DNA from: Pseudomonas protegens CHA0
Lineage (GTDB): Bacteria; Pseudomonadota; Gammaproteobacteria; Pseudomonadales; Pseudomonadaceae
NCBI RefSeq assembly: GCF_000397205.1
Contig: NC_021237.1
Coordinates: 2,419,001-2,483,000 of the forward strand
Direction of reading: 5' to 3'
Length of the DNA: 64,000 nucleotides
Under the pieces are notes generated by a model, which did no database searches, was not told the origin of the DNA, and saw only the letters and a program-made list of their open reading frames with translations. The position numbers and the translations under genes are program-made. How positions within the stretch are numbered: the stretch's first letter is position 1; every line of letters begins with the position of its first letter. This document shows, piece after piece, positions 1-64,000 of this stretch.

Positions 1-1
1 C

Positions 2-621
2 GGCGACCTCGGGCGCTATCAGGCCGACGGCACTATCGAGTACCTGGGGCGCAACGACGACCAGGTGAAGATCCGCGGCCTGCGCATCGAACTGGGGGAG
101 ATCCAGGCGCGCCTGACCCAGCTGGAGGAGGTCAAGGAGGCGGTGGTACTGGCCCGCGAGGATGTGCCTGGCGACCAGCGCCTGGTGGCCTACTACACCA
201 CCCACGACAGCGCCCGGCGCCTGCCCGTCGAGCACCTGCGCACGCAACTGCTGCAGCACCTGCCGGAGTTCATGGTGCCGGCGCTGTTCGTGCACCTGGC
301 GGCGCTGCCCCTGAGCGCCAACGGCAAGCTGGCGCGCAAGGAACTGCCGGCCCCGGGGCTGGAGGCGGCCCAGGTGCGCGAGTACGAGGCCCCGGTGGGC
401 GACACCGAAATCGCCCTGGCGCGGCTGTGGGCCGAACTGCTCAATGTCGAGCGGGTGGGGCGTCACGATCATTTCTTTGAACTGGGTGGGCACTCACTGC
501 TGGCGGTCAGCCTGATCAGCCGCATGCGTGAGCTAGGCATGGAAGCCGATGTCCGGGCGTTGTTCGAACAGCCGACCCTGGCGGCCTACGCGGCCATGAC
601 CGAACGAATGGAGATCGTCCT

Positions 622-625
<4 letters not shown>
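2..625 (+). CDS. ofaB: C-terminal end of a lipopeptide NRPS (end of adenylation domain plus thiolation domain), partial
   Basis: This is the last roughly 207 codons of a nonribosomal peptide synthetase whose 5' part lies before the window; the reading frame is already open at base 2. The protein begins in the adenylation-domain core 8 region (GDLGRY, then GRNDDQVKIRG) and carries the A10 lysine motif (NGKL). It ends with a thiolation domain whose phosphopantetheine serine sits in DHFFELGGHSLLAV. There is no thioesterase, so the chain must pass to the next protein. The stop codon overlaps the GTG start of the following synthetase by 4 bases, a co-linear arrangement expected for successive assembly-line proteins. 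The name ofaB is inferred from the partner gene. The substrate cannot be read because the specificity pocket lies upstream. Confidence 0.85.
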
Positions 626-15327
<14,702 letters not shown>

Positions 15328-15388
15328 GGCGCGGGGCAACACAGGCGCTGGCCCTGCCGGCGCCTGGACACCCGGTTTCATTCATCTG

Positions 15389-15419
15389 GAACACCGCTCA
15401 CTACGGCAGCACGGTGTTC
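15389..15419 (+). other. Hairpin in the ofaC-macA gap
   Basis: An 8-bp perfect inverted repeat (GAACACCG / CGGTGTTC) with a 15-base spacer lies in the 150-bp gap between the NRPS stop and macA. No run of T follows it, so it is not a classical terminator. It could be an attenuator, an mRNA-processing or stability hairpin, or chance. Confidence 0.35.
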
Positions 15420-15477
15420 TGTAAGGGGGCTCGCCGCTGGCCGGTGCAGCCCGCCCTCAACGGACTTGTGGTCATCT

Positions 15478-16629
15478 ATGGAAAAGTCGAAGTTTCGCAA
15501 AATCGGTATGGGGCTGTTGCTGGTGGTTGTGGCCGGGTTGATTTTCTATACGGTGCAGGCGCCGGCGGAGCCGCCGCAGTACCTGACCGCCAAGGTCGAA
15601 CGGGGGGATATCGAGAACGCGGTCCTGGCCTCGGGCCTGCTCGAAGGCATCAAGCAGGTGGATGTCGGGGCCCAGGTCTCCGGGCAGTTGAAGTCGCTCA
15701 AGGTCAAGGTCGGGGACAAGGTGAAAAAGGGCCAGTGGCTGGCGGAAATCGACCCGCTGGTGCTGCAGAACACCCTGCGCCAGGCCCAGGTGGACGAGGA
15801 GAACCTGCAGGCCAAGCGCCGCGCCACTGCGGCCCAGCTCAAGGAAACCAAGGCCATCTACGAGCGCTACCGTGACTTGCAGTCCGACGCCTCGATTTCC
15901 CAGCAGGATTACGAGACCGCCGAATCCAACTACGAGGTGCAGCGGGCCAACCTGCTGTCCCTGGACGCGCAGATCAAGAGCGCGCACATCCAGATCGACA
16001 CCGCCAAGGTCAACCTGGCCTACACCCGCATCGTCGCGCCGATCGATGGCGATGTGGTGGGGGTGGTGACCCAGGAAGGCCAGACGGTGATCGCCAACCA
16101 GCTGGCGCCGGTGCTGCTCAAACTGGCGGACCTGGACACCATGACCGTCAAGGCCCAGGTTTCGGAGGCCGATGTGATCCATATCGCCCCCGGCCAACAG
16201 GTGTACTTCACTATCCTCGGCGAGGCGGAAAAACGCTACTACGCCAAACTGCGGGGCACTGAGCCGGCGCCGCAGAACTTTCTCGAAACCCAGACCGCCG
16301 GCACCCCCAAGCAGAACACCGCGGTGTTCTACAACGCGCTGTTCGACGTGCCCAACCCGGACCATCGGCTGCGCATTTCCATGACTGCCCAGGTGCGCAT
16401 CGTGCTGGATACCGCCAAGGACGTGCTGATGGTACCGGTGGCGGCCCTGGGCCCGCGCAATGCCGACGGCAGCTTCGCGGTGCGGGTGCTGGACGCCAAG
16501 GGCCATGCCCAGGCGCGCAACGTCAGCACCGGGATCAACAACAACGTCAAGGTGCAGATCAAGGACGGCCTGGCGGAGGGTGACCGGGTGGTGATCGGTG
16601 ATCCGCTGCCCGGCACGGCAGGGGCCTGA
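15478..16629 (+). CDS. macA: Periplasmic adaptor subunit of a MacAB-type tripartite exporter
   Basis: 383-residue membrane-fusion protein. A short basic N-terminus precedes one hydrophobic segment (about residues 10-24) that anchors it in the inner membrane. A lipoyl/barrel-sandwich half (VDVGAQVSGQLKSLKVKVG), a long coiled-coil hairpin rich in Gln, Glu and Ala (about 95-170), the second half (RIVAPIDGDVVGVV) and a beta-barrel/membrane-proximal domain follow. These proteins link a MacB ATPase to an outer-membrane TolC-type channel. Its position directly after the lipopeptide synthetase and before macB supports a role in lipopeptide export, as known for orfamide- and viscosin-group clusters. 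The ATG at 15478 is preferred over an in-frame TTG 12 bases upstream; no strong ribosome site is visible for either. No outer-membrane partner gene is present in the window. Confidence 0.93.
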   Translation: MEKSKFRKIGMGLLLVVVAGLIFYTVQAPAEPPQYLTAKVERGDIENAVLASGLLEGIKQVDVGAQVSGQLKSLKVKVGDKVKKGQWLAEIDPLVLQNTLRQAQVDEENLQAKRRATAAQLKETKAIYERYRDLQSDASISQQDYETAESNYEVQRANLLSLDAQIKSAHIQIDTAKVNLAYTRIVAPIDGDVVGVVTQEGQTVIANQLAPVLLKLADLDTMTVKAQVSEADVIHIAPGQQVYFTILGEAEKRYYAKLRGTEPAPQNFLETQTAGTPKQNTAVFYNALFDVPNPDHRLRISMTAQVRIVLDTAKDVLMVPVAALGPRNADGSFAVRVLDAKGHAQARNVSTGINNNVKVQIKDGLAEGDRVVIGDPLPGTAGA

Positions 16630-16631
16630 GC

Positions 16632-18590
16632 ATGAGCGAGCCCCTGCTGCACCTCACCGGCATCAGCCGCAGCTTCACCGCCGGGGATCGGGAGTTCCTG
16701 GCCCTCAAGCACATCGACCTGAGCATCCAGGCCGGGGAAATGGTGGCGATCACCGGGGCCTCGGGGTCGGGCAAGTCGACCCTGATGAACATCCTCGGCT
16801 GCCTGGACTACGCCACCGCCGGCAGCTACAAGGTCAACGGCCGGGAAACCCGCGACCTCGACGACCAGGCCCTGGCGGAACTGCGCCGCGACTACTTCGG
16901 CTTCATCTTCCAGCGCTACCACTTGCTGCCGCACCTGAGCGCCATGCACAACGTCGAGATGCCGGCGATCTACGCCGGTACCCCGCAAGTCAGGCGCCAT
17001 GGCCGGGCCCGGGAACTGCTGGCGCGCCTGGGTTTGTCCGGGCACCTGGGCCACCGGCCCAGCCAGCTCTCCGGCGGCCAGCAGCAGCGAGTGAGCATCG
17101 CCCGGGCGCTGATGAACGGCGGCGAAGTGATACTCGCCGACGAACCCACCGGTGCCCTGGACACCGCCAGCGGCAAGGAGGTGATGAACATCCTCCAGGA
17201 ACTGCACGGCCTGGGGCACACGGTGATCATCGTCACCCACGACCCCAAGGTGGCGGCCAACGCCCAGCGCATCATCGAAGTGCGCGACGGCGAGATCGTC
17301 AGCGACCGGGCCAACCCGCGCCCGGCGGACGAGGCGCCGAGCGAGCCACCGGTCAGCGTGCGGCCCGCCGGTGCGCGGCGCCTGGTGGCCAGCCTGGGGC
17401 TGTTCAAGGAGGCCTTCGTGATGGCCTGGGTGGCGCTGGTCTCGCACCGCATGCGCACCCTGCTGACCATGCTCGGGATCGTCATCGGCATCACCTCGGT
17501 GGTGTCCATCGTGGCCATCGGCGAGGGCGCCAAGCGCTACGTGCTCAAGGACATCCAGGCCATTGGCAGCAACACCATCGACATCTTCCCCGGGGCCAGT
17601 TTCGGCGACAGCCGGGCGGCGGCGATCCAGACCCTGATGCCCGCCGACGTGACGGCCCTGAACCAGCTGTACTACGTCGACAGTGCCACGCCCATGGTCG
17701 GCCGCAGCCTGTTGCTGCGCTACGGCAACATCGATCTCAACGCCACGGTCAACGGCGTCAGCCACCTGTACTTCCAGGTTCGCGACATCAAGCTGGCCAG
17801 CGGCATTTCCTTCAGCGAGAACGACGCGCGGCGCCAGGCCCAGGTGGTGGTGATCGACCACAACACCCGCAACCGCCTGTTCGGCCCGGATGTCGACCCG
17901 CTGGGGCAGGTGATCCTGGTGGGCAACCTGCCGTGCACGGTGATCGGCGTGACCCGGGAGAACAAGAACATGTTCGCCGCCAGCAACCTGCTGAACGTCT
18001 GGCTGCCCTACGAGACCGCCGCCGGGCGGGTGCTCGGCCAGCGCCACCTGGACAGCATCAGCGTGCGGATCAAGGACGGCCAGCCGAGCAAAGTGGTGGA
18101 GGAGCATGTGAAGAAGCTGATGGAGCAGCGCCACGGCACCAAGGATTTCTTCACCAACAACCTCGACAGCATCATGCAGACGGTGCAGCGCACCAGCCGC
18201 TCCCTGGCCCTGCTGCTGTCGCTGATCGCGGTGATTTCCCTGGTGGTGGGGGGAATCGGGGTGATGAACATCATGCTGGTGTCGGTCACCGAGCGGACCC
18301 GGGAGATCGGCATCCGCATGGCGGTGGGGGCCCGGCAGTCGGATATCCGCCAGCAGTTCCTGGTGGAGGCGGTGATGGTCTGCCTGATCGGCGGGGCCAT
18401 CGGCATCAGCCTGTCGTTCGCCATCGGCTACCTGTTCACCCTGTTCATCAAGGAGTGGGAGATGGTGTTTTCCATGGGGTCGATCATTACCGCGTTCGCC
18501 TGTTCGACCCTGATCGGCATCGTCTTCGGCTTCGTTCCGGCGCGCAACGCCGCGCGCCTGGATCCCATCGAAGCCCTGGCCCGGGATTGA
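16632..18590 (+). CDS. macB: MacB-type ABC exporter, ATPase and permease in one chain
   Basis: 652-residue inner-membrane ABC transporter. The N-terminal nucleotide-binding domain has Walker A GASGSGKST (near residues 42-50), the signature LSGGQQQR and Walker B VILADEPTGALD. A transmembrane helix near residues 275-295 follows (MRTLLTMLGIVIGITSVVSI). After it come a large periplasmic MacB core domain and three C-terminal helices (ALLLSLIAVISLVVGGIGVM onward). With macA it should form the pump that moves the lipopeptide or a related amphiphile out of the periplasm. It starts 2 bases after the macA stop, so the two are translated from one message. The length and order are normal for the family. 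Confidence 0.95.
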   Translation: MSEPLLHLTGISRSFTAGDREFLALKHIDLSIQAGEMVAITGASGSGKSTLMNILGCLDYATAGSYKVNGRETRDLDDQALAELRRDYFGFIFQRYHLLPHLSAMHNVEMPAIYAGTPQVRRHGRARELLARLGLSGHLGHRPSQLSGGQQQRVSIARALMNGGEVILADEPTGALDTASGKEVMNILQELHGLGHTVIIVTHDPKVAANAQRIIEVRDGEIVSDRANPRPADEAPSEPPVSVRPAGARRLVASLGLFKEAFVMAWVALVSHRMRTLLTMLGIVIGITSVVSIVAIGEGAKRYVLKDIQAIGSNTIDIFPGASFGDSRAAAIQTLMPADVTALNQLYYVDSATPMVGRSLLLRYGNIDLNATVNGVSHLYFQVRDIKLASGISFSENDARRQAQVVVIDHNTRNRLFGPDVDPLGQVILVGNLPCTVIGVTRENKNMFAASNLLNVWLPYETAAGRVLGQRHLDSISVRIKDGQPSKVVEEHVKKLMEQRHGTKDFFTNNLDSIMQTVQRTSRSLALLLSLIAVISLVVGGIGVMNIMLVSVTERTREIGIRMAVGARQSDIRQQFLVEAVMVCLIGGAIGISLSFAIGYLFTLFIKEWEMVFSMGSIITAFACSTLIGIVFGFVPARNAARLDPIEALARD

Positions 18591-18606
18591 CAGGCCGTAG
18601 ACCGAA

Positions 18607-18628
18607 CCGCCGGCGCTGGGGCCGGCGG
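18607..18628. terminator. GC-rich hairpin between convergent macB and luxR-type gene
   Basis: A perfect 8-bp stem (CCGCCGGC / GCCGGCGG) with a 6-base loop lies in the 60-bp gap between two convergent genes. There is no T tract on either side. A shared transcription end is inferred from position only. Confidence 0.45.
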
Positions 18629-18650
18629 GGGTTACAGGGCCAAGGCCGGA

Positions 18651-19451
18651 TCAGGCCGTCGGGGTTTCGCTGCTGTGCGGCGCTTGTTCCTCGGGCGAGT
18701 ACATCCAGCGCAGCAGCGAGTGCCGGCCACTGATGCCGAGCTTGATGGCGGCGCGCTTCAAGTAGCTTTCGACGGTATTGACCTTGAGCTTGAGCTGCTC
18801 GGCCAGCTGCGGCGCGGTGCGCCCGGCCAGCAGCCCGACACAGACCTCCAGCTCGCGGTTGGACAGGCGCAGCCCGGACTGTTCCAGGCGCGCGGCAAAG
18901 CGCAGGCGCAGGCTTGCCAGGCCCTCGATGGCGGCACTGTCCTGCTCGGCGGCATCGCCCCGGGGCTGCAGGGCGCTGATGTGTTTTTCCACCATGGGCA
19001 GCAGCAACGGCGAGATGTCCTCCAGCAGCAGGCGTTCCTGGGGGGAAAAGCTCTGGTCCTGGCTGCTGCGGTACACCGAGAGCACGTAGTGGTAGGAGTC
19101 CTTGCGCCCGGTCAGGTGCAGTTGTGCCGGGTCCGCGTGGCCGCGCTGGCGTTGCAGCGACGGGCCCGGGGCCGGTTCGCCGGGTTGTTCGGGAAAGCCG
19201 GTGAGCAGCAGCGGGTCATTGCTGGCATGGGCATCGCTGTACAGAGGGTGGCGGGTCTGCATCAGGGTGTTGCCGGTTCTGCCGACGGCCTGTTCCGGGT
19301 CGGCCCGCAGTTGGGTGATATGGGTGGCGTCCACAGCCAGCTGGGTGAGTATCAGGTCGTGCAGCATGCGCGGAAAGTTGCGGCTGCCGGTGCTGGCGAT
19401 GACCTTACCAATGTGTGGAAACAGTATTTGTGAGTTCATCATTTCATCCAT
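18651..19451 (-). CDS. LuxR-family transcriptional regulator without autoinducer domain, next to the lipopeptide genes
   Basis: 266-residue regulator. The C-terminal quarter is a GerE/LuxR helix-turn-helix (LSNRELEVCVGLLAGRTAPQ, then AEQLKLKVNTVESYLKRAAI). The N-terminal two thirds do not show the conserved features of an acyl-homoserine-lactone pocket or a receiver aspartate. Orphan LuxR proteins of this kind flank nearly all Pseudomonas cyclic lipopeptide clusters and activate the synthetase genes. The position just beyond macB, convergent to it, is typical of the downstream copy. Start 19451 is the longest; internal Met codons at 19442 and 19439 are also possible. Confidence 0.88.
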   Translation of the reverse strand: MDEMMNSQILFPHIGKVIASTGSRNFPRMLHDLILTQLAVDATHITQLRADPEQAVGRTGNTLMQTRHPLYSDAHASNDPLLLTGFPEQPGEPAPGPSLQRQRGHADPAQLHLTGRKDSYHYVLSVYRSSQDQSFSPQERLLLEDISPLLLPMVEKHISALQPRGDAAEQDSAAIEGLASLRLRFAARLEQSGLRLSNRELEVCVGLLAGRTAPQLAEQLKLKVNTVESYLKRAAIKLGISGRHSLLRWMYSPEEQAPHSSETPTA

Positions 19452-19775
19452 GAATGTGAAGGTGTGGAGGGGGGCTGCCTTATAGCAACGAGTTTGGGTC
19501 AGGGTTGATTTACCTCCTGTTTGCTCTGGGCGACAAAGGGTCGCCTCGTATCCTAGTACAAGGTTTTGTTGGTCGTTTGGTGAAAATGGTCAAATAGTCG
19601 ATTTTTCAAGCATCGACTTTGCTTTTTTGAGGGGCTGGTTAAAGAAGGATCGCACCATCAATCGCTGTAGAGGGGGAGCAGCTTGAAATCGGTCTGGACC
19701 ACAATACATCGATGGTCTCATTCCTCTGGTCCTAGCTGGGCCAATGAGGCTGATAGTGTTCTGCTCATCACATTC
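19452..19775. other. AT-rich intergenic region, left edge of the low-GC island
   Basis: A 324-bp non-coding stretch where base composition falls sharply from the GC-rich lipopeptide genes. It must hold the promoter of the LuxR-type gene, which reads leftward from 19451. Two short inverted repeats are visible: GGCGAC/GTCGCC at about 19530-19546, and GTCGAT/ATCGAC at about 19594-19614 with T-rich sequence to its right. I cannot assign either to a factor. Confidence 0.5.
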
Positions 19776-20501
19776 TCAGGCGCTAGTACTGGGTTTTTTC
19801 CAGAAGTGATAAAAAGGTTCGATCTTCTGAATCTGAAATTCGCATTTCTGGTAAAGCCCACATGCGGACAGGTTGTTCTTTTGGGTAACAACCTGACATT
19901 GCTTGAAACCTCGGTCCTGGAACCATTGTTGAGCGTGTCTGACCAGCGTTTGACCATGTCCTTGTCCGCGAACTGATGAATCAACGGCGAGTAGCCCTAT
20001 GTCTGCAATGCCGTTCTTTGTGCCGGCGGTCAACATCGCCACTATTTTAGTGTTACTGCGTATCACAAATACCTCGAGAGCGATTTCCTTGGCTGCTGAC
20101 CTTCTGGCCCAGATGCTGTAGAGCTCATGGAATTTTTCCAGGTCGATATTAGGGTCAACTGAAAACCTTGAGTACTCGCCGCTTTGAACAGCGAGGTCGA
20201 TCAACTCTTCAACTTTCATTGATGGATGGTAGGTTTCCACCAGTGACGAATATCTCTTGCCCTTGGTGGTGGCGAGGTTGGTGATGAACGTAGCCTTAAG
20301 ATCTACTAGACTGCCTTTCATGGGGAGTGAGTCCAGCTCACTCAGCTCTTTTTCTGATTGCCAGTAAACTAAGCTGGCACCTAGTTTTAGCGCCTTGCTT
20401 AACTGCTCTTGCAGATGGGCCTTCGAAAGTGTGGGGTTGCTGATTCGATAGACTGGGGTCTGAAAAAAATCGGTGTCCCACTCAAGCTTTTCTATATCCA
20501 T
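19776..20501 (-). CDS. GNAT-family sugar N-acetyltransferase, WecD-like
   Basis: 241-residue protein ending in a GNAT fold. The acetyl-CoA binding loop is seen in VDSSVRGQGHGQTLVRHAQQ (about residues 176-195), and a late strand/helix pair (KNNLSACGLYQKCEFQI) is typical of the fold. The mid-protein YSRFSVDPN segment resembles that of WecD/RffC, which acetylates the 4-amino group of a dideoxy sugar nucleotide. The substrate is inferred: an amino sugar of the O-polysaccharide or of the decoration made by the upstream gtr genes. It is the last gene of a four-gene leftward operon. Codon use is AT-rich like its neighbours. It might instead be a standalone small-molecule acetyltransferase. Confidence 0.75.
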   Translation of the reverse strand: MDIEKLEWDTDFFQTPVYRISNPTLSKAHLQEQLSKALKLGASLVYWQSEKELSELDSLPMKGSLVDLKATFITNLATTKGKRYSSLVETYHPSMKVEELIDLAVQSGEYSRFSVDPNIDLEKFHELYSIWARRSAAKEIALEVFVIRSNTKIVAMLTAGTKNGIADIGLLAVDSSVRGQGHGQTLVRHAQQWFQDRGFKQCQVVTQKNNLSACGLYQKCEFQIQKIEPFYHFWKKPSTSA

Positions 20502-20549
20502 TGCTCTCTCGATGTTTAAGTTAATTGCTGTTTTACAAAGAGATAAGTA

Positions 20550-20960
20550 TTAAGAGTTTAAGGGGGTGACAGGGTTTTCCCTGAACACGTAGTACTTGCA
20601 TGCGAGAAAACTGTACGCCGCTAATAATATTATGGCCGATGCTTGGACTATTTCATGTGGGTAGTGGAGTTGGTCGAAAAATACATACAGTAATATCAGG
20701 TTTATCACATAGCCTGATACATGCATTTGTATGTAGCGAAATGGTGCGCCAGCTCGCCCGCTTTTTTTGAAAGTCCAACGGTAGTTGACAGAATAGCTGT
20801 AGGTGGCTCCTGCCAGATACATAAGCGTCATAGACAATTTTTCTCCGCAACCGGCATACACGATCAGTAAGTAACCAGCGTAAGCCAAGGCATTGCTGGT
20901 TACGCCAATAATTCCGTAGCGAATCAGCTGAATGATGGTATGGGTAGGGATAGTGTTCAC
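20550..20960 (-). CDS. gtrA: GtrA-family membrane protein, putative lipid-linked sugar flippase
   Basis: 136-residue protein with four predicted transmembrane helices. The N-terminal segment (IIQLIRYGIIGVTSNALAYA) and a YSVNYRWTFKKSG segment are typical of GtrA proteins. These are thought to flip undecaprenyl-phosphate-linked glucose across the inner membrane so that a periplasmic transferase can attach it to O-antigen. It lies 57 bp downstream of gtrB in the same leftward operon. The size is normal for the family. Confidence 0.85.
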   Translation of the reverse strand: MNTIPTHTIIQLIRYGIIGVTSNALAYAGYLLIVYAGCGEKLSMTLMYLAGATYSYSVNYRWTFKKSGRAGAPFRYIQMHVSGYVINLILLYVFFDQLHYPHEIVQASAIILLAAYSFLACKYYVFRENPVTPLNS

Positions 20961-21017
20961 TATGGCATTCTATTTGGCTTTGGAGTTGAAGGGGTAGTGG
21001 AACTGCCAGTATTCAGA

Positions 21018-21968
21018 CTAGAAGGTTTTTCGTCCGACGATATAAAGCGGACGCTTTTTAGTCTCGTCGAATGTCTTGCCTATATATATGCCGACTACGC
21101 CCTGAATGGAGATGACAATTCCGCCAATGAAGAAAATAGATACCATGAGGCTGGTCCAACCTTGTACTACCGTGCCATGAAAGTAGGTGGTGATCATAAG
21201 GTAGATACCATAGATGAATGAAAGTGAGGCCATTGTAAAGCCGAGCTTTACTGCAAGCCTAAGTGGTTTGTCCGAATAGGCGATAATGGTATCCATGGCC
21301 AGACTCCAAAGTTTGGAGAAAGTGTAAGTGCTTTTGCCGTGGCCACGTTCGCAGTGCTCGACATCAATGCCGGTGCTGGTAAAGCCCATCCAGTGGACCA
21401 AGGCGCCAAAAAAACGCAACTGTTCACGCATTTGGCACAGATTGTCAGTAACTTGGCGGGAAATTATTCGAAAGTTACCGCTATTCCCGTCATACTCAAA
21501 GTCGGCAAGATAACTGAACGTCTTGTAAAAAAACCACGAGCCTAGGCGCTTTATTGCAGAGTCTTTTCTTAAACCTCGTAGAGCCAGGACAATGTCGTAC
21601 CCTTCCTGTGCCTTGGCATATAACCGGGGAATTTCTTCAGGACGATCCTGTAGGTCGCAGTCCATGACCACAACCCAATCTCCTCGGGAACTATCGAGAC
21701 CCGCAGTGATGCCGTAATGCTGGCCGAAGTTCCGGCTTAGCTGAATTCCCCGCACTCTTGGATCGACCTTTGCCAACTGTTTTATTAAATCCCAGGAGCG
21801 ATCGCCGCCGCAGTCCTCAATCAACAGGATTTCAAAATTTGGTGTGATCTCTTCCAGCGATGTTTTCAATCGCGCATAAAGCTCCATCAGCGAATTTTCA
21901 GCCTTGTAAACAGGTACGACGACAGAAATGTGAGGTTTTTCTTTTGGATTTTCCACTGTGCTTATCAT
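21018..21968 (-). CDS. gtrB: GtrB-family undecaprenyl-phosphate glycosyltransferase
   Basis: 316-residue family 2 glycosyltransferase. The N-terminal GT-A fold shows the nucleotide-binding start (ISVVVPVYKAENSLMELYAR), the metal-binding DCDLQDRPEEIP and the LSRNFGQHYGITAGLD segment of GtrB/DPM1-type enzymes. Two C-terminal transmembrane helices (around residues 230-255 and 265-290) anchor it. The expected reaction is transfer of a hexose from its nucleotide to undecaprenyl phosphate on the cytoplasmic face. It follows the polytopic gene by 27 bp and precedes gtrA. In classical gtr operons the order is gtrA-gtrB-transferase; here the candidate transferase comes first. No clear ribosome site was seen upstream of its start. 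Confidence 0.88.
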   Translation of the reverse strand: MISTVENPKEKPHISVVVPVYKAENSLMELYARLKTSLEEITPNFEILLIEDCGGDRSWDLIKQLAKVDPRVRGIQLSRNFGQHYGITAGLDSSRGDWVVVMDCDLQDRPEEIPRLYAKAQEGYDIVLALRGLRKDSAIKRLGSWFFYKTFSYLADFEYDGNSGNFRIISRQVTDNLCQMREQLRFFGALVHWMGFTSTGIDVEHCERGHGKSTYTFSKLWSLAMDTIIAYSDKPLRLAVKLGFTMASLSFIYGIYLMITTYFHGTVVQGWTSLMVSIFFIGGIVISIQGVVGIYIGKTFDETKKRPLYIVGRKTF

Positions 21969-21995
21969 TTATAGGTTTAAAGGGGAGTTCGGGAT

Positions 21996-23210
21996 TTACC
22001 AGAATTTTTGATAGCGAAAACAGAGCTCTAGGAAGTAGTAGAGTGCTCCGAATGCAGTGTGTGCGAAAAACAAGATGACGCAACGTTTATATTTTTTTAC
22101 GTTGCTTATTGTTGTTGTAAAAGCTTCTTTGTTTTTTAGCAGGAATGCTGCAGAGAAAAGGAAAGTCAAGTATAGGCCAATCTGACCGCTCCACCAAAAA
22201 TTTCCGGCATACATCCGGTAGCCACTTTCAGAAAAGAAGTAAGTCAAAATTAACCCCATCAAGAGACAGAGCGATGCGAGAAGCAGTGCCTTGTCTTTGA
22301 TGAACTCTTTAGGGTAGTAGCAGAGTACAAGAAGTGGGAATGCGATAGATAGAATCAGCTTGATGAATAAGTATTTTGAGTAGTGGGCCATGCTTTCAAA
22401 AGGAAGAAATAAAACGTGGCTTTCCTCATTTGCGGTTTCTATTGAAAGGCTTTGGTAGAAGTAGGTGTGCAGAAACTGAAGACTGAGCACGAATACTGTC
22501 GGCAGGAAAAAAGCCCAGTAAATATATGCGCTTTTCAGGCTGCTTTTCAGTTGCTGGGTTGCGATGAGAAATAAAATCAGTGCTGGCAAAATGATAATAA
22601 GGAAATTTGGCTTTGATATTCCGCAGAAAAAAATTGAAATTGCCAGTAGCGTGCCTCTTGAGAGTGTGTTGCCTGAGGTTTCGGTGAAAGATTTTAATGT
22701 GTAGCAAAAAGCGATGAGGGCTAGTGGCTTGAGCAGGAGCATTGTTGGACTATGATAAATCGTAAGCCCCACATAGCCAAAATAGAAATGATGGTCAAAT
22801 ACCGCAAGGATCTGGAGGGGGCTGGCCACTAGTAAACATACTGACACAAGCGTGGCTGTTTTAGCTGAGGTGTACCGGCTGAGGACTTTATAGTTTAAGA
22901 TCGCCAGCAGGTAAATGGCGGAAACTATGATGATGGTGGAGGCTATGGCGTAATTGACACTTAGAATATTTTTAGTGAGGATCGTGAGTAGATGGTATAG
23001 CGGGTGCGGCAGCATGAGAGTGCCGTTATCTTCCATGTCGCTCGCCCATTTCAGGTGTGCAACATAGTCGCCGCCAATTGTTGAGAGCTTATATATAAGG
23101 GGGGTGAAGGTGATGAAAGTAAATGCAAGTAGTATGAAGTAGGCGCGAGTGTGGTGTTGGCGGTTTTTATCTGGTGCTGGATATGTTTCGCTTATGTTGT
23201 CGTCTGTCAT
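21996..23210 (-). CDS. Polytopic inner-membrane protein, candidate GtrC-type glycosyltransferase
   Basis: 404-residue protein with about ten hydrophobic helices and no recognised catalytic motif. A periplasmic loop after the first helix contains GGDYVAHLKWASDMEDNGTL, with acidic residues near the membrane as in GT-C fold transferases. It is first in the leftward operon with gtrB and gtrA, the place for the serotype-specific transferase that attaches the flipped sugar to surface polysaccharide. The family is very divergent, so the function is inferred from context. It is strongly AT-rich. Start 23210 is followed by a soluble 20-residue stretch before the first helix. Confidence 0.65.
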   Translation of the reverse strand: MTDDNISETYPAPDKNRQHHTRAYFILLAFTFITFTPLIYKLSTIGGDYVAHLKWASDMEDNGTLMLPHPLYHLLTILTKNILSVNYAIASTIIIVSAIYLLAILNYKVLSRYTSAKTATLVSVCLLVASPLQILAVFDHHFYFGYVGLTIYHSPTMLLLKPLALIAFCYTLKSFTETSGNTLSRGTLLAISIFFCGISKPNFLIIILPALILFLIATQQLKSSLKSAYIYWAFFLPTVFVLSLQFLHTYFYQSLSIETANEESHVLFLPFESMAHYSKYLFIKLILSIAFPLLVLCYYPKEFIKDKALLLASLCLLMGLILTYFFSESGYRMYAGNFWWSGQIGLYLTFLFSAAFLLKNKEAFTTTISNVKKYKRCVILFFAHTAFGALYYFLELCFRYQKFW

Positions 23211-23742
23211 TCGCTCTCGCCTATTTTATTCTGGTTTTTACAGGAATCTATTCTTGGAGTGGTTTTGGTGTTCTATTTAATCTTGCCGGAATGAGTTGGT
23301 CTTTGGGTTGGTCTATGTTTTTTGCATATGTTTAAGTGATAAAGTAATTCTGGGTCGCACTGAGTCAATGGTTTATTGACGACGATGATGTTTTGATTTT
23401 CGTGTTCAGAATCTGTTCCTGTTTTACTTTCTGTTTTAGGTTCAAGAGCATCGTCCTGCTGCCGGACCTTATAGGCCCAAGTCCCCGTCAAGCTAAGGGG
23501 CGAGAGGTAAATTTGGCGGCGAGTATACCCTCAGTCCCTCTAGGGAGTCCTCTATTGTTGGCCCACGAGTGCTGTTTTCGGAGCGAAACAGCAAACTGAT
23601 CTGGTCTTCGTCCTCATTGGTCGCAGGAATATCCGCTTCCGACAATTGGTTTGGCTGCTACCTCCGCAACGGATTGACCTCCCCGGGAAGCCACCCAGAA
23701 CTTCCTGGAGGAGGGCAATGTTGGTAGTCAGGTGGGCCAGGG
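23211..23742. other. Intergenic region, right edge of the low-GC island, no convincing gene
   Basis: A 532-bp stretch where composition changes from AT-rich (to about 23460) to mixed. It must include the promoter of the gtr operon. Short open frames at 23273-23491 and 23552-23773 lack ribosome sites and family features. I see no repeat or attachment site. Confidence 0.5.
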
Positions 23743-24156
23743 TTACTGGCGCTTCTCGCAATTGACCATCCATGGCACACCAAAGCGGTCCACCAGCATG
23801 CCGAAGCGCTCGGCCCAGAAGGTGGCTTCCAGGGGCATCTGCACGTTGCCCTGTTCGGCCAGGGCGGCGAATACCCGTTCGGCTTCGGCGGCGTTGTCGA
23901 TGTTCAGCGAGATCGAACAGCCGTGGATGCCCAGGTAGGGCAGCTCAGGGGTGGTGTCCGAGCCCATCAGCACCTGGTCGCCGACGCTCAGGCGGGTGTG
24001 CATGATGCGTTCGTGACAGTCGGCAGAGATGTGATCACGGGCCGGGCTTTCACCGAAGGTCATCATCATTTCCAGGGTGCCGTTCAGGCATTGGGCATAG
24101 AAGGTGAAGGCGGCCTTGCAGGTGCCGTTGAACACCAGGTAGGGGTTGATTTTCAT
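23743..24156 (-). CDS. VOC/glyoxalase-fold protein, PhnB-like
   Basis: 137-residue protein of the PhnB/DUF1428-like branch of the vicinal oxygen chelate superfamily. Typical features are the opening KINPYLVFNGTCKAAFTFYA, a GESP segment, SVGDQVLMGSD and the closing FWAERFGMLVDRFGVPWMV. The role of this family is poorly known; members are annotated as 3-demethylubiquinone methyltransferase-like or metalloprotein. Start 24156 is supported by GGAG just upstream. A longer in-frame extension to 24267 has no such site and encodes unrelated sequence. It lies downstream of the radical SAM gene in the same direction, 176 bp away, and is probably a separate unit. Confidence 0.85.
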   Translation of the reverse strand: MKINPYLVFNGTCKAAFTFYAQCLNGTLEMMMTFGESPARDHISADCHERIMHTRLSVGDQVLMGSDTTPELPYLGIHGCSISLNIDNAAEAERVFAALAEQGNVQMPLEATFWAERFGMLVDRFGVPWMVNCEKRQ

Positions 24157-24291
24157 GCTGTGCTCCGGTCGCAGGTAACGGGCAGGCACGCGGGCCTGTG
24201 GACGAACTTCCATAGCAAAGCCGCTATCGGCCCTGCGCGGAGGTTTTTTTATAGATGGTTTTTCCATGCTCGCCCGTGGCGATATAACCGT

Positions 24292-24315
24292 CGCCGCGCC
24301 ATTGGGGGCGCGGCG
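24292..24315 (-). terminator. GC-rich hairpin after the radical SAM gene
   Basis: A 9-bp perfect stem (CGCCGCGCC / GGCGCGGCG) with a 6-base loop lies about 17 bases beyond the radical SAM stop in its reading direction. No T tract follows, so termination is a guess from position. Confidence 0.4.
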
Positions 24316-24331
24316 GCGGTGCGGGCGGGGG

Positions 24332-25798
24332 TTACAGGCGCGGCTGCTCCTGGGGCGTGCCGAGCAACTGGTGCAGGGTGTTGATCAGCGCCTGCTGGCG
24401 CAGCCGGTCTTGCTGGTGCCGGGCTTCGGCGGCGGCGACATCGGCGTTGCAGTGCGGGCAGGTGCTTTCATGGGCGTGGATGTACTCCAGGCAATTGCGA
24501 CACAGGGCCAGGCGCGGCGGGATGCGGCCTTCCTCGGGCGACGCCTGGCCCTGGTTGACCCAGGCCAGCTTGATCACCTGGCCGCTGTCGTTGACGCTCG
24601 ATACCGCCTCGCCGGTGTCGATGCGTTCGGTGATCAGGTCGAAACGGCCCACCGAGAACGACGCCGGGCCGGCGTCTTCGAGCTTGACGATGCGTTCGCG
24701 CAGGCCCTTTTTCGCCAGGTCCAGGGTCCGGTAGTGGCAGTAGGGATTGTTCCCCGGCTTGCCCAGCAGCGAGTGCGAGGTCCAGGTGCACCCGCCGCGG
24801 CAGACATCGTTGTAGTAACAGGTGCGGCAGTAGCCCCACAGGTCGTCCACCGAGCGCAGGCGGCCGAAGTGGATGCCTTCGCTGTAGTGCCAGATGTCGT
24901 GCAGGCTCATGCTGCGCACGTTGCCACCGGAGAAACCCACGGTGGCCAGGGACGGGCAGCCCTTGACCGTGCCGTCGGCCTCCAGGGCCAGGACCGTCTG
25001 CCCGGCGGCGCATCCGCTCCAGTGCACGCGATCGTCGCCGAAGCCGCGCCACATGTGCTCGTAGGGGCCGTAGTAGCCGATGTTGTTGCCCACATTCATC
25101 AGCAGCCCGCGCTCGGCGCCTTCGCGGTACAGGCGCGCCAGCAGCGGCATCACCTCCAGCAACTGGTAGGGCTGCAGCAGCAGCTCGGGGTGATCCACCG
25201 CATTGCCCATGGCCACGGTCAGCTGGATCTGCCAGTGGCTGGCGCCGGCATCGATGATCAGCTCCATCAGGGCCGGCAGGTCGGGCAGGGTGGCGGCGCC
25301 GATCTGCGTGTTGACGCTGACCTTGAGCCCGGCCTGCTTGGCCCGGCGCAGGGTATCCAGGGCCTTGTCGAAGGAGCCGGGGACATTGCGCACCGCGTCA
25401 TGCAGCGGCGCCAGGCCATCTAGAGAGACGCCGACGCCATTGAGCCCGGCATCCACCGCGGCCTGCATCTTGGCCGGGGTCAGGTTGCGCCCGCCGGTCT
25501 GGATCGCCACGTACATGCCGTGGTCGTGGATGGCCTGGATCAGCCGCGTCCAGTCCTTGCGCAGATAGGCTTCGCCACCGATCAGGGTGACTTCCCGGGT
25601 GCCCAGGGCGGCGATCGAATCTATCACCGACAGGCATTCCTGGGTATTGAGTTCGCCCGGGCGCCGATGCCCGGCGCGGGAGCCGCAATGCAGGCACTTG
25701 AGGTCGCAGGCGAGGGTGATTTCCCAGACCACATGCACCGGGACAAAGCGCTTGAGGTCGGTTTCGCTGAGGTAGCGGGCGGGGAGACGGTCTGACAT
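24332..25798 (-). CDS. Radical SAM/SPASM peptide-modifying enzyme paired with GDL-type small proteins
   Basis: 488-residue radical SAM enzyme. C31, C35 and C38 form the CxxxCxxC cluster site (CDLKCLHC), and GGEAYLR is the SAM-binding GGE motif. A C-terminal SPASM region, rich in Cys at about residues 258-355 (SGCAAG, GCPS, YCRTCYYNDVCRGGC, YCHYR), should bind auxiliary clusters and is typical of RiPP maturases. Beyond it is an added CxxC...CxxC ribbon (LCRNCLEY, CPHCN, about 432-452) and a Gln-rich terminal helix. Start 25798 is set by AAGGAA at proper spacing. It is last in an operon after three small proteins sharing a C-terminal motif, which are its likely substrates or partners. I recall a computational family for GDL-motif-associated SPASM maturases but no characterised product. 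Confidence 0.88.
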   Translation of the reverse strand: MSDRLPARYLSETDLKRFVPVHVVWEITLACDLKCLHCGSRAGHRRPGELNTQECLSVIDSIAALGTREVTLIGGEAYLRKDWTRLIQAIHDHGMYVAIQTGGRNLTPAKMQAAVDAGLNGVGVSLDGLAPLHDAVRNVPGSFDKALDTLRRAKQAGLKVSVNTQIGAATLPDLPALMELIIDAGASHWQIQLTVAMGNAVDHPELLLQPYQLLEVMPLLARLYREGAERGLLMNVGNNIGYYGPYEHMWRGFGDDRVHWSGCAAGQTVLALEADGTVKGCPSLATVGFSGGNVRSMSLHDIWHYSEGIHFGRLRSVDDLWGYCRTCYYNDVCRGGCTWTSHSLLGKPGNNPYCHYRTLDLAKKGLRERIVKLEDAGPASFSVGRFDLITERIDTGEAVSSVNDSGQVIKLAWVNQGQASPEEGRIPPRLALCRNCLEYIHAHESTCPHCNADVAAAEARHQQDRLRQQALINTLHQLLGTPQEQPRL

Positions 25799-25930
25799 GA
25801 GAGTTCCTTGCGCACCCGGCGGTGCGCGGCACCAACCCATCGAAATAGGCGCGCCTTCCTTGTGTCGCAATGGCGCGGTCGTTTTGTGGCAGCCCCCGGG
25901 GCCGCGGCGGGCGGCCCCGGGTGCTGGTGG

Positions 25931-26539
25931 TCAGCGCTGTTCCAGGCGGCTGATTTCTGCCTGCAACTGCTGCACCGCCTGGGTCAGGTTGTCAGCGTTG
26001 GCCAGTTGCTGCTCGCCCTGGGCCACCAGTGCCTTGAGCCGCGCCAGGTCGCCGCTGGCCTGGGCCTGCTGCAGCGCCACGGCATACAGCGGGTGGCGCG
26101 CTTCGGCGGCCGGGCCGGCCTGGCTGGCGTAGTCCGCTGCCTGCGCCTGCTCCACCGGGGCCGGGCTCACGGCGGCGTGTTGCACCACGTGCCAGTGCCC
26201 CTGGAACTGGTACTTGTAGCTGGCGAAGCCGCTGGCCCAGTCCAGGCCGAGGATGCCCTGCAGGTGGAAGGTCTCGGCGATCTGGCTGGTGGGGCCGCTG
26301 GGGTTGCCGGCCAGGCTGAGAATGATGTGCCCCTCGCTGGAGGGGTCGAGCTTGACCTGGGAGTAGTCGCCCCACACGTCGGCATGGAACTGCACCGGTG
26401 GCGAGGTGCTCTGGGTCACGCGGGCAACGCCGCTGACGCGTTTCTTCGGGGTATCGACCAGCAGGTCGAGGGTCAGCACCGGCCCACCGATCACGGGGTT
26501 GGCGACGATGAGGCGGGTATGGAACAGTCCGATTGTCAT
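25931..26539 (-). CDS. DUF1842-like plus DUF1843-like protein, putative substrate or partner of the radical SAM enzyme (third)
   Basis: 202-residue protein. Residues 1-115 form a beta-rich domain (TLDLLVDTPKKRVSGVARVT, FHADVWGDY, SLAGNPSGP) that resembles DUF1842. A low-complexity Ala/Gln/Pro linker (about 118-146) leads to a C-terminal helical module: HPLYAVALQQAQASGDL, then ARLKALVAQGEQQL and a coiled-coil end finishing LEQR. The last 50 residues match the ends of the two upstream small proteins. No signal peptide and no cysteine is present. The start has a clear AAGGAG ribosome site. Function is unknown. The position directly before the radical SAM gene suggests it is modified by, or delivers a peptide to, that enzyme. 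Confidence 0.82.
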   Translation of the reverse strand: MTIGLFHTRLIVANPVIGGPVLTLDLLVDTPKKRVSGVARVTQSTSPPVQFHADVWGDYSQVKLDPSSEGHIILSLAGNPSGPTSQIAETFHLQGILGLDWASGFASYKYQFQGHWHVVQHAAVSPAPVEQAQAADYASQAGPAAEARHPLYAVALQQAQASGDLARLKALVAQGEQQLANADNLTQAVQQLQAEISRLEQR

Positions 26540-26590
26540 GCTGCAACTCCTTATCTTCTTGAAGACATCAGGTTCGATGGACGGCCGGCC

Positions 26591-27226
26591 TCAGCGCCGC
26601 TCCTGCTGGCTGATCTCGGCCTTGGCGGCCACCAGTGCGGTGCGGATCAGCGGCAGCTGTTCCAGTTGCTGGGTGGCGACCTTGTGCAGGCTCTTCATCT
26701 GCGCCAGGTCACCGCTGGCGATGGCACCGTGGATCGGCGCCCCGTACAGCGCCGAGATCGGCGGCAGCGGGTGGTTGGGCTGGCCGCGGTGCAGAGGGGC
26801 CGACAGGGTGCTGGACTGCACGGTTTCCTGCAGGTGGGCGGGCACCTGGTTGACCGTCACCCAGCTGTGGCCGTTGTAGTACTGATAGTTGGCCACGCCT
26901 TCCTTCCAGTCGTCGCTGACCACCAGGTGCAGCTTGAAGTTGATCACCGAGTTCGACCCCGGGCCGCCCTGGTTGCCCTGGGCCGTGATGAGGATCTTGC
27001 TGGTGCTGGGCGGCATGACGGTGAGGTAGGTGTACTGGCCCCAGACATCGCTGTGCAGGTCCAGGGGCGGGTTGACCGCCTGGGTGATGCTGGAAGTGCC
27101 GCGCACACTGTGTTCCGGGGTATAGGCCAGCAGGTTGAGGATCAGGGTGGGTGCGCCGGGTTGCGAGGTGCCGATGCGGTAGCTCAGGGGGAACAGGCCT
27201 TCGGCTTGCGAGTAGTTGCCGGACAT
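26591..27226 (-). CDS. DUF1842-like plus DUF1843-like protein, putative substrate or partner of the radical SAM enzyme (second)
   Basis: 211-residue paralogue of the next gene. The N-terminal domain shares the spaced pattern LxLLxxTP, TQxxxPP, HxDVWGxY and GNxGGPxS with it. The C-terminal module reads LYGAPIHGAIASGDL, then AQMKSLHKVATQQLEQL, and ends QERR. GGAGG stands 8 bases before the ATG at 27226, so that start is preferred to the ATG 15 bases upstream. It has no signal peptide and no cysteine. Spacing to the next gene is about 50 bp, so the operon is continuous. Tandem duplication inside this operon is evident. Confidence 0.82.
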   Translation of the reverse strand: MSGNYSQAEGLFPLSYRIGTSQPGAPTLILNLLAYTPEHSVRGTSSITQAVNPPLDLHSDVWGQYTYLTVMPPSTSKILITAQGNQGGPGSNSVINFKLHLVVSDDWKEGVANYQYYNGHSWVTVNQVPAHLQETVQSSTLSAPLHRGQPNHPLPPISALYGAPIHGAIASGDLAQMKSLHKVATQQLEQLPLIRTALVAAKAEISQQERR

Positions 27227-27262
27227 TTGCTTTGCCTCCATTCAATGACAGGGGAACCGCGA

Positions 27263-27451
27263 TCAGCGGCGTTCCAGGCGGGCGACTTCCTTGGCCAGCT
27301 GTTCGTAGGCGTTGTGCAGATCCTTGGGTTCGTTCCTGGCCGGATCGCGCTTGGCCAGCAGGGCTTTCATCTCCGGCAGCTTGCCTTCGCTGATGGCCGA
27401 CTGGATGGCGACTCCGTAGGGGGGGATCACATGTTGGGATGCATTGCTCAT
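27263..27451 (-). CDS. Small DUF1843-like protein, minimal form, putative radical SAM substrate (first)
   Basis: 62-residue protein made almost only of the C-terminal module found in its two downstream neighbours. It reads PPYGVAIQSAISEGKL, then PEMKALLAKR, and ends LERR. The GDL core of the others is GKL here. It lacks the beta-rich N-terminal domain, so it may be a stand-alone precursor or an inhibitor or chaperone of the others. A GGAAGG ribosome site lies 8-9 bases before the ATG. It is the first gene of the leftward operon and would be made in largest amount if expression falls along the message. No function is known. Confidence 0.8.
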   Translation of the reverse strand: MSNASQHVIPPYGVAIQSAISEGKLPEMKALLAKRDPARNEPKDLHNAYEQLAKEVARLERR

Positions 27452-27562
27452 GGCGTTTGCCTTCCGTGGGTGTGGATGGGGTGCTGCGCTACTCGGCAGC
27501 TTTTGCAGTTAAGCAGCGCGGGTGGAATTGGCAGGGTAATGGCACATTGATTTTGTGGGTTT

Positions 27563-27585
27563 CCGACCGGTGGATTCACGGTCGG
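27563..27585. promoter_or_regulatory. Palindrome upstream of the GDL/radical SAM operon
   Basis: A 7-bp inverted repeat (CCGACCG / CGGTCGG) with a 9-base spacer lies about 110-135 bp before the first start codon of the leftward operon. Position suggests an operator. No cognate regulator is encoded nearby and no clear -35/-10 pair was identified. Confidence 0.35.
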
Positions 27586-27679
27586 TAAAGGGTTGATTTT
27601 GGAGACATTCCAAAGGGCGATATGCAGGCGGGAGGTGATTGCGGATGGCGATAGGAGGGGGTGAGAAAGGGGGGCGAGC

Positions 27680-27762
27680 GTAGGCACCGGCTGCCGGCGA
27701 AGAGGCCCTCGACAGCCATGCATCGCCCTGGCCGGCGCCTTCGCTGGCAAGCCAGCCCCTAC
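27680..27762. repeat. REP pair (inverted, diverged left arm)
   Basis: Two inverted copies of the pseudomonad REP core face each other: GTAGGCACCGGCTGCCGGCGAAG on the left and CTTCGCTGGCAAGCCAGCCCCTAC on the right. They lie between the operon promoter region and the end of the HAD gene. Such pairs act as mRNA 3' stabilisers, or are inert REPIN elements. Confidence 0.85.
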
Positions 27763-27768
27763 GGGGTG

Positions 27769-28398
27769 TCAGTGCGCTCGGACCACCCCCAACTCCTCCA
27801 GCCGGCGCCGCGTCTCGGCCGCCGTCACATGATGAATCGCATGCCACCCCAGCGCCGTTGCGGCGACGATATTGGGCGCATGGTCGTCAATGAACACCAG
27901 TTCCTCGGGGGCCACCCCCGGCAAATGCGCACGAATGCGCCCCAGGGTCGTGTGATAGATCTCGGCATCCGGCTTGATCTGGCGCTCTTGCCCCGACACC
28001 ACGATGTCGCGAAAGCGCTGCAGAAACGGGTAATTGTCCCAGGCATAGGGAAAGGTTTCCCGGGACCAGTTGGTCAGCCCGAACAGGGGCACCTGCGCCT
28101 GGTGCAGCTCTTCCAGCAGGGCCACGCCCTGATCCAGTGGCCCCTTGAGCATTTCCGGCCAGCGCCCGTAATAGGCCTCGATCAAGGGGGCATGGTCGGG
28201 GTGCTCGGCCACCAGGCTGCGGGTCGCCTCGGCCAGGCTGCGGCCGGCGTCCTGCCGGGTATTCCAGGCCTGGGTGCAGATGGTGTCGAGGAACCACTGG
28301 CGGCGCTCATCGTCGGGGATCAGCTGGCGGTACAGGTGGTGCGGGCTCCAGTCGAACAGCACGCCACCAAAATCGAAAACCACGGCACGAATCGTCAT
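27769..28398 (-). CDS. HAD-superfamily hydrolase (YihX-like phosphatase)
   Basis: 209-residue HAD hydrolase. Motif I is VVFDFGGVLFDW (nucleophile aspartate in DFGG), motif II is GLTNW, motif III is the Lys in RQIKPDAEIY, and motif IV is VFIDDHAPNI. The helical cap after motif I is that of subclass I phosphatases such as YihX (sugar-phosphate phosphatase) and of the N-terminal domain of soluble epoxide hydrolase. The exact substrate cannot be told. The start at 28398 is supported by AAGGACG; an upstream in-frame extension to 28581 has no ribosome site and runs through the divergent promoter region. Confidence 0.9.
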   Translation of the reverse strand: MTIRAVVFDFGGVLFDWSPHHLYRQLIPDDERRQWFLDTICTQAWNTRQDAGRSLAEATRSLVAEHPDHAPLIEAYYGRWPEMLKGPLDQGVALLEELHQAQVPLFGLTNWSRETFPYAWDNYPFLQRFRDIVVSGQERQIKPDAEIYHTTLGRIRAHLPGVAPEELVFIDDHAPNIVAATALGWHAIHHVTAAETRRRLEELGVVRAH

Positions 28399-28561
28399 GA
28401 ACACGTCCTTTTGAGCGGTTATGGGCCAGGCGCCATCCTGCGACGCCCGGCAGCACAATGCAATTTGCCGCTGGCCGCTGGTCCGCTCGGCGGCACCCTG
28501 GCCACGAATCGTGATCCAACCCCTGTATCCGGCCTTTTCCAGGCTGGCACAGGAGCTGCCC

Positions 28562-28768
28562 ATGACTGCCAAGAACCCCACGGGGCCGCGCTCGTCCGAG
28601 CATGCCTCGAATCATCATGACCCGGGTTTCGACCCCGATTCGCCAGACCTGGCCGACCCCCAGGTAGACCCGGTAGGCCCGGCCAGGGCACCCCTGGACC
28701 GCCCTGAACCCGAGCACCGGCGCAAGCGCTCGCGGGCCTACGATCCCCTGGCCAACCTGAAGAAATGA
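28562..28768 (+). CDS. Small disordered hypothetical protein
   Basis: 68-residue, very hydrophilic protein rich in Asp, Pro, Arg and His, with a basic tail (HRRKRSRAYDPLANLKK). A GGAG site precedes the ATG. It is divergent from the HAD gene and 95 bp before the next small gene. I do not recognise a family; composition suggests intrinsic disorder. A longer in-frame start at 28421 is less likely because it lacks a ribosome site. Confidence 0.6.
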   Translation: MTAKNPTGPRSSEHASNHHDPGFDPDSPDLADPQVDPVGPARAPLDRPEPEHRRKRSRAYDPLANLKK

Positions 28769-28863
28769 CCCGGCGCGCCGACATGCGGCAGTCGCCGGGC
28801 GGTGTGGCGGGTGTAAGGTAAAACGCCCAAGCCCCAGGCTCGCCGAGGAAAAAGGAGGTGTCC

Positions 28864-29049
28864 ATGAGCACGCCGCTGCTGAACAAACTGCAGATCAACG
28901 GCTATCAGGTCTTGAGCGTCAACCACGGGCCCTGGAAGGTCTGCACGCCGGGTGACCGGCTTGCTACCTTCGGCACCCGGGAAGAGGCCATGGCCTTTGC
29001 CGCCGCCCTGCCGGCGCGCAGGCAACGACCGGCCGCCACCGGTGGCTAG
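28864..29049 (+). CDS. Small DUF2188-like protein
   Basis: 61-residue protein with the pattern of DUF2188: GYQVLSVNHGPWKV, a short hinge, then FGTREEAMAFAAALPAR, a strand-strand-helix unit. Its role is unknown. AAGGAGG lies just before the ATG at 28864 and rules out the in-frame GTG 6 bases upstream. A strong terminator follows, so it ends the short rightward unit begun at 28562. Confidence 0.7.
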   Translation: MSTPLLNKLQINGYQVLSVNHGPWKVCTPGDRLATFGTREEAMAFAAALPARRQRPAATGG

Positions 29050-29061
29050 CGCCCAGGCAGG

Positions 29062-29092
29062 AAAAAAGCCCCGACCGGTTCGGGGCTTTTTT
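29062..29092 (+). terminator. Rho-independent terminator, probably bidirectional
   Basis: AAAAAA, then stem GCCCCGA / TCGGGGC with a 5-base loop, then TTTTTT. The A and T tracts on both sides allow use from either strand: it ends the small-gene unit on the + strand and the membrane-protein unit arriving on the - strand. Confidence 0.92.
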
Positions 29093-29143
29093 ATGCCCGG
29101 CCGGGGGCATGGCCGGACGGGGCGAGGGCGCAGCGGGGCGCAA

Positions 29144-29668
29144 TTACGGCTGCATGAAACTCAGCAGCGGGAGGATGAAGGCTGCTGCCAGGGCCAGTGC
29201 CCACAGGGTCTGCAGAAACAGCTCATCGGCGTTGTCGGCGGCGGGCCGCGGGGCGAGGCGGCGGCGCCAGTAGAAGTACAGGCTGCTGACCACGAACACA
29301 CAGGTGATGCCCATCATGTACTCCAGCTCCCACTTCTGGGGGCTGATGGCCAGGCTGCCGTCCTGGTCATCCGGGTAGTCGAGCCGCCACCAGGCGCCCA
29401 GCAGCAGCGGCACCAGCCCGGCCAGGAGCCAGGCCAGGCGCGCGCCGGGCATCCGGGTCAGCAGGGTCACGGCCAGGCCGATCAGGCACAGCACCCAGAC
29501 AAAGAGGTACAGCTGAAAGCCCATGGCCCCACCGAACAGCGTGCTGCTGACATCCCGCGGCTGCATCATCTGCACGTCGCACAGCAGCATCAGCGACAAG
29601 GGCGCGGCAACGACGATCCAGCACAGAGGGCGGTAGAGCCACAACCACAGGGTAAACAGGCGAGACAT
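29144..29668 (-). CDS. Conserved small integral membrane protein (paralogue of the next gene)
   Basis: 174-residue protein with about five transmembrane helices. It shares with the adjacent 200-residue gene the pattern LYxxLCWIxVAA, STLFGGAMGF/GTLFGGSMGF, GARLAW and WWRxxYPDDxDG. That alignment sets the start at 29668 rather than at the ATG 12 bases upstream. No catalytic motif is seen and function is unknown. It is last in a leftward set of three membrane-protein genes. Confidence 0.78.
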   Translation of the reverse strand: MSRLFTLWLWLYRPLCWIVVAAPLSLMLLCDVQMMQPRDVSSTLFGGAMGFQLYLFVWVLCLIGLAVTLLTRMPGARLAWLLAGLVPLLLGAWWRLDYPDDQDGSLAISPQKWELEYMMGITCVFVVSSLYFYWRRRLAPRPAADNADELFLQTLWALALAAAFILPLLSFMQP

Positions 29669-29718
29669 GGGCACACTCATCGAGGTTTGGTGAAGCAAGA
29701 AAGAGGCGGGGTTGACGG

Positions 29719-30321
29719 TCAGTCGACAATGACCCGGGTGCCAGGGCCCAGGCACAGGCTCAACTGTTCGCCGGCCCGGTTGAAGGCGCAGTACGGCAGG
29801 GGCGCCTTGCTGGCATTGACCAAGGGGGGGATGAAGAAGCCCCCCAGCAACACCGCCCATGCAATCCGCAACGACAGCTCACGGAGGGTGGCGGGGGCTC
29901 TCGGCTTGAGCCGCTGCCGGTGCAACAGGTAGATGCCGCTGTAGACCAGGGCGAAACCGAAGACCATCACATAGTCCAGCTCCCGGGCCTGGATGCTGAA
30001 GATCAGGTTGCCGTCGAAATCGTCCGGGTAGTTGATCCGCCACCACAGGCCCAGCAGCAACTGCACCAGCCCACCGATGATCCAGGCCAGGCGGGCGCCG
30101 GGCACCCGGGTCAGCACGGCCAGGCCCAGGCCGATGACGCTGAAGGCCCAGCCGCCCAGGTACAGCATGAAACCCATGGAGCCGCCGAACAGCGTGCCGC
30201 CGACTTCCCGGGGGACGATCAGGTGCAGGTTGCAACGGATCATGGTGGCCAATTGTGCGGCCACGGCGATCCAGCACAGGAGGTAGTAGAGCCGGGACCA
30301 GAAGGTGTGCAGGGGCGACAT
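29719..30321 (-). CDS. Conserved small integral membrane protein (paralogue with C-terminal extension)
   Basis: 200-residue paralogue of the preceding entry, clearly a tandem duplicate. It carries the same helices and the FGGSMGFMLYLGGW and WWRINYPDDFDGN motifs. It continues about 27 residues past the end of its partner with a hydrophilic tail containing two cysteines (CAFN, LCLGPG). The long upstream in-frame extension overlaps the next gene and is rejected. Function is unknown. Confidence 0.78.
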   Translation of the reverse strand: MSPLHTFWSRLYYLLCWIAVAAQLATMIRCNLHLIVPREVGGTLFGGSMGFMLYLGGWAFSVIGLGLAVLTRVPGARLAWIIGGLVQLLLGLWWRINYPDDFDGNLIFSIQARELDYVMVFGFALVYSGIYLLHRQRLKPRAPATLRELSLRIAWAVLLGGFFIPPLVNASKAPLPYCAFNRAGEQLSLCLGPGTRVIVD

Positions 30322-30371
30322 GCAGAGACTCGAAAAAAACAGGGCCGATGAGAGTGTGTGGTGGGCTGGGT

Positions 30372-30785
30372 TCAAACCAACAGCAAACCGCAGGCAACCG
30401 CGAACAGCACCAGGGCGATGCTGATGCCCGCCAGGGGAATGCGAAACCAGTAACGAATCGCCAGCACCCACAGGCTGGCGAGAAACCCCAGGCCGATCAG
30501 CAGCAAGCCACGGGCCTCCAGCAGCAGGGCCGGGTGCAGCCAGGCGAGGTAGCCATAGACCAGGCCGAACAGCATGGCGCCCAGGCTGTGGCTGGCGTTG
30601 AAGCCGACCCAGGCCCGCCACAGGCTGGTCTGGCGGGTGATCATCGGCGACACCTGGCGCATGCGTTCGGCCAGGGCCGGGTCACGGGGCTGGAATTTGT
30701 CGGTGGCGAAGGTGTAGATCAGGTGCAGGGTGCCGAGCAGCAGCACGATGGCTGAGCTGGCGATGATCAGGGCGGGGGCCAACAC
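30372..30785 (-). CDS. Conserved four-helix membrane protein, LIC_13387-like
   Basis: 137-residue membrane protein with four helices. It has a cytoplasmic or loop segment KFQPRDPALAERMRQVSPM and the motif WVGFNASHSLGAMLFGLVYG seen in small conserved proteins of proteobacteria and spirochaetes. No function is known to me. It heads the leftward group that includes the two paralogous membrane proteins, with 50-bp spacings, so co-transcription is likely. Confidence 0.75.
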   Translation of the reverse strand: MLAPALIIASSAIVLLLGTLHLIYTFATDKFQPRDPALAERMRQVSPMITRQTSLWRAWVGFNASHSLGAMLFGLVYGYLAWLHPALLLEARGLLLIGLGFLASLWVLAIRYWFRIPLAGISIALVLFAVACGLLLV

Positions 30786-30874
30786 GTTTCTTCCTTGGGC
30801 GGTGCTCGGGTGCGCGGAGTATGCCGGGCCGCCCGGGGTTTTGCACCTGCGGGCGCGGCTTTTTTACCGGCACG

Positions 30875-30899
30875 GGGCAGGGCGCCGGGCGCCCTGCCC
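30875..30899 (-). terminator. Long GC hairpin after the acyl-CoA dehydrogenase gene
   Basis: An 11-bp perfect stem (GGGCAGGGCGC / GCGCCCTGCCC) with a 3-base loop stands 6 bp beyond the dehydrogenase stop in its reading direction. A T-poor stretch follows, so it is either a weak terminator or an mRNA end stabiliser. Confidence 0.5.
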
Positions 30900-30905
30900 A
30901 GGGGC

Positions 30906-32678
30906 TCAGAAGTGCTCGGCGTCGAGGCCGAACAAGGAGGCGCTGCCGGCGCGGATGCTCTGCTCCAGGCTGAGGATGCGCGGCAGCATGCGACTGAAGT
31001 AGAAGCGCGCGGTGGCCAGCTTGGCACCGTAGAAACCGTCGTCCTCGGAACGCTTGTGCTCGGCCACCTGGGCCATGCGCGCCCACAGGTAGGCGTAGGC
31101 CACGTAGCCGAACAGCTGCAGGTATTCGACGCAGGCGCTGCCTACCGCGTGGGGGTTCTGCGCCGCCTGTTCACGCAGCCAGTCGCTGAGGTCTTCCAGG
31201 CGTTGCACCGCGTCCAGCAGCTCGGCGGCGTAGGCGGCGCCGGGCAGGTAGGCGTAGTCGCGGATCTCGCCGGTGAACAGGCGCAGGGCCACGCCGCCGT
31301 TGCCCACCACCTTGCGCCCCAGCAGGTCCAGGGCCTGGATGCCGTTGGTGCCTTCGTAGATCTGGGCGATGCGTACATCCCGCACCAGTTGCTCCTGGCC
31401 CCATTCGCGGATGTAGCCGTGGCCGCCGAAGATCTGCTGGCCCAGCACGCAGCTGTCCAGGCCGGTGTCGGTGAAGAACGCCTTGGCCACCGGGGTCAGC
31501 AGCGCCACCAGGGCCTCGGCGTTGTGCCGCTCATGGGGCTGGTCGGCGAACTTGGCCAGGTCCAGCTGCTGGCCGACGTAGCTGGCGAAGGCGCGGCCGC
31601 CTTCGGTCATGGCCTTCATGGTCAGCAGCATGCGCCGCACATCGGGGTGGACGATGATCGGGTCGGCGATCTTGTCCTTGGCCACCGGGCCGGCCGGGGA
31701 GCGGCTCTGGATGCGCTCGCGGGCGTAGGTGCGGGCGTTCTGGTAGGAGTTCTCGGCGCAGCCGATACCCTGGATGCCGATGGACAGGCGCTCGTAGTTC
31801 ATCATGGTGAACATCGCCGCCAGGCCCTTGTTGGCCTCGCCGATCAGCCAGCCGGTGGCGCCGTCGAAGTTCAGCACGCAGGTGGCCGAGGCCTTGATGC
31901 CCATCTTGTGCTCGATGGAACCGCAGCTCACCGCGTTGGCCGCGCCGAGATTGCCGTTGGCGTCCACATGGATCTTCGGCACCAGGAACAGCGAGATGCC
32001 CTTGGGCCCGGCCGGGGCGTCCGGCAGCTTGGCCAGCACCAGGTGGATGATGTTCTCGGTCAGGTCCTGCTCGCCGCCGGTGATGAAGATCTTGCTGCCG
32101 CTGATGCGGTAGCTGCCGTCGGCCTGGGGCTCGGCGCGGGTGCGGATGATCCCCAGGTCGGTGCCGGCGTGGGCCTCGGTGAGGCACATGGAGCCGGCCC
32201 AGCGGCCTTCGTACATCGGCGGCAGGTACAGCTGTTTCAGCGCTTCGCTGGCGTGGGCGTCGATGGCCAGGCAGGCCCCGGAACTCAGGGCCGAGTACAG
32301 GGCGAAGCTGGAGTTGGCGGCGTAGAGCATTTCCTCGAACTGCACCGCGAGCATCTTCGGCATGCCCATGCCGCCGTAGGCCGGGTTGCCGCTCAGGCCG
32401 ACCCAGCCGCCCTGGATATAGGTGCTGTAGGCCTCCTTGAAACCGGCCGGGGTGCGCACCTGCCCGGCGTGCCAGCTGGCGCCTTCCTCGTCGCCGCTGC
32501 GGTTGAGCGGGGCGATCAGGTTGCCGGTGACCTTGGCCGCTTCTTCGAGAATGGCGTCGGCGGTGTCGCCGTCCACGGTATCGGCCAGGGCCGGCAGGCG
32601 CGCCCAGAGCTTGGGTGCGTTGAACACTTCATGCAGGACAAAGCGCATGTCGCGCAGCGGAGCGTTGAATTCGGGCAT
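30906..32678 (-). CDS. Acyl-CoA dehydrogenase, long DmdC/FadE type
   Basis: 590-residue FAD enzyme expected to oxidise an acyl-CoA to the 2-enoyl-CoA. The N-terminal and middle domains show MCLTEAHAGTDLG and GSKIFITGGEQDLTENIIHL. The catalytic glutamate lies in IAQIYEGTNGIQALDL. About 130 residues follow the usual core, matching the C-terminal-like extension of the roughly 590-600-residue group that includes methylmercaptopropionyl-CoA dehydrogenase. Start 32678 has GAGGTTC upstream. A REP pair separates it from the acyl-CoA synthetase upstream, which reads the same way, suggesting a shared beta-oxidation task. The chain-length preference is not readable. Confidence 0.92.
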   Translation of the reverse strand: MPEFNAPLRDMRFVLHEVFNAPKLWARLPALADTVDGDTADAILEEAAKVTGNLIAPLNRSGDEEGASWHAGQVRTPAGFKEAYSTYIQGGWVGLSGNPAYGGMGMPKMLAVQFEEMLYAANSSFALYSALSSGACLAIDAHASEALKQLYLPPMYEGRWAGSMCLTEAHAGTDLGIIRTRAEPQADGSYRISGSKIFITGGEQDLTENIIHLVLAKLPDAPAGPKGISLFLVPKIHVDANGNLGAANAVSCGSIEHKMGIKASATCVLNFDGATGWLIGEANKGLAAMFTMMNYERLSIGIQGIGCAENSYQNARTYARERIQSRSPAGPVAKDKIADPIIVHPDVRRMLLTMKAMTEGGRAFASYVGQQLDLAKFADQPHERHNAEALVALLTPVAKAFFTDTGLDSCVLGQQIFGGHGYIREWGQEQLVRDVRIAQIYEGTNGIQALDLLGRKVVGNGGVALRLFTGEIRDYAYLPGAAYAAELLDAVQRLEDLSDWLREQAAQNPHAVGSACVEYLQLFGYVAYAYLWARMAQVAEHKRSEDDGFYGAKLATARFYFSRMLPRILSLEQSIRAGSASLFGLDAEHF

Positions 32679-32752
32679 TGCAGGAACCTCGGGCAAAAGT
32701 GGAGGTTGAGCGGCCTCGGCCGCATGAATCGACAACGAAAACCCCGCCACCT

Positions 32753-32853
32753 TGTAGGAGCCGGCTTGCCGGCGAAGAGGCCCGCAAGCCATGCATCGCC
32801 CTGGCCGACGCCTTCGCTGGCAAGCGAAGCGCCGCCCGGCCAGCTCCTACAAG
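32753..32853. repeat. REP pair
   Basis: GTAGGAGCCGGCTTGCCGGCGAAG on the left faces a diverged inverted copy ending CCAGCTCCTACAA. It lies in the 196-bp gap between the acyl-CoA synthetase stop and the dehydrogenase start, within what is otherwise one leftward gene pair. Confidence 0.85.
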
Positions 32854-32874
32854 GGCTGGGTAGGTGTATTCAGG

Positions 32875-34497
32875 CTAGAGGTTTTTCGCCATGTCGCGCA
32901 GGACGAACTTCTGGATCTTGCCGGTGGAGGTCTTGGGCAACGGGCTGAAGACCACGGTACGCGGTACCTTGAAGCCTGCCAGGTGCTCGCGACAGAAGGC
33001 GATGATCTCGGCTTCGCGCACGTCCTGATGATCGGCCTTGAGGGTGATGAAGGCACAGGGCGTCTCACCCCATTTTTCATCGGGCCGGGCCACCACCGCC
33101 GCTTCCAGCACCGCCGGGTGGCGATAGAGCACGCCTTCCAGTTCGATGGTGGAAATGTTCTCGCCCCCGGAAATGATGATGTCCTTGAGCCGGTCGCGGA
33201 TCTCCACGTAGCCGTCCGGGTGGGTCACCCCCAGGTCGCCGGTATGGAACCAGCCGCCCTCGAAGGCTTCGGCGGTGGCCGTGGGGTTCTTCAGGTAGCC
33301 CTTCATCACGGTGTTGCCGCGCATGAAGATCTCGCCGATGGTCTGGCCGTCCCGGGGCGTGGGTTCGAGGGTTTTCGGGTCGGCCACCATCACCCCTTCC
33401 AGGGTCGGGTAGCGCACGCCCTGGCGCGACTTGATCTGCGCCCGCTGTTCCAGGGGCAGTTCATCCCAGGCGGCGTGCCAGGCGCACAGGGTCACCGGGC
33501 CATAGACCTCGGTCAGGCCGTAGACGTGGGTCACCTTGATGCCCATTTCCTCCACCGCGCCGATCACCTTGGCCGGCGGCGCGGCCCCGGCCACCATGGC
33601 GTTGACCGGGTGGTCGATGGCCGCCTTGGCGGTGTCGGGCATGTTCACCAGGGCATTGAGCACGATGGGCGCGCCGCACAGGTGCGTGACCTGATGCTCG
33701 CGGATCAGGTCGAGGATCTTCTGCGGGTCGACCCGGCGCAAAAACACATGCACCCCGGCCAGGGCGGTGACGGTCCAGGGGTAGCACCAGCCGTTGCAGT
33801 GGAACATCGGCAGGGTCCACAGGTACACCGGGTGGTTGCCCATGGCCCAGGTCATCTGGTTGCCCAGGGCGTTGAGGTAGGCGCCGCGGTGGTGGTAGAC
33901 CACGCCCTTGGGGTTGCCGGTGGTGCCCGAGGTGTAGTTCAGGGCGATGGCCTGCCACTCGTCATCGGGCCACTGCCAGGCAAACTCGGGATCGCCCTCG
34001 GCCAGGAACGCTTCGTAGTCCAGCTCGCTGACCGGCTGGCCCTCGCCGTACTCCGGGTCGTCGAGGTCGATCACCAGGGGCGGGTGATCGAGCATGGCCA
34101 CGGCGGCGTGGATCACCTCATGGAACTCGCGGTCGGCGATCAGCACCTTGGCTTCGCCGTGGGCCAGCATGAAGGCGATGGCCTCGGCGTCCAGGCGCAC
34201 ATTGAGGGCATTGAGCACGGCGCCGATCATCGGCACGCCGAAGTGCGCTTCGAGCATCGCCGGGATGTTAGGCAGCATCACCGCCACCGTGTCGTTCTTG
34301 CCGATGCCGCGCCCGGCCAGGGCCGAGGCCAGGCGCCGGCAGCGGCTGTAGGTCTGGGCCCAGGTGCGACGGATCGAACCGTGGATCACCGCCGGGTAAT
34401 CGGGGTAAACCGCAGCGGTACGCTCGATGAAGCTCAAGGGGGAGAGGGCGATATGGTTGACGGCAGTCGGCGCCAGGCCTTGCTCGTAGATGGACAT
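32875..34497 (-). CDS. AMP-forming acyl-CoA synthetase (medium/long-chain, FadD/AlkK-like)
   Basis: 540-residue adenylate-forming enzyme that activates a fatty acid to its CoA thioester. Motifs: ATP-binding loop YTSGTTGNPKGV, GAPIVLN, HVYGLTEVYGP, the hinge region GWFHTGDLG and DRLKDIIISGGENIS, and the catalytic lysine in KTSTGKIQK. The length and the DRLKDIIISGGENIS segment match the FadD-like group of about 540 residues rather than acetyl-CoA synthetase. With the downstream acyl-CoA dehydrogenase it would provide the first two steps of beta-oxidation. Start 34497 lacks a strong ribosome site, but the conserved N-terminal sequence begins there. Confidence 0.9.
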   Translation of the reverse strand: MSIYEQGLAPTAVNHIALSPLSFIERTAAVYPDYPAVIHGSIRRTWAQTYSRCRRLASALAGRGIGKNDTVAVMLPNIPAMLEAHFGVPMIGAVLNALNVRLDAEAIAFMLAHGEAKVLIADREFHEVIHAAVAMLDHPPLVIDLDDPEYGEGQPVSELDYEAFLAEGDPEFAWQWPDDEWQAIALNYTSGTTGNPKGVVYHHRGAYLNALGNQMTWAMGNHPVYLWTLPMFHCNGWCYPWTVTALAGVHVFLRRVDPQKILDLIREHQVTHLCGAPIVLNALVNMPDTAKAAIDHPVNAMVAGAAPPAKVIGAVEEMGIKVTHVYGLTEVYGPVTLCAWHAAWDELPLEQRAQIKSRQGVRYPTLEGVMVADPKTLEPTPRDGQTIGEIFMRGNTVMKGYLKNPTATAEAFEGGWFHTGDLGVTHPDGYVEIRDRLKDIIISGGENISTIELEGVLYRHPAVLEAAVVARPDEKWGETPCAFITLKADHQDVREAEIIAFCREHLAGFKVPRTVVFSPLPKTSTGKIQKFVLRDMAKNL

Positions 34498-34579
34498 GGT
34501 TCGGGTACCCGGTGGCTGATTATTAGCTCTATTGGCCGAGGCTTGGGTGGCGCGTGCTGTGTACCTGGGGGCACTGACT

Positions 34580-34644
34580 GTAGGAGCCGGCTTGCCGGCG
34601 AAAGCGATCCCACGGGCCTCTTCGCTGGCAAGCCAGCTCCTACG
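34580..34644. repeat. REP pair
   Basis: GTAGGAGCCGGCTTGCCGGCGAAAG faces the inverted copy CTTCGCTGGCAAGCCAGCTCCTAC in the divergent intergenic region between the acyl-CoA synthetase and the sensor kinase. Confidence 0.88.
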
Positions 34645-34751
34645 TTCGGCGTTGCTTACAGGTACGCAGCACACCCAGCGAAAGCTCGGTGACTTATCCG
34701 GGGTCTTTTATATACTGTTTGTCGATTGATATGGAAGTACTACCTGAGTTG

Positions 34752-34769
34752 TATAGTAGTTGTACTATA
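34752..34769. promoter_or_regulatory. 18-bp perfect palindrome before the sensor kinase gene
   Basis: TATAGTA-GTTG-TACTATA, with 7-bp perfect arms, lies 38 bp before the kinase start in an AT-rich promoter region. A palindrome here could be an operator for the linked FixJ-type regulator, acting on its own operon and on the divergent acyl-CoA synthetase. The binding factor is inferred. Confidence 0.45.
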
Positions 34770-34807
34770 AAAAGAACCTACCCTTCCGGCCGCGAGACTG
34801 ATCGACC

Positions 34808-36709
34808 ATGCCCGACTCTACCCACCTGCGTCACTGGCTGCGCCTGCAGCGTGAAGGCCAGTTGCCGGACTCGCCCTGGCTCGGCCACGACCCGCAACCC
34901 AGCCTGCTGCTGGACGCCCAGGCGCAGCCGCTGGACCTCAACCCGGCACTGCGCCAGTGGCTGGACGATGCTGCCACTGGCGATCTCGCGGCCCTGCTGC
35001 CGGTCAACCACCCGGCCCTGGTGCGGGCCTGCCTGGAACAGCAGCGGGCCATCGAGCAGGTGGAAGCCCAGTGGGGCGAGCGCATCCTGCTCTGGAGCTT
35101 TATCCCCGATCCGCATCGCCAGCGGGTGCTGGCGCGCTGCCAGGAAGCCACGGCCCAGGTCCGGGCCGAGCGCGAGTCGGCCAAGGCCCGGCGCCTGTAC
35201 CGCCTGATCACCGAAAACACCACTGACCTGATTTCCCGGCACACCCCGGACGGCAGCTTCCTCGACGCCTCACCGGCCTCCTGGACCCTGCTCGGCTACT
35301 GGCCCGAGCAACTGCGCGGGCGCCTGGCCCGCAGCCTGTTCCACAGCCAGGACCTGGCCGGGCTGATGCAGCGCTCCCGCGATGCCCTGGAGCAGGACGG
35401 CTACCACACCATGACCTACCGCATCCGCCATCGCGACGGCCACTACCTGTGGTTCGAAACCGCCTGCCGCGGCATTCGCGACACCTACACCGGCACCGTG
35501 GTGGAAGTGGTGGCGGTGTCCCGGGACATCACCGCCCGGGTCCAGGCCGAAGAGAACAAGCGGCGCCTGGCGGAAGTGGTAGAGGCCAACCCCGACCCGG
35601 TGCTGTTCATCCAGCCCGGCGGCGCGGTCACCTACCTCAACCCGGCGGCGCGGCGCACCCTGGGGCTCGGCGACGGGCAGGCAATGCCGCCACTGGCGGC
35701 CATCCTCAGCGCTGCGGTACTCGACAGCCTGCAACGCGAAGGCTGGGACCGCGCTGAACACAGCGGCCGCTGGAACATCGAGGCGCGCCTGCAACCGCCG
35801 GCCGGCGGCGCCTCGGTGCCGGTCTCGCTGATGCTCCTGGCCCACCGCGCGGCCAGTGGCGAGCGTTTCTATTCCCTGGTGGCCCACGACCAGAGCGAGC
35901 GCGAACTGCGCGAAGCCCAGCAGCGCCATCACCAGGACGAACTGGCCCACACCGCGCGCCTGGTGACCCTGGGCGAACTGGCCTCGGGTATCGCCCACGA
36001 GATCAACCAGCCGCTGGCCGCAGTGGTCAACTACGCCAATGCCAGCCAGCGCTACTTGCAGGCCCTGGGCACCCAGCCAGAGGCCGCCCGCAAGGTGGCC
36101 CAGGGCCTGGAACGGATTGCCGAGCAGGCGACCCACGCCGCCGAAGTGATCAAGCGCCTGCGGGCCTTTTTGCGCAAGGGCGGGCGCCGGGTGCAGGCCC
36201 TGGACATCGCCGAAGTGGCCCGGGAAACCGTGCGCCTGTGTGCCTGGGAAGCCCAGGCCAGCCAGGTGACGATCGACTTGCAGCTGGCGGATAATCTGCC
36301 GCCGGTGTACGCCGACCGGGTGCTGCTGGAGCAGGTACTGCTGAACCTGCTGCGCAACGCCATCGAGGCCAACCGCGAAGTGCATGGGCAGCAGGGCTCG
36401 CACATTGTGCTGGCCGCCGAGGCGACGGCCGAAGGCGGGGTGCAGATCAGCGTCAGCGACCAGGGCCCCGGTGTCTGCGCCGAGCAACTGCCGCAGCTGT
36501 TCACCCCGTTCTACACCAGCAAGGCCAATGGCCTGGGGCTCGGGCTGTCCATGAGCCGCAGCATCGTCGAGGGCTTTGGCGGCGACTTGCAGGCCCAGCC
36601 CCAGGCCATTGGCCTGCGCATGTGCTGCCGGCTGCCGGCCAGTGCCCCGGCCGACCCCTCGGCAACGTCCCAGGCAACTTCCCCCGCAACGACAGGAGCA
36701 AGGCAATGA
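34808..36709 (+). CDS. Soluble PAS-domain sensor histidine kinase (FixL-like)
   Basis: 633-residue kinase without transmembrane segments, so it senses a cytoplasmic signal. A variable N-terminal domain (1-125) is followed by one clear PAS/PAC unit (about 130-250: RLYRLITENTTDLISRH ... YLWFETACRG) and a second PAS-like unit (about 255-370). The H-box is ELASGIAHEINQPLAAV with phosphorylatable His397. The ATPase domain has an N-box (LLNLLRNAIEAN), G1 (DQGPGV) and G2 (GLGLGLSMS). It overlaps the response regulator by ATGA, so the pair is coupled. It is divergent from the acyl-CoA synthetase, suggesting control of fatty acid use, but the signal is unknown. No haem-binding PAS histidine was identified. 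Confidence 0.9.
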   Translation: MPDSTHLRHWLRLQREGQLPDSPWLGHDPQPSLLLDAQAQPLDLNPALRQWLDDAATGDLAALLPVNHPALVRACLEQQRAIEQVEAQWGERILLWSFIPDPHRQRVLARCQEATAQVRAERESAKARRLYRLITENTTDLISRHTPDGSFLDASPASWTLLGYWPEQLRGRLARSLFHSQDLAGLMQRSRDALEQDGYHTMTYRIRHRDGHYLWFETACRGIRDTYTGTVVEVVAVSRDITARVQAEENKRRLAEVVEANPDPVLFIQPGGAVTYLNPAARRTLGLGDGQAMPPLAAILSAAVLDSLQREGWDRAEHSGRWNIEARLQPPAGGASVPVSLMLLAHRAASGERFYSLVAHDQSERELREAQQRHHQDELAHTARLVTLGELASGIAHEINQPLAAVVNYANASQRYLQALGTQPEAARKVAQGLERIAEQATHAAEVIKRLRAFLRKGGRRVQALDIAEVARETVRLCAWEAQASQVTIDLQLADNLPPVYADRVLLEQVLLNLLRNAIEANREVHGQQGSHIVLAAEATAEGGVQISVSDQGPGVCAEQLPQLFTPFYTSKANGLGLGLSMSRSIVEGFGGDLQAQPQAIGLRMCCRLPASAPADPSATSQATSPATTGARQ

Positions 36710-37341
36710 CGAGTGTGGCGCAGCAACTGGTGTATGTGGTCGACGACGACCCGGGCATGCTCGACTCCACCGTCTGGCTCCTGGAGTCGGTGGGGCTCAA
36801 GGCGCTGCCCTTCACCAGTGGCCGCGAGTTTCTCGAACACTGCGACCCGAGCCTGAACGCCTGCGTGCTGCTGGATGTGCGCATGCCCGGCATGGGCGGG
36901 CTGAACGTCCAGGAAGAGCTGCGCCAGCGCGATATCCGCCTGCCGCTGATCTTTGTCAGCGGCCACGCCGACGTGCCCATCGTGGTCCGCGCGTTCAAGG
37001 CCGGGGCGGTGGATTTCATTGAAAAGCCCTACAACGAACAGCTGTTGCTGGACAGCGTGCAGCAGGCCCTGAGCCGCGCCGACCGCCATCAGAACCAGAG
37101 TGCCGGGCAGGCCCGGGTGCAACGGTTGCTGGAAAGCCTGACGCCACGGGAGAAAGACGTGTTGCTGCCGCTGGTGCAGGGCTACACCAACCGGGAAATT
37201 GCCGAGCAACTGGGGGTCAGCATCAAGACCATCGACCTGTATCGCTCACGGGTGATGAAACGCATGCAGGCCGAACACCTGCCGGAACTGGTGGGCATGG
37301 CCATTGCCGCCGGGCTGGTAGACCCGCTGCACCTGCGCTGA
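36706..37341 (+). CDS. FixJ-family response regulator
   Basis: 211-residue two-domain regulator. The receiver has acidic DDD (13-15), phospho-acceptor Asp57 in LLDVRMPGMGG, the conserved Ser/Thr (FVSG) and Lys (EKPYN). The output is a LuxR-type helix-turn-helix (LTPREKDVLLPLVQGYTNRE, then IAEQLGVSIKTIDLYRSRVM). It is translated with the upstream kinase through an ATGA overlap. FixJ-type proteins dimerise on phosphorylation and activate nearby promoters; a palindrome at 34752 is a candidate site. The next gene is convergent. Confidence 0.92.
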   Translation: MTSVAQQLVYVVDDDPGMLDSTVWLLESVGLKALPFTSGREFLEHCDPSLNACVLLDVRMPGMGGLNVQEELRQRDIRLPLIFVSGHADVPIVVRAFKAGAVDFIEKPYNEQLLLDSVQQALSRADRHQNQSAGQARVQRLLESLTPREKDVLLPLVQGYTNREIAEQLGVSIKTIDLYRSRVMKRMQAEHLPELVGMAIAAGLVDPLHLR

Positions 37342-37344
37342 GGT

Positions 37345-37941
37345 TCAGGCCACCGCGCTGCGCACGGGCACGCCGCCCAGCAGCCGCTCAATGGCGCCGC
37401 TCAGCAGGTTTTCCAACAGGGCTTCGCGTTCCCGCTCGGCCAGGGGTTGCTCGCTGAACCAGCTGGGGGCGCTGTTGAGCAGGTTGGCCAAAGCATGGGC
37501 CGCGGCGCGCTGCGCCTGTGGGCCAAGGCCGGTCGGGGTGCCCAGCAACTGCACCAGCTGTTGTTCGTAGCGTTCGCGCAATTGCCCGACCCGCAGTTGC
37601 TGGTCGGGATTGAGGCAGCCGCTGTCGCGCTCCACCAGGCGGAAATGCCGCGGCAATTCCCGGTGCAGCTTCAGGTGGGCGCGGATCAGCGCCGGCAGGC
37701 AGTCGCCCTGCAACTTGCGCCGTTGCAGGCGCTTGAGGGTGCTGTGCAGCTCATCGAAGAACTCCTCGATCAGGTCCAGCAACAGGTGCTGCTTGCTCGG
37801 GTAATGGTGGTACAGCGAGCCCGGGGTCAGCCCCAGATGGCTCGCCAGCTCACGCATGCCGACCTGGCCGAAGCCCTTGCTGGCGAACAGCTCCAGGGCC
37901 TTGTCGCGGCTTTCGGCAAAGCGTGAGCAACGCTCAGCCAT
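37345..37941 (-). CDS. TetR-family transcriptional repressor
   Basis: 198-residue regulator with an N-terminal TetR helix-turn-helix (ALELFASKGFGQVGMRELAS, then HLGLTPGSLYHHYPSKQHLL) and an all-helical ligand domain. It overlaps the end of the upstream 3-hydroxyacyl-CoA dehydrogenase gene by 8 bases and reads in the same direction, so the two are an operon. It may respond to an acyl-CoA, as many TetR proteins linked to fatty acid breakdown do; this is inference from the neighbour. Confidence 0.9.
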   Translation of the reverse strand: MAERCSRFAESRDKALELFASKGFGQVGMRELASHLGLTPGSLYHHYPSKQHLLLDLIEEFFDELHSTLKRLQRRKLQGDCLPALIRAHLKLHRELPRHFRLVERDSGCLNPDQQLRVGQLRERYEQQLVQLLGTPTGLGPQAQRAAAHALANLLNSAPSWFSEQPLAEREREALLENLLSGAIERLLGGVPVRSAVA

Positions 37942-38785
37942 AGTGATGGAAACCCCGACCGGTCTTGCGCCCCAGGTAGCCGGCGGCAACCATTTCCTTG
38001 AGCAGCGGCGCGGGGCGGTACTTGCTGTCGTTGAAGCCGTCGTAGAAGGCTTCAAGGATCGCCAGCAGGGTGTCCAGGCCGATCAGGTCGGCCAGGGCCA
38101 GCGGGCCGATCGGCTGGTTGCAGCCCAGGCGCATGCCGGCGTCTATGTCCTCGGCGCTGGCCAGGCCTTCCTGGAACACCAGGATCGCCTCGTTGATCAT
38201 CGGCACCAGGATGCGGTTGACCACAAAACCCGGGCGGTTGCCGGCGGTGATCGCGGTCTTGCCCAGGCGCTGGGCCATATTCATGGCCAGGGCGTGGGTC
38301 GCGTCGCTGGTCTGCAGGCCGCGGATCACTTCGATCAGGCCCATCACCGGCACCGGGTTGAAGAAGTGCAGGCCGATGAACCGCTCGGGCGCGCTGACGC
38401 TGGCGGCCAGTTGGGTGATCGACAGCGACGAGGTGTTGGAGGCGATCACGCACTCGGCGCTGACCTGGGCGGCGATCTGCTGCAGCACCTTGAGCTTGAG
38501 GTCGAGGTTCTCGGTGGCGGCTTCGATCACCAGTTGCGCATCCTTGAGCACGCCGTAGTCGGTGCTGATGCGGATCCGGCCCAGGGCGGCGAGCTTGTCG
38601 TCTTCGCCGAGGGTGCCCTTGCTCACCTGGCGGTCGAGGTTCTTGCCGATGGTGGCCAGGGCCTTTTCCAGGGCGCCCTGGGCGATGTCCAGCAGGGTCA
38701 CGTCAAAGCCCGCCTGGGCGCAGACCTGGGCGATGCCGTTGCCCATGGTGCCGGCGCCGATCACCCCGATATTCGCAAGATTCAT
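37934..38785 (-). CDS. 3-hydroxyacyl-CoA (3-hydroxybutyryl-CoA) dehydrogenase
   Basis: 283-residue NAD-dependent enzyme converting (S)-3-hydroxyacyl-CoA to 3-ketoacyl-CoA. The N-terminal Rossmann fold starts IGVIGAGTMGNGIAQVCAQA with GxGxxG. ATENLDLK and SNTSSLS are conserved. The catalytic dyad is represented by the histidine in FIGLHFFNPVPVM and by the glutamate of the downstream helix. The length fits the single-function FadB2/PaaH/Hbd group. It is divergent from an AraC-type regulator and co-transcribed with TetR. It probably acts in short-chain acid or polyhydroxybutyrate-linked metabolism; the chain length is not readable. Confidence 0.92.
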   Translation of the reverse strand: MNLANIGVIGAGTMGNGIAQVCAQAGFDVTLLDIAQGALEKALATIGKNLDRQVSKGTLGEDDKLAALGRIRISTDYGVLKDAQLVIEAATENLDLKLKVLQQIAAQVSAECVIASNTSSLSITQLAASVSAPERFIGLHFFNPVPVMGLIEVIRGLQTSDATHALAMNMAQRLGKTAITAGNRPGFVVNRILVPMINEAILVFQEGLASAEDIDAGMRLGCNQPIGPLALADLIGLDTLLAILEAFYDGFNDSKYRPAPLLKEMVAAGYLGRKTGRGFHHYG

Positions 38786-38956
38786 CTTCAGCTCTTCCTT
38801 TGTTCATTGCCTTCGCGGAGCATGGCGCGTTTGCCTTGCACAGCGCGTTATCCAGCGCGAGTCTAGAGCCCGGCGCGGTGGCCGGCCTATGCCGAAAGCG
38901 GTCAAGCGTGCTGGCGTTTTTTGCCATAGGTCCAGCTACGGGAGCACAGCCTCTAC

Positions 38957-39973
38957 ATGCGTGAATCGGATTCGGTCGCGGTCTACTTTGTCCGGGTGAT
39001 GACCCACGCCCTGCGCCAGCAGCCGGCGCGGCTGGCGGCCGTGCTGCGCGAGGCCGGCATCGACCCGGCGTTGCTCGACCAGCCCCGGGCACGGGTGCCC
39101 GGCAGTGCCTTTGCCGCGCTGTGGCTGATCCAGATCCGCGAGTTGCAGGACGAATTCTTCCAGCTCGACTCCCGGGGCATGCCGCCGGGGGCCTTTGCCC
39201 TGATCTGCCGCGGGCTGATCCAGGAGCCCAACCTGGAAAAAGCCCTGCGCCAGTGCCTGAACAACTTCGGCCTGTTCCTGCGGGACGTCGGTGCCAGCCT
39301 CAGCCTGCGGGGCAAGCGTGCGGTGATCAGCCTCGACAGCCGCTGCGCCGACCCGCTGCGCAGCCACTACGCCGAGGAAACCCTGCTGGTGCTGGTTATC
39401 AGCCTGTTGTGCTGGCTCGGCGGGCGACGGATTCCCATCGACCGCGCCGATTTTCGTCATTCACGCCTGAGCCTCAGCGACGATGCGCTGCTGTGGGGCA
39501 GCAACCTGAGCTGGAACGCCGGGCGCACCGAGATCGAATTCGCCAGCCGCTTCCTGCGCCTGCCGGTGGTCCAGGACCTGGCCTCGCTCAAGGTGTTCCT
39601 GCGCAGCGCACCGCAGTGGCTGGTGATCCGCTTTCGCAACCAGCACGGGCTGACCACCCAGGTGCACCAGCGCCTGCGGGGCAGCCACTACAGCCAGTGG
39701 CCGACCCTGGAAGCCTTCGCCCGCGAAGTGCAGATGAGCGCCAGCACCCTGCGCCGGCGCCTGGAGCGCGAGGGCGGCTCGTACCAGGAGATCAAGGACG
39801 AAGTACGCCGCGGTGTCGCCGTCGAGCTGCTACGCCGCTCGGCGGCCAGCATCAGCGAGATTGCCGAACTCACCGGCTTCCAGGAGCCCAGCGCCTTCCA
39901 CCGCGCGTTCAAGAAATGGACCGGCGAAAGCCCCGGGCGCTACCGCGCCCGTTTCCAGCCAGCCCCCGCCTGA
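38957..39973 (+). CDS. AraC-family regulator of the Arabinose_bd/OruR type
   Basis: 338-residue activator. The N-terminal two thirds match the ligand domain found in OruR/ArgR-like AraC proteins (VMTHALRQQPARLAAVLREA; LGGRRIPIDRADF). The C-terminal domain has two helix-turn-helix units (EVQMSASTLRRRLEREGGSY and ISEIAELTGFQEPSAFHRAF) ending with the KWTGESPGRYR motif. It is divergent from the 3-hydroxyacyl-CoA dehydrogenase across a 171-bp gap and is the obvious candidate regulator of that operon. The inducer is unknown. Confidence 0.92.
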   Translation: MRESDSVAVYFVRVMTHALRQQPARLAAVLREAGIDPALLDQPRARVPGSAFAALWLIQIRELQDEFFQLDSRGMPPGAFALICRGLIQEPNLEKALRQCLNNFGLFLRDVGASLSLRGKRAVISLDSRCADPLRSHYAEETLLVLVISLLCWLGGRRIPIDRADFRHSRLSLSDDALLWGSNLSWNAGRTEIEFASRFLRLPVVQDLASLKVFLRSAPQWLVIRFRNQHGLTTQVHQRLRGSHYSQWPTLEAFAREVQMSASTLRRRLEREGGSYQEIKDEVRRGVAVELLRRSAASISEIAELTGFQEPSAFHRAFKKWTGESPGRYRARFQPAPA

Positions 39974-39985
39974 TTCCACGACATC

Positions 39986-40216
39986 CCGGCTCCTACGGAT
40001 TTCGTCCCGTCATGCAGTCCCTTGTAGGAGCTGGCTTGCCAGCGAAGGCGCCCGCAAGATCACCGCCTGATCCCAGGGCCCATTCGCCGGCAAGCCGGCT
40101 CCTACGGATTTCGTCCCGTCACGCAGTCCGTTGTAGGAGCTGGCTTGCCAGCGAAGGCGCCCGCAAGATCACCGCCCCATCCAAGGGCCTGCTCGCCGGC
40201 AAGCCGGCGCCTACGG
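39986..40216. repeat. Tandem REP array, two 109-bp units
   Basis: Two direct units with a period of 109 bp start at 39986 and 40095. Each runs from CCGGCTCCTACGGATTTCGT through a forward REP core (TTGTAGGAGCTGGCTTGCCA) and spacer to an inverted core (CGCCGGCAAGCCGG). The second ends at GCGCCTACGG near 40216. It fills most of the gap between the AraC gene and the acoR stop. A recent tandem duplication of a REP pair explains it. Confidence 0.92.
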
Positions 40217-40226
40217 TCGGTGTGGG

Positions 40227-42095
40227 TTAGGCCGGGCTGCGGCCGGGCATCTGGATGCCGTGCTGCTGCACGCGGCGGTACAGGGTGGCGCGGGAAATGC
40301 CCAGGGCCTTGGCTGCCGCCACGGGTTTCCAGCGGTGGCGCACCAGGGCGTCCAGCAGGGCCTGGCGCTCGGGGCTGGTGGCGGTTTCCAGGGCGGGCAG
40401 GGCGCCTTCGGCCTCGGCGCCGCGCAGTTGTTCGGGCAAGTCATGCAGTTGGATCAGCGGCCCTTCGCACACCGCGCAGGCATAGCGCAGCACATGGCGC
40501 AATTGCCGCACGTTGCCCGGCCAGCGGTAGCCCAGCAGGCATTCCAGCGCCGCATTGCCCAGTTGCACCGGCGCACCGCAGCGCTTGGATTCCTCTTCGA
40601 CAATCCGGGTGATCAGCGCCAGCCGGTCGCTGCGCTCGCGCAGCGGCGGCAACTGAAAACGCGCGCCGCCGAGGCGAAAATACAGGTCCTCGCGAAAGCC
40701 GCCTTCAGCCACCAGCGCTTCCAGGTCGCGGTGGGTGGCGCAGATCACCTGAATATCCACTGACTGGCGCCGTGAGGCCCCCAGTGGTGCCACTTCACCC
40801 TCGGCCAGCACCCGCAGCAAGCGGGTCTGCAAGGCCAGGGGCATGTCGCCAATCTCATCGAGGAACAGGGTGCCGCCATCGGCCTGTTGCAGCAGCCCCT
40901 GCATGCCTTTGTTCGAGGCCCCGGTAAAGGCCCCGGCGACGTAACCGAACAGCTCGCTCTCGATCAGGCTTTCCGGGATCGCCGCGCAGTTCACCGCGAC
41001 AAAGGGCCGGTCCCGACGCTGGCTGGCCTGGTGCAGCTGGCGGGCGAAGACTTCCTTGCCGGAACCGGTCTCGCCCTGGATCAGCACCGGCAGGTGGCGG
41101 TCCTTGACCCGCACCGCCAGGCGCAGGCTCTGTTCCACCCGCGGGTCCAGCGGTTCTCCGGCCAGGCTCAGGCGCGGGCGCTGTGCCGGGCGCCTTGGCG
41201 CTTGCAGGCGGCCGTGGAGGTTATCGGAAAGGGGGCACAGGGCTTCGTCGCGGGCGCGCTGCAACAGCTGCGGGTCGAACACCTGGGCGATGTGCTGCGG
41301 CAAGCGGCCATAGCGGCGCAGCAGGTAATGGCGCGCCGCCGGGTTGAGCGCGCGCAGGCAACCGTCGTCGTCCCAGGCCAGCAGGTAATCCGGCTGGCTG
41401 TCGACATAGCCGGGGCTGGCATGGGCCCGCAGCACCCAGTAGCCCTGGGCGCTGTTCATGAAGAATGCCTGTTCGATCTCCCGCGCGCTCTGCACCACCA
41501 TCTGCCGGATCAGGTGCTGGGAACGGCGGTCGTCCGGGGAACGCACCGCCGACACATCCAGCACCCCCAGCAACTCGCCCTGGGGGTCGAACACCGGGGC
41601 GGCGGAACAGGTCAGGCCGATGAACGCGGCGCGAAAATGGTCGCGCTTGTGCACGGTGATCGGCGTGCGCGCGGTGAGCACCGCCGCCACGCCGCAGGTG
41701 CCTTCTTCACCCTCCGACCAGCAGGTGCCCAGGTACAGCCCGGCCTTGCGGCAGTCGTTGCGCAGGGTGGATTCCACCCGGTAGTCGATGGTCTGGCCCT
41801 GGGCGTCGGTGAGCAGCACGCAGTAGTCGGCGTCGCGCACCCGGCCATGCAGGCGGGCCACTTCTTCGCTGGCGATGCGCAGGAACAGCTCGGAACGCTC
41901 GCGGCATTCCTTGAGCACGTTTTCGGACAGGATGCGCGGCCCCTGCAGCGAGCCGGGGTCCAGTTGGTGCTGCTCCATGGAGCGGCGCCAGGAATCGAGG
42001 ATCAGGCTCGGCACCGGCGCCTGGGGCAGGTGATCGGCGTTTTTCAGGACCCGGCTGACGCAGTCCACATGGGCTTTTGAATGTGCGGAAAGCAT
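40227..42095 (-). CDS. acoR: Sigma-54-dependent activator of acetoin catabolism
   Basis: 622-residue enhancer-binding protein. A GAF-type sensory region (about residues 60-200) is followed by a short linker. The AAA+ core has Walker A GETGSGKE, GAFTGAS for contact with sigma-54, and Walker B GGTLFLDEIGDMP. The Fis-type helix-turn-helix (WKPVAAAKALGISRATLYRR) closes the protein. It is divergent from the aco operon and should bind the palindromes at 42188 and 42231 to activate the -24/-12 promoter at 42326. The inducer in characterised AcoR proteins is acetoin or its product acetaldehyde. Length and order are standard. Confidence 0.95.
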   Translation of the reverse strand: MLSAHSKAHVDCVSRVLKNADHLPQAPVPSLILDSWRRSMEQHQLDPGSLQGPRILSENVLKECRERSELFLRIASEEVARLHGRVRDADYCVLLTDAQGQTIDYRVESTLRNDCRKAGLYLGTCWSEGEEGTCGVAAVLTARTPITVHKRDHFRAAFIGLTCSAAPVFDPQGELLGVLDVSAVRSPDDRRSQHLIRQMVVQSAREIEQAFFMNSAQGYWVLRAHASPGYVDSQPDYLLAWDDDGCLRALNPAARHYLLRRYGRLPQHIAQVFDPQLLQRARDEALCPLSDNLHGRLQAPRRPAQRPRLSLAGEPLDPRVEQSLRLAVRVKDRHLPVLIQGETGSGKEVFARQLHQASQRRDRPFVAVNCAAIPESLIESELFGYVAGAFTGASNKGMQGLLQQADGGTLFLDEIGDMPLALQTRLLRVLAEGEVAPLGASRRQSVDIQVICATHRDLEALVAEGGFREDLYFRLGGARFQLPPLRERSDRLALITRIVEEESKRCGAPVQLGNAALECLLGYRWPGNVRQLRHVLRYACAVCEGPLIQLHDLPEQLRGAEAEGALPALETATSPERQALLDALVRHRWKPVAAAKALGISRATLYRRVQQHGIQMPGRSPA

Positions 42096-42187
42096 GAAGG
42101 CCTCCGGTTGCAGCTTCTTATCGTTGTGGGCGCATTAAGCGCCGATCCGCGGCTCCCGACAAGCACCGGGCGCCGCCGTGGGGGCGC

Positions 42188-42204
42188 TGAGACGCAACGT
42201 CTCA
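42188..42204. promoter_or_regulatory. Upstream activator site 1, palindrome TGAGACG-CAA-CGTCTCA
   Basis: A perfect 7-bp inverted repeat around CAA, about 130 bp before the sigma-54 promoter and 93 bp before the acoR start. Position and symmetry fit an AcoR enhancer site. A second copy lies 43 bp away, centre to centre. Confidence 0.8.
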
Positions 42205-42230
42205 GGGTCTCGCCAAGGCCCCGTGCAGCC

Positions 42231-42247
42231 TGACATGCAACGTCTCA
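42231..42247. promoter_or_regulatory. Upstream activator site 2, TGACATG-CAA-CGTCTCA
   Basis: Imperfect second copy of the site at 42188, identical in the right arm and centre. The 43-bp centre spacing is close to four helical turns, so both would face the same side of the DNA, as is usual for sigma-54 activators. Confidence 0.75.
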
Positions 42248-42325
42248 GGCGCAGGGCTTCCCGACACCTGCAGGCGAGTGCAACAGCCGCTCTGCCACGG
42301 GCCTTTGCAGCGGTTTTTCCATAAC

Positions 42326-42341
42326 TGGCACCGGCCTTGCT
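42326..42341 (+). promoter_or_regulatory. Sigma-54 promoter of the aco operon
   Basis: TGGCACCGGCCTTGCT matches the -24/-12 consensus (TGGCAC, N5, TTGCW) with exact spacing. Transcription should start near 42352, about 60 bp before the leader ORF. It is paired with the AcoR-type sites upstream. Confidence 0.92.
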
Positions 42342-42412
42342 CTGGCTCTTGGCAACCAGTTCTCGGCAACCCGCGCCGACTGGCCCATCGAAGAATAAGA
42401 ACGAGGTGCCCG

Positions 42413-42454
42413 ATGTTTTCTCCTGCCTGTGCTCCGCCCGCGGTGAGCCCATGA
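42413..42454 (+). CDS. 13-codon leader ORF coupled to acoX
   Basis: ATG at 42413 preceded by GAGGTG at 5-base spacing, giving MFSPACAPPAVSP and a TGA that overlaps the acoX ATG as ATGA. It is within the 5' mRNA predicted from the sigma-54 promoter. The acoX start itself has only a weak ribosome site, so reinitiation after this mini-ORF could load ribosomes on acoX. A chance ORF cannot be excluded. Confidence 0.5.
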   Translation: MFSPACAPPAVSP

Positions 42455-43551
42455 ACCGCCGCCCCCTCACCGTCGGCATCATCGCCAACCCGGCTTCGGG
42501 CCGTGATGTGCGCCGCCTCACCGCCAACGCCGGCCTGTTCTCCAGCACCGACAAGGTCTCGGTGATCCAGCGCCTGCTGGCGGCCTTCGGCGCCACCGGC
42601 ATCGAGCAGGTGCTGATGCCCACCGACATGACCGGCATCGCCGCCGCGGTGCAGAAGAACAGCCGCAGCCGCCAGGCCCGGGAGCAGCACTGGCCGGCCC
42701 TGGAGTTCCTCGACCTGACCCTGCGCCAGAGCGTCGAGGACACCCGCCAGGCAGCGCGCTGGATGGCCGAGCGCGGGGTGTCGCTGATCGCCGTGCTCGG
42801 TGGCGACGGCACCCACAAGGCGGTGGCTGCTGAGGTCGGCGATATTCCGCTGCTGACCCTGTCCACCGGCACCAACAACGCCTTTCCGGAACTGCGCGAA
42901 GCCACCAGCGCCGGGCTGGCCGGCGGGCTCTACGCCAGCGGCCGGGTGCCCGCCGAGATCGCCCTGCGGCGCAACAAGCGCCTGCTGGTGCGCGAACCGT
43001 CCCGGGGCCTGTGCGAAGTGGCCCTGGTGGATGTGGCGGTGTCGCCCCTGGCCTTTGTCGGCGCCCGGGCCATCAGCCGCGCCAGCGATCTGGCCGAGGT
43101 CTTCGTGACCTTCGCCGAACCGCAGTCCATCGGCATTTCCGCGCTCTGCGGGCTGTGGCTGCCGGTCACCCGCCAGGAACCCCACGGCGCCTGGATGCGC
43201 CTGGACCCGCAATCCCCCGAGGCGCTGCTGGTGCCCCTGGCCCCCGGCCTGCTGCAGGGCTGCGGGGTGCTGGAGGCCGGCTACCTGCAACCCGATGTGC
43301 CCCAGCCCCTGTGCCTGAACGCCGGCACTCTGGCCCTGGATGGCGAGCGCGAGATCGAGTTCAACCCCCACGACCGGCCCACGGTCACCCTGGATGCCGG
43401 CGGCCCGCTGAGCATTGACGTCAACGCGGTCCTGGAACACGCGGCGCGCCAGCGCCTGCTGGCCATCGACCGCCATCACCGGCAACACCCCGTGAACCTT
43501 CAGTCCGAAGACACCCTGGAGAATAAAAATGTCGACACCCCTGACCACTGA
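42451..43551 (+). CDS. acoX: AcoX, NAD kinase-like protein of the acetoin operon
   Basis: 366-residue protein related to ATP-NAD kinases. The N-terminus has GIIANPASGRDVRR, and the nucleotide loop is AVLGGDGTHKAV with a STGTNNAFPE segment. It is found in acetoin operons of Pseudomonas, but its exact role is unsettled because it is dispensable for dehydrogenase activity in known systems. Its start overlaps the stop of a 13-codon leader ORF. Its 3' end overlaps the acoA start by 23 bases, so translation of the operon is tightly linked. A longer in-frame start at 42337 would begin inside the sigma-54 promoter and is rejected. Confidence 0.9.
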   Translation: MNRRPLTVGIIANPASGRDVRRLTANAGLFSSTDKVSVIQRLLAAFGATGIEQVLMPTDMTGIAAAVQKNSRSRQAREQHWPALEFLDLTLRQSVEDTRQAARWMAERGVSLIAVLGGDGTHKAVAAEVGDIPLLTLSTGTNNAFPELREATSAGLAGGLYASGRVPAEIALRRNKRLLVREPSRGLCEVALVDVAVSPLAFVGARAISRASDLAEVFVTFAEPQSIGISALCGLWLPVTRQEPHGAWMRLDPQSPEALLVPLAPGLLQGCGVLEAGYLQPDVPQPLCLNAGTLALDGEREIEFNPHDRPTVTLDAGGPLSIDVNAVLEHAARQRLLAIDRHHRQHPVNLQSEDTLENKNVDTPDH

Positions 43552-44506
43552 CCAGTTGCTCCACGCCTACCGGGTGATGCGCACCATCCGCGCATTCGAA
43601 GAACGCCTGCACGTGGAATTCGCCACCGGCGAGATCCCCGGTTTCGTCCACCTCTATGCCGGGGAAGAAGCCTCGGCCGCCGGAGTCATGGCCCACCTGC
43701 GGGACGACGACTGCATCGCCTCCAACCACCGTGGCCACGGCCATTGCATCGCCAAGGGCGTGGACGTCTACGGGATGATGGCGGAGATCTACGGCAAGAA
43801 GACCGGGGTCTGCCAGGGCAAGGGCGGCTCCATGCACATCGCCGATTTCGAGAAGGGCATGCTCGGCGCCAACGGCATCGTCGGTGCCGGTGCGCCGCTG
43901 GTGGTGGGCGCGGCCCTGGCCGCCCGGCTGCAAGGCACCGACGGTGTGTCGGTGGTGTTCTTCGGCGACGGCGGCTCCAACGAAGGCGCGGTGTTCGAAG
44001 CCATGAACATGGCCTCGGTGTGGAACCTGCCGTGCCTGTTCATCGCCGAGAACAACGGCTACGCCGAAGCCACGGCCTCCAACTGGTCGGTGGCCTGCGA
44101 CCACATCGCCGACCGCGCCGCCGGTTTCGGCATGCCCGGGGTGACGGTGGACGGTTTTGATTTCTTCGCCGTGCACGAAGCTGCCGGCGCCGCCGTGGAG
44201 CGGGCCCGGGCCGGGGAGGGGCCGTCGCTGATTGAGGTCAAGCTGACCCGCTACTACGGCCACTTCGAGGGCGACGCCCAGACCTACCGCGCGCCGGATG
44301 AGGTCAAGCATTACCGCGAGCACAACGACTGCCTGATGCAGTTCCGCGAGCGCACCACCCGTTCGGGCCTGGTGCAGGCCAGCCAGTTGGACCAGATCGA
44401 TGCCGACGTGGAAGCGCTGATCGAAGACGCGGTGCGCAAGGCCAAGACCGACCCCAAGCCGAGCCCCGCCGACCTGCTCAGCGACGTGTACGTCGCCTAC
44501 CCCTAA
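43529..44506 (+). CDS. acoA: Acetoin dehydrogenase E1 alpha subunit
   Basis: 325-residue thiamine-diphosphate enzyme subunit that, with acoB, cleaves acetoin to acetaldehyde and an acetyl group passed to E2. The ThDP-binding motif is FFGDGGSNEGAVFEAMNMA, and the regulatory region KGGSMHIADFEKG is typical of E1 alpha proteins. GGAG precedes the ATG. It lies in acoX-acoA-acoB-acoC-bdhA and is controlled by the upstream sigma-54 promoter. Confidence 0.96.
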   Translation: MSTPLTTDQLLHAYRVMRTIRAFEERLHVEFATGEIPGFVHLYAGEEASAAGVMAHLRDDDCIASNHRGHGHCIAKGVDVYGMMAEIYGKKTGVCQGKGGSMHIADFEKGMLGANGIVGAGAPLVVGAALAARLQGTDGVSVVFFGDGGSNEGAVFEAMNMASVWNLPCLFIAENNGYAEATASNWSVACDHIADRAAGFGMPGVTVDGFDFFAVHEAAGAAVERARAGEGPSLIEVKLTRYYGHFEGDAQTYRAPDEVKHYREHNDCLMQFRERTTRSGLVQASQLDQIDADVEALIEDAVRKAKTDPKPSPADLLSDVYVAYP

Positions 44507-44536
44507 CGCCCCATAGAACAACAAGAGACCACCATC

Positions 44537-45550
44537 ATGGCGAGAAAAATCAGTTACCAGCAGGCCATCAACGAAGCCCTGGCCCAGGAAATGCGGCGCG
44601 ACCCCAGCGTGTTCATCATGGGCGAAGACGTGGCGGGCGGCGCCGGCGCCCCCGGCGACAACGACGCCTGGGGCGGCGTGCTCGGGGTGACCAAGGGCCT
44701 CTACCATCAATTCCCCGGGCGGGTGCTGGACACCCCGCTATCGGAGATCGGCTACGTCGGCGCCGCGGTCGGCGCCGCCACCCGTGGCGTGCGCCCGGTG
44801 TGCGAGCTGATGTTCGTCGACTTCGCCGGCTGCTGCCTGGACCAGATCCTCAATCAGGCGGCGAAGTTTCGCTACATGTTCGGCGGCAAGGCCCAGACCC
44901 CGCTGGTGATCCGCACCATGGTCGGCGCCGGCCTGCGCGCCGCGGCCCAGCACTCGCAAATGCTCACCTCGCTGTGGACCCACATCCCCGGGCTGAAAGT
45001 GGTCTGCCCCTCGTCGCCCTACGACGCCAAGGGCCTGCTGATCCAGGCCATCCGCGACAACGACCCGGTGATCTTCTGCGAGCACAAGCTGCTCTACAGC
45101 CTGCAGGGCGAAGTGCCGGAGGAGTCCTACGCGATTCCCTTCGGCGAGGCCAACTTCCTGCGCGACGGCAAGGACGTGACCCTGGTGTCCTACGGGCGCA
45201 CGGTGAACACCGCCCTGGACGCGGCCCGCAGCTTGGCCGGGCGCGGTATCGACTGCGAGGTGATCGACCTGCGCACCACCAGCCCGCTGGATGAAGACAG
45301 CATCCTCGAAAGCGTGGAGAAGACCGGGCGCCTGGTGGTGATCGACGAAGCCAACCCGCGCTGCTCCATGGCCACCGACATTTCGGCGCTGGTGGCGCAG
45401 AAAGCCTTCGCCTCCCTCAAGGCGCCGATTGAAATGGTCACCGCGCCCCACACCCCAGTGCCGTTCTCCGACGCCCTGGAAGACCTGTACATCCCCGACG
45501 CGGCGAAGATCGAGAAAGCCGTGCTCACTGTGATCGAGTGGAGCCGCTGA
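44537..45550 (+). CDS. acoB: Acetoin dehydrogenase E1 beta subunit
   Basis: 337-residue partner of acoA. The transketolase-type pyrimidine-binding domain begins ISYQQAINEALAQEMRRDPS and contains DTPLSEIGYVGAAVGAA. The C-terminal transketolase domain has VTLVSYGRTVNTALDAA and VIDLRTTSPLDEDSI. The E1 tetramer is alpha2beta2. The gene starts 30 bp after acoA, and its TGA overlaps the acoC ATG by one base. Confidence 0.96.
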   Translation: MARKISYQQAINEALAQEMRRDPSVFIMGEDVAGGAGAPGDNDAWGGVLGVTKGLYHQFPGRVLDTPLSEIGYVGAAVGAATRGVRPVCELMFVDFAGCCLDQILNQAAKFRYMFGGKAQTPLVIRTMVGAGLRAAAQHSQMLTSLWTHIPGLKVVCPSSPYDAKGLLIQAIRDNDPVIFCEHKLLYSLQGEVPEESYAIPFGEANFLRDGKDVTLVSYGRTVNTALDAARSLAGRGIDCEVIDLRTTSPLDEDSILESVEKTGRLVVIDEANPRCSMATDISALVAQKAFASLKAPIEMVTAPHTPVPFSDALEDLYIPDAAKIEKAVLTVIEWSR

Positions 45551-46662
45551 TGAGCCAGATCCATACCCTGACCATGCCCAAGTGGGGCCTGTCGATGACC
45601 GAGGGCCGGGTCGATGCCTGGCTCAAGGAAGAAGGCCAGAGCATCAGCAAGGGCGATGAAGTGCTGGACGTGGAGACCGACAAGATATCCAGCAGCGTCG
45701 AGGCGCCGTTCTCCGGCATCTTGCGCCGGCAGATCGCCCGCCAGGACGAGACCCTGGCGGTGGGCGCGCTGCTGGGCATCGTGGTCGAAGGCGAGGCCAG
45801 TGACGCCGAGATCGACGCGGTGATCGAGCAGTTCCAGGCCAGCTTCGTGCCCGGCGACAGCGCCGATGAAGACAGCGGCCCGGCGCCGCAGAAGGTCGAA
45901 CTGGGCGGCCGCCTGATCCGTTATTTCGAGCGCGGTGAAGGCGGTACGCCGCTGTTGCTGGTGCACGGCTTTGGCGGCGACCTCAACAACTGGCTGTTCA
46001 ACCACGAAGCCCTGGCTGCCGGGCGCCGGGTGATTGCCCTCGACCTGCCGGGCCATGGTGAGTCGGCCAAGGCCCTGCAACGGGGCGACCTGGACGAGTT
46101 GAGCCAGGTGCTGCTGGCGCTGCTGGATCACCTGGAGATTCCCGTGGTCCATCTGGTGGGCCACTCCATGGGCGGCGCGGTGTCCCTCAACACCGCGCGG
46201 CTGGCGCCGGACCGCGTGCGCACCCTGACCCTGATCGGCAGCGCCGGGCTGGGCCGCGAGATCAACGGCGACTACCTGCAAGGCTTTGTCGAGGCCAGCA
46301 ACCGCAATGCGCTCAAGCCGCAGTTGGTGCAGCTGTTCTCCAACGCCGAGCTGGTGAACCGGCAGATGCTCGACGACATGCTCAAGTACAAGCGCTTGGA
46401 AGGGGTGCAGGCGGCCCTCGGGCAGCTTGCGCAACAGCTGTTCGCCGACGGCCGCCAGCAGGCCGACCTGCGCCCGGTGGTGCAGGACGGCCCGCAGCCG
46501 GTGCTGGTGATCTGGGGCAGCGACGACCGGATCATTCCGGTGAGCCACAGCGCCGATCTCAAGGCGCAGATCGAGGTGCTGCCGGGGCAGGGGCACATGC
46601 TGCAGATGGAAGCGGCGGAGCAGGTCAACCGCCTGATCCTCGACTTTATCCAGCAGCACTGA
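45550..46662 (+). CDS. acoC: Acetoin dehydrogenase E2-like protein: lipoyl domain fused to alpha/beta hydrolase
   Basis: 370-residue protein. Residues 1-80 are a lipoyl domain with the lipoylated lysine in DVETDKISSSV. After a linker (about 95-112), residues 125-370 are an alpha/beta hydrolase with nucleophile elbow VGHSMGGAV, oxyanion region LLVHGFGGDLNNW, acidic residue WGSDDRI and histidine GQGHM. It has no peripheral-subunit binding domain and no chloramphenicol-acetyltransferase-like catalytic domain, so it differs from pyruvate dehydrogenase E2. The fold fusion is known for Pseudomonas and Ralstonia AcoC. It should carry the acetyl group to CoA, although how this fold does so is unclear. 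The start overlaps the acoB stop. Confidence 0.93.
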   Translation: MSQIHTLTMPKWGLSMTEGRVDAWLKEEGQSISKGDEVLDVETDKISSSVEAPFSGILRRQIARQDETLAVGALLGIVVEGEASDAEIDAVIEQFQASFVPGDSADEDSGPAPQKVELGGRLIRYFERGEGGTPLLLVHGFGGDLNNWLFNHEALAAGRRVIALDLPGHGESAKALQRGDLDELSQVLLALLDHLEIPVVHLVGHSMGGAVSLNTARLAPDRVRTLTLIGSAGLGREINGDYLQGFVEASNRNALKPQLVQLFSNAELVNRQMLDDMLKYKRLEGVQAALGQLAQQLFADGRQQADLRPVVQDGPQPVLVIWGSDDRIIPVSHSADLKAQIEVLPGQGHMLQMEAAEQVNRLILDFIQQH

Positions 46663-46720
46663 GGTGTTCTGCGGCGGCCAGGGGGCCGTCGCAGCTCTAC
46701 AAGAATAAGGAGAAGCCAAG

Positions 46721-47824
46721 ATGAGTGTTTCCCTCAAGCCTGTTCCCAGCATGCGTGCCGCGGTCTGGCACGGCCGCCACGATATCCGCGTCGAAGACGT
46801 ACCGCTGCCCGAGGCGCCGCCTGCCGGCTGGGTGCAGATCCGCGTCGATTGGTGCGGCATCTGCGGCTCCGACCTGCACGAATACGTGGCCGGGCCGGTG
46901 TTCATTCCGGTGGACGCACCGCACCCGCTGACCGGGATCAAGGGCCAGTGCATCCTCGGCCACGAGTTCTGCGGCGAAATCGTCGCCCTGGGCGAAGGGG
47001 TCCAGGGTTTCAGCCTCGGCCAGCCGGTGGCAGCCGACGCCTGCCAGCACTGTGGCACCTGCTATTACTGCACCCACGGCCTGTACAACATCTGCGAAAA
47101 CCTGGCCTTTACCGGGCTGATGAACAACGGCGCCTTCGCCGAATTGGTCAACGTGCCGGCCAACCTGCTGTACGCCTTGCCGGCCAACTTTCCCGCCGAG
47201 GCCGGAGCGCTGATCGAGCCGCTGGCGGTGGGCATGCACGCGGTGAAAAAAGCCGGCAGTTTGTTGGGGCAGAACGTGGTGGTGGTCGGCGCCGGCACCA
47301 TCGGCCTGTGCACCATCATGTGCGCCAAAGCCGCCGGCGCGGCCCAGGTGATCGCCCTGGAAATGTCCGGCGCGCGCAAGGCCAAGGCCCTGGAGGTGGG
47401 CGCGACCCACGTGCTCGACCCCAAGGAGTGCGATGCCCTGGCCGAGGTCAAGCGCCTGACCGGCGGGCTGGGGGCCGATGTCAGCTTTGAGTGCATCGGC
47501 AACAAGCACACCGCCAAGCTGGCCATCGACCTGATCCGCAAGGCCGGCAAGTGCGTGATGGTGGGAATATTCGAAGAGCCCAGCGAGTTCAACTTCTTCG
47601 AGCTGGTGGCCACCGAGAAAACGGTGCTGGGGGCCCTGGCCTACAACGGTGAGTTCGCCGATGTGATCGCCTTTATCGCCGATGGCCGGCTGGATATTTC
47701 GCCCCTGGTGACCGGGCGCATCCAACTGGAAGAGATCGTTGGCCAGGGCTTCGAGGAACTGGTCAACAACAAGGAACACAACGTCAAGATCATTGTTTCT
47801 CCCGGTCAGTTGCGACGCTCGTAA
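46721..47824 (+). CDS. bdhA: 2,3-butanediol dehydrogenase, zinc MDR family
   Basis: 367-residue medium-chain dehydrogenase oxidising 2,3-butanediol to acetoin. Catalytic zinc ligands are in DWCGICGSDLHEY and GHEFCGEI. The structural zinc site is CQHCGTCYYCTHGLYNIC. The coenzyme fold is VVVVGAGTIGLCTIMCAKAA. It is the last gene of the aco operon, with AAGGAG before the ATG and a strong terminator 13 bp after the stop. Together the operon converts butanediol through acetoin to acetyl-CoA and acetaldehyde. No separate dihydrolipoamide dehydrogenase (acoD) is present. Confidence 0.93.
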   Translation: MSVSLKPVPSMRAAVWHGRHDIRVEDVPLPEAPPAGWVQIRVDWCGICGSDLHEYVAGPVFIPVDAPHPLTGIKGQCILGHEFCGEIVALGEGVQGFSLGQPVAADACQHCGTCYYCTHGLYNICENLAFTGLMNNGAFAELVNVPANLLYALPANFPAEAGALIEPLAVGMHAVKKAGSLLGQNVVVVGAGTIGLCTIMCAKAAGAAQVIALEMSGARKAKALEVGATHVLDPKECDALAEVKRLTGGLGADVSFECIGNKHTAKLAIDLIRKAGKCVMVGIFEEPSEFNFFELVATEKTVLGALAYNGEFADVIAFIADGRLDISPLVTGRIQLEEIVGQGFEELVNNKEHNVKIIVSPGQLRRS

Positions 47825-47836
47825 ACGAGCGATTTG

Positions 47837-47868
47837 GCGATGGCCGGCCGCGGCCATCGCACTTTTTT
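47837..47868 (+). terminator. Rho-independent terminator of the aco operon
   Basis: A 9-bp perfect stem (GCGATGGCC / GGCCATCGC) with a 6-base loop, then AC and six T. It stands 13 bp after the bdhA stop. Confidence 0.92.
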
Positions 47869-47966
47869 ACAGTTTTGCGTTCTATCACCAGGCCTGGCCG
47901 CGCCGATCCCCGCCGCAGCCCGTGAATTCCGACCCGGTGCCGATGGCCTACGCTCCCTCTTCTTGC

Positions 47967-48692
47967 ATGATGCAAACCCGATTTCAGCGCCTGTTCCTGG
48001 TGGCGCTGCTGATGCTTGGCGCCACGGCCTGTACCCAGCAGCAAGGGCGCGATATCGCCAAACAGTTTCGTGAAGGCAAGCCTGACGAATTCTTCCAGAC
48101 CAGCGTTGACCGTATGGCCACCATCGGCATGCGCGACAACCTGCAGAGCCTGTACCTGCTGATGGGCAAGCTCTACCTGCGCAACCCCAGCCAGTGGCGC
48201 AAGTCGGGGTTCCCCGATGGCACCACGGCCCAGCGCGAGATCCGCAATGCCATCGAAAAGCGCCAGCCGCTGCCGGCCCTGGGGGATCGTCGCGACCTGG
48301 CGGCCCTGAGCTATTCCCTGAGCCCGGAGTTCCAGGGCGATCGGGTGGGGGCCTTCATCTATGCCATTGGCAGCATGCTGGTGACCGCCCATGGCGGGCG
48401 CACCGAGTTCTACATGACCGATACCATCGACCCGCAGTTCATCAGCAACGCCGCGCGCAATATCGAGAAGGCCACCTGGCTGCTGAGCCAGCGCCAGGAT
48501 GCCAATGGGGTGCTGTTGCTGTTCTCCAACGAGATTTCCGAGGAGGGCAGCAACCTGAGTTTTGCCGTGGAGTTCGGCAAGATCGTCGCGCGCCTGGATT
48601 TGCTCACGCAGATTCTCGATGAGCGCTACCGGCGGGTGGGGTTCAATTACGCGCAGAGCCTGCTGCTGATGAATTTCTTGCCGGTGCAGTAG
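47967..48692 (+). CDS. Hypothetical lipoprotein
   Basis: 241-residue protein. A basic start and hydrophobic helix (RFQRLFLVALLMLGATAC) end at a lipobox-like ATAC, so lipidation at that cysteine is likely. The mature part is soluble and mixed alpha/beta with no known domain. Start 47967 fits the signal peptide; Met at 47970 or 47943 are alternatives, and the longer frame to 47739 overlaps bdhA. The TAG stop lies inside the first three bases of a REP core, so this REP insertion forms or replaced the natural end. Function is unknown. Confidence 0.72.
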   Translation: MMQTRFQRLFLVALLMLGATACTQQQGRDIAKQFREGKPDEFFQTSVDRMATIGMRDNLQSLYLLMGKLYLRNPSQWRKSGFPDGTTAQREIRNAIEKRQPLPALGDRRDLAALSYSLSPEFQGDRVGAFIYAIGSMLVTAHGGRTEFYMTDTIDPQFISNAARNIEKATWLLSQRQDANGVLLLFSNEISEEGSNLSFAVEFGKIVARLDLLTQILDERYRRVGFNYAQSLLLMNFLPVQ

Positions 48693-48770
48693 GAGCTGGC
48701 TTGCCAGCGAAGGCGCCCGTCCAGGCGCTACATGTCTCGCGGGCCTCTTCGCCGGCAAGCCGGCCCCTAC
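48689..48770. repeat. REP pair overlapping a stop codon
   Basis: GTAGGAGCTGGCTTGCCAGCGAAGG faces CCTCTTCGCCGGCAAGCCGG and CCCCTAC. Its TAG provides the stop of the lipoprotein gene at 48690-48692. Confidence 0.9.
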
Positions 48771-48806
48771 GCGGCGCTTTTGCCCCGCGCAAAAAACGGT
48801 CGCATT

Positions 48807-50093
48807 TCAGGTCATGCCGAGTTTCTTACGCGCCATCAACAGGGCTACGACGCTCAACGCTGCCGCCAGCATCAGGTAGAAACTCGGTGCCAGCTGTGAG
48901 CCGGTCAGGGCAATTAATCCGGTAGCGATCACCGGTGCAAAACCGCCGAAGATCGTGACCCCCAGGTTGTAGCTCAGGGACATGCCGGTGACCCGGGTGC
49001 GCACCGGGAAGATGTCCGCCATCAGCGACGGCAGCGGGGCGAAGTACACCGCCTTGATCAGGGCCATCAGTGCTACCACCAGCAGCAGGGAGCTGGCGCT
49101 GGGGCGGCTGTTGAGCCAGAAGAACGCCGGCAGGATCGCCACGGCATAGACCACCGCCGCTGCCAGCATGATTTTCAGGCGACCGATATGGCCGGACAGG
49201 TAGCCGACGATGGGCGTGATGATGGTCAGGATCAGGCCGCCGGTAAGGGTCGCCAAAAAGCCCGAGGACTGGGCGATGTTCAGGCTGGTGGCGGCGTAGG
49301 ACGGCATGTACTGGATCATGTAGTTCGAGGCGGTCGACACCACCAGGGTGCCCATGGCGATCAGCAGCAGGGTCTTCTGGGTCACCAGCACTTCGCGCAA
49401 AGGGCGTTCCCCCGGTTCGCTGGCCTTGAAGTCCGGCGACTCGTCCACCGTACGGCGGATGTACAGGCCCACCGGGCCCAGCAGCAGGCCGAAGAAGAAC
49501 GGCACGCGCCAGCCCCAGTCGAGCATTTGCTGGGCATCGAGGTGCTTGGTCAGGAAGTAGCCGAAGGTCGAGGCGATGACCACGCCAAAGCCCTGGCTGG
49601 CGAATTGCAGGCTGGCGACAAAGTGCCGGGTGCGCGGCGGCGCGTGTTCCAGCATGAAGGCGGTCGAGGTGCCGAACTCGCCACCGGCAGAGAAGCCTTG
49701 CAGCAGCCGGGCCAGGAGGATGCCGATCGGCGCGGCGAGGCCCAGGGTGGCGTAGCTGGGCATGATGGCGATCAGCAGGGTGCCCGTCAGCATGATCAGG
49801 ATCGACAGGGTCAGGGCCTTCTTGCGGCCCTTGCGGTCGGCGTAGGAGCCCAGTACCGCCGCGCCCAGGGGGCGGATCAGGAACGAGATGCCGAAGGTGG
49901 CGAAGGCCAGCAGCAGGGAGAAGGTCGGGTCCGCGGTGGGAAAGAACACCTGGCTGATGGTCAGGGCGAAGTAGGCGTAGATCGACAGGTCGAACCACTC
50001 CAGGGTGTTGCCGATCAGGGCGGCGCCTATGGGTTTCCACAGGGCCTTGGGTTCGACCCGGGTCGCGGTCGAGGTGGTGGCTAACGCTGTCAT
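48807..50093 (-). CDS. MFS transporter of the metabolite:H+ symporter (MHS) family
   Basis: 428-residue inner-membrane protein with 12 predicted helices. The first helix region GNTLEWFDLSIYAYFALTIS and the loop 2-3 motif GSYADRKGRKKAL are diagnostic of MHS transporters such as those for dicarboxylates, shikimate and proline-like solutes. It lies downstream of an M20 peptidase in the same direction (74-bp gap), so it may import the substrate or product of that enzyme, for instance a peptide or N-acyl amino acid. The substrate is unknown. Confidence 0.92.
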   Translation of the reverse strand: MTALATTSTATRVEPKALWKPIGAALIGNTLEWFDLSIYAYFALTISQVFFPTADPTFSLLLAFATFGISFLIRPLGAAVLGSYADRKGRKKALTLSILIMLTGTLLIAIMPSYATLGLAAPIGILLARLLQGFSAGGEFGTSTAFMLEHAPPRTRHFVASLQFASQGFGVVIASTFGYFLTKHLDAQQMLDWGWRVPFFFGLLLGPVGLYIRRTVDESPDFKASEPGERPLREVLVTQKTLLLIAMGTLVVSTASNYMIQYMPSYAATSLNIAQSSGFLATLTGGLILTIITPIVGYLSGHIGRLKIMLAAAVVYAVAILPAFFWLNSRPSASSLLLVVALMALIKAVYFAPLPSLMADIFPVRTRVTGMSLSYNLGVTIFGGFAPVIATGLIALTGSQLAPSFYLMLAAALSVVALLMARKKLGMT

Positions 50094-50167
50094 ACAGGAC
50101 GCTCCTGCTTATTGTTGGATTTTGAGCGACAGGTGCCCGGCCAGGGCCGGGCCGGGTAAGCGATGCC

Positions 50168-51547
50168 TCAGGTCCGGGGCAGGTCCCCCAGGTCCCAGAA
50201 CAGGGCCGTCATGATCTCCAGGCCTTCACGAATCACCGGCAGCAGCAGGTGTTCGTCCGGGGCGTGCTGCGAGCAGCCGGGGTAGGAGTGGGGAATCCAC
50301 AGGGTCGGCAGCCCCAGCACTTCGGCGAAGATGTCGTTGGGCAGGGTGCCCGCCAGGTTCGGCAACAGCGCCAGGCGCTGCGCACTGCTACCTGCAATCG
50401 AGGTCTTGGCGAACCTGACCCAGGGGTTGTCCGGGTCCAGGCGGGTGGCCGGGGAGCAGCGCTCCATGACGATCTCCACCTGGCTGAAACCTTCGCGGTC
50501 CAGGTGCGCCCGCAGCAGGCTTTCCAGCTGCTGCCAGGGCGTGCCGAGGACAAAGCGCAATTGGCAGAAGGCCACGGCCCGGGGCGGAATCGCGTTCACC
50601 GGCTTTTGCGGGTTGCCGGTGCTGAAGGCGAGGATTTCCAGGGTGTTCCAGGCGAACAGGCGCTCGCCCAGGGTCAGCCCCGGTTCGCCCCAGTGTTCGT
50701 CCAGGGGGCGGCCCAGGGACTCGCGCTGGATCTCCAGGTCGGCGATGGCGGCGCGCACGTTGTCGGGAATGTTCGCCGGTAGCAGTTCGCGGCAGCGGAT
50801 GCGGCCGTTCTGGTCCACCAGGCTGGCCAGGGCGTTGGCCAGTACCACGCCGGGGTTGCTCATCACCCCGCCCCAGTTGCCCGAGTGCAGGCCCTTGTCC
50901 CGGGTGTTGACCTCCAGGCGGAACTGCGCCGAGCCGCGGGAGCCGAGGAACAGCGTCGGTCGGGCCTGATTCAGCCGTGGGCCGTCGGAGGCGATGAACA
51001 CATCGGCCCGCAACAGTTCGCGCTGCTCCTGGCACAGCTGGCGCAGCCCCGGGGAACCGGCTTCCTCACCCATCTCGAACAGCAGCTTGAGGTTGAAGCC
51101 CAGGCGCCCGTCGCGGGCCTTTAGCACTTGCTCCAGGGCGGTCAGGTTGATGCTGTGCTGGCCCTTGTTGTCGGCGGTGCCACGGCCGTACCAGCGTTCG
51201 CCCTCCAGGGTCAGTTGCCAGGGATTCAGGCCCGCGCGCCACTGTTCGGCGTAACCCGGCACCACGTCGCCGTGGCCGTAGCTGAGCACTGTGTGCAGGG
51301 CTGGGTCTTCCAGGCGCGTTGCAATCAGGAACGGCCCACCGGCCTCGGGGTTGGCCAGCATGTGGCAGTCGAAGCCCAGGCGCTGCAGCAGCGGCTGGAT
51401 TTCCTCCAGCAGGTAGCGCGGCAACTCGCTGGCGTGGGCCGGGTCCTGGCTGTCACTGCGAAACGCCACCCGGCGTCGCAGGTCCTGTTCAAAGTGGCCG
51501 TCGTCCAGGTACTGGCGAACGCCGGCGAGGGCAGCTTGCTTGGTCAT
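50168..51547 (-). CDS. M20-family metallopeptidase/amidohydrolase
   Basis: 459-residue zinc hydrolase of the carboxypeptidase/dipeptidase group. Metal ligands are seen in SYGHGDVVPG, GRGTADNKGQ and LFEMGEEAGSPG, where the catalytic glutamate is in GEE. A dimerisation domain (about residues 205-320) is inserted in the usual place. No signal peptide is present. Start 51547 has CGGAG upstream. It is divergent from a LysR gene and co-directional with an MHS transporter, an uptake-and-hydrolysis pair likely induced by its substrate. The substrate class is not readable. Confidence 0.9.
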   Translation of the reverse strand: MTKQAALAGVRQYLDDGHFEQDLRRRVAFRSDSQDPAHASELPRYLLEEIQPLLQRLGFDCHMLANPEAGGPFLIATRLEDPALHTVLSYGHGDVVPGYAEQWRAGLNPWQLTLEGERWYGRGTADNKGQHSINLTALEQVLKARDGRLGFNLKLLFEMGEEAGSPGLRQLCQEQRELLRADVFIASDGPRLNQARPTLFLGSRGSAQFRLEVNTRDKGLHSGNWGGVMSNPGVVLANALASLVDQNGRIRCRELLPANIPDNVRAAIADLEIQRESLGRPLDEHWGEPGLTLGERLFAWNTLEILAFSTGNPQKPVNAIPPRAVAFCQLRFVLGTPWQQLESLLRAHLDREGFSQVEIVMERCSPATRLDPDNPWVRFAKTSIAGSSAQRLALLPNLAGTLPNDIFAEVLGLPTLWIPHSYPGCSQHAPDEHLLLPVIREGLEIMTALFWDLGDLPRT

Positions 51548-51663
51548 TGCAACTCCGGTCGGGCAAGGGAACGGGCCCATGGTGGAGTTGGCAAAGGCAT
51601 CTGTATATTGCTGTTTTTTGAAGGCATGATTCTAAAAATTGGATGCCTGGCAAGGGGATGCAG

Positions 51664-52548
51664 ATGGACTATCGGTATTTTCTGGCGGTGATCGATGCGG
51701 GCTCCCTGGCCGCGGCGGGGGAGCGTTTGCACATCGCCCCCAGCGCGGTGAGCCGGCAGATCGCCCTGCTGGAAGAGAGCGTTGGCGTGGCGCTGTTCGA
51801 GCGGCGCCCGCGGGGCATGCAACTCACCGCCGCTGGCGAAGCCCTGGCCGAACACGCCCGGCGCACCTGGCTGGAACAGGAGAACATCCTCGCCGAACTG
51901 CGGGGCGAGGGTTACCCGGGGGCCAAGGTAATCCGCCTGGTATCCACCGAGGGCCTGTCGCGGTATTTCCTGCCCCGGGTGCTGCTGGAGCATTACCGCC
52001 TGCGGCCCGGAGCCGAGTACCGCCTGGACGTGATCTCGCCCCACGAGTGCGTGCAGCGCATTCGCCGGGGCGAGGCGGACGTGGGGCTGACCTTCAGCAC
52101 CGAGCCGGTGGAGGGGGTCAACGTGTGCTACTCGATCCGCTCGCCGATTCGCGCCCTGATGCGCGCCGGGCATCCGCTGGCCAGCGCCGGGGTGCTGTCA
52201 CTGGAGCAGGTGCAGGCGTTTCCCGTGGCCTTGACGCCCAAGGGCACCACCCAGCGGCAACTGCTGGACCTGGTGTGCCAGATGGACGGCCTGAGCTTCG
52301 ATCAGGTGATGACCTGCAACTTCTCCGGGGCCCTGCATGAGTTTGTGCGCCAGTCCGACACGGTGGCCTTTGCCAGTGCCATCAGCGGCGAAGGGCAGGG
52401 GATGGATGGGCTGGTATCGGTGCCCCTGTCCAACCCGCGCTTGGGCGATCGGGACATTCAGGTGCTGACCATGCCCAAGCGGGTGTTGCCGGAAAGCCTG
52501 GCGTTCTTTATCGACACCTTGATTGCGCGGTTGCAGAAAGAGGGCTGA
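51664..52548 (+). CDS. LysR-family transcriptional regulator
   Basis: 294-residue regulator with an N-terminal winged helix (YFLAVIDAGSLAAAGERLHI, then SAVSRQIALLEESVGV) and a C-terminal co-inducer domain. It is divergent from the M20 peptidase/MHS genes across a 116-bp gap, the usual arrangement for control of both. AAGGGG upstream supports the ATG at 51664 over nearby in-frame ATGs at 51643 and 51658. Confidence 0.92.
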   Translation: MDYRYFLAVIDAGSLAAAGERLHIAPSAVSRQIALLEESVGVALFERRPRGMQLTAAGEALAEHARRTWLEQENILAELRGEGYPGAKVIRLVSTEGLSRYFLPRVLLEHYRLRPGAEYRLDVISPHECVQRIRRGEADVGLTFSTEPVEGVNVCYSIRSPIRALMRAGHPLASAGVLSLEQVQAFPVALTPKGTTQRQLLDLVCQMDGLSFDQVMTCNFSGALHEFVRQSDTVAFASAISGEGQGMDGLVSVPLSNPRLGDRDIQVLTMPKRVLPESLAFFIDTLIARLQKEG

Positions 52549-52557
52549 GGGAGGCTG

Positions 52558-52739
52558 CTGACCGTTCTCGCCGAGCCGGACACACTCAGGGCGCTGGGTG
52601 AGTTCCTGATCAAGGCTTCAGCCGACATGGCGGCCAATGGCCTGGAGCATGTGCACCTGTAAGACGTGATCGAGCACTTCTCGCACCAGCAGCATGTGGA
52701 TGTGATTGCCCTCAACCGGGCTGTGATCAAGCCTGCCTG
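52558..52739 (+). pseudogene. Decayed Imm32-like immunity protein gene (internal stop)
   Basis: The + frame from 52558 reads TVLAEPDTLRALGEFLIKA, then ASADMAANGLEHVHL, stop, DVIEHFSHQQHVDVIALNRA. It resembles the Imm32 family of small immunity proteins but has a TAA at 52660-52662, where a single C-to-T change from CAA (Gln) would restore the frame. The N-terminus is missing. It has the same neighbours as a second fragment at 53931, indicating duplication of the cassette. Confidence 0.65.
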
Positions 52740-52762
52740 AGGCAGCGCCGTGCCCGGCCCGG

Positions 52763-53119
52763 CTACATGTTGCGAATCCTCTCGTCGGCCCTGAGCTCGA
52801 ACTCAAAGCCAATGCCCACGTCATTCAGGGTTTCGGTGACCCGGGCCATGAAGTACTCGGCCTGCGCGGGCAATTCATACAAGCCAATGACCCGGATGAT
52901 CGGGTACTTGCCATAGGCGCCGGGGATCTCGGTGTAGATCTCGCCACTTTCGATGAAGGCGATGTAGCTGTTGATTTTCTCTTGCAGCACGAGCAAGTGC
53001 TCGCCTTGTTCCGCCTTGTCGCCCCATTCGAGGTGGTCGGTCATCACCAGTAGGAGGTCGTTGGGAGCCTCCTTGGAGATCCCCCAGAAATCGATGACTT
53101 TGGGATTGGTGACGGACAT
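52763..53119 (-). CDS. Small DUF6572-like protein, putative immunity-type (copy 1)
   Basis: 118-residue acidic protein. Conserved pattern: NPKVIDFWGISKEAPNDLLL, TDHLEWGD, HLLVLQEKINSYIAFIESGE, and a second half with IIRVIGLYELPAQAEYFM. It resembles DUF6572, a family often seen near polymorphic toxins. AAGGAT precedes the ATG. It is paralogous to the gene at 54039, including the same upstream bases. No toxin gene is present in the window, so an immunity role is inferred from family and neighbours. Confidence 0.75.
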   Translation of the reverse strand: MSVTNPKVIDFWGISKEAPNDLLLVMTDHLEWGDKAEQGEHLLVLQEKINSYIAFIESGEIYTEIPGAYGKYPIIRVIGLYELPAQAEYFMARVTETLNDVGIGFEFELRADERIRNM

Positions 53120-53386
53120 GGCTGATCCTTCAGGCGGCGGGGGCGGGGATTGTATTACGTGCCCCGGGGTTAGTGGCGGTGCTGTTGCGCGTGCGGCATG
53201 GATGGGCATGCAGCGCACGATGCAGGAACTGTTCTAGTGACCGGGCCGGGCCCTGAAGGCGAGAACCGCCCCGGCGATTTTCCAACAACCGTTGCGTAAT
53301 GGATATTTGGCCATAGGATGTGCGCGTTCCCGATGATGATCGGGCCCCCATCGTCGTGATCCTTTACTCAGTTTCAAGGTTGCTGC

Positions 53387-53818
53387 ATGAATCCGGATGA
53401 CTTCAAGAAATTCAATATCGGCTCAATTGTTCGGGCCACTCAAAGCTCTGCTGCGCTCAAACACCAGCTCGGATTCCTGATCAAGGTTCTGGAGGAACTG
53501 GATATCCAGTTCTCCGACTGCGAGCAGGATCCTCTGCGCCTGGCGAAAGCCTATGTTGCCGGGGAAATTCCTGCTGAACGCTGCAAGGCGCAGGCTGCAC
53601 TCTGGTGGGCAAAAATCGATGAGCAAGGGGCAATACGAGGGTTCAAGGATCGGGAGGTATTGAAGGCACGACTGGCCATTTGTCTGCTGTCGAATGATGA
53701 GGACGATATTTCCGTGTTGGGAGATAACCTCTCGTGGTTTCTTGAGGTGTTGGGTTTCTTGAATGTGGAACCGATGAAGCCAATTGAAATGATGAGAGAG
53801 TATTTCGAGTTCAAATAG
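53387..53818 (+). CDS. Hypothetical protein between the two immunity-like copies
   Basis: 143-residue soluble, acidic, mostly helical protein (DDFKKFNIGSIVRATQSSAA ... GDNLSWFLEVLGFLNVEP). I do not recognise the family. Codon use is more AT-rich than the flanking core genes. It sits between duplicated immunity-like genes and could be one more immunity protein, but this is context only. No clear ribosome site precedes the ATG (GGTTGCTGC). Confidence 0.65.
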   Translation: MNPDDFKKFNIGSIVRATQSSAALKHQLGFLIKVLEELDIQFSDCEQDPLRLAKAYVAGEIPAERCKAQAALWWAKIDEQGAIRGFKDREVLKARLAICLLSNDEDDISVLGDNLSWFLEVLGFLNVEPMKPIEMMREYFEFK

Positions 53819-53930
53819 AAGTTCATTCGCGCCCGGCTCGCTCTCGGTGCCCTGGCCGGCAGCCTGACGACAGGCAAGACCCCATGCGTTTTGCTGGCTC
53901 CCACCGTCACGCTGGCGGGGTGCTCGACGC

Positions 53931-53990
53931 GTTTTCCATGAGCCGCATGTGGATTTCATTGCGCTTGATCGGGCGCTGATCCTGCCTGCA
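53931..53990 (+). pseudogene. Second Imm32-like fragment (C-terminal end, frameshifted)
   Basis: The + strand encodes HEPHVDFIALDRALILPA, which aligns with SHQQHVDVIALNRAVIKPA of the fragment at 52558. The alignment needs one lost base near 53936. Only the last 20 codons remain recognisable. It again precedes a leftward DUF6572-like gene, so the pair was duplicated as a unit and decayed in both copies. Confidence 0.55.
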
Positions 53991-54038
53991 CAAGGTGTTC
54001 CTGCGCGCGGCTCAATCGGCGAGCGCGCAGGGGGCGAG

Positions 54039-54395
54039 CTACAGGCTGGGAGCCTCTTCGTTCACTTTCAGCTCGAAATCGAAGCCGATGCTCCGTTCAT
54101 GGAGGATCTCGGTAATGCGTTTGAAAAACCAATCGACTTGCTCGGGCAGTTCGTGCAAACCCAGTACCCGGATAATCAGGTGCTTGCCGCAGGCATCGGG
54201 AATTTCGCTGTAGATCTCTTCACTTTCGATGAAGGTGATGTAGGTGTTGATCTTCTCTTGCAGCAGGAGCAGGTGTTCGCTGTGTGCCGCTTCGTCACCC
54301 CATTCGAGGGGGTCGACCATGATCAGCAGCAGGCTGTCGGGCGCGGATTTGGGGATGGCCCAGATATCGATGACTTTTGGATTGGTGATGGACAT
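54039..54395 (-). CDS. Small DUF6572-like protein, putative immunity-type (copy 2)
   Basis: 118-residue paralogue of the gene at 52763 with the same length and no gaps apparent: NPKVIDIWAIPKSAPDSLLL, VDPLEWGD, HLLLLQEKINTYITFIESEE. More than half the residues match the first copy. The upstream AAGGATCAGC region is also shared. Both copies are intact, while the adjacent Imm32-like partners have decayed, which suggests selection to keep these proteins. Confidence 0.75.
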   Translation of the reverse strand: MSITNPKVIDIWAIPKSAPDSLLLIMVDPLEWGDEAAHSEHLLLLQEKINTYITFIESEEIYSEIPDACGKHLIIRVLGLHELPEQVDWFFKRITEILHERSIGFDFELKVNEEAPSL

Positions 54396-54913
54396 TGCTG
54401 ATCCTTCAGAACGTGGGGGCGGCGGCATTATAGGCCGTAGCGATGGGTTTCTTCAGTGGGCAATCGGTGGTCGCGGTTCCGGCCCGTGGGCGAGGCCAGG
54501 GTGGGCTGCCGGGGCTTGCCCCGTTCAGGCGCAACCTGATCGAGCGGCGGCGTGCTCTTTTCAACAGCGGTCTGATCGACGGTAGTGACAAAACGCCACC
54601 ATCTGCTATGGCTTGTTAGGCCCCCCCTGGATAGATGCCGGGCTCCAGGTGCCATTGCCCAGAAAAATCGAGACGGCGCGGGCCGCGTTATTCGACTTAA
54701 CTGATGCTCACCCGCCAAGGGGGATATGGGCGCAGGAGGACCGAGTGGGGCCTGCGTCCCGACAGGCCTGGATTGACCCGAGTGAGTATCGACGTTGCCG
54801 TGCCGGGTGGGCCGCTAACCTGGTCGTCGGGTTGTTTGCAGCTCTCTGACACTCAGTCGATAGCGTGGAATGACAGCAGGGAAGTACCGACCATTCTATT
54901 AGAGAGATAAAAA
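54396..54913. other. Intergenic region before the chemoreceptor gene, no convincing gene
   Basis: 518 bp between divergent genes. Short open frames (for example 54613-54849) lack ribosome sites and family signals. The last 60 bases turn AT-rich and probably hold the chemoreceptor promoter. No repeat was recognised. Confidence 0.5.
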
Positions 54914-56539
54914 ATGAACGTCAGGACAATGAATCTTGCTCCAAGGTCTGCCGCCTTTTTCTCGCTCATTGTCCTGGTGGTGTTCGCCCTGGGCATTGTC
55001 GCCGTGCTGCAAATGGGCAAGCTGCGAGATGCGGAGCAGGATGTCGAGACCAACTGGATGACCAGCATCCGCGAGATCGGCAAGATGAAGACCAGCGTCT
55101 TGCGCCTGCGTCTGGAAAGCATCCGCATCACCGTGACCACCGACGAACAGCAGCGCCAGACCCGCATCGCCTCGTTGAGCGGTTATCGATCCAACCTGCA
55201 GAACACCATCAACCAGTACGAACCCCTGATCACCGGGCCGGCGGAGCGTGAGCTGTACCAGGCTGTAGCGACCGATGTGCAGGCCTACTTCAAGCTGGTG
55301 GACGAGCTGGAGCCGCTGTTGCGCAGTGGCGACAACGCCGCGGCCATCACCCTGATCAACACCCGCATCAGCCCCATGACCAACGCCATGCAGGAGAAGA
55401 TGGACAAACTCTCGGACTTCAACGACGAGGGCGCCAGGCAGGCGGGGATCACTGCCGAGTCGGTTTACAGCAGTGGCCTGACGCTGGTGCTGGTGTTGAT
55501 GGGGGTGACGGTGGTGCTCACCGTGGTGTTGGCGGCGGTGCTGACCCGCAGCATCACCGCGCCCATCAGCGACGCCCTGGCCGTGGCCGAACGCATTGCC
55601 GGCAGCGACCTGTCCCGGGAGATCGGCGTCAGTGGCCGCGATGAAGCCGGCCGCCTGCTGGCCGCCCTGGCGCAGATGCAGACCAACCTGCGGGAAACCA
55701 TCGCCCACATCGCCGATTCCTCCACCCAACTGGCCTCGGCCTCGGAAGAAATGACCGCAGTGACCGAAGACGCCAGCCGCGGGCTGGTGCGCCAGAACGA
55801 CGAAGTCAGCCAGGCGGCCACCGCAGTGACCGAAATGAGCGCCGCGGTGGACGAGGTGGCCCGCAACGCCGAAGCCGCCGCCCAGTCGTCCCGCGAGTCC
55901 ATGGAGTTCACCCGCTCCGGCATCGAGAACGTGGCCCAGACCCTCAAGGCCATCGAAGGCCTGGCCGGCAACGTGGCCAGCACTGGCGAGCAGGTCAAGG
56001 CGCTGTCCAGCCGCGCCCAGGACATCAGCAAAGTGGTGGAAGTGATTCGCGCCATTGCCGAACAGACCAACCTGCTGGCCCTCAATGCCGCCATCGAAGC
56101 CGCCCGCGCCGGCGAGCAGGGCCGCGGCTTTGCGGTGGTGGCCGATGAAGTGCGGGCCCTGGCCCACCGCACCCAGCAGTCGACCCAGGAAATCGAACAG
56201 ATGATCAGCGCGATCCAGGCCGACTCGACCCACGCGGTGAGCGCCATGAACGTCAGCGCCGAGATGGCCAGCAGCTCGATCTCCGTGGCGCAGAACGCCG
56301 ACCTGTCCCTCAAGCAGATCGCCCAGGCGATTACCCAGATCAACGAACGCAACCTGCTGATTGCCACCGCCTCGGAAGAACAGGCCCAGGTGGCGCGCGA
56401 GGCGGACCAGAACCTGACCAGCATTCGCGAGCTGTCGATCCAGAGTTCGGCGGGGGCCAGCCAGACGGCCAGTGCCTGCGGGGAGATGGCCAATCTGGCG
56501 ATTGAGCTGAATCGGTTAGTGGCGCGGTTCAAGGTTTGA
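54914..56539 (+). CDS. Methyl-accepting chemotaxis protein with four-helix-bundle sensor
   Basis: 541-residue chemoreceptor. TM1 is residues 13-34 and TM2 about 190-212, enclosing a periplasmic helical domain of about 150 residues like Tar-type or 4HB_MCP sensors. A HAMP domain (about 213-265) and the cytoplasmic signalling hairpin follow, with the conserved tip [20 protein letters not shown] and [20 protein letters not shown]. The C-terminus ends RFKV without a CheR-binding pentapeptide. The ligand is unknown. It appears to be a single-gene unit. Confidence 0.93.
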
Positions 56540-56575
56540 GCGCGGTTTTTTGCCCTACGGTGGTCTGGTTCCTCC

Positions 56576-56602
56576 GTAGGAGCTGGCTTGCCAGCGAAGG
56601 CG
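56576..56602 (+). repeat. Single REP core
   Basis: GTAGGAGCTGGCTTGCCAGC followed by GAAGGCG, without a clear inverted partner; it lies 36 bp after the chemoreceptor stop. Confidence 0.8.
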
Positions 56603-56647
56603 TCGGTCCAGGCAACGCATGGCCTACCGGCCCCAAGGCATGGCCCT

Positions 56648-57082
56648 CTACAACCGACCGCTAAGCCGCAAACCATCACGCACGTTCAACCCCATCAATG
56701 TGAGGTTGGTGGCCCCGGCGATCAGTTCGATGACCTGCACCACGTAAAAACCCGTGTCGAAGCTGCCTGCCGACGCCCACTGGTTGAGCACAATTGCGCA
56801 GGGCACGAGCACCAACAGGCCGTTGGCGGCAATGAAGGGCATGCGTTTTTGCTTCGAGGCGATCAGGCGTCCCTGCCGGGCCCGGCTCAGCCCCATGCCG
56901 CTGGCTCCCGCCACTGCCATTGCCGGAATCAGCACCCAGAGCCCGGGGCTGACGATCAGTTGCTTGAGTTGAGCGATCGCATGCAGGGTTCCCATGCTTT
57001 CCACCAGCAGGGTCGAGACAAAGAACGTGGCGATGCACAGCAGGGCCAGCAGGCTGGCGGTGAGGTGAAGTCGTTTGAGCAT
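56648..57082 (-). CDS. Small conserved membrane protein with four helices
   Basis: 144-residue protein with four predicted transmembrane helices (LTASLLALLCIATFFVSTLL; VLIPAMAVAGASGM; AANGLLVLVPCAIVL; VVQVIELIAGATNLTLM). Between helices 2 and 3 is a basic loop RARQGRLIASKQKR. Function is unknown. It starts 33 bp after the monooxygenase-fold gene in the same direction, so the two are probably co-transcribed under the MarR-type regulator. Confidence 0.75.
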   Translation of the reverse strand: MLKRLHLTASLLALLCIATFFVSTLLVESMGTLHAIAQLKQLIVSPGLWVLIPAMAVAGASGMGLSRARQGRLIASKQKRMPFIAANGLLVLVPCAIVLNQWASAGSFDTGFYVVQVIELIAGATNLTLMGLNVRDGLRLSGRL

Positions 57083-57114
57083 GGGGCGCTTCCCGTCAGT
57101 CGATTGGGCTGTGT

Positions 57115-57483
57115 TCACACTGTGCAGATATTCGGCACGGCGACCTTGGTGAACAGATGGGGCATGGCCAGGGCACTGGAGGGGTAGCGGCCCAGGGCGT
57201 TGGCGAAATCCGGGTGACTGAAGGCTTCGCGAAAGCGCTCCACCGACTCCCATACCGCGTAGTTCAGGAACATGCAGCTGCCACCGATGGCCTGGTGGAG
57301 CTGCGTGGAAATGTAACCGGCACGCTGTTTCATCCAGTTGGCATCCAGCTCCCAGGCACGCAGAAGCTCGGGTATATCGTCCTCGTCGACGCTAAACAGG
57401 TTGACCAGCACCACCGGTGACTCGCTGCACTGGAGTTGCTGATGGATGGGGACTACAGGATCGAGCGGGCGAATGGACAACAT
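57115..57483 (-). CDS. Antibiotic biosynthesis monooxygenase (ABM)-fold protein
   Basis: 122-residue protein with the ABM ferredoxin-like fold pattern: VVLVNLFSVDEDDIPELLRA, YISTQLHQAIGG, NYAVWESVERFREAFSHPDF. Members are small cofactor-free oxygenases or haem-degrading relatives, but many have no known role. It is divergent from a MarR-type regulator, with a palindrome between them, so it is probably repressed by that protein. Confidence 0.85.
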   Translation of the reverse strand: MLSIRPLDPVVPIHQQLQCSESPVVLVNLFSVDEDDIPELLRAWELDANWMKQRAGYISTQLHQAIGGSCMFLNYAVWESVERFREAFSHPDFANALGRYPSSALAMPHLFTKVAVPNICTV

Positions 57484-57542
57484 GGCGATCTCCAGTATGT
57501 AAACATGATGACAATGTGGTGCTATGGATAAAAACTAGCTTG

Positions 57543-57562
57543 ATTGACATCATGGTGTCAAT
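57543..57562. promoter_or_regulatory. MarR-type operator palindrome
   Basis: ATTGACA-TCATGG-TGTCAAT, perfect 7-bp arms around a 6-base centre, lies 17 bp before the MarR start and 60 bp from the divergent ABM start. Size and symmetry fit a MarR dimer site controlling both genes. Confidence 0.7.
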
Positions 57563-57579
57563 GTGAAAAAGTTCGCGAC

Positions 57580-58044
57580 ATGAAAAAACCAAACCACACC
57601 CCCGCTGGACGCGCCATGACCGATCTGGTCCTCGAGCTCTTTCGAGCCAGTGCGCGCATGCTCACCGCAGGCGACCGCCTGGTGGCCGAGATCGGCCTGA
57701 CCAGCGCCCGCTGGCAGCTGCTTGGCACGATCGTGGCTGCCGATCGGGCGCAGCCGGTGTCATGGATTGCCCGCGACATGGGCGCCAATCGGCAGAACGT
57801 TCAGCGCATCGTCAATGACCTGGTGCAGGATGGCCTGCTGGAATTTCAGCCGAACCCGCATCACCGTCGGGCGCAACTGGTGCTGCTGACGGAGGCGGGA
57901 AAGGCGGCATTCGATCAGGCGTTGAAGCTGCAAGCACCCTGGATCAACGAGCTTGCCCAGGGGCTGGAAGTCGATGAGATCCAGACGACCCACCGTGTAC
58001 TGAACCAGCTGCGCAACCGGCTTGAGCAAGACCAGGGCGAGTGA
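57580..58044 (+). CDS. MarR-family transcriptional regulator
   Basis: 154-residue regulator with the winged helix of MarR proteins (LTSARWQLLGTIVAADRAQP, WIARDMGANRQNVQRIVNDL, and the wing NPHHRRAQLVLLTEAG). Start 57580 begins the conserved part; an upstream ATG at 57544 lies inside the operator palindrome and is rejected. The divergent neighbours are a monooxygenase-fold protein and a small membrane protein. No ligand can be inferred. Confidence 0.9.
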   Translation: MKKPNHTPAGRAMTDLVLELFRASARMLTAGDRLVAEIGLTSARWQLLGTIVAADRAQPVSWIARDMGANRQNVQRIVNDLVQDGLLEFQPNPHHRRAQLVLLTEAGKAAFDQALKLQAPWINELAQGLEVDEIQTTHRVLNQLRNRLEQDQGE

Positions 58045-58119
58045 GCCGGGCCGGCCTGAACACGACCCTCCAACCTGACGGCGTTCTGCATTGGCCCTGT
58101 TCCCCGGTTGACCCTGTAC

Positions 58120-58305
58120 TTAGCGCCCGAGCTTTTCCTGTGCCGCCTCCGCCAGAAAGGACGAGCGGCTCTTGATGCTGTGCTCGCGGACAAAACGGTC
58201 GATCTGCTGAATCACATAACCGGGCAAGGTCACGTTGACCTTCTCGGTCTTGCCCAGGTAAGGCGTGATGTCGATCTCCAGCATGCCCCAGCCCATCCTC
58301 GCCAA
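58120..58305 (-). pseudogene. Truncated HicB-type antitoxin (DNA-binding half only)
   Basis: The leftward frame encodes 61 residues, MGWGMLEIDITPYLGKTEKV, then NVTLPGYVIQQIDRFVREHS and SRSSFLAEAAQEKL. This is the C-terminal ribbon-helix-helix part of HicB antitoxins, normally about 130-140 residues. The N-terminal partial RNase-H-like domain and any hicA toxin are absent. No ribosome site is clear. It could be a relic of a toxin-antitoxin pair or a tiny DNA-binding protein still expressed. Confidence 0.65.
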
Positions 58306-58353
58306 ATCGGGGGTAGCGAGGTGCGAAGGCTATGAATAGGCCAGTGGTCCCGC

Positions 58354-59052
58354 TCAGATTGAACGCTGGTTGACCCGGGCCATCAATTGCTCGGCGCTTT
58401 CCTTGCGCTCGGAATAACGGTCCACCAGAAACGCCTGCCGGTCGCGCAGCAGCACGGTGAACTTCACCAGCTCTTCCATCACATCCACCAGCCGGTCGTA
58501 GAACGGCGAAGGCTTCATCCGCCCGGCGTCGTCGAACTCCATGTAGGCCTTGGGCACCGAGGATTGGTTGGGGATGGTGAACATGCGCATCCAGCGCCCG
58601 AGCACGCGCAACTGATTGACCACGTTGAACGACTGGGAGCCGCCGCAGACCTGCATCACTGCCAGGGTTTTGCCCTGGGTCGGACGCACCGCGCCGAGCT
58701 CCAGCGGAACCCAGTCGATCTGCGCCTTGAACACCGCCGACATCGCCCCGTGGCGTTCTGGCGAACACCAGACCTGGCCTTCTGACCACAGCACCAGCTC
58801 CCGCAGTTCCTGGACCTTGGGATGGTCCGCCGGGGCATCGTCGGGCAAGGGCAAGCCGGAGGGGTTGAAGATCCGCGTCTGGGCACCGAAATGCTCCAGC
58901 AGGCGCGCGGCTTCTTCGACCAGCAGCCGGCTGAAGGAGCGTTCGCGGGTGGAACCGTAGAGCAACAGGATGCGCGGCTTGTGCTCGTCTGGCGTCGAAG
59001 TGGGCGCGCCATCGAACAGGCGCAAATCCAGGTTGGGTAGGTGCTCGGACAT
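58354..59052 (-). CDS. arsH: ArsH, NADPH-dependent FMN oxidoreductase (organoarsenical resistance)
   Basis: 232-residue flavodoxin-like protein. The flavin site is [20 protein letters not shown], with [20 protein letters not shown] and [20 protein letters not shown] typical of ArsH. Known ArsH proteins oxidise trivalent organoarsenicals to pentavalent forms and reduce quinones or azo dyes. It is the last gene of arsRBCH, 9 bp after arsC. Confidence 0.95.
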
Positions 59053-59061
59053 GGGGCCTCC

Positions 59062-59532
59062 TTAAAGCGTGCCGATGCGATCAAGCTCGGTCTTGAGCTG
59101 ATCGCGGCTGAGGTGGTCGAAGGGCAGTGCGAAGAAGGCTGCGCAGCGCTGTTCGATCTGCGCCTGGGTGGCGCGGAACGCGGCGTCGATCGCTGCCTCT
59201 TCACCGCGCACATCGGACGGGTCCGCCAGCCCCCAATGGGCCTTCAGCGCCGGGCCGAAATACACCGGGCAGCTTTCACCGGCCGCTTTGTCGCAGACGG
59301 TGATGACAATATCCGGCGGGTTGTCGGCGAAGGCGTCATTGCCCTTGCTGTACAGGCCGTCGGTGGCGATGCCGGCCTGCTGCAAGGTCGACAGGCTGCG
59401 GGGCAGCACCTGGCCCTTGGGGAAGCTGCCGGCGCTGAGCGCCGCGAACCCCTTGGGCGCCAGATGGTTGAACAGGGCTTCGCAAAGAATGCTGCGGCAA
59501 CTGTTGGCCGTGCACATGAACAGGACTCGCAT
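59062..59532 (-). CDS. arsC: Arsenate reductase, low-molecular-weight phosphatase type
   Basis: 156-residue enzyme reducing arsenate to arsenite. The N-terminal catalytic loop is CTANSCRS (CX5R, Cys7 to Arg13). A third conserved cysteine is in VITVCDKAAGESCPV, which holds both redox cysteines of the thioredoxin-linked type. It comes after arsB in the ars operon with a 28-bp gap. Confidence 0.95.
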   Translation of the reverse strand: MRVLFMCTANSCRSILCEALFNHLAPKGFAALSAGSFPKGQVLPRSLSTLQQAGIATDGLYSKGNDAFADNPPDIVITVCDKAAGESCPVYFGPALKAHWGLADPSDVRGEEAAIDAAFRATQAQIEQRCAAFFALPFDHLSRDQLKTELDRIGTL

Positions 59533-59560
59533 GGGGGGCTCCTGCCGCTTTGGGCGGCTG

Positions 59561-60844
<1,284 letters not shown>

Positions 60845-60864
60845 GCAGGTTCACTCGATAGGGG

Positions 60865-61212
60865 TCAGCAACAGGCGGCTTCGCGAACGGGGCGGCCATC
60901 CATGTTCTGCAGGCGCGCGGCGTTGTCCTTGAGCCAAGCGGCGTTGGCCTTGGCCGTCACCTGCAGAATCTCCCGGACCCAGCCCGGCAACTGGGGGTTG
61001 AGGCGGTAATACACCCATTGGCCCTGGCGGCGATCGAGCAGCAAGCCACTGCTGCGCAGTTGCGCCAGGTGGCGGCTGATTTTTGGCTGGCTGTCGTCGA
61101 GTGCACACATCAGCTCGCAGACACACAGCTCACCCTGATCGGCGATCAGCAGGGTGGCGCGTACACGGGTTTCGTCGGCCAGGCTTTTGAAGACTTCGGG
61201 AGGCGTGATCAT
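60865..61212 (-). CDS. arsR: Arsenic-responsive repressor ArsR
   Basis: 115-residue SmtB/ArsR winged-helix repressor. The metalloid-binding cysteines are in GELCVCELMCALD, with the recognition helix SQPKISRHLAQLRSSGLLLD. The C-terminus adds two more cysteines (AACC). It is first in the operon and should bind the inverted repeat at 61225 until arsenite or antimonite releases it. Confidence 0.95.
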   Translation of the reverse strand: MITPPEVFKSLADETRVRATLLIADQGELCVCELMCALDDSQPKISRHLAQLRSSGLLLDRRQGQWVYYRLNPQLPGWVREILQVTAKANAAWLKDNAARLQNMDGRPVREAACC

Positions 61213-61224
61213 GCTCGCTCCTTG

Positions 61225-61258
61225 TATATGGAAAATCGAATATACGAATATCCATATG
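61225..61258. promoter_or_regulatory. ArsR operator/promoter region
   Basis: An inverted repeat TATATGGA ... TCCATATG (7-bp matched arms ATATGGA/TCCATAT) encloses two direct CGAATA hexamers. It lies 13-46 bp before the arsR start in a locally AT-rich segment, as expected for ArsR boxes. Confidence 0.75.
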
Positions 61259-61441
61259 TATTGTGCAAGCCAAAATTTTTCGAGGCGCCGGCCTGCGGCG
61301 AGGAGCGGCCAGAGGAGCGTGGCTTTTCATGGACGTTGCACGGCCGCCCATTGCACTATTGCGCCGGCCTTTCAGCCACTCATCACCCTCCCGTCGAAGA
61401 CAGAACCCTCGACGGCCCCTGCCAAGGAAGTCATCAGATCC

Positions 61442-61996
61442 ATGACCGTCAGCGAACTGCTTGCCGCCATTCGTAAACCCTATGTCGAAACCCTGGCGCG
61501 TGTTGCCGCAGAAGGGGCGGCGTATGTCGAACCCGCTTACCGCAACAGCGATGGTTCGCTGGCGGTTGAAGGGGCCATGGCCACGCCTTGCCGGGTGGAT
61601 GTGATTGCGGCCGAGGGCGCTTCGGCTGGCGAGCCGGTGCAGGTCGATTCCGAAACCGAGCTGGGCTTTGAGCCTGTGCGCTTTGCGATCGAGCAGATGG
61701 CGGTGGTGATCTCGCCCTTTGGCTGGGACTGGTTGCCCCTGGAGGTGCGGGGCTTGAGCCTGGAACAGGCCTCTGAGGTTATTCGGGCGTGGTTCTTTGA
61801 GTGGTTCGATGGCGAAGATGAAAACCTGCCAACCGAAGAAGGGCTGCAAGGGGTGCTGCACTTTGTGTCGGACCCGGAGGCCACGGAGGAGGGGTACAGG
61901 CTCAAGATTGACCTCGGCTCGGCGCCCGAACAAGCGCTGGAAGCACTGCTGTTTGCATTGGCCGATGCCGGCGCCAGCGGAGCTTTTCTCGCATAG
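61442..61996 (+). CDS. Hypothetical acidic protein
   Basis: 184-residue, strongly acidic soluble protein with no signal peptide and no known motif. Notable segments are ISPFGWDWLPLEVRGLSLEQ and WFFEWFDGEDENLPTEEG. The fold looks alpha/beta. Size, acidity and tryptophan content resemble small immunity proteins, but no toxin is near. It is divergent from arsR and stands alone. A possible ribosome site AAGGAAG is about 10 bases before the ATG. Confidence 0.7.
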   Translation: MTVSELLAAIRKPYVETLARVAAEGAAYVEPAYRNSDGSLAVEGAMATPCRVDVIAAEGASAGEPVQVDSETELGFEPVRFAIEQMAVVISPFGWDWLPLEVRGLSLEQASEVIRAWFFEWFDGEDENLPTEEGLQGVLHFVSDPEATEEGYRLKIDLGSAPEQALEALLFALADAGASGAFLA

Positions 61997-62037
61997 AGCA
62001 GGAGAGGCCCCCGAGCCGACCTGATATCGCTTCCCCT

Positions 62038-62060
62038 GTAGGAGCTGGCTTGCCAGCGAA
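62038..62060 (+). repeat. Single REP core
   Basis: GTAGGAGCTGGCTTGCCAGCG lies 41 bp after the acidic-protein stop, with no inverted partner. Confidence 0.8.
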
Positions 62061-62229
62061 GCTCGCCAACGATGACGCGGAGCCACCTTCTTACCGCGTG
62101 CACCTGGGGGCGGGTGGCGGCCAACCCGGCATCCTGCCGGGTTGGCCACGGCTCGATGCCTGCCTTCGACCCTCCTGTGCGCAGGGGCAGGAAGATCAAC
62201 AGCCAACACCGCCAACGATAGCCTCGCTC

Positions 62230-62661
62230 TCAGAGCTTCATGCCCACCGCCAGCCGGTTGAAGGCATTCATCAAGGACACGGCCAAGGTCAGGTCGGAAA
62301 TTTCAACGTCGCTAAAGTGCGCTTTCAGCGGTTCGTACAGCTCGTCTGGCGCGCCCTTGTCGTGGACGTAGGTGAGGGTTTCGGTCCAGGCCAGCGCGGC
62401 GCGCTCGCGTTCGCTGAACAGTTCGCTGACGCGCCAGCCGGCCAGGCAATCCAGCTTGTCTTGCGCCACCCCACACTCGCGCAGGGTCTGTGAGTGCTTG
62501 CCCAGGCAGAACGAGCAGCCGTTGATCTGCGACACGCGCAAAAACACCAGTTCCACGAGAGGCAAGCCCAGCGGGCTTGCGACCAGGGCGGTGTTGGTGG
62601 CGAGCAGGCCTTGATAGGCGGCTGGCGACAGGGTGGCAAAGGGCAGTCTGAGTTGGCTCAT
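62230..62661 (-). CDS. AhpD-like carboxymuconolactone decarboxylase-family protein
   Basis: 143-residue alkylhydroperoxidase-fold protein. The redox CxxC and general-base histidine are in CSFCLGKHS. The helical frame LVELVFLRVSQING and the partner helix RERAALAWTETLT are typical of the family. It should reduce hydroperoxides or act as a small thiol oxidoreductase. It is last in a leftward operon after a GNAT gene and an azoreductase-like gene. Confidence 0.9.
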   Translation of the reverse strand: MSQLRLPFATLSPAAYQGLLATNTALVASPLGLPLVELVFLRVSQINGCSFCLGKHSQTLRECGVAQDKLDCLAGWRVSELFSERERAALAWTETLTYVHDKGAPDELYEPLKAHFSDVEISDLTLAVSLMNAFNRLAVGMKL

Positions 62662-62689
62662 GGTGAAACTCCGATAGGGAAAAAAGTGA

Positions 62690-63310
62690 TCAGGCACAAA
62701 CGAGAGGGTTGAACAGGGGCTGCAAGGACAGTGCGCTGCGGGCCTCGTCGAGGGTTGCACGCACGGCCTCGTCACCGAACACCAACCCTTGCAGATAAGT
62801 GAACTGCAGGTCGAACAGGCCGAGGGTGTTCAGCACCTGGCGCAGGTAAGGCGTGAGAAAGTCTGGCTGCCGTGCCCGCGGGCCCTGGTGAAAGCCGCCG
62901 GAACTGACCAGGACATGCACCGGGCGGTCCTTGAGCAGGCCGACCTTGCCCTCCGGACCGGAGCTGAAGGTGCGGTGAATGCGCAGCACGTAGTCGATCC
63001 ACAGCTTGAGCGCCGCCGGCAGGGTGAAGTTGTGCATGGGCGTGGCAATCAGCAGCACATCGCAGCGCTCCAACTCACGAATCAGCCCTTCGGACACGTC
63101 GAACAGTGGCGCGTCGAAAGGCGTGGGGGTGGTCAGGGCGTGGGCGTAGTCCAGGCCCAGCGGTGGCAACGGCTGCGCCCCCAGATCACGCTCGACCAGT
63201 TCGAGCTGCGGATAGCGTTGGCGCAGGGAGCTCACCAGCTCCAGTGCCAGCCGGTGCCCCTGGGAAACCTGGCCATGGGGGCTGGCGTTGATCAACAGAA
63301 CAGTGTTCAT
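62690..63310 (-). CDS. FMN-dependent NADH-azoreductase/quinone reductase (flavodoxin fold)
   Basis: 206-residue flavoprotein. The FMN phosphate loop is LLINASPHGQVSQGHRLALE, the second loop is IATPMHNFTLPAALKLWIDY, and VLVSSGGFHQGP is the third. These match AzoR. Substrates in this family are quinones and azo dyes, reduced by NADH. Its ATG overlaps the stop of the GNAT gene (ATGA), and ahpD-like follows after 28 bp. The set looks like a small redox-stress operon divergent from a MocR regulator. Confidence 0.9.
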   Translation of the reverse strand: MNTVLLINASPHGQVSQGHRLALELVSSLRQRYPQLELVERDLGAQPLPPLGLDYAHALTTPTPFDAPLFDVSEGLIRELERCDVLLIATPMHNFTLPAALKLWIDYVLRIHRTFSSGPEGKVGLLKDRPVHVLVSSGGFHQGPRARQPDFLTPYLRQVLNTLGLFDLQFTYLQGLVFGDEAVRATLDEARSALSLQPLFNPLVCA

Positions 63311-63762
63311 ACCGGCTCCCCACCCTGAAGTCGCTGAGTGAAGTGCATGCCGCGGGCCAGCAACCCCTGGCGGAAATAGAAGCGCTGGGCCAGAGGCATA
63401 TGCAGGCCGGTATCCAGCACCAGGTGCTCGCATTGACGCTGCACGGCCTCATCCCGCACCGCACTCAACAGCCGCGCTCCCAGGCCGCTGCGCTGTAGCT
63501 CCGGGGTCACCACCAGGTCATCGACGTAGATGAAACGCCCGTAGAGCAGGTTTTCCAGCTCGCGGTAGCCTGCCAGGCCGACGATGCGCTCGGCGTCCCA
63601 CGCGGCGAGCAAGCGATAGCCCTGCTCGGTTTGCCGGGCTACTTGGGTGACATAGGCCGCCGGGCTGGTGAGGTGGGGGCGCAAGACACGCATCACGTCG
63701 AAACTGGCCGCCAGGGCCGCTTCGCTTTCGAGGTGTTGAAGGGTGTAGGGCATGTCCGTCAT
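63307..63762 (-). CDS. GNAT-family N-acetyltransferase
   Basis: 151-residue acetyltransferase. The acetyl-CoA loop is VVTPELQRSGLGARLLSAVR (about residues 83-102), followed by the terminal LDTGLHMPLAQRFYFRQG. The substrate is unknown. Two possible starts, 63762 and 63753, cannot be separated by ribosome sites. It is coupled to the downstream azoreductase-like gene by an ATGA overlap. Confidence 0.88.
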   Translation of the reverse strand: MTDMPYTLQHLESEAALAASFDVMRVLRPHLTSPAAYVTQVARQTEQGYRLLAAWDAERIVGLAGYRELENLLYGRFIYVDDLVVTPELQRSGLGARLLSAVRDEAVQRQCEHLVLDTGLHMPLAQRFYFRQGLLARGMHFTQRLQGGEPV

Positions 63763-63840
63763 CCGCTGAAAAGAGATGACCCACTTTAGAAGGTCGATGG
63801 CTTAAGCTACAGGGCCAAAAAATGCATAAATGACTAGGCC

Positions 63841-64000
63841 ATGATCCTTCCTTTCGAATTGGACCGCAGCCAGACGGCGCCGATCTATCGCCAGCTTTAC
63901 CAGCGGTTTCGTGAGTCCATCGCCGATGGTCGTCTGCGTCCGGGGGACCGAGTGCCGGCGGTACGCGCCTTGGCGGCGGAGCTCAACCTGGCGCGAGGCA
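63841..64000 (+). CDS. MocR/PdxR-type GntR regulator, N-terminal part, cut by window end
   Basis: The 53 visible codons start LPFELDRSQTAPIYRQLYQR and contain the GntR winged helix (ESIADGRLRPGDRVPAVRAL). The opening with LDR and PIYRQLYQRF is typical of MocR proteins, which carry an aminotransferase-like pyridoxal phosphate domain; that part lies outside the window. It is divergent from the GNAT/azoreductase/AhpD-like operon and is its probable regulator. Confidence 0.8.
   Translation, partial: MILPFELDRSQTAPIYRQLYQRFRESIADGRLRPGDRVPAVRALAAELNLARG

What the first reader, a model, noticed from the sequence alone, without database searches (positions are those of the whole stretch)
24332..27451. 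A radical SAM/SPASM enzyme in an operon with three GDL-domain proteins, a probable uncharacterised modification system
Seen: a leftward operon of a 62-, a 211- and a 202-residue protein, then a 488-residue radical SAM protein with CxxxCxxC, GGE and a SPASM-type cysteine array. All three small proteins end in the same module, pattern YGxxIxxAIxSGDLxxMKxL through a helical end to ExR. Known: SPASM enzymes mostly modify ribosomal peptides encoded beside them. Inferred: the GDL module is the recognised or modified part. There is no transporter or protease gene, so the product may stay in the cell or be a modified protein rather than a released peptide.
Basis: partly seen in the sequence, partly recalled or inferred. 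Interest (0 to 1): 0.85.

Follow-up and report, generated by a model that had tools for sequence, protein, structure and literature searches.

The report
Likely tyrosine-excising protein splicing operon
This four-gene bacterial operon probably cuts part of a tyrosine out of the backbone of its own small proteins and leaves a reactive unnatural residue, a rare kind of protein editing; the chemistry is inferred here, not measured.

Summary
In detail: a leftward operon encodes three small proteins sharing a C-terminal module (DUF1843; two fused to DUF1842) and a radical SAM/SPASM enzyme. NCBI already names the enzyme family (TIGR03913, 'GDL motif peptide-associated maturase'), so it is catalogued but without a known reaction. 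Enzyme and module co-occur exactly in a genus sample (14 of 149 genomes have both, 135 neither). The new part is what the enzyme most resembles: TIGR04103. A Nostoc member, 47% identical, sits beside a Nif11-leader precursor ending ALYGLPPELF, which holds the X-Tyr-Gly motif of PlpX spliceases; [quoted passage not shown] In DUF1843 a Tyr followed by Gly or Ala is in 61 of 61 modules (my seeds favour it). Related enzymes sit beside unrelated proteins with xYG motifs. Best reading: the Tyr 11 residues before the GDL turn is the target, giving about -135 Da per site. The enzyme's zinc ribbon also occurs on YG-bearing proteins beside ribbon-less relatives (25 of 34 loci; 0 of 20 beside ribbon-bearing ones), suggesting a transferable docking module. 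No chemistry was measured; Scott et al. 2022 (not held) may already cover this clade.

The parts
27263..27451 (-). 62-aa DUF1843-only protein (PPYGVAIQSAISEGKLPEMKAL...LERR), first gene of the operon
   Evidence: (PF08898, 39 bits, cut-off 23.3)
26591..27226 (-). 211-aa protein: DUF1842 beta-barrel, disordered linker, C-terminal DUF1843 module
   Evidence: (AlphaFold2: barrel 11-132, low confidence 136-166, helices 162-171 and 174-210 at pLDDT 50-60)
25931..26539 (-). 202-aa DUF1842 plus DUF1843 protein; its motif is LYA, not LYG
   Evidence: (homologous to PDB 8t0b)
24332..25798 (-). 488-aa radical SAM/SPASM enzyme, TIGR03913, predicted splicease-like
   Evidence: (1055 bits, cut-off 592)
27413..27421 (-). 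Predicted target site P11-Y12-G13 in the 62-aa protein
   Evidence: inference
26741..26749 (-). Predicted target site L160-Y161-G162 in the 211-aa protein
   Evidence: inference
26081..26089 (-). Predicted target site L151-Y152-A153 in the 202-aa protein
   Evidence: inference
25685..25708 (-). Radical SAM [4Fe-4S] motif CDLKCLHC (residues 31-38)
24737..25012 (-). SPASM domain cysteines (residues 263-354)
24449..24502 (-). C-terminal zinc-ribbon motif CRNCLEYIHAHESTCPHC (residues 433-450), proposed substrate-docking module
   Evidence: function inferred

Best explanation
The operon is a protein-backbone-editing system. The radical SAM/SPASM enzyme binds the two-helix DUF1843 module of three co-encoded proteins, probably with help from its own C-terminal zinc ribbon. 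It excises a tyramine unit from the X-Tyr-(Gly/Ala) site at the start of the module, in the flexible linker just before helix 1, and rejoins the chain. [quoted passage not shown] The products are intracellular proteins (DUF1842 barrel with an edited tail, or the bare 62-aa module) rather than a released peptide. Shown: gene content, enzyme family, co-occurrence, Tyr conservation, kinship to the TIGR04103 (splicease-type) enzymes and the xYG motif in relatives' partners. Inferred: the reaction, the site, the ribbon's role and the cellular purpose.
For: Family kinship: after TIGR03913, TIGR04103 is by far the next best model (436 bits; third best 166). Three intermediate enzymes, L078-L080, score 490-507 for both models. 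PlpX is placed in IPR026482 in PMC11002830 (passages read); that IPR026482 equals TIGR04103 is recalled. Independent check: a Nostoc plasmid enzyme over the TIGR04103 cut-off (853 against 725) is 47% identical to ours over 378 residues and lies next to a Nif11-leader precursor ending GRGSIALYGLPPELF. Published natural PlpXY sites are MYG and LYG, in cores such as the PlpA2-derived PIRPxYGLPI (PMC10533398, passages read); DUF1843 modules elsewhere read LYGVPI. Target residue: Tyr in 61 of 61 dereplicated modules, then Gly in 36 and Ala in 25; it is the only invariant residue of the C-terminal module in 33 two-domain proteins. Substrate swap: partners of related enzymes are otherwise unlike proteins with (often repeated) xYG, e.g. 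four MYGMPAP in L080. Outside the enzymes, 19 of 24 zinc-ribbon ORFs carry [ACILMPV]YGx[PAV], against 51 of 2376 six-frame background ORFs (Fisher 1.9e-26). Tree: the 24-row GDL clade (support 100/96) is sister (85/89) to a 16-row clade in which 9 rows were labelled as having ribbon-bearing xYG partners. Co-occurrence: 14 of 149, the same genomes for both families. Module specificity: 3 of 3 DUF1842 genes outside the enzyme cluster lack the module. Active-site shell: an NNIGYxGPxE-type motif is in 50 of 54 representative enzymes and absent from the one outgroup.
Against: No reaction was measured, here or in any passage I read, for TIGR03913 or for the Myxococcota relatives; their splicing is itself inferred. 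The window enzyme is below the TIGR04103 cut-off (436 against 725), and so are all the relatives searched (0 of 20 genomes over it; 0 of 95). The residue after Tyr is Ala in 25 of 61 modules and in one of the three window proteins, while published spliceases are described by X-Tyr-Gly. In the Sphingomonas-type relatives (L073, L075-L077) the site reads YYRP. One annotated Azospirillum module starts MYMATV. Two DUF1842 homologues with degenerate tails, P0211 and P0212, lack the Tyr. X is Pro in the 62-aa protein. No PlpY/RRE-like gene was seen in the operon. L128, L136 and L144 gave no convincing xYG partner. PlpXY itself is choosy about context: in FtsZ only 2 of the listed tag insertions were accepted, both GYG, and the two LYG tags were not. 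My module HMM seeds required Y[GA], which inflates the Tyr count.
Confidence: 0.6

Rival explanations
1. The enzyme acts on the same conserved Tyr but with other SPASM chemistry, for example a crosslink, oxidative decarboxylation or epimerisation; tyramine excision is confined to the TIGR04103 side of the family.
For: The GDL clade is separate (100/96) and below the TIGR04103 cut-off. Ala follows the Tyr in 25 of 61 modules. The nearest solved structures by fold are PqqE, SkfB and SuiB, which do other chemistry (recalled).
Against: Much of the catalytic core is conserved between the GDL enzyme and the Nostoc TIGR04103 enzyme (47% identity). Intermediates score equally for both models. The xYG motif is shared by unlike partners on both sides of the tree.
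Confidence: 0.2
2. The enzyme modifies another residue of the module (Met, Lys or Asp of the GDLxxMKxL stretch); the Tyr is only for recognition.
For: Gly (56 of 61), Asp (45 of 61) and Lys (53 of 61) of that stretch are also well conserved.
Against: Only Tyr is invariant in that set. The xYG partners of related enzymes show no GDL module. The GD lies at a helix turn in the low-confidence model, which fits a structural role.
Confidence: 0.08
3. DUF1843 is a self-assembly domain of a shell-like complex and the enzyme has an unrelated role.
For: Paralogous repeats in operons first suggested this (Beeby et al. 2009, as cited in PMC10994174; passages and discussion section read).
Against: The authors saw a likely monomer and no higher-order assembly. 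Strict co-occurrence with the enzyme. DUF1842 genes outside the enzyme cluster lack the module.
Confidence: 0.05
4. The modified module is cut off and released as a peptide (a conventional RiPP), with protease and export supplied from elsewhere in the genome.
For: In crystallisation trays the homologue was cut, giving 4-5 kDa and 17-19 kDa fragments. The 62-aa protein is peptide-sized.
Against: No transporter or protease family was hit among the operon and flanking proteins scanned, though three neighbours (21996-23210, 29144-29860, 30372-30785) hit no family at all. Two of three substrates are fused to a folded barrel.
Confidence: 0.1

Closest known systems
[quoted passage not shown]
   Same: The window operon is a member: the curated cut-offs are passed.
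   Different: No difference found; the family has no assigned reaction in the model names or in the passages read of the five papers found for DUF1842/DUF1843.
PlpX-type splicease / TIGR04103 nif11-class peptide maturase 3
   Same: Core sequence (47% identity to a Nostoc member), SPASM array, NNIGYxGPxE-type motif, and an xY(G/A) site in the partner proteins.
   Different: Below the TIGR04103 cut-off; substrates are DUF1843 modules on folded proteins, not Nif11/NHLP leader peptides; no RRE-like partner seen; an extra zinc ribbon on the enzyme; Ala often replaces Gly after the Tyr.
Myxococcota xYG systems (L079, L080, L113, L120, L122 and others)
   Same: Homologous enzyme, xYG motifs and a zinc ribbon that the enzyme-ribbon profile detects.
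   Different: Here the ribbon is on the enzyme; there it is on the xYG protein, with a lipoprotein-like segment and often repeated xYG. Their reaction is also unmeasured here.
PDB 8t0b/8t1m/8t1n (DUF1842 protein; passages and discussion section of PMC10994174 read)
   Same: Same two-domain protein family as the 202- and 211-aa proteins.
   Different: Only the barrel was seen; the DUF1843 tail was unresolved, the protein was expressed on its own in E. coli in the passages read, and 'radical SAM' occurs 0 times in the text.

Membership tests
TIGR03913 GDL maturase | Score over the curated cut-off (591.75 bits) | tested here: met
   1055.4 bits over positions 1-477 of 477
TIGR03913 GDL maturase | Co-encoded proteins with the Y-X(10)-GDL module | tested here: met
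   Three proteins over the PF08898 cut-off; GDL exact in two, GKL in one
Radical SAM / SPASM | CxxxCxxC and the seven-Cys SPASM pattern | tested here: met
   (the SPASM pattern itself is recalled); Pfam PF04055 and PF13186 over the cut-offs
PlpX-type splicease (TIGR04103) | Score over the curated cut-off (725 bits) | tested here: not met
   436.3 bits; the Nostoc enzyme reaches 853.1
PlpX-type splicease (TIGR04103) | X-Tyr-Gly site in the co-encoded substrate | tested here: inconclusive
   Tyr in all three; Gly in two, Ala in one; across modules Gly 36 and Ala 25 of 61
PlpX-type splicease (TIGR04103) | Partner RRE-like protein (PlpY) | tested here: not met
   No further small gene was seen within the operon and no RRE-type Pfam hit in six scanned operon and flanking proteins. 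Weak test: the Nostoc 71-aa protein in the PlpY position hit no family either.
PlpX-type splicease (TIGR04103) | Excision of a tyramine equivalent (C8H9NO, about -135.07 Da) | not testable with these tools
   Needs expression and mass spectrometry
RiPP precursor | Leader removed and product released | not tested
   No protease or transporter family hit in the operon and flanking proteins scanned; nothing else was examined

The most novel reading that the evidence does not exclude
Intracellular folded proteins, not peptides, are natural end products of tyramine splicing in proteobacteria. The specificity device is not an RRE but a transferable zinc ribbon that evolution has placed on the enzyme's C-terminus, on its N-terminus, as a separate small protein, or on the substrate itself. 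The modified DUF1842 barrels, whose relatives are strongly induced in stationary phase or by quorum sensing in other genera, would be ketoamide-armed proteins, for example covalent protease inhibitors or carbonyl-reactive binders.
Probability: 0.35. Interest if true: 0.8.

Novelty: new variant of a known kind. Interest (0 to 1): 0.6.

Why it matters
It gives a named but functionless family (TIGR03913 with DUF1842/DUF1843) a concrete, cheaply testable reaction: one site per protein, one mass (about -135.07 Da) and one reactive handle (an alpha-ketoamide). If true, backbone editing with beta-residues is a normal step in making intracellular proteins in soil bacteria, and the splice tool-kit used for protein labelling gains an enzyme with a built-in docking module. 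The zinc-ribbon swap would be a new answer to how radical SAM maturases find their substrates without an RRE.

Tried and rejected
A 'loss of 2 Da' crosslink as the default expectation: set aside because the nearest enzyme family is the splicease-type family. Shell or self-assembly domain: no support in the structural paper. GDL as the chemical target: the xYG partners of related enzymes show no GDL module. DUF1842 barrel as a clue to function: Foldseek finds only its own family with confidence (8t0b/8t1m); lipocalin, streptavidin and GID4 hits have E above 0.05. Promoter and terminator scan: 0 sigma-70-like sites, 3 terminator-like sites against 2.7 in shuffles. Order-level co-occurrence sample: uninformative, only the own genome has either family over the cut-off (1 of 145 each; at E 0.001 the enzyme model rings in 127 of 145 genomes and in all 14 controls, because any SPASM enzyme matches). 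DUF1843 HMM on the ten loci it missed: replaced by direct reading of upstream ORFs. Scott et al. 2022 (Chem), cited as the wide splicease survey in the reviews read, is not held, so whether it covers TIGR03913 is unknown; PMC10533398 speaks of 27 other characterized and 939 predicted splicease systems. The first version of the motif script read a wrong row name and returned empty results for the window part (exit status 1); it was rerun correctly. A first orphan-DUF1842 script picked wrong frames and was redone by frame length.
Full report
OBSERVATION. The operon is as described. Four leftward ORFs of 62, 211, 202 and 488 aa occupy 24332-27451; the 211- and 488-aa starts are chosen to fit homologue lengths (longest readings 216 and 512 aa). 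The enzyme carries CX3CX2C, GGE and a full seven-Cys SPASM pattern, and also a C-terminal CX2C-X10-CX2C zinc-ribbon motif. Pfam finds DUF1843 in all three small proteins and DUF1842 in two. In each pair of modules none of 2000 shuffles reached the observed score.

WHAT IS ALREADY KNOWN. NCBIfam TIGR03913 is named for this very association ('GDL motif peptide-associated', 1055 bits against a cut-off of 592), and many listed database entries carry the name 'Y-X(10)_GDL-associated'. A search for DUF1842 or DUF1843 found five papers; I read passages of all five and the discussion section of PMC10994174. They report: a barrel structure for DUF1842, with the DUF1843 tail unresolved and the protein prone to proteolysis (PMC10994174); quorum-sensing induction of a DUF1843/DUF1842/DUF1842 cluster with a co-expressed TIGR03913-type gene in Chromobacterium subtsugae (PMC12114271), and of a DUF1842 gene by added acyl-homoserine lactones (PMC10197875); strong induction in Burkholderia thailandensis stationary phase (PMC12322963); and a rise with iron of a DUF1842 protein in C. 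violaceum (PMC4216352). None of the passages assigns a reaction. A search for splicease terms (71 papers hold a term, 40 were listed) shows none of these five among the 40.

CO-OCCURRENCE. In 149 genomes of the genus, 14 have TIGR03913 over the cut-off. The same 14 have DUF1843 over the cut-off, three copies each on the enzyme's contig at neighbouring coordinates; 135 have neither over the cut-off. Two of those 135 had one sub-threshold DUF1843 hit each. In a 145-genome order sample only the own genome scores over the cut-off for either family. Around 80 enzyme loci (the best 80 of 159 confirmed), 70 have a DUF1843 module by my HMM. In 22 relatives' genomes chosen because they hold the enzyme, 18 have DUF1843, 40 hits in all, each genome's hits in one cluster; four (behind L070, L073, L076, L078) have none. 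In nine genomes, 17 of 20 DUF1842 hits lie in the enzyme's cluster; the three on other contigs end without the DUF1843 module. So the module, not the barrel, travels with the enzyme.

THE ENZYME'S RELATIVES. The second-best model for the window enzyme is TIGR04103 (436 bits); the third is 166. Enzymes L078-L080 score 490-507 for both models. PMC11002830 (passages read) places PlpX in IPR026482, which I recall to be the InterPro entry of TIGR04103. To avoid leaning on recall I looked for a real member. A Nostoc plasmid enzyme passes the TIGR04103 cut-off (853 bits), is 47% identical to ours, and is preceded by a Nif11-leader precursor (TIGR03798) ending IALYGLPPELF. A 71-aa gene follows it; that it stands where plp clusters carry plpY is recalled, and the protein hits no family. 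PlpXY excises tyramine at X-Tyr-Gly; natural sites are MYG and LYG; the loss is C8H9NO, printed as -135.0757 Da (PMC10533398, passages read; I compute about 135.07). The same passages show context dependence: of the FtsZ tag insertions listed, two GYG forms were accepted and the LYG forms were not. Across the genomes (20; 95, one phylum), relatives score well for TIGR04103 in 20 and 33 genomes but in none over its cut-off, so those enzymes are uncharacterised kin, not proven spliceases. Products of spliceases are described as protease inhibitors (PMC10373908, section read; PMC11117315, passages read).

THE SUBSTRATES. Of 61 dereplicated DUF1843 modules, Tyr is present in 61, followed by Gly (36) or Ala (25); the next best columns are Gly of GDL (56) and an Ala, a Lys and a Leu (53 each). 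The seeds demanded Y[GA], so exceptions are under-counted: P0211 and P0212 have no Tyr, Sphingomonas types read YYRP, and one Azospirillum protein begins MYMATV. In 33 two-domain proteins the Tyr is the only invariant residue of the C-terminal module. In the AlphaFold2 model (mean pLDDT 71.6; 50-60 over the module) it sits at the end of a disordered linker, directly before two helices; GD is the turn between them. Related enzymes have other partners: L070 LYGVFI and MYGVVL; L074 three tandem proteins with LYGPP, IYGMPM and LYGIVW; L079 and L080 ribbon proteins with repeated LYGGPP or MYGMPAP. In a second set (57 loci of mixed phyla, L084-L140, 47 with a recognisable enzyme) 32 have an [LMPVI]YG-bearing ORF somewhere in the roughly 4-kb stretch; a few of these look accidental and no background was computed for that count.

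THE ZINC RIBBON. Of 131 enzymes recovered from 143 sources (12 lacked the search motif), 54 represent the set below 85% identity. Twenty carry a C-terminal ribbon. A profile of these 20 ribbons was run on all 7452 six-frame ORFs of the 54 loci. Outside the enzymes it finds 24 ORFs at E below 0.01; 21 contain YG (background 272 of 2376) and 19 contain [ACILMPV]YGx[PAV] (background 51 of 2376; Fisher 1.9e-26). The background is six-frame ORFs of 90-300 aa, mostly not genes, and the loci are related, so the P value is only a guide. The three without YG are a separate ribbon ORF just after the Sphingomonas enzyme (L073) and ribbons in another frame at the enzyme's 3' end (L070, L072). Ribbon proteins that contain YG occur beside 0 of 20 ribbon-bearing enzymes and 25 of 34 others (Fisher 5e-8, not corrected for relatedness; any residue before YG was allowed). 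The nine others are L063 (short contig), L070, L072, L073, L128, L133, L136, L141 (Nif11 type) and L144 (ribbon at the enzyme's N-terminus). The same module on enzyme, substrate or alone is the classic pattern of two parts that work together; I infer docking.

TREE. Of 55 rows, the 24-row clade containing the window enzyme (100/96) is sister (85/89) to a 16-row clade; 9 of the 16 were labelled as having ribbon-bearing xYG partners, and four more (L097, L117, L124, L130) have a ribbon protein with YG. Other xYG types and the Nif11-type enzyme lie outside. The outgroup branch is very long, so the root and the place of the Nif11 enzyme are unsure. Parsimony favours xYG chemistry before the GDL clade arose.

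STRUCTURE. The enzyme model (mean pLDDT 85) is nearest to PqqE, SkfB and SuiB by fold. By sequence only seven solved chains match at E below 0.001, led by SkfB and PqqE, so no splicease template was found.

VERDICT. The system is a catalogued member of TIGR03913. It most likely works like a splicease, but I do not file it as a TIGR04103 member because the cut-off is not met. The splicease reading of DUF1843, the exact target Tyr and the ribbon swap are what this work adds. I could not read Scott et al. 2022, whose title includes 'peptides and proteins' and which may already include this clade; this lowers the novelty score.

Noticed in passing
window 622-15327 (+): A single 4901-aa non-ribosomal peptide synthetase with four condensation, adenylation and carrier domain matches, a docking domain and two thioesterase matches; long minus-strand ORFs inside it look like shadow ORFs (the two tested, 2506-5391 and 5428-10218, hit no Pfam family).
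   Followed up: partly
window 27461-27468 (-): CACGGAAG, an RsmA/RsmE-like binding sequence, lies 17 nt before the start of the 62-aa gene; the consensus is recalled, and it would fit stationary-phase control.
   Followed up: no
L127, L132, L134, L137, L139: Ribbon proteins beside these Myxococcota enzymes have the site as CYG, where the Cys is at what looks like a lipobox, so the predicted edit would sit next to the lipid anchor.
   Followed up: no
L070 and L072, 3' end of the enzyme ORF: The zinc ribbon is encoded in another frame overlapping the end of the enzyme ORF; contig error or separate ORF.
   Followed up: no
L143 (Aureibacter tunicatorum plasmid) 2610-6938: The DUF1843/enzyme cluster lies between a gene annotated as a RimK-type ligase and a SAM-dependent methyltransferase, possible further tailoring.
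   Followed up: no
L144 (Tropicibacter oceani plasmid): An enzyme with an N-terminal zinc ribbon in a larger cluster with other radical SAM genes and two peptidase-annotated genes; no clear xYG partner found.
   Followed up: partly
window 23743-24168 (-) and 27769-28581 (-): A YjdN-like VOC protein follows the enzyme and a HAD-type hydrolase precedes the operon; no evidence that they belong to it.
   Followed up: partly
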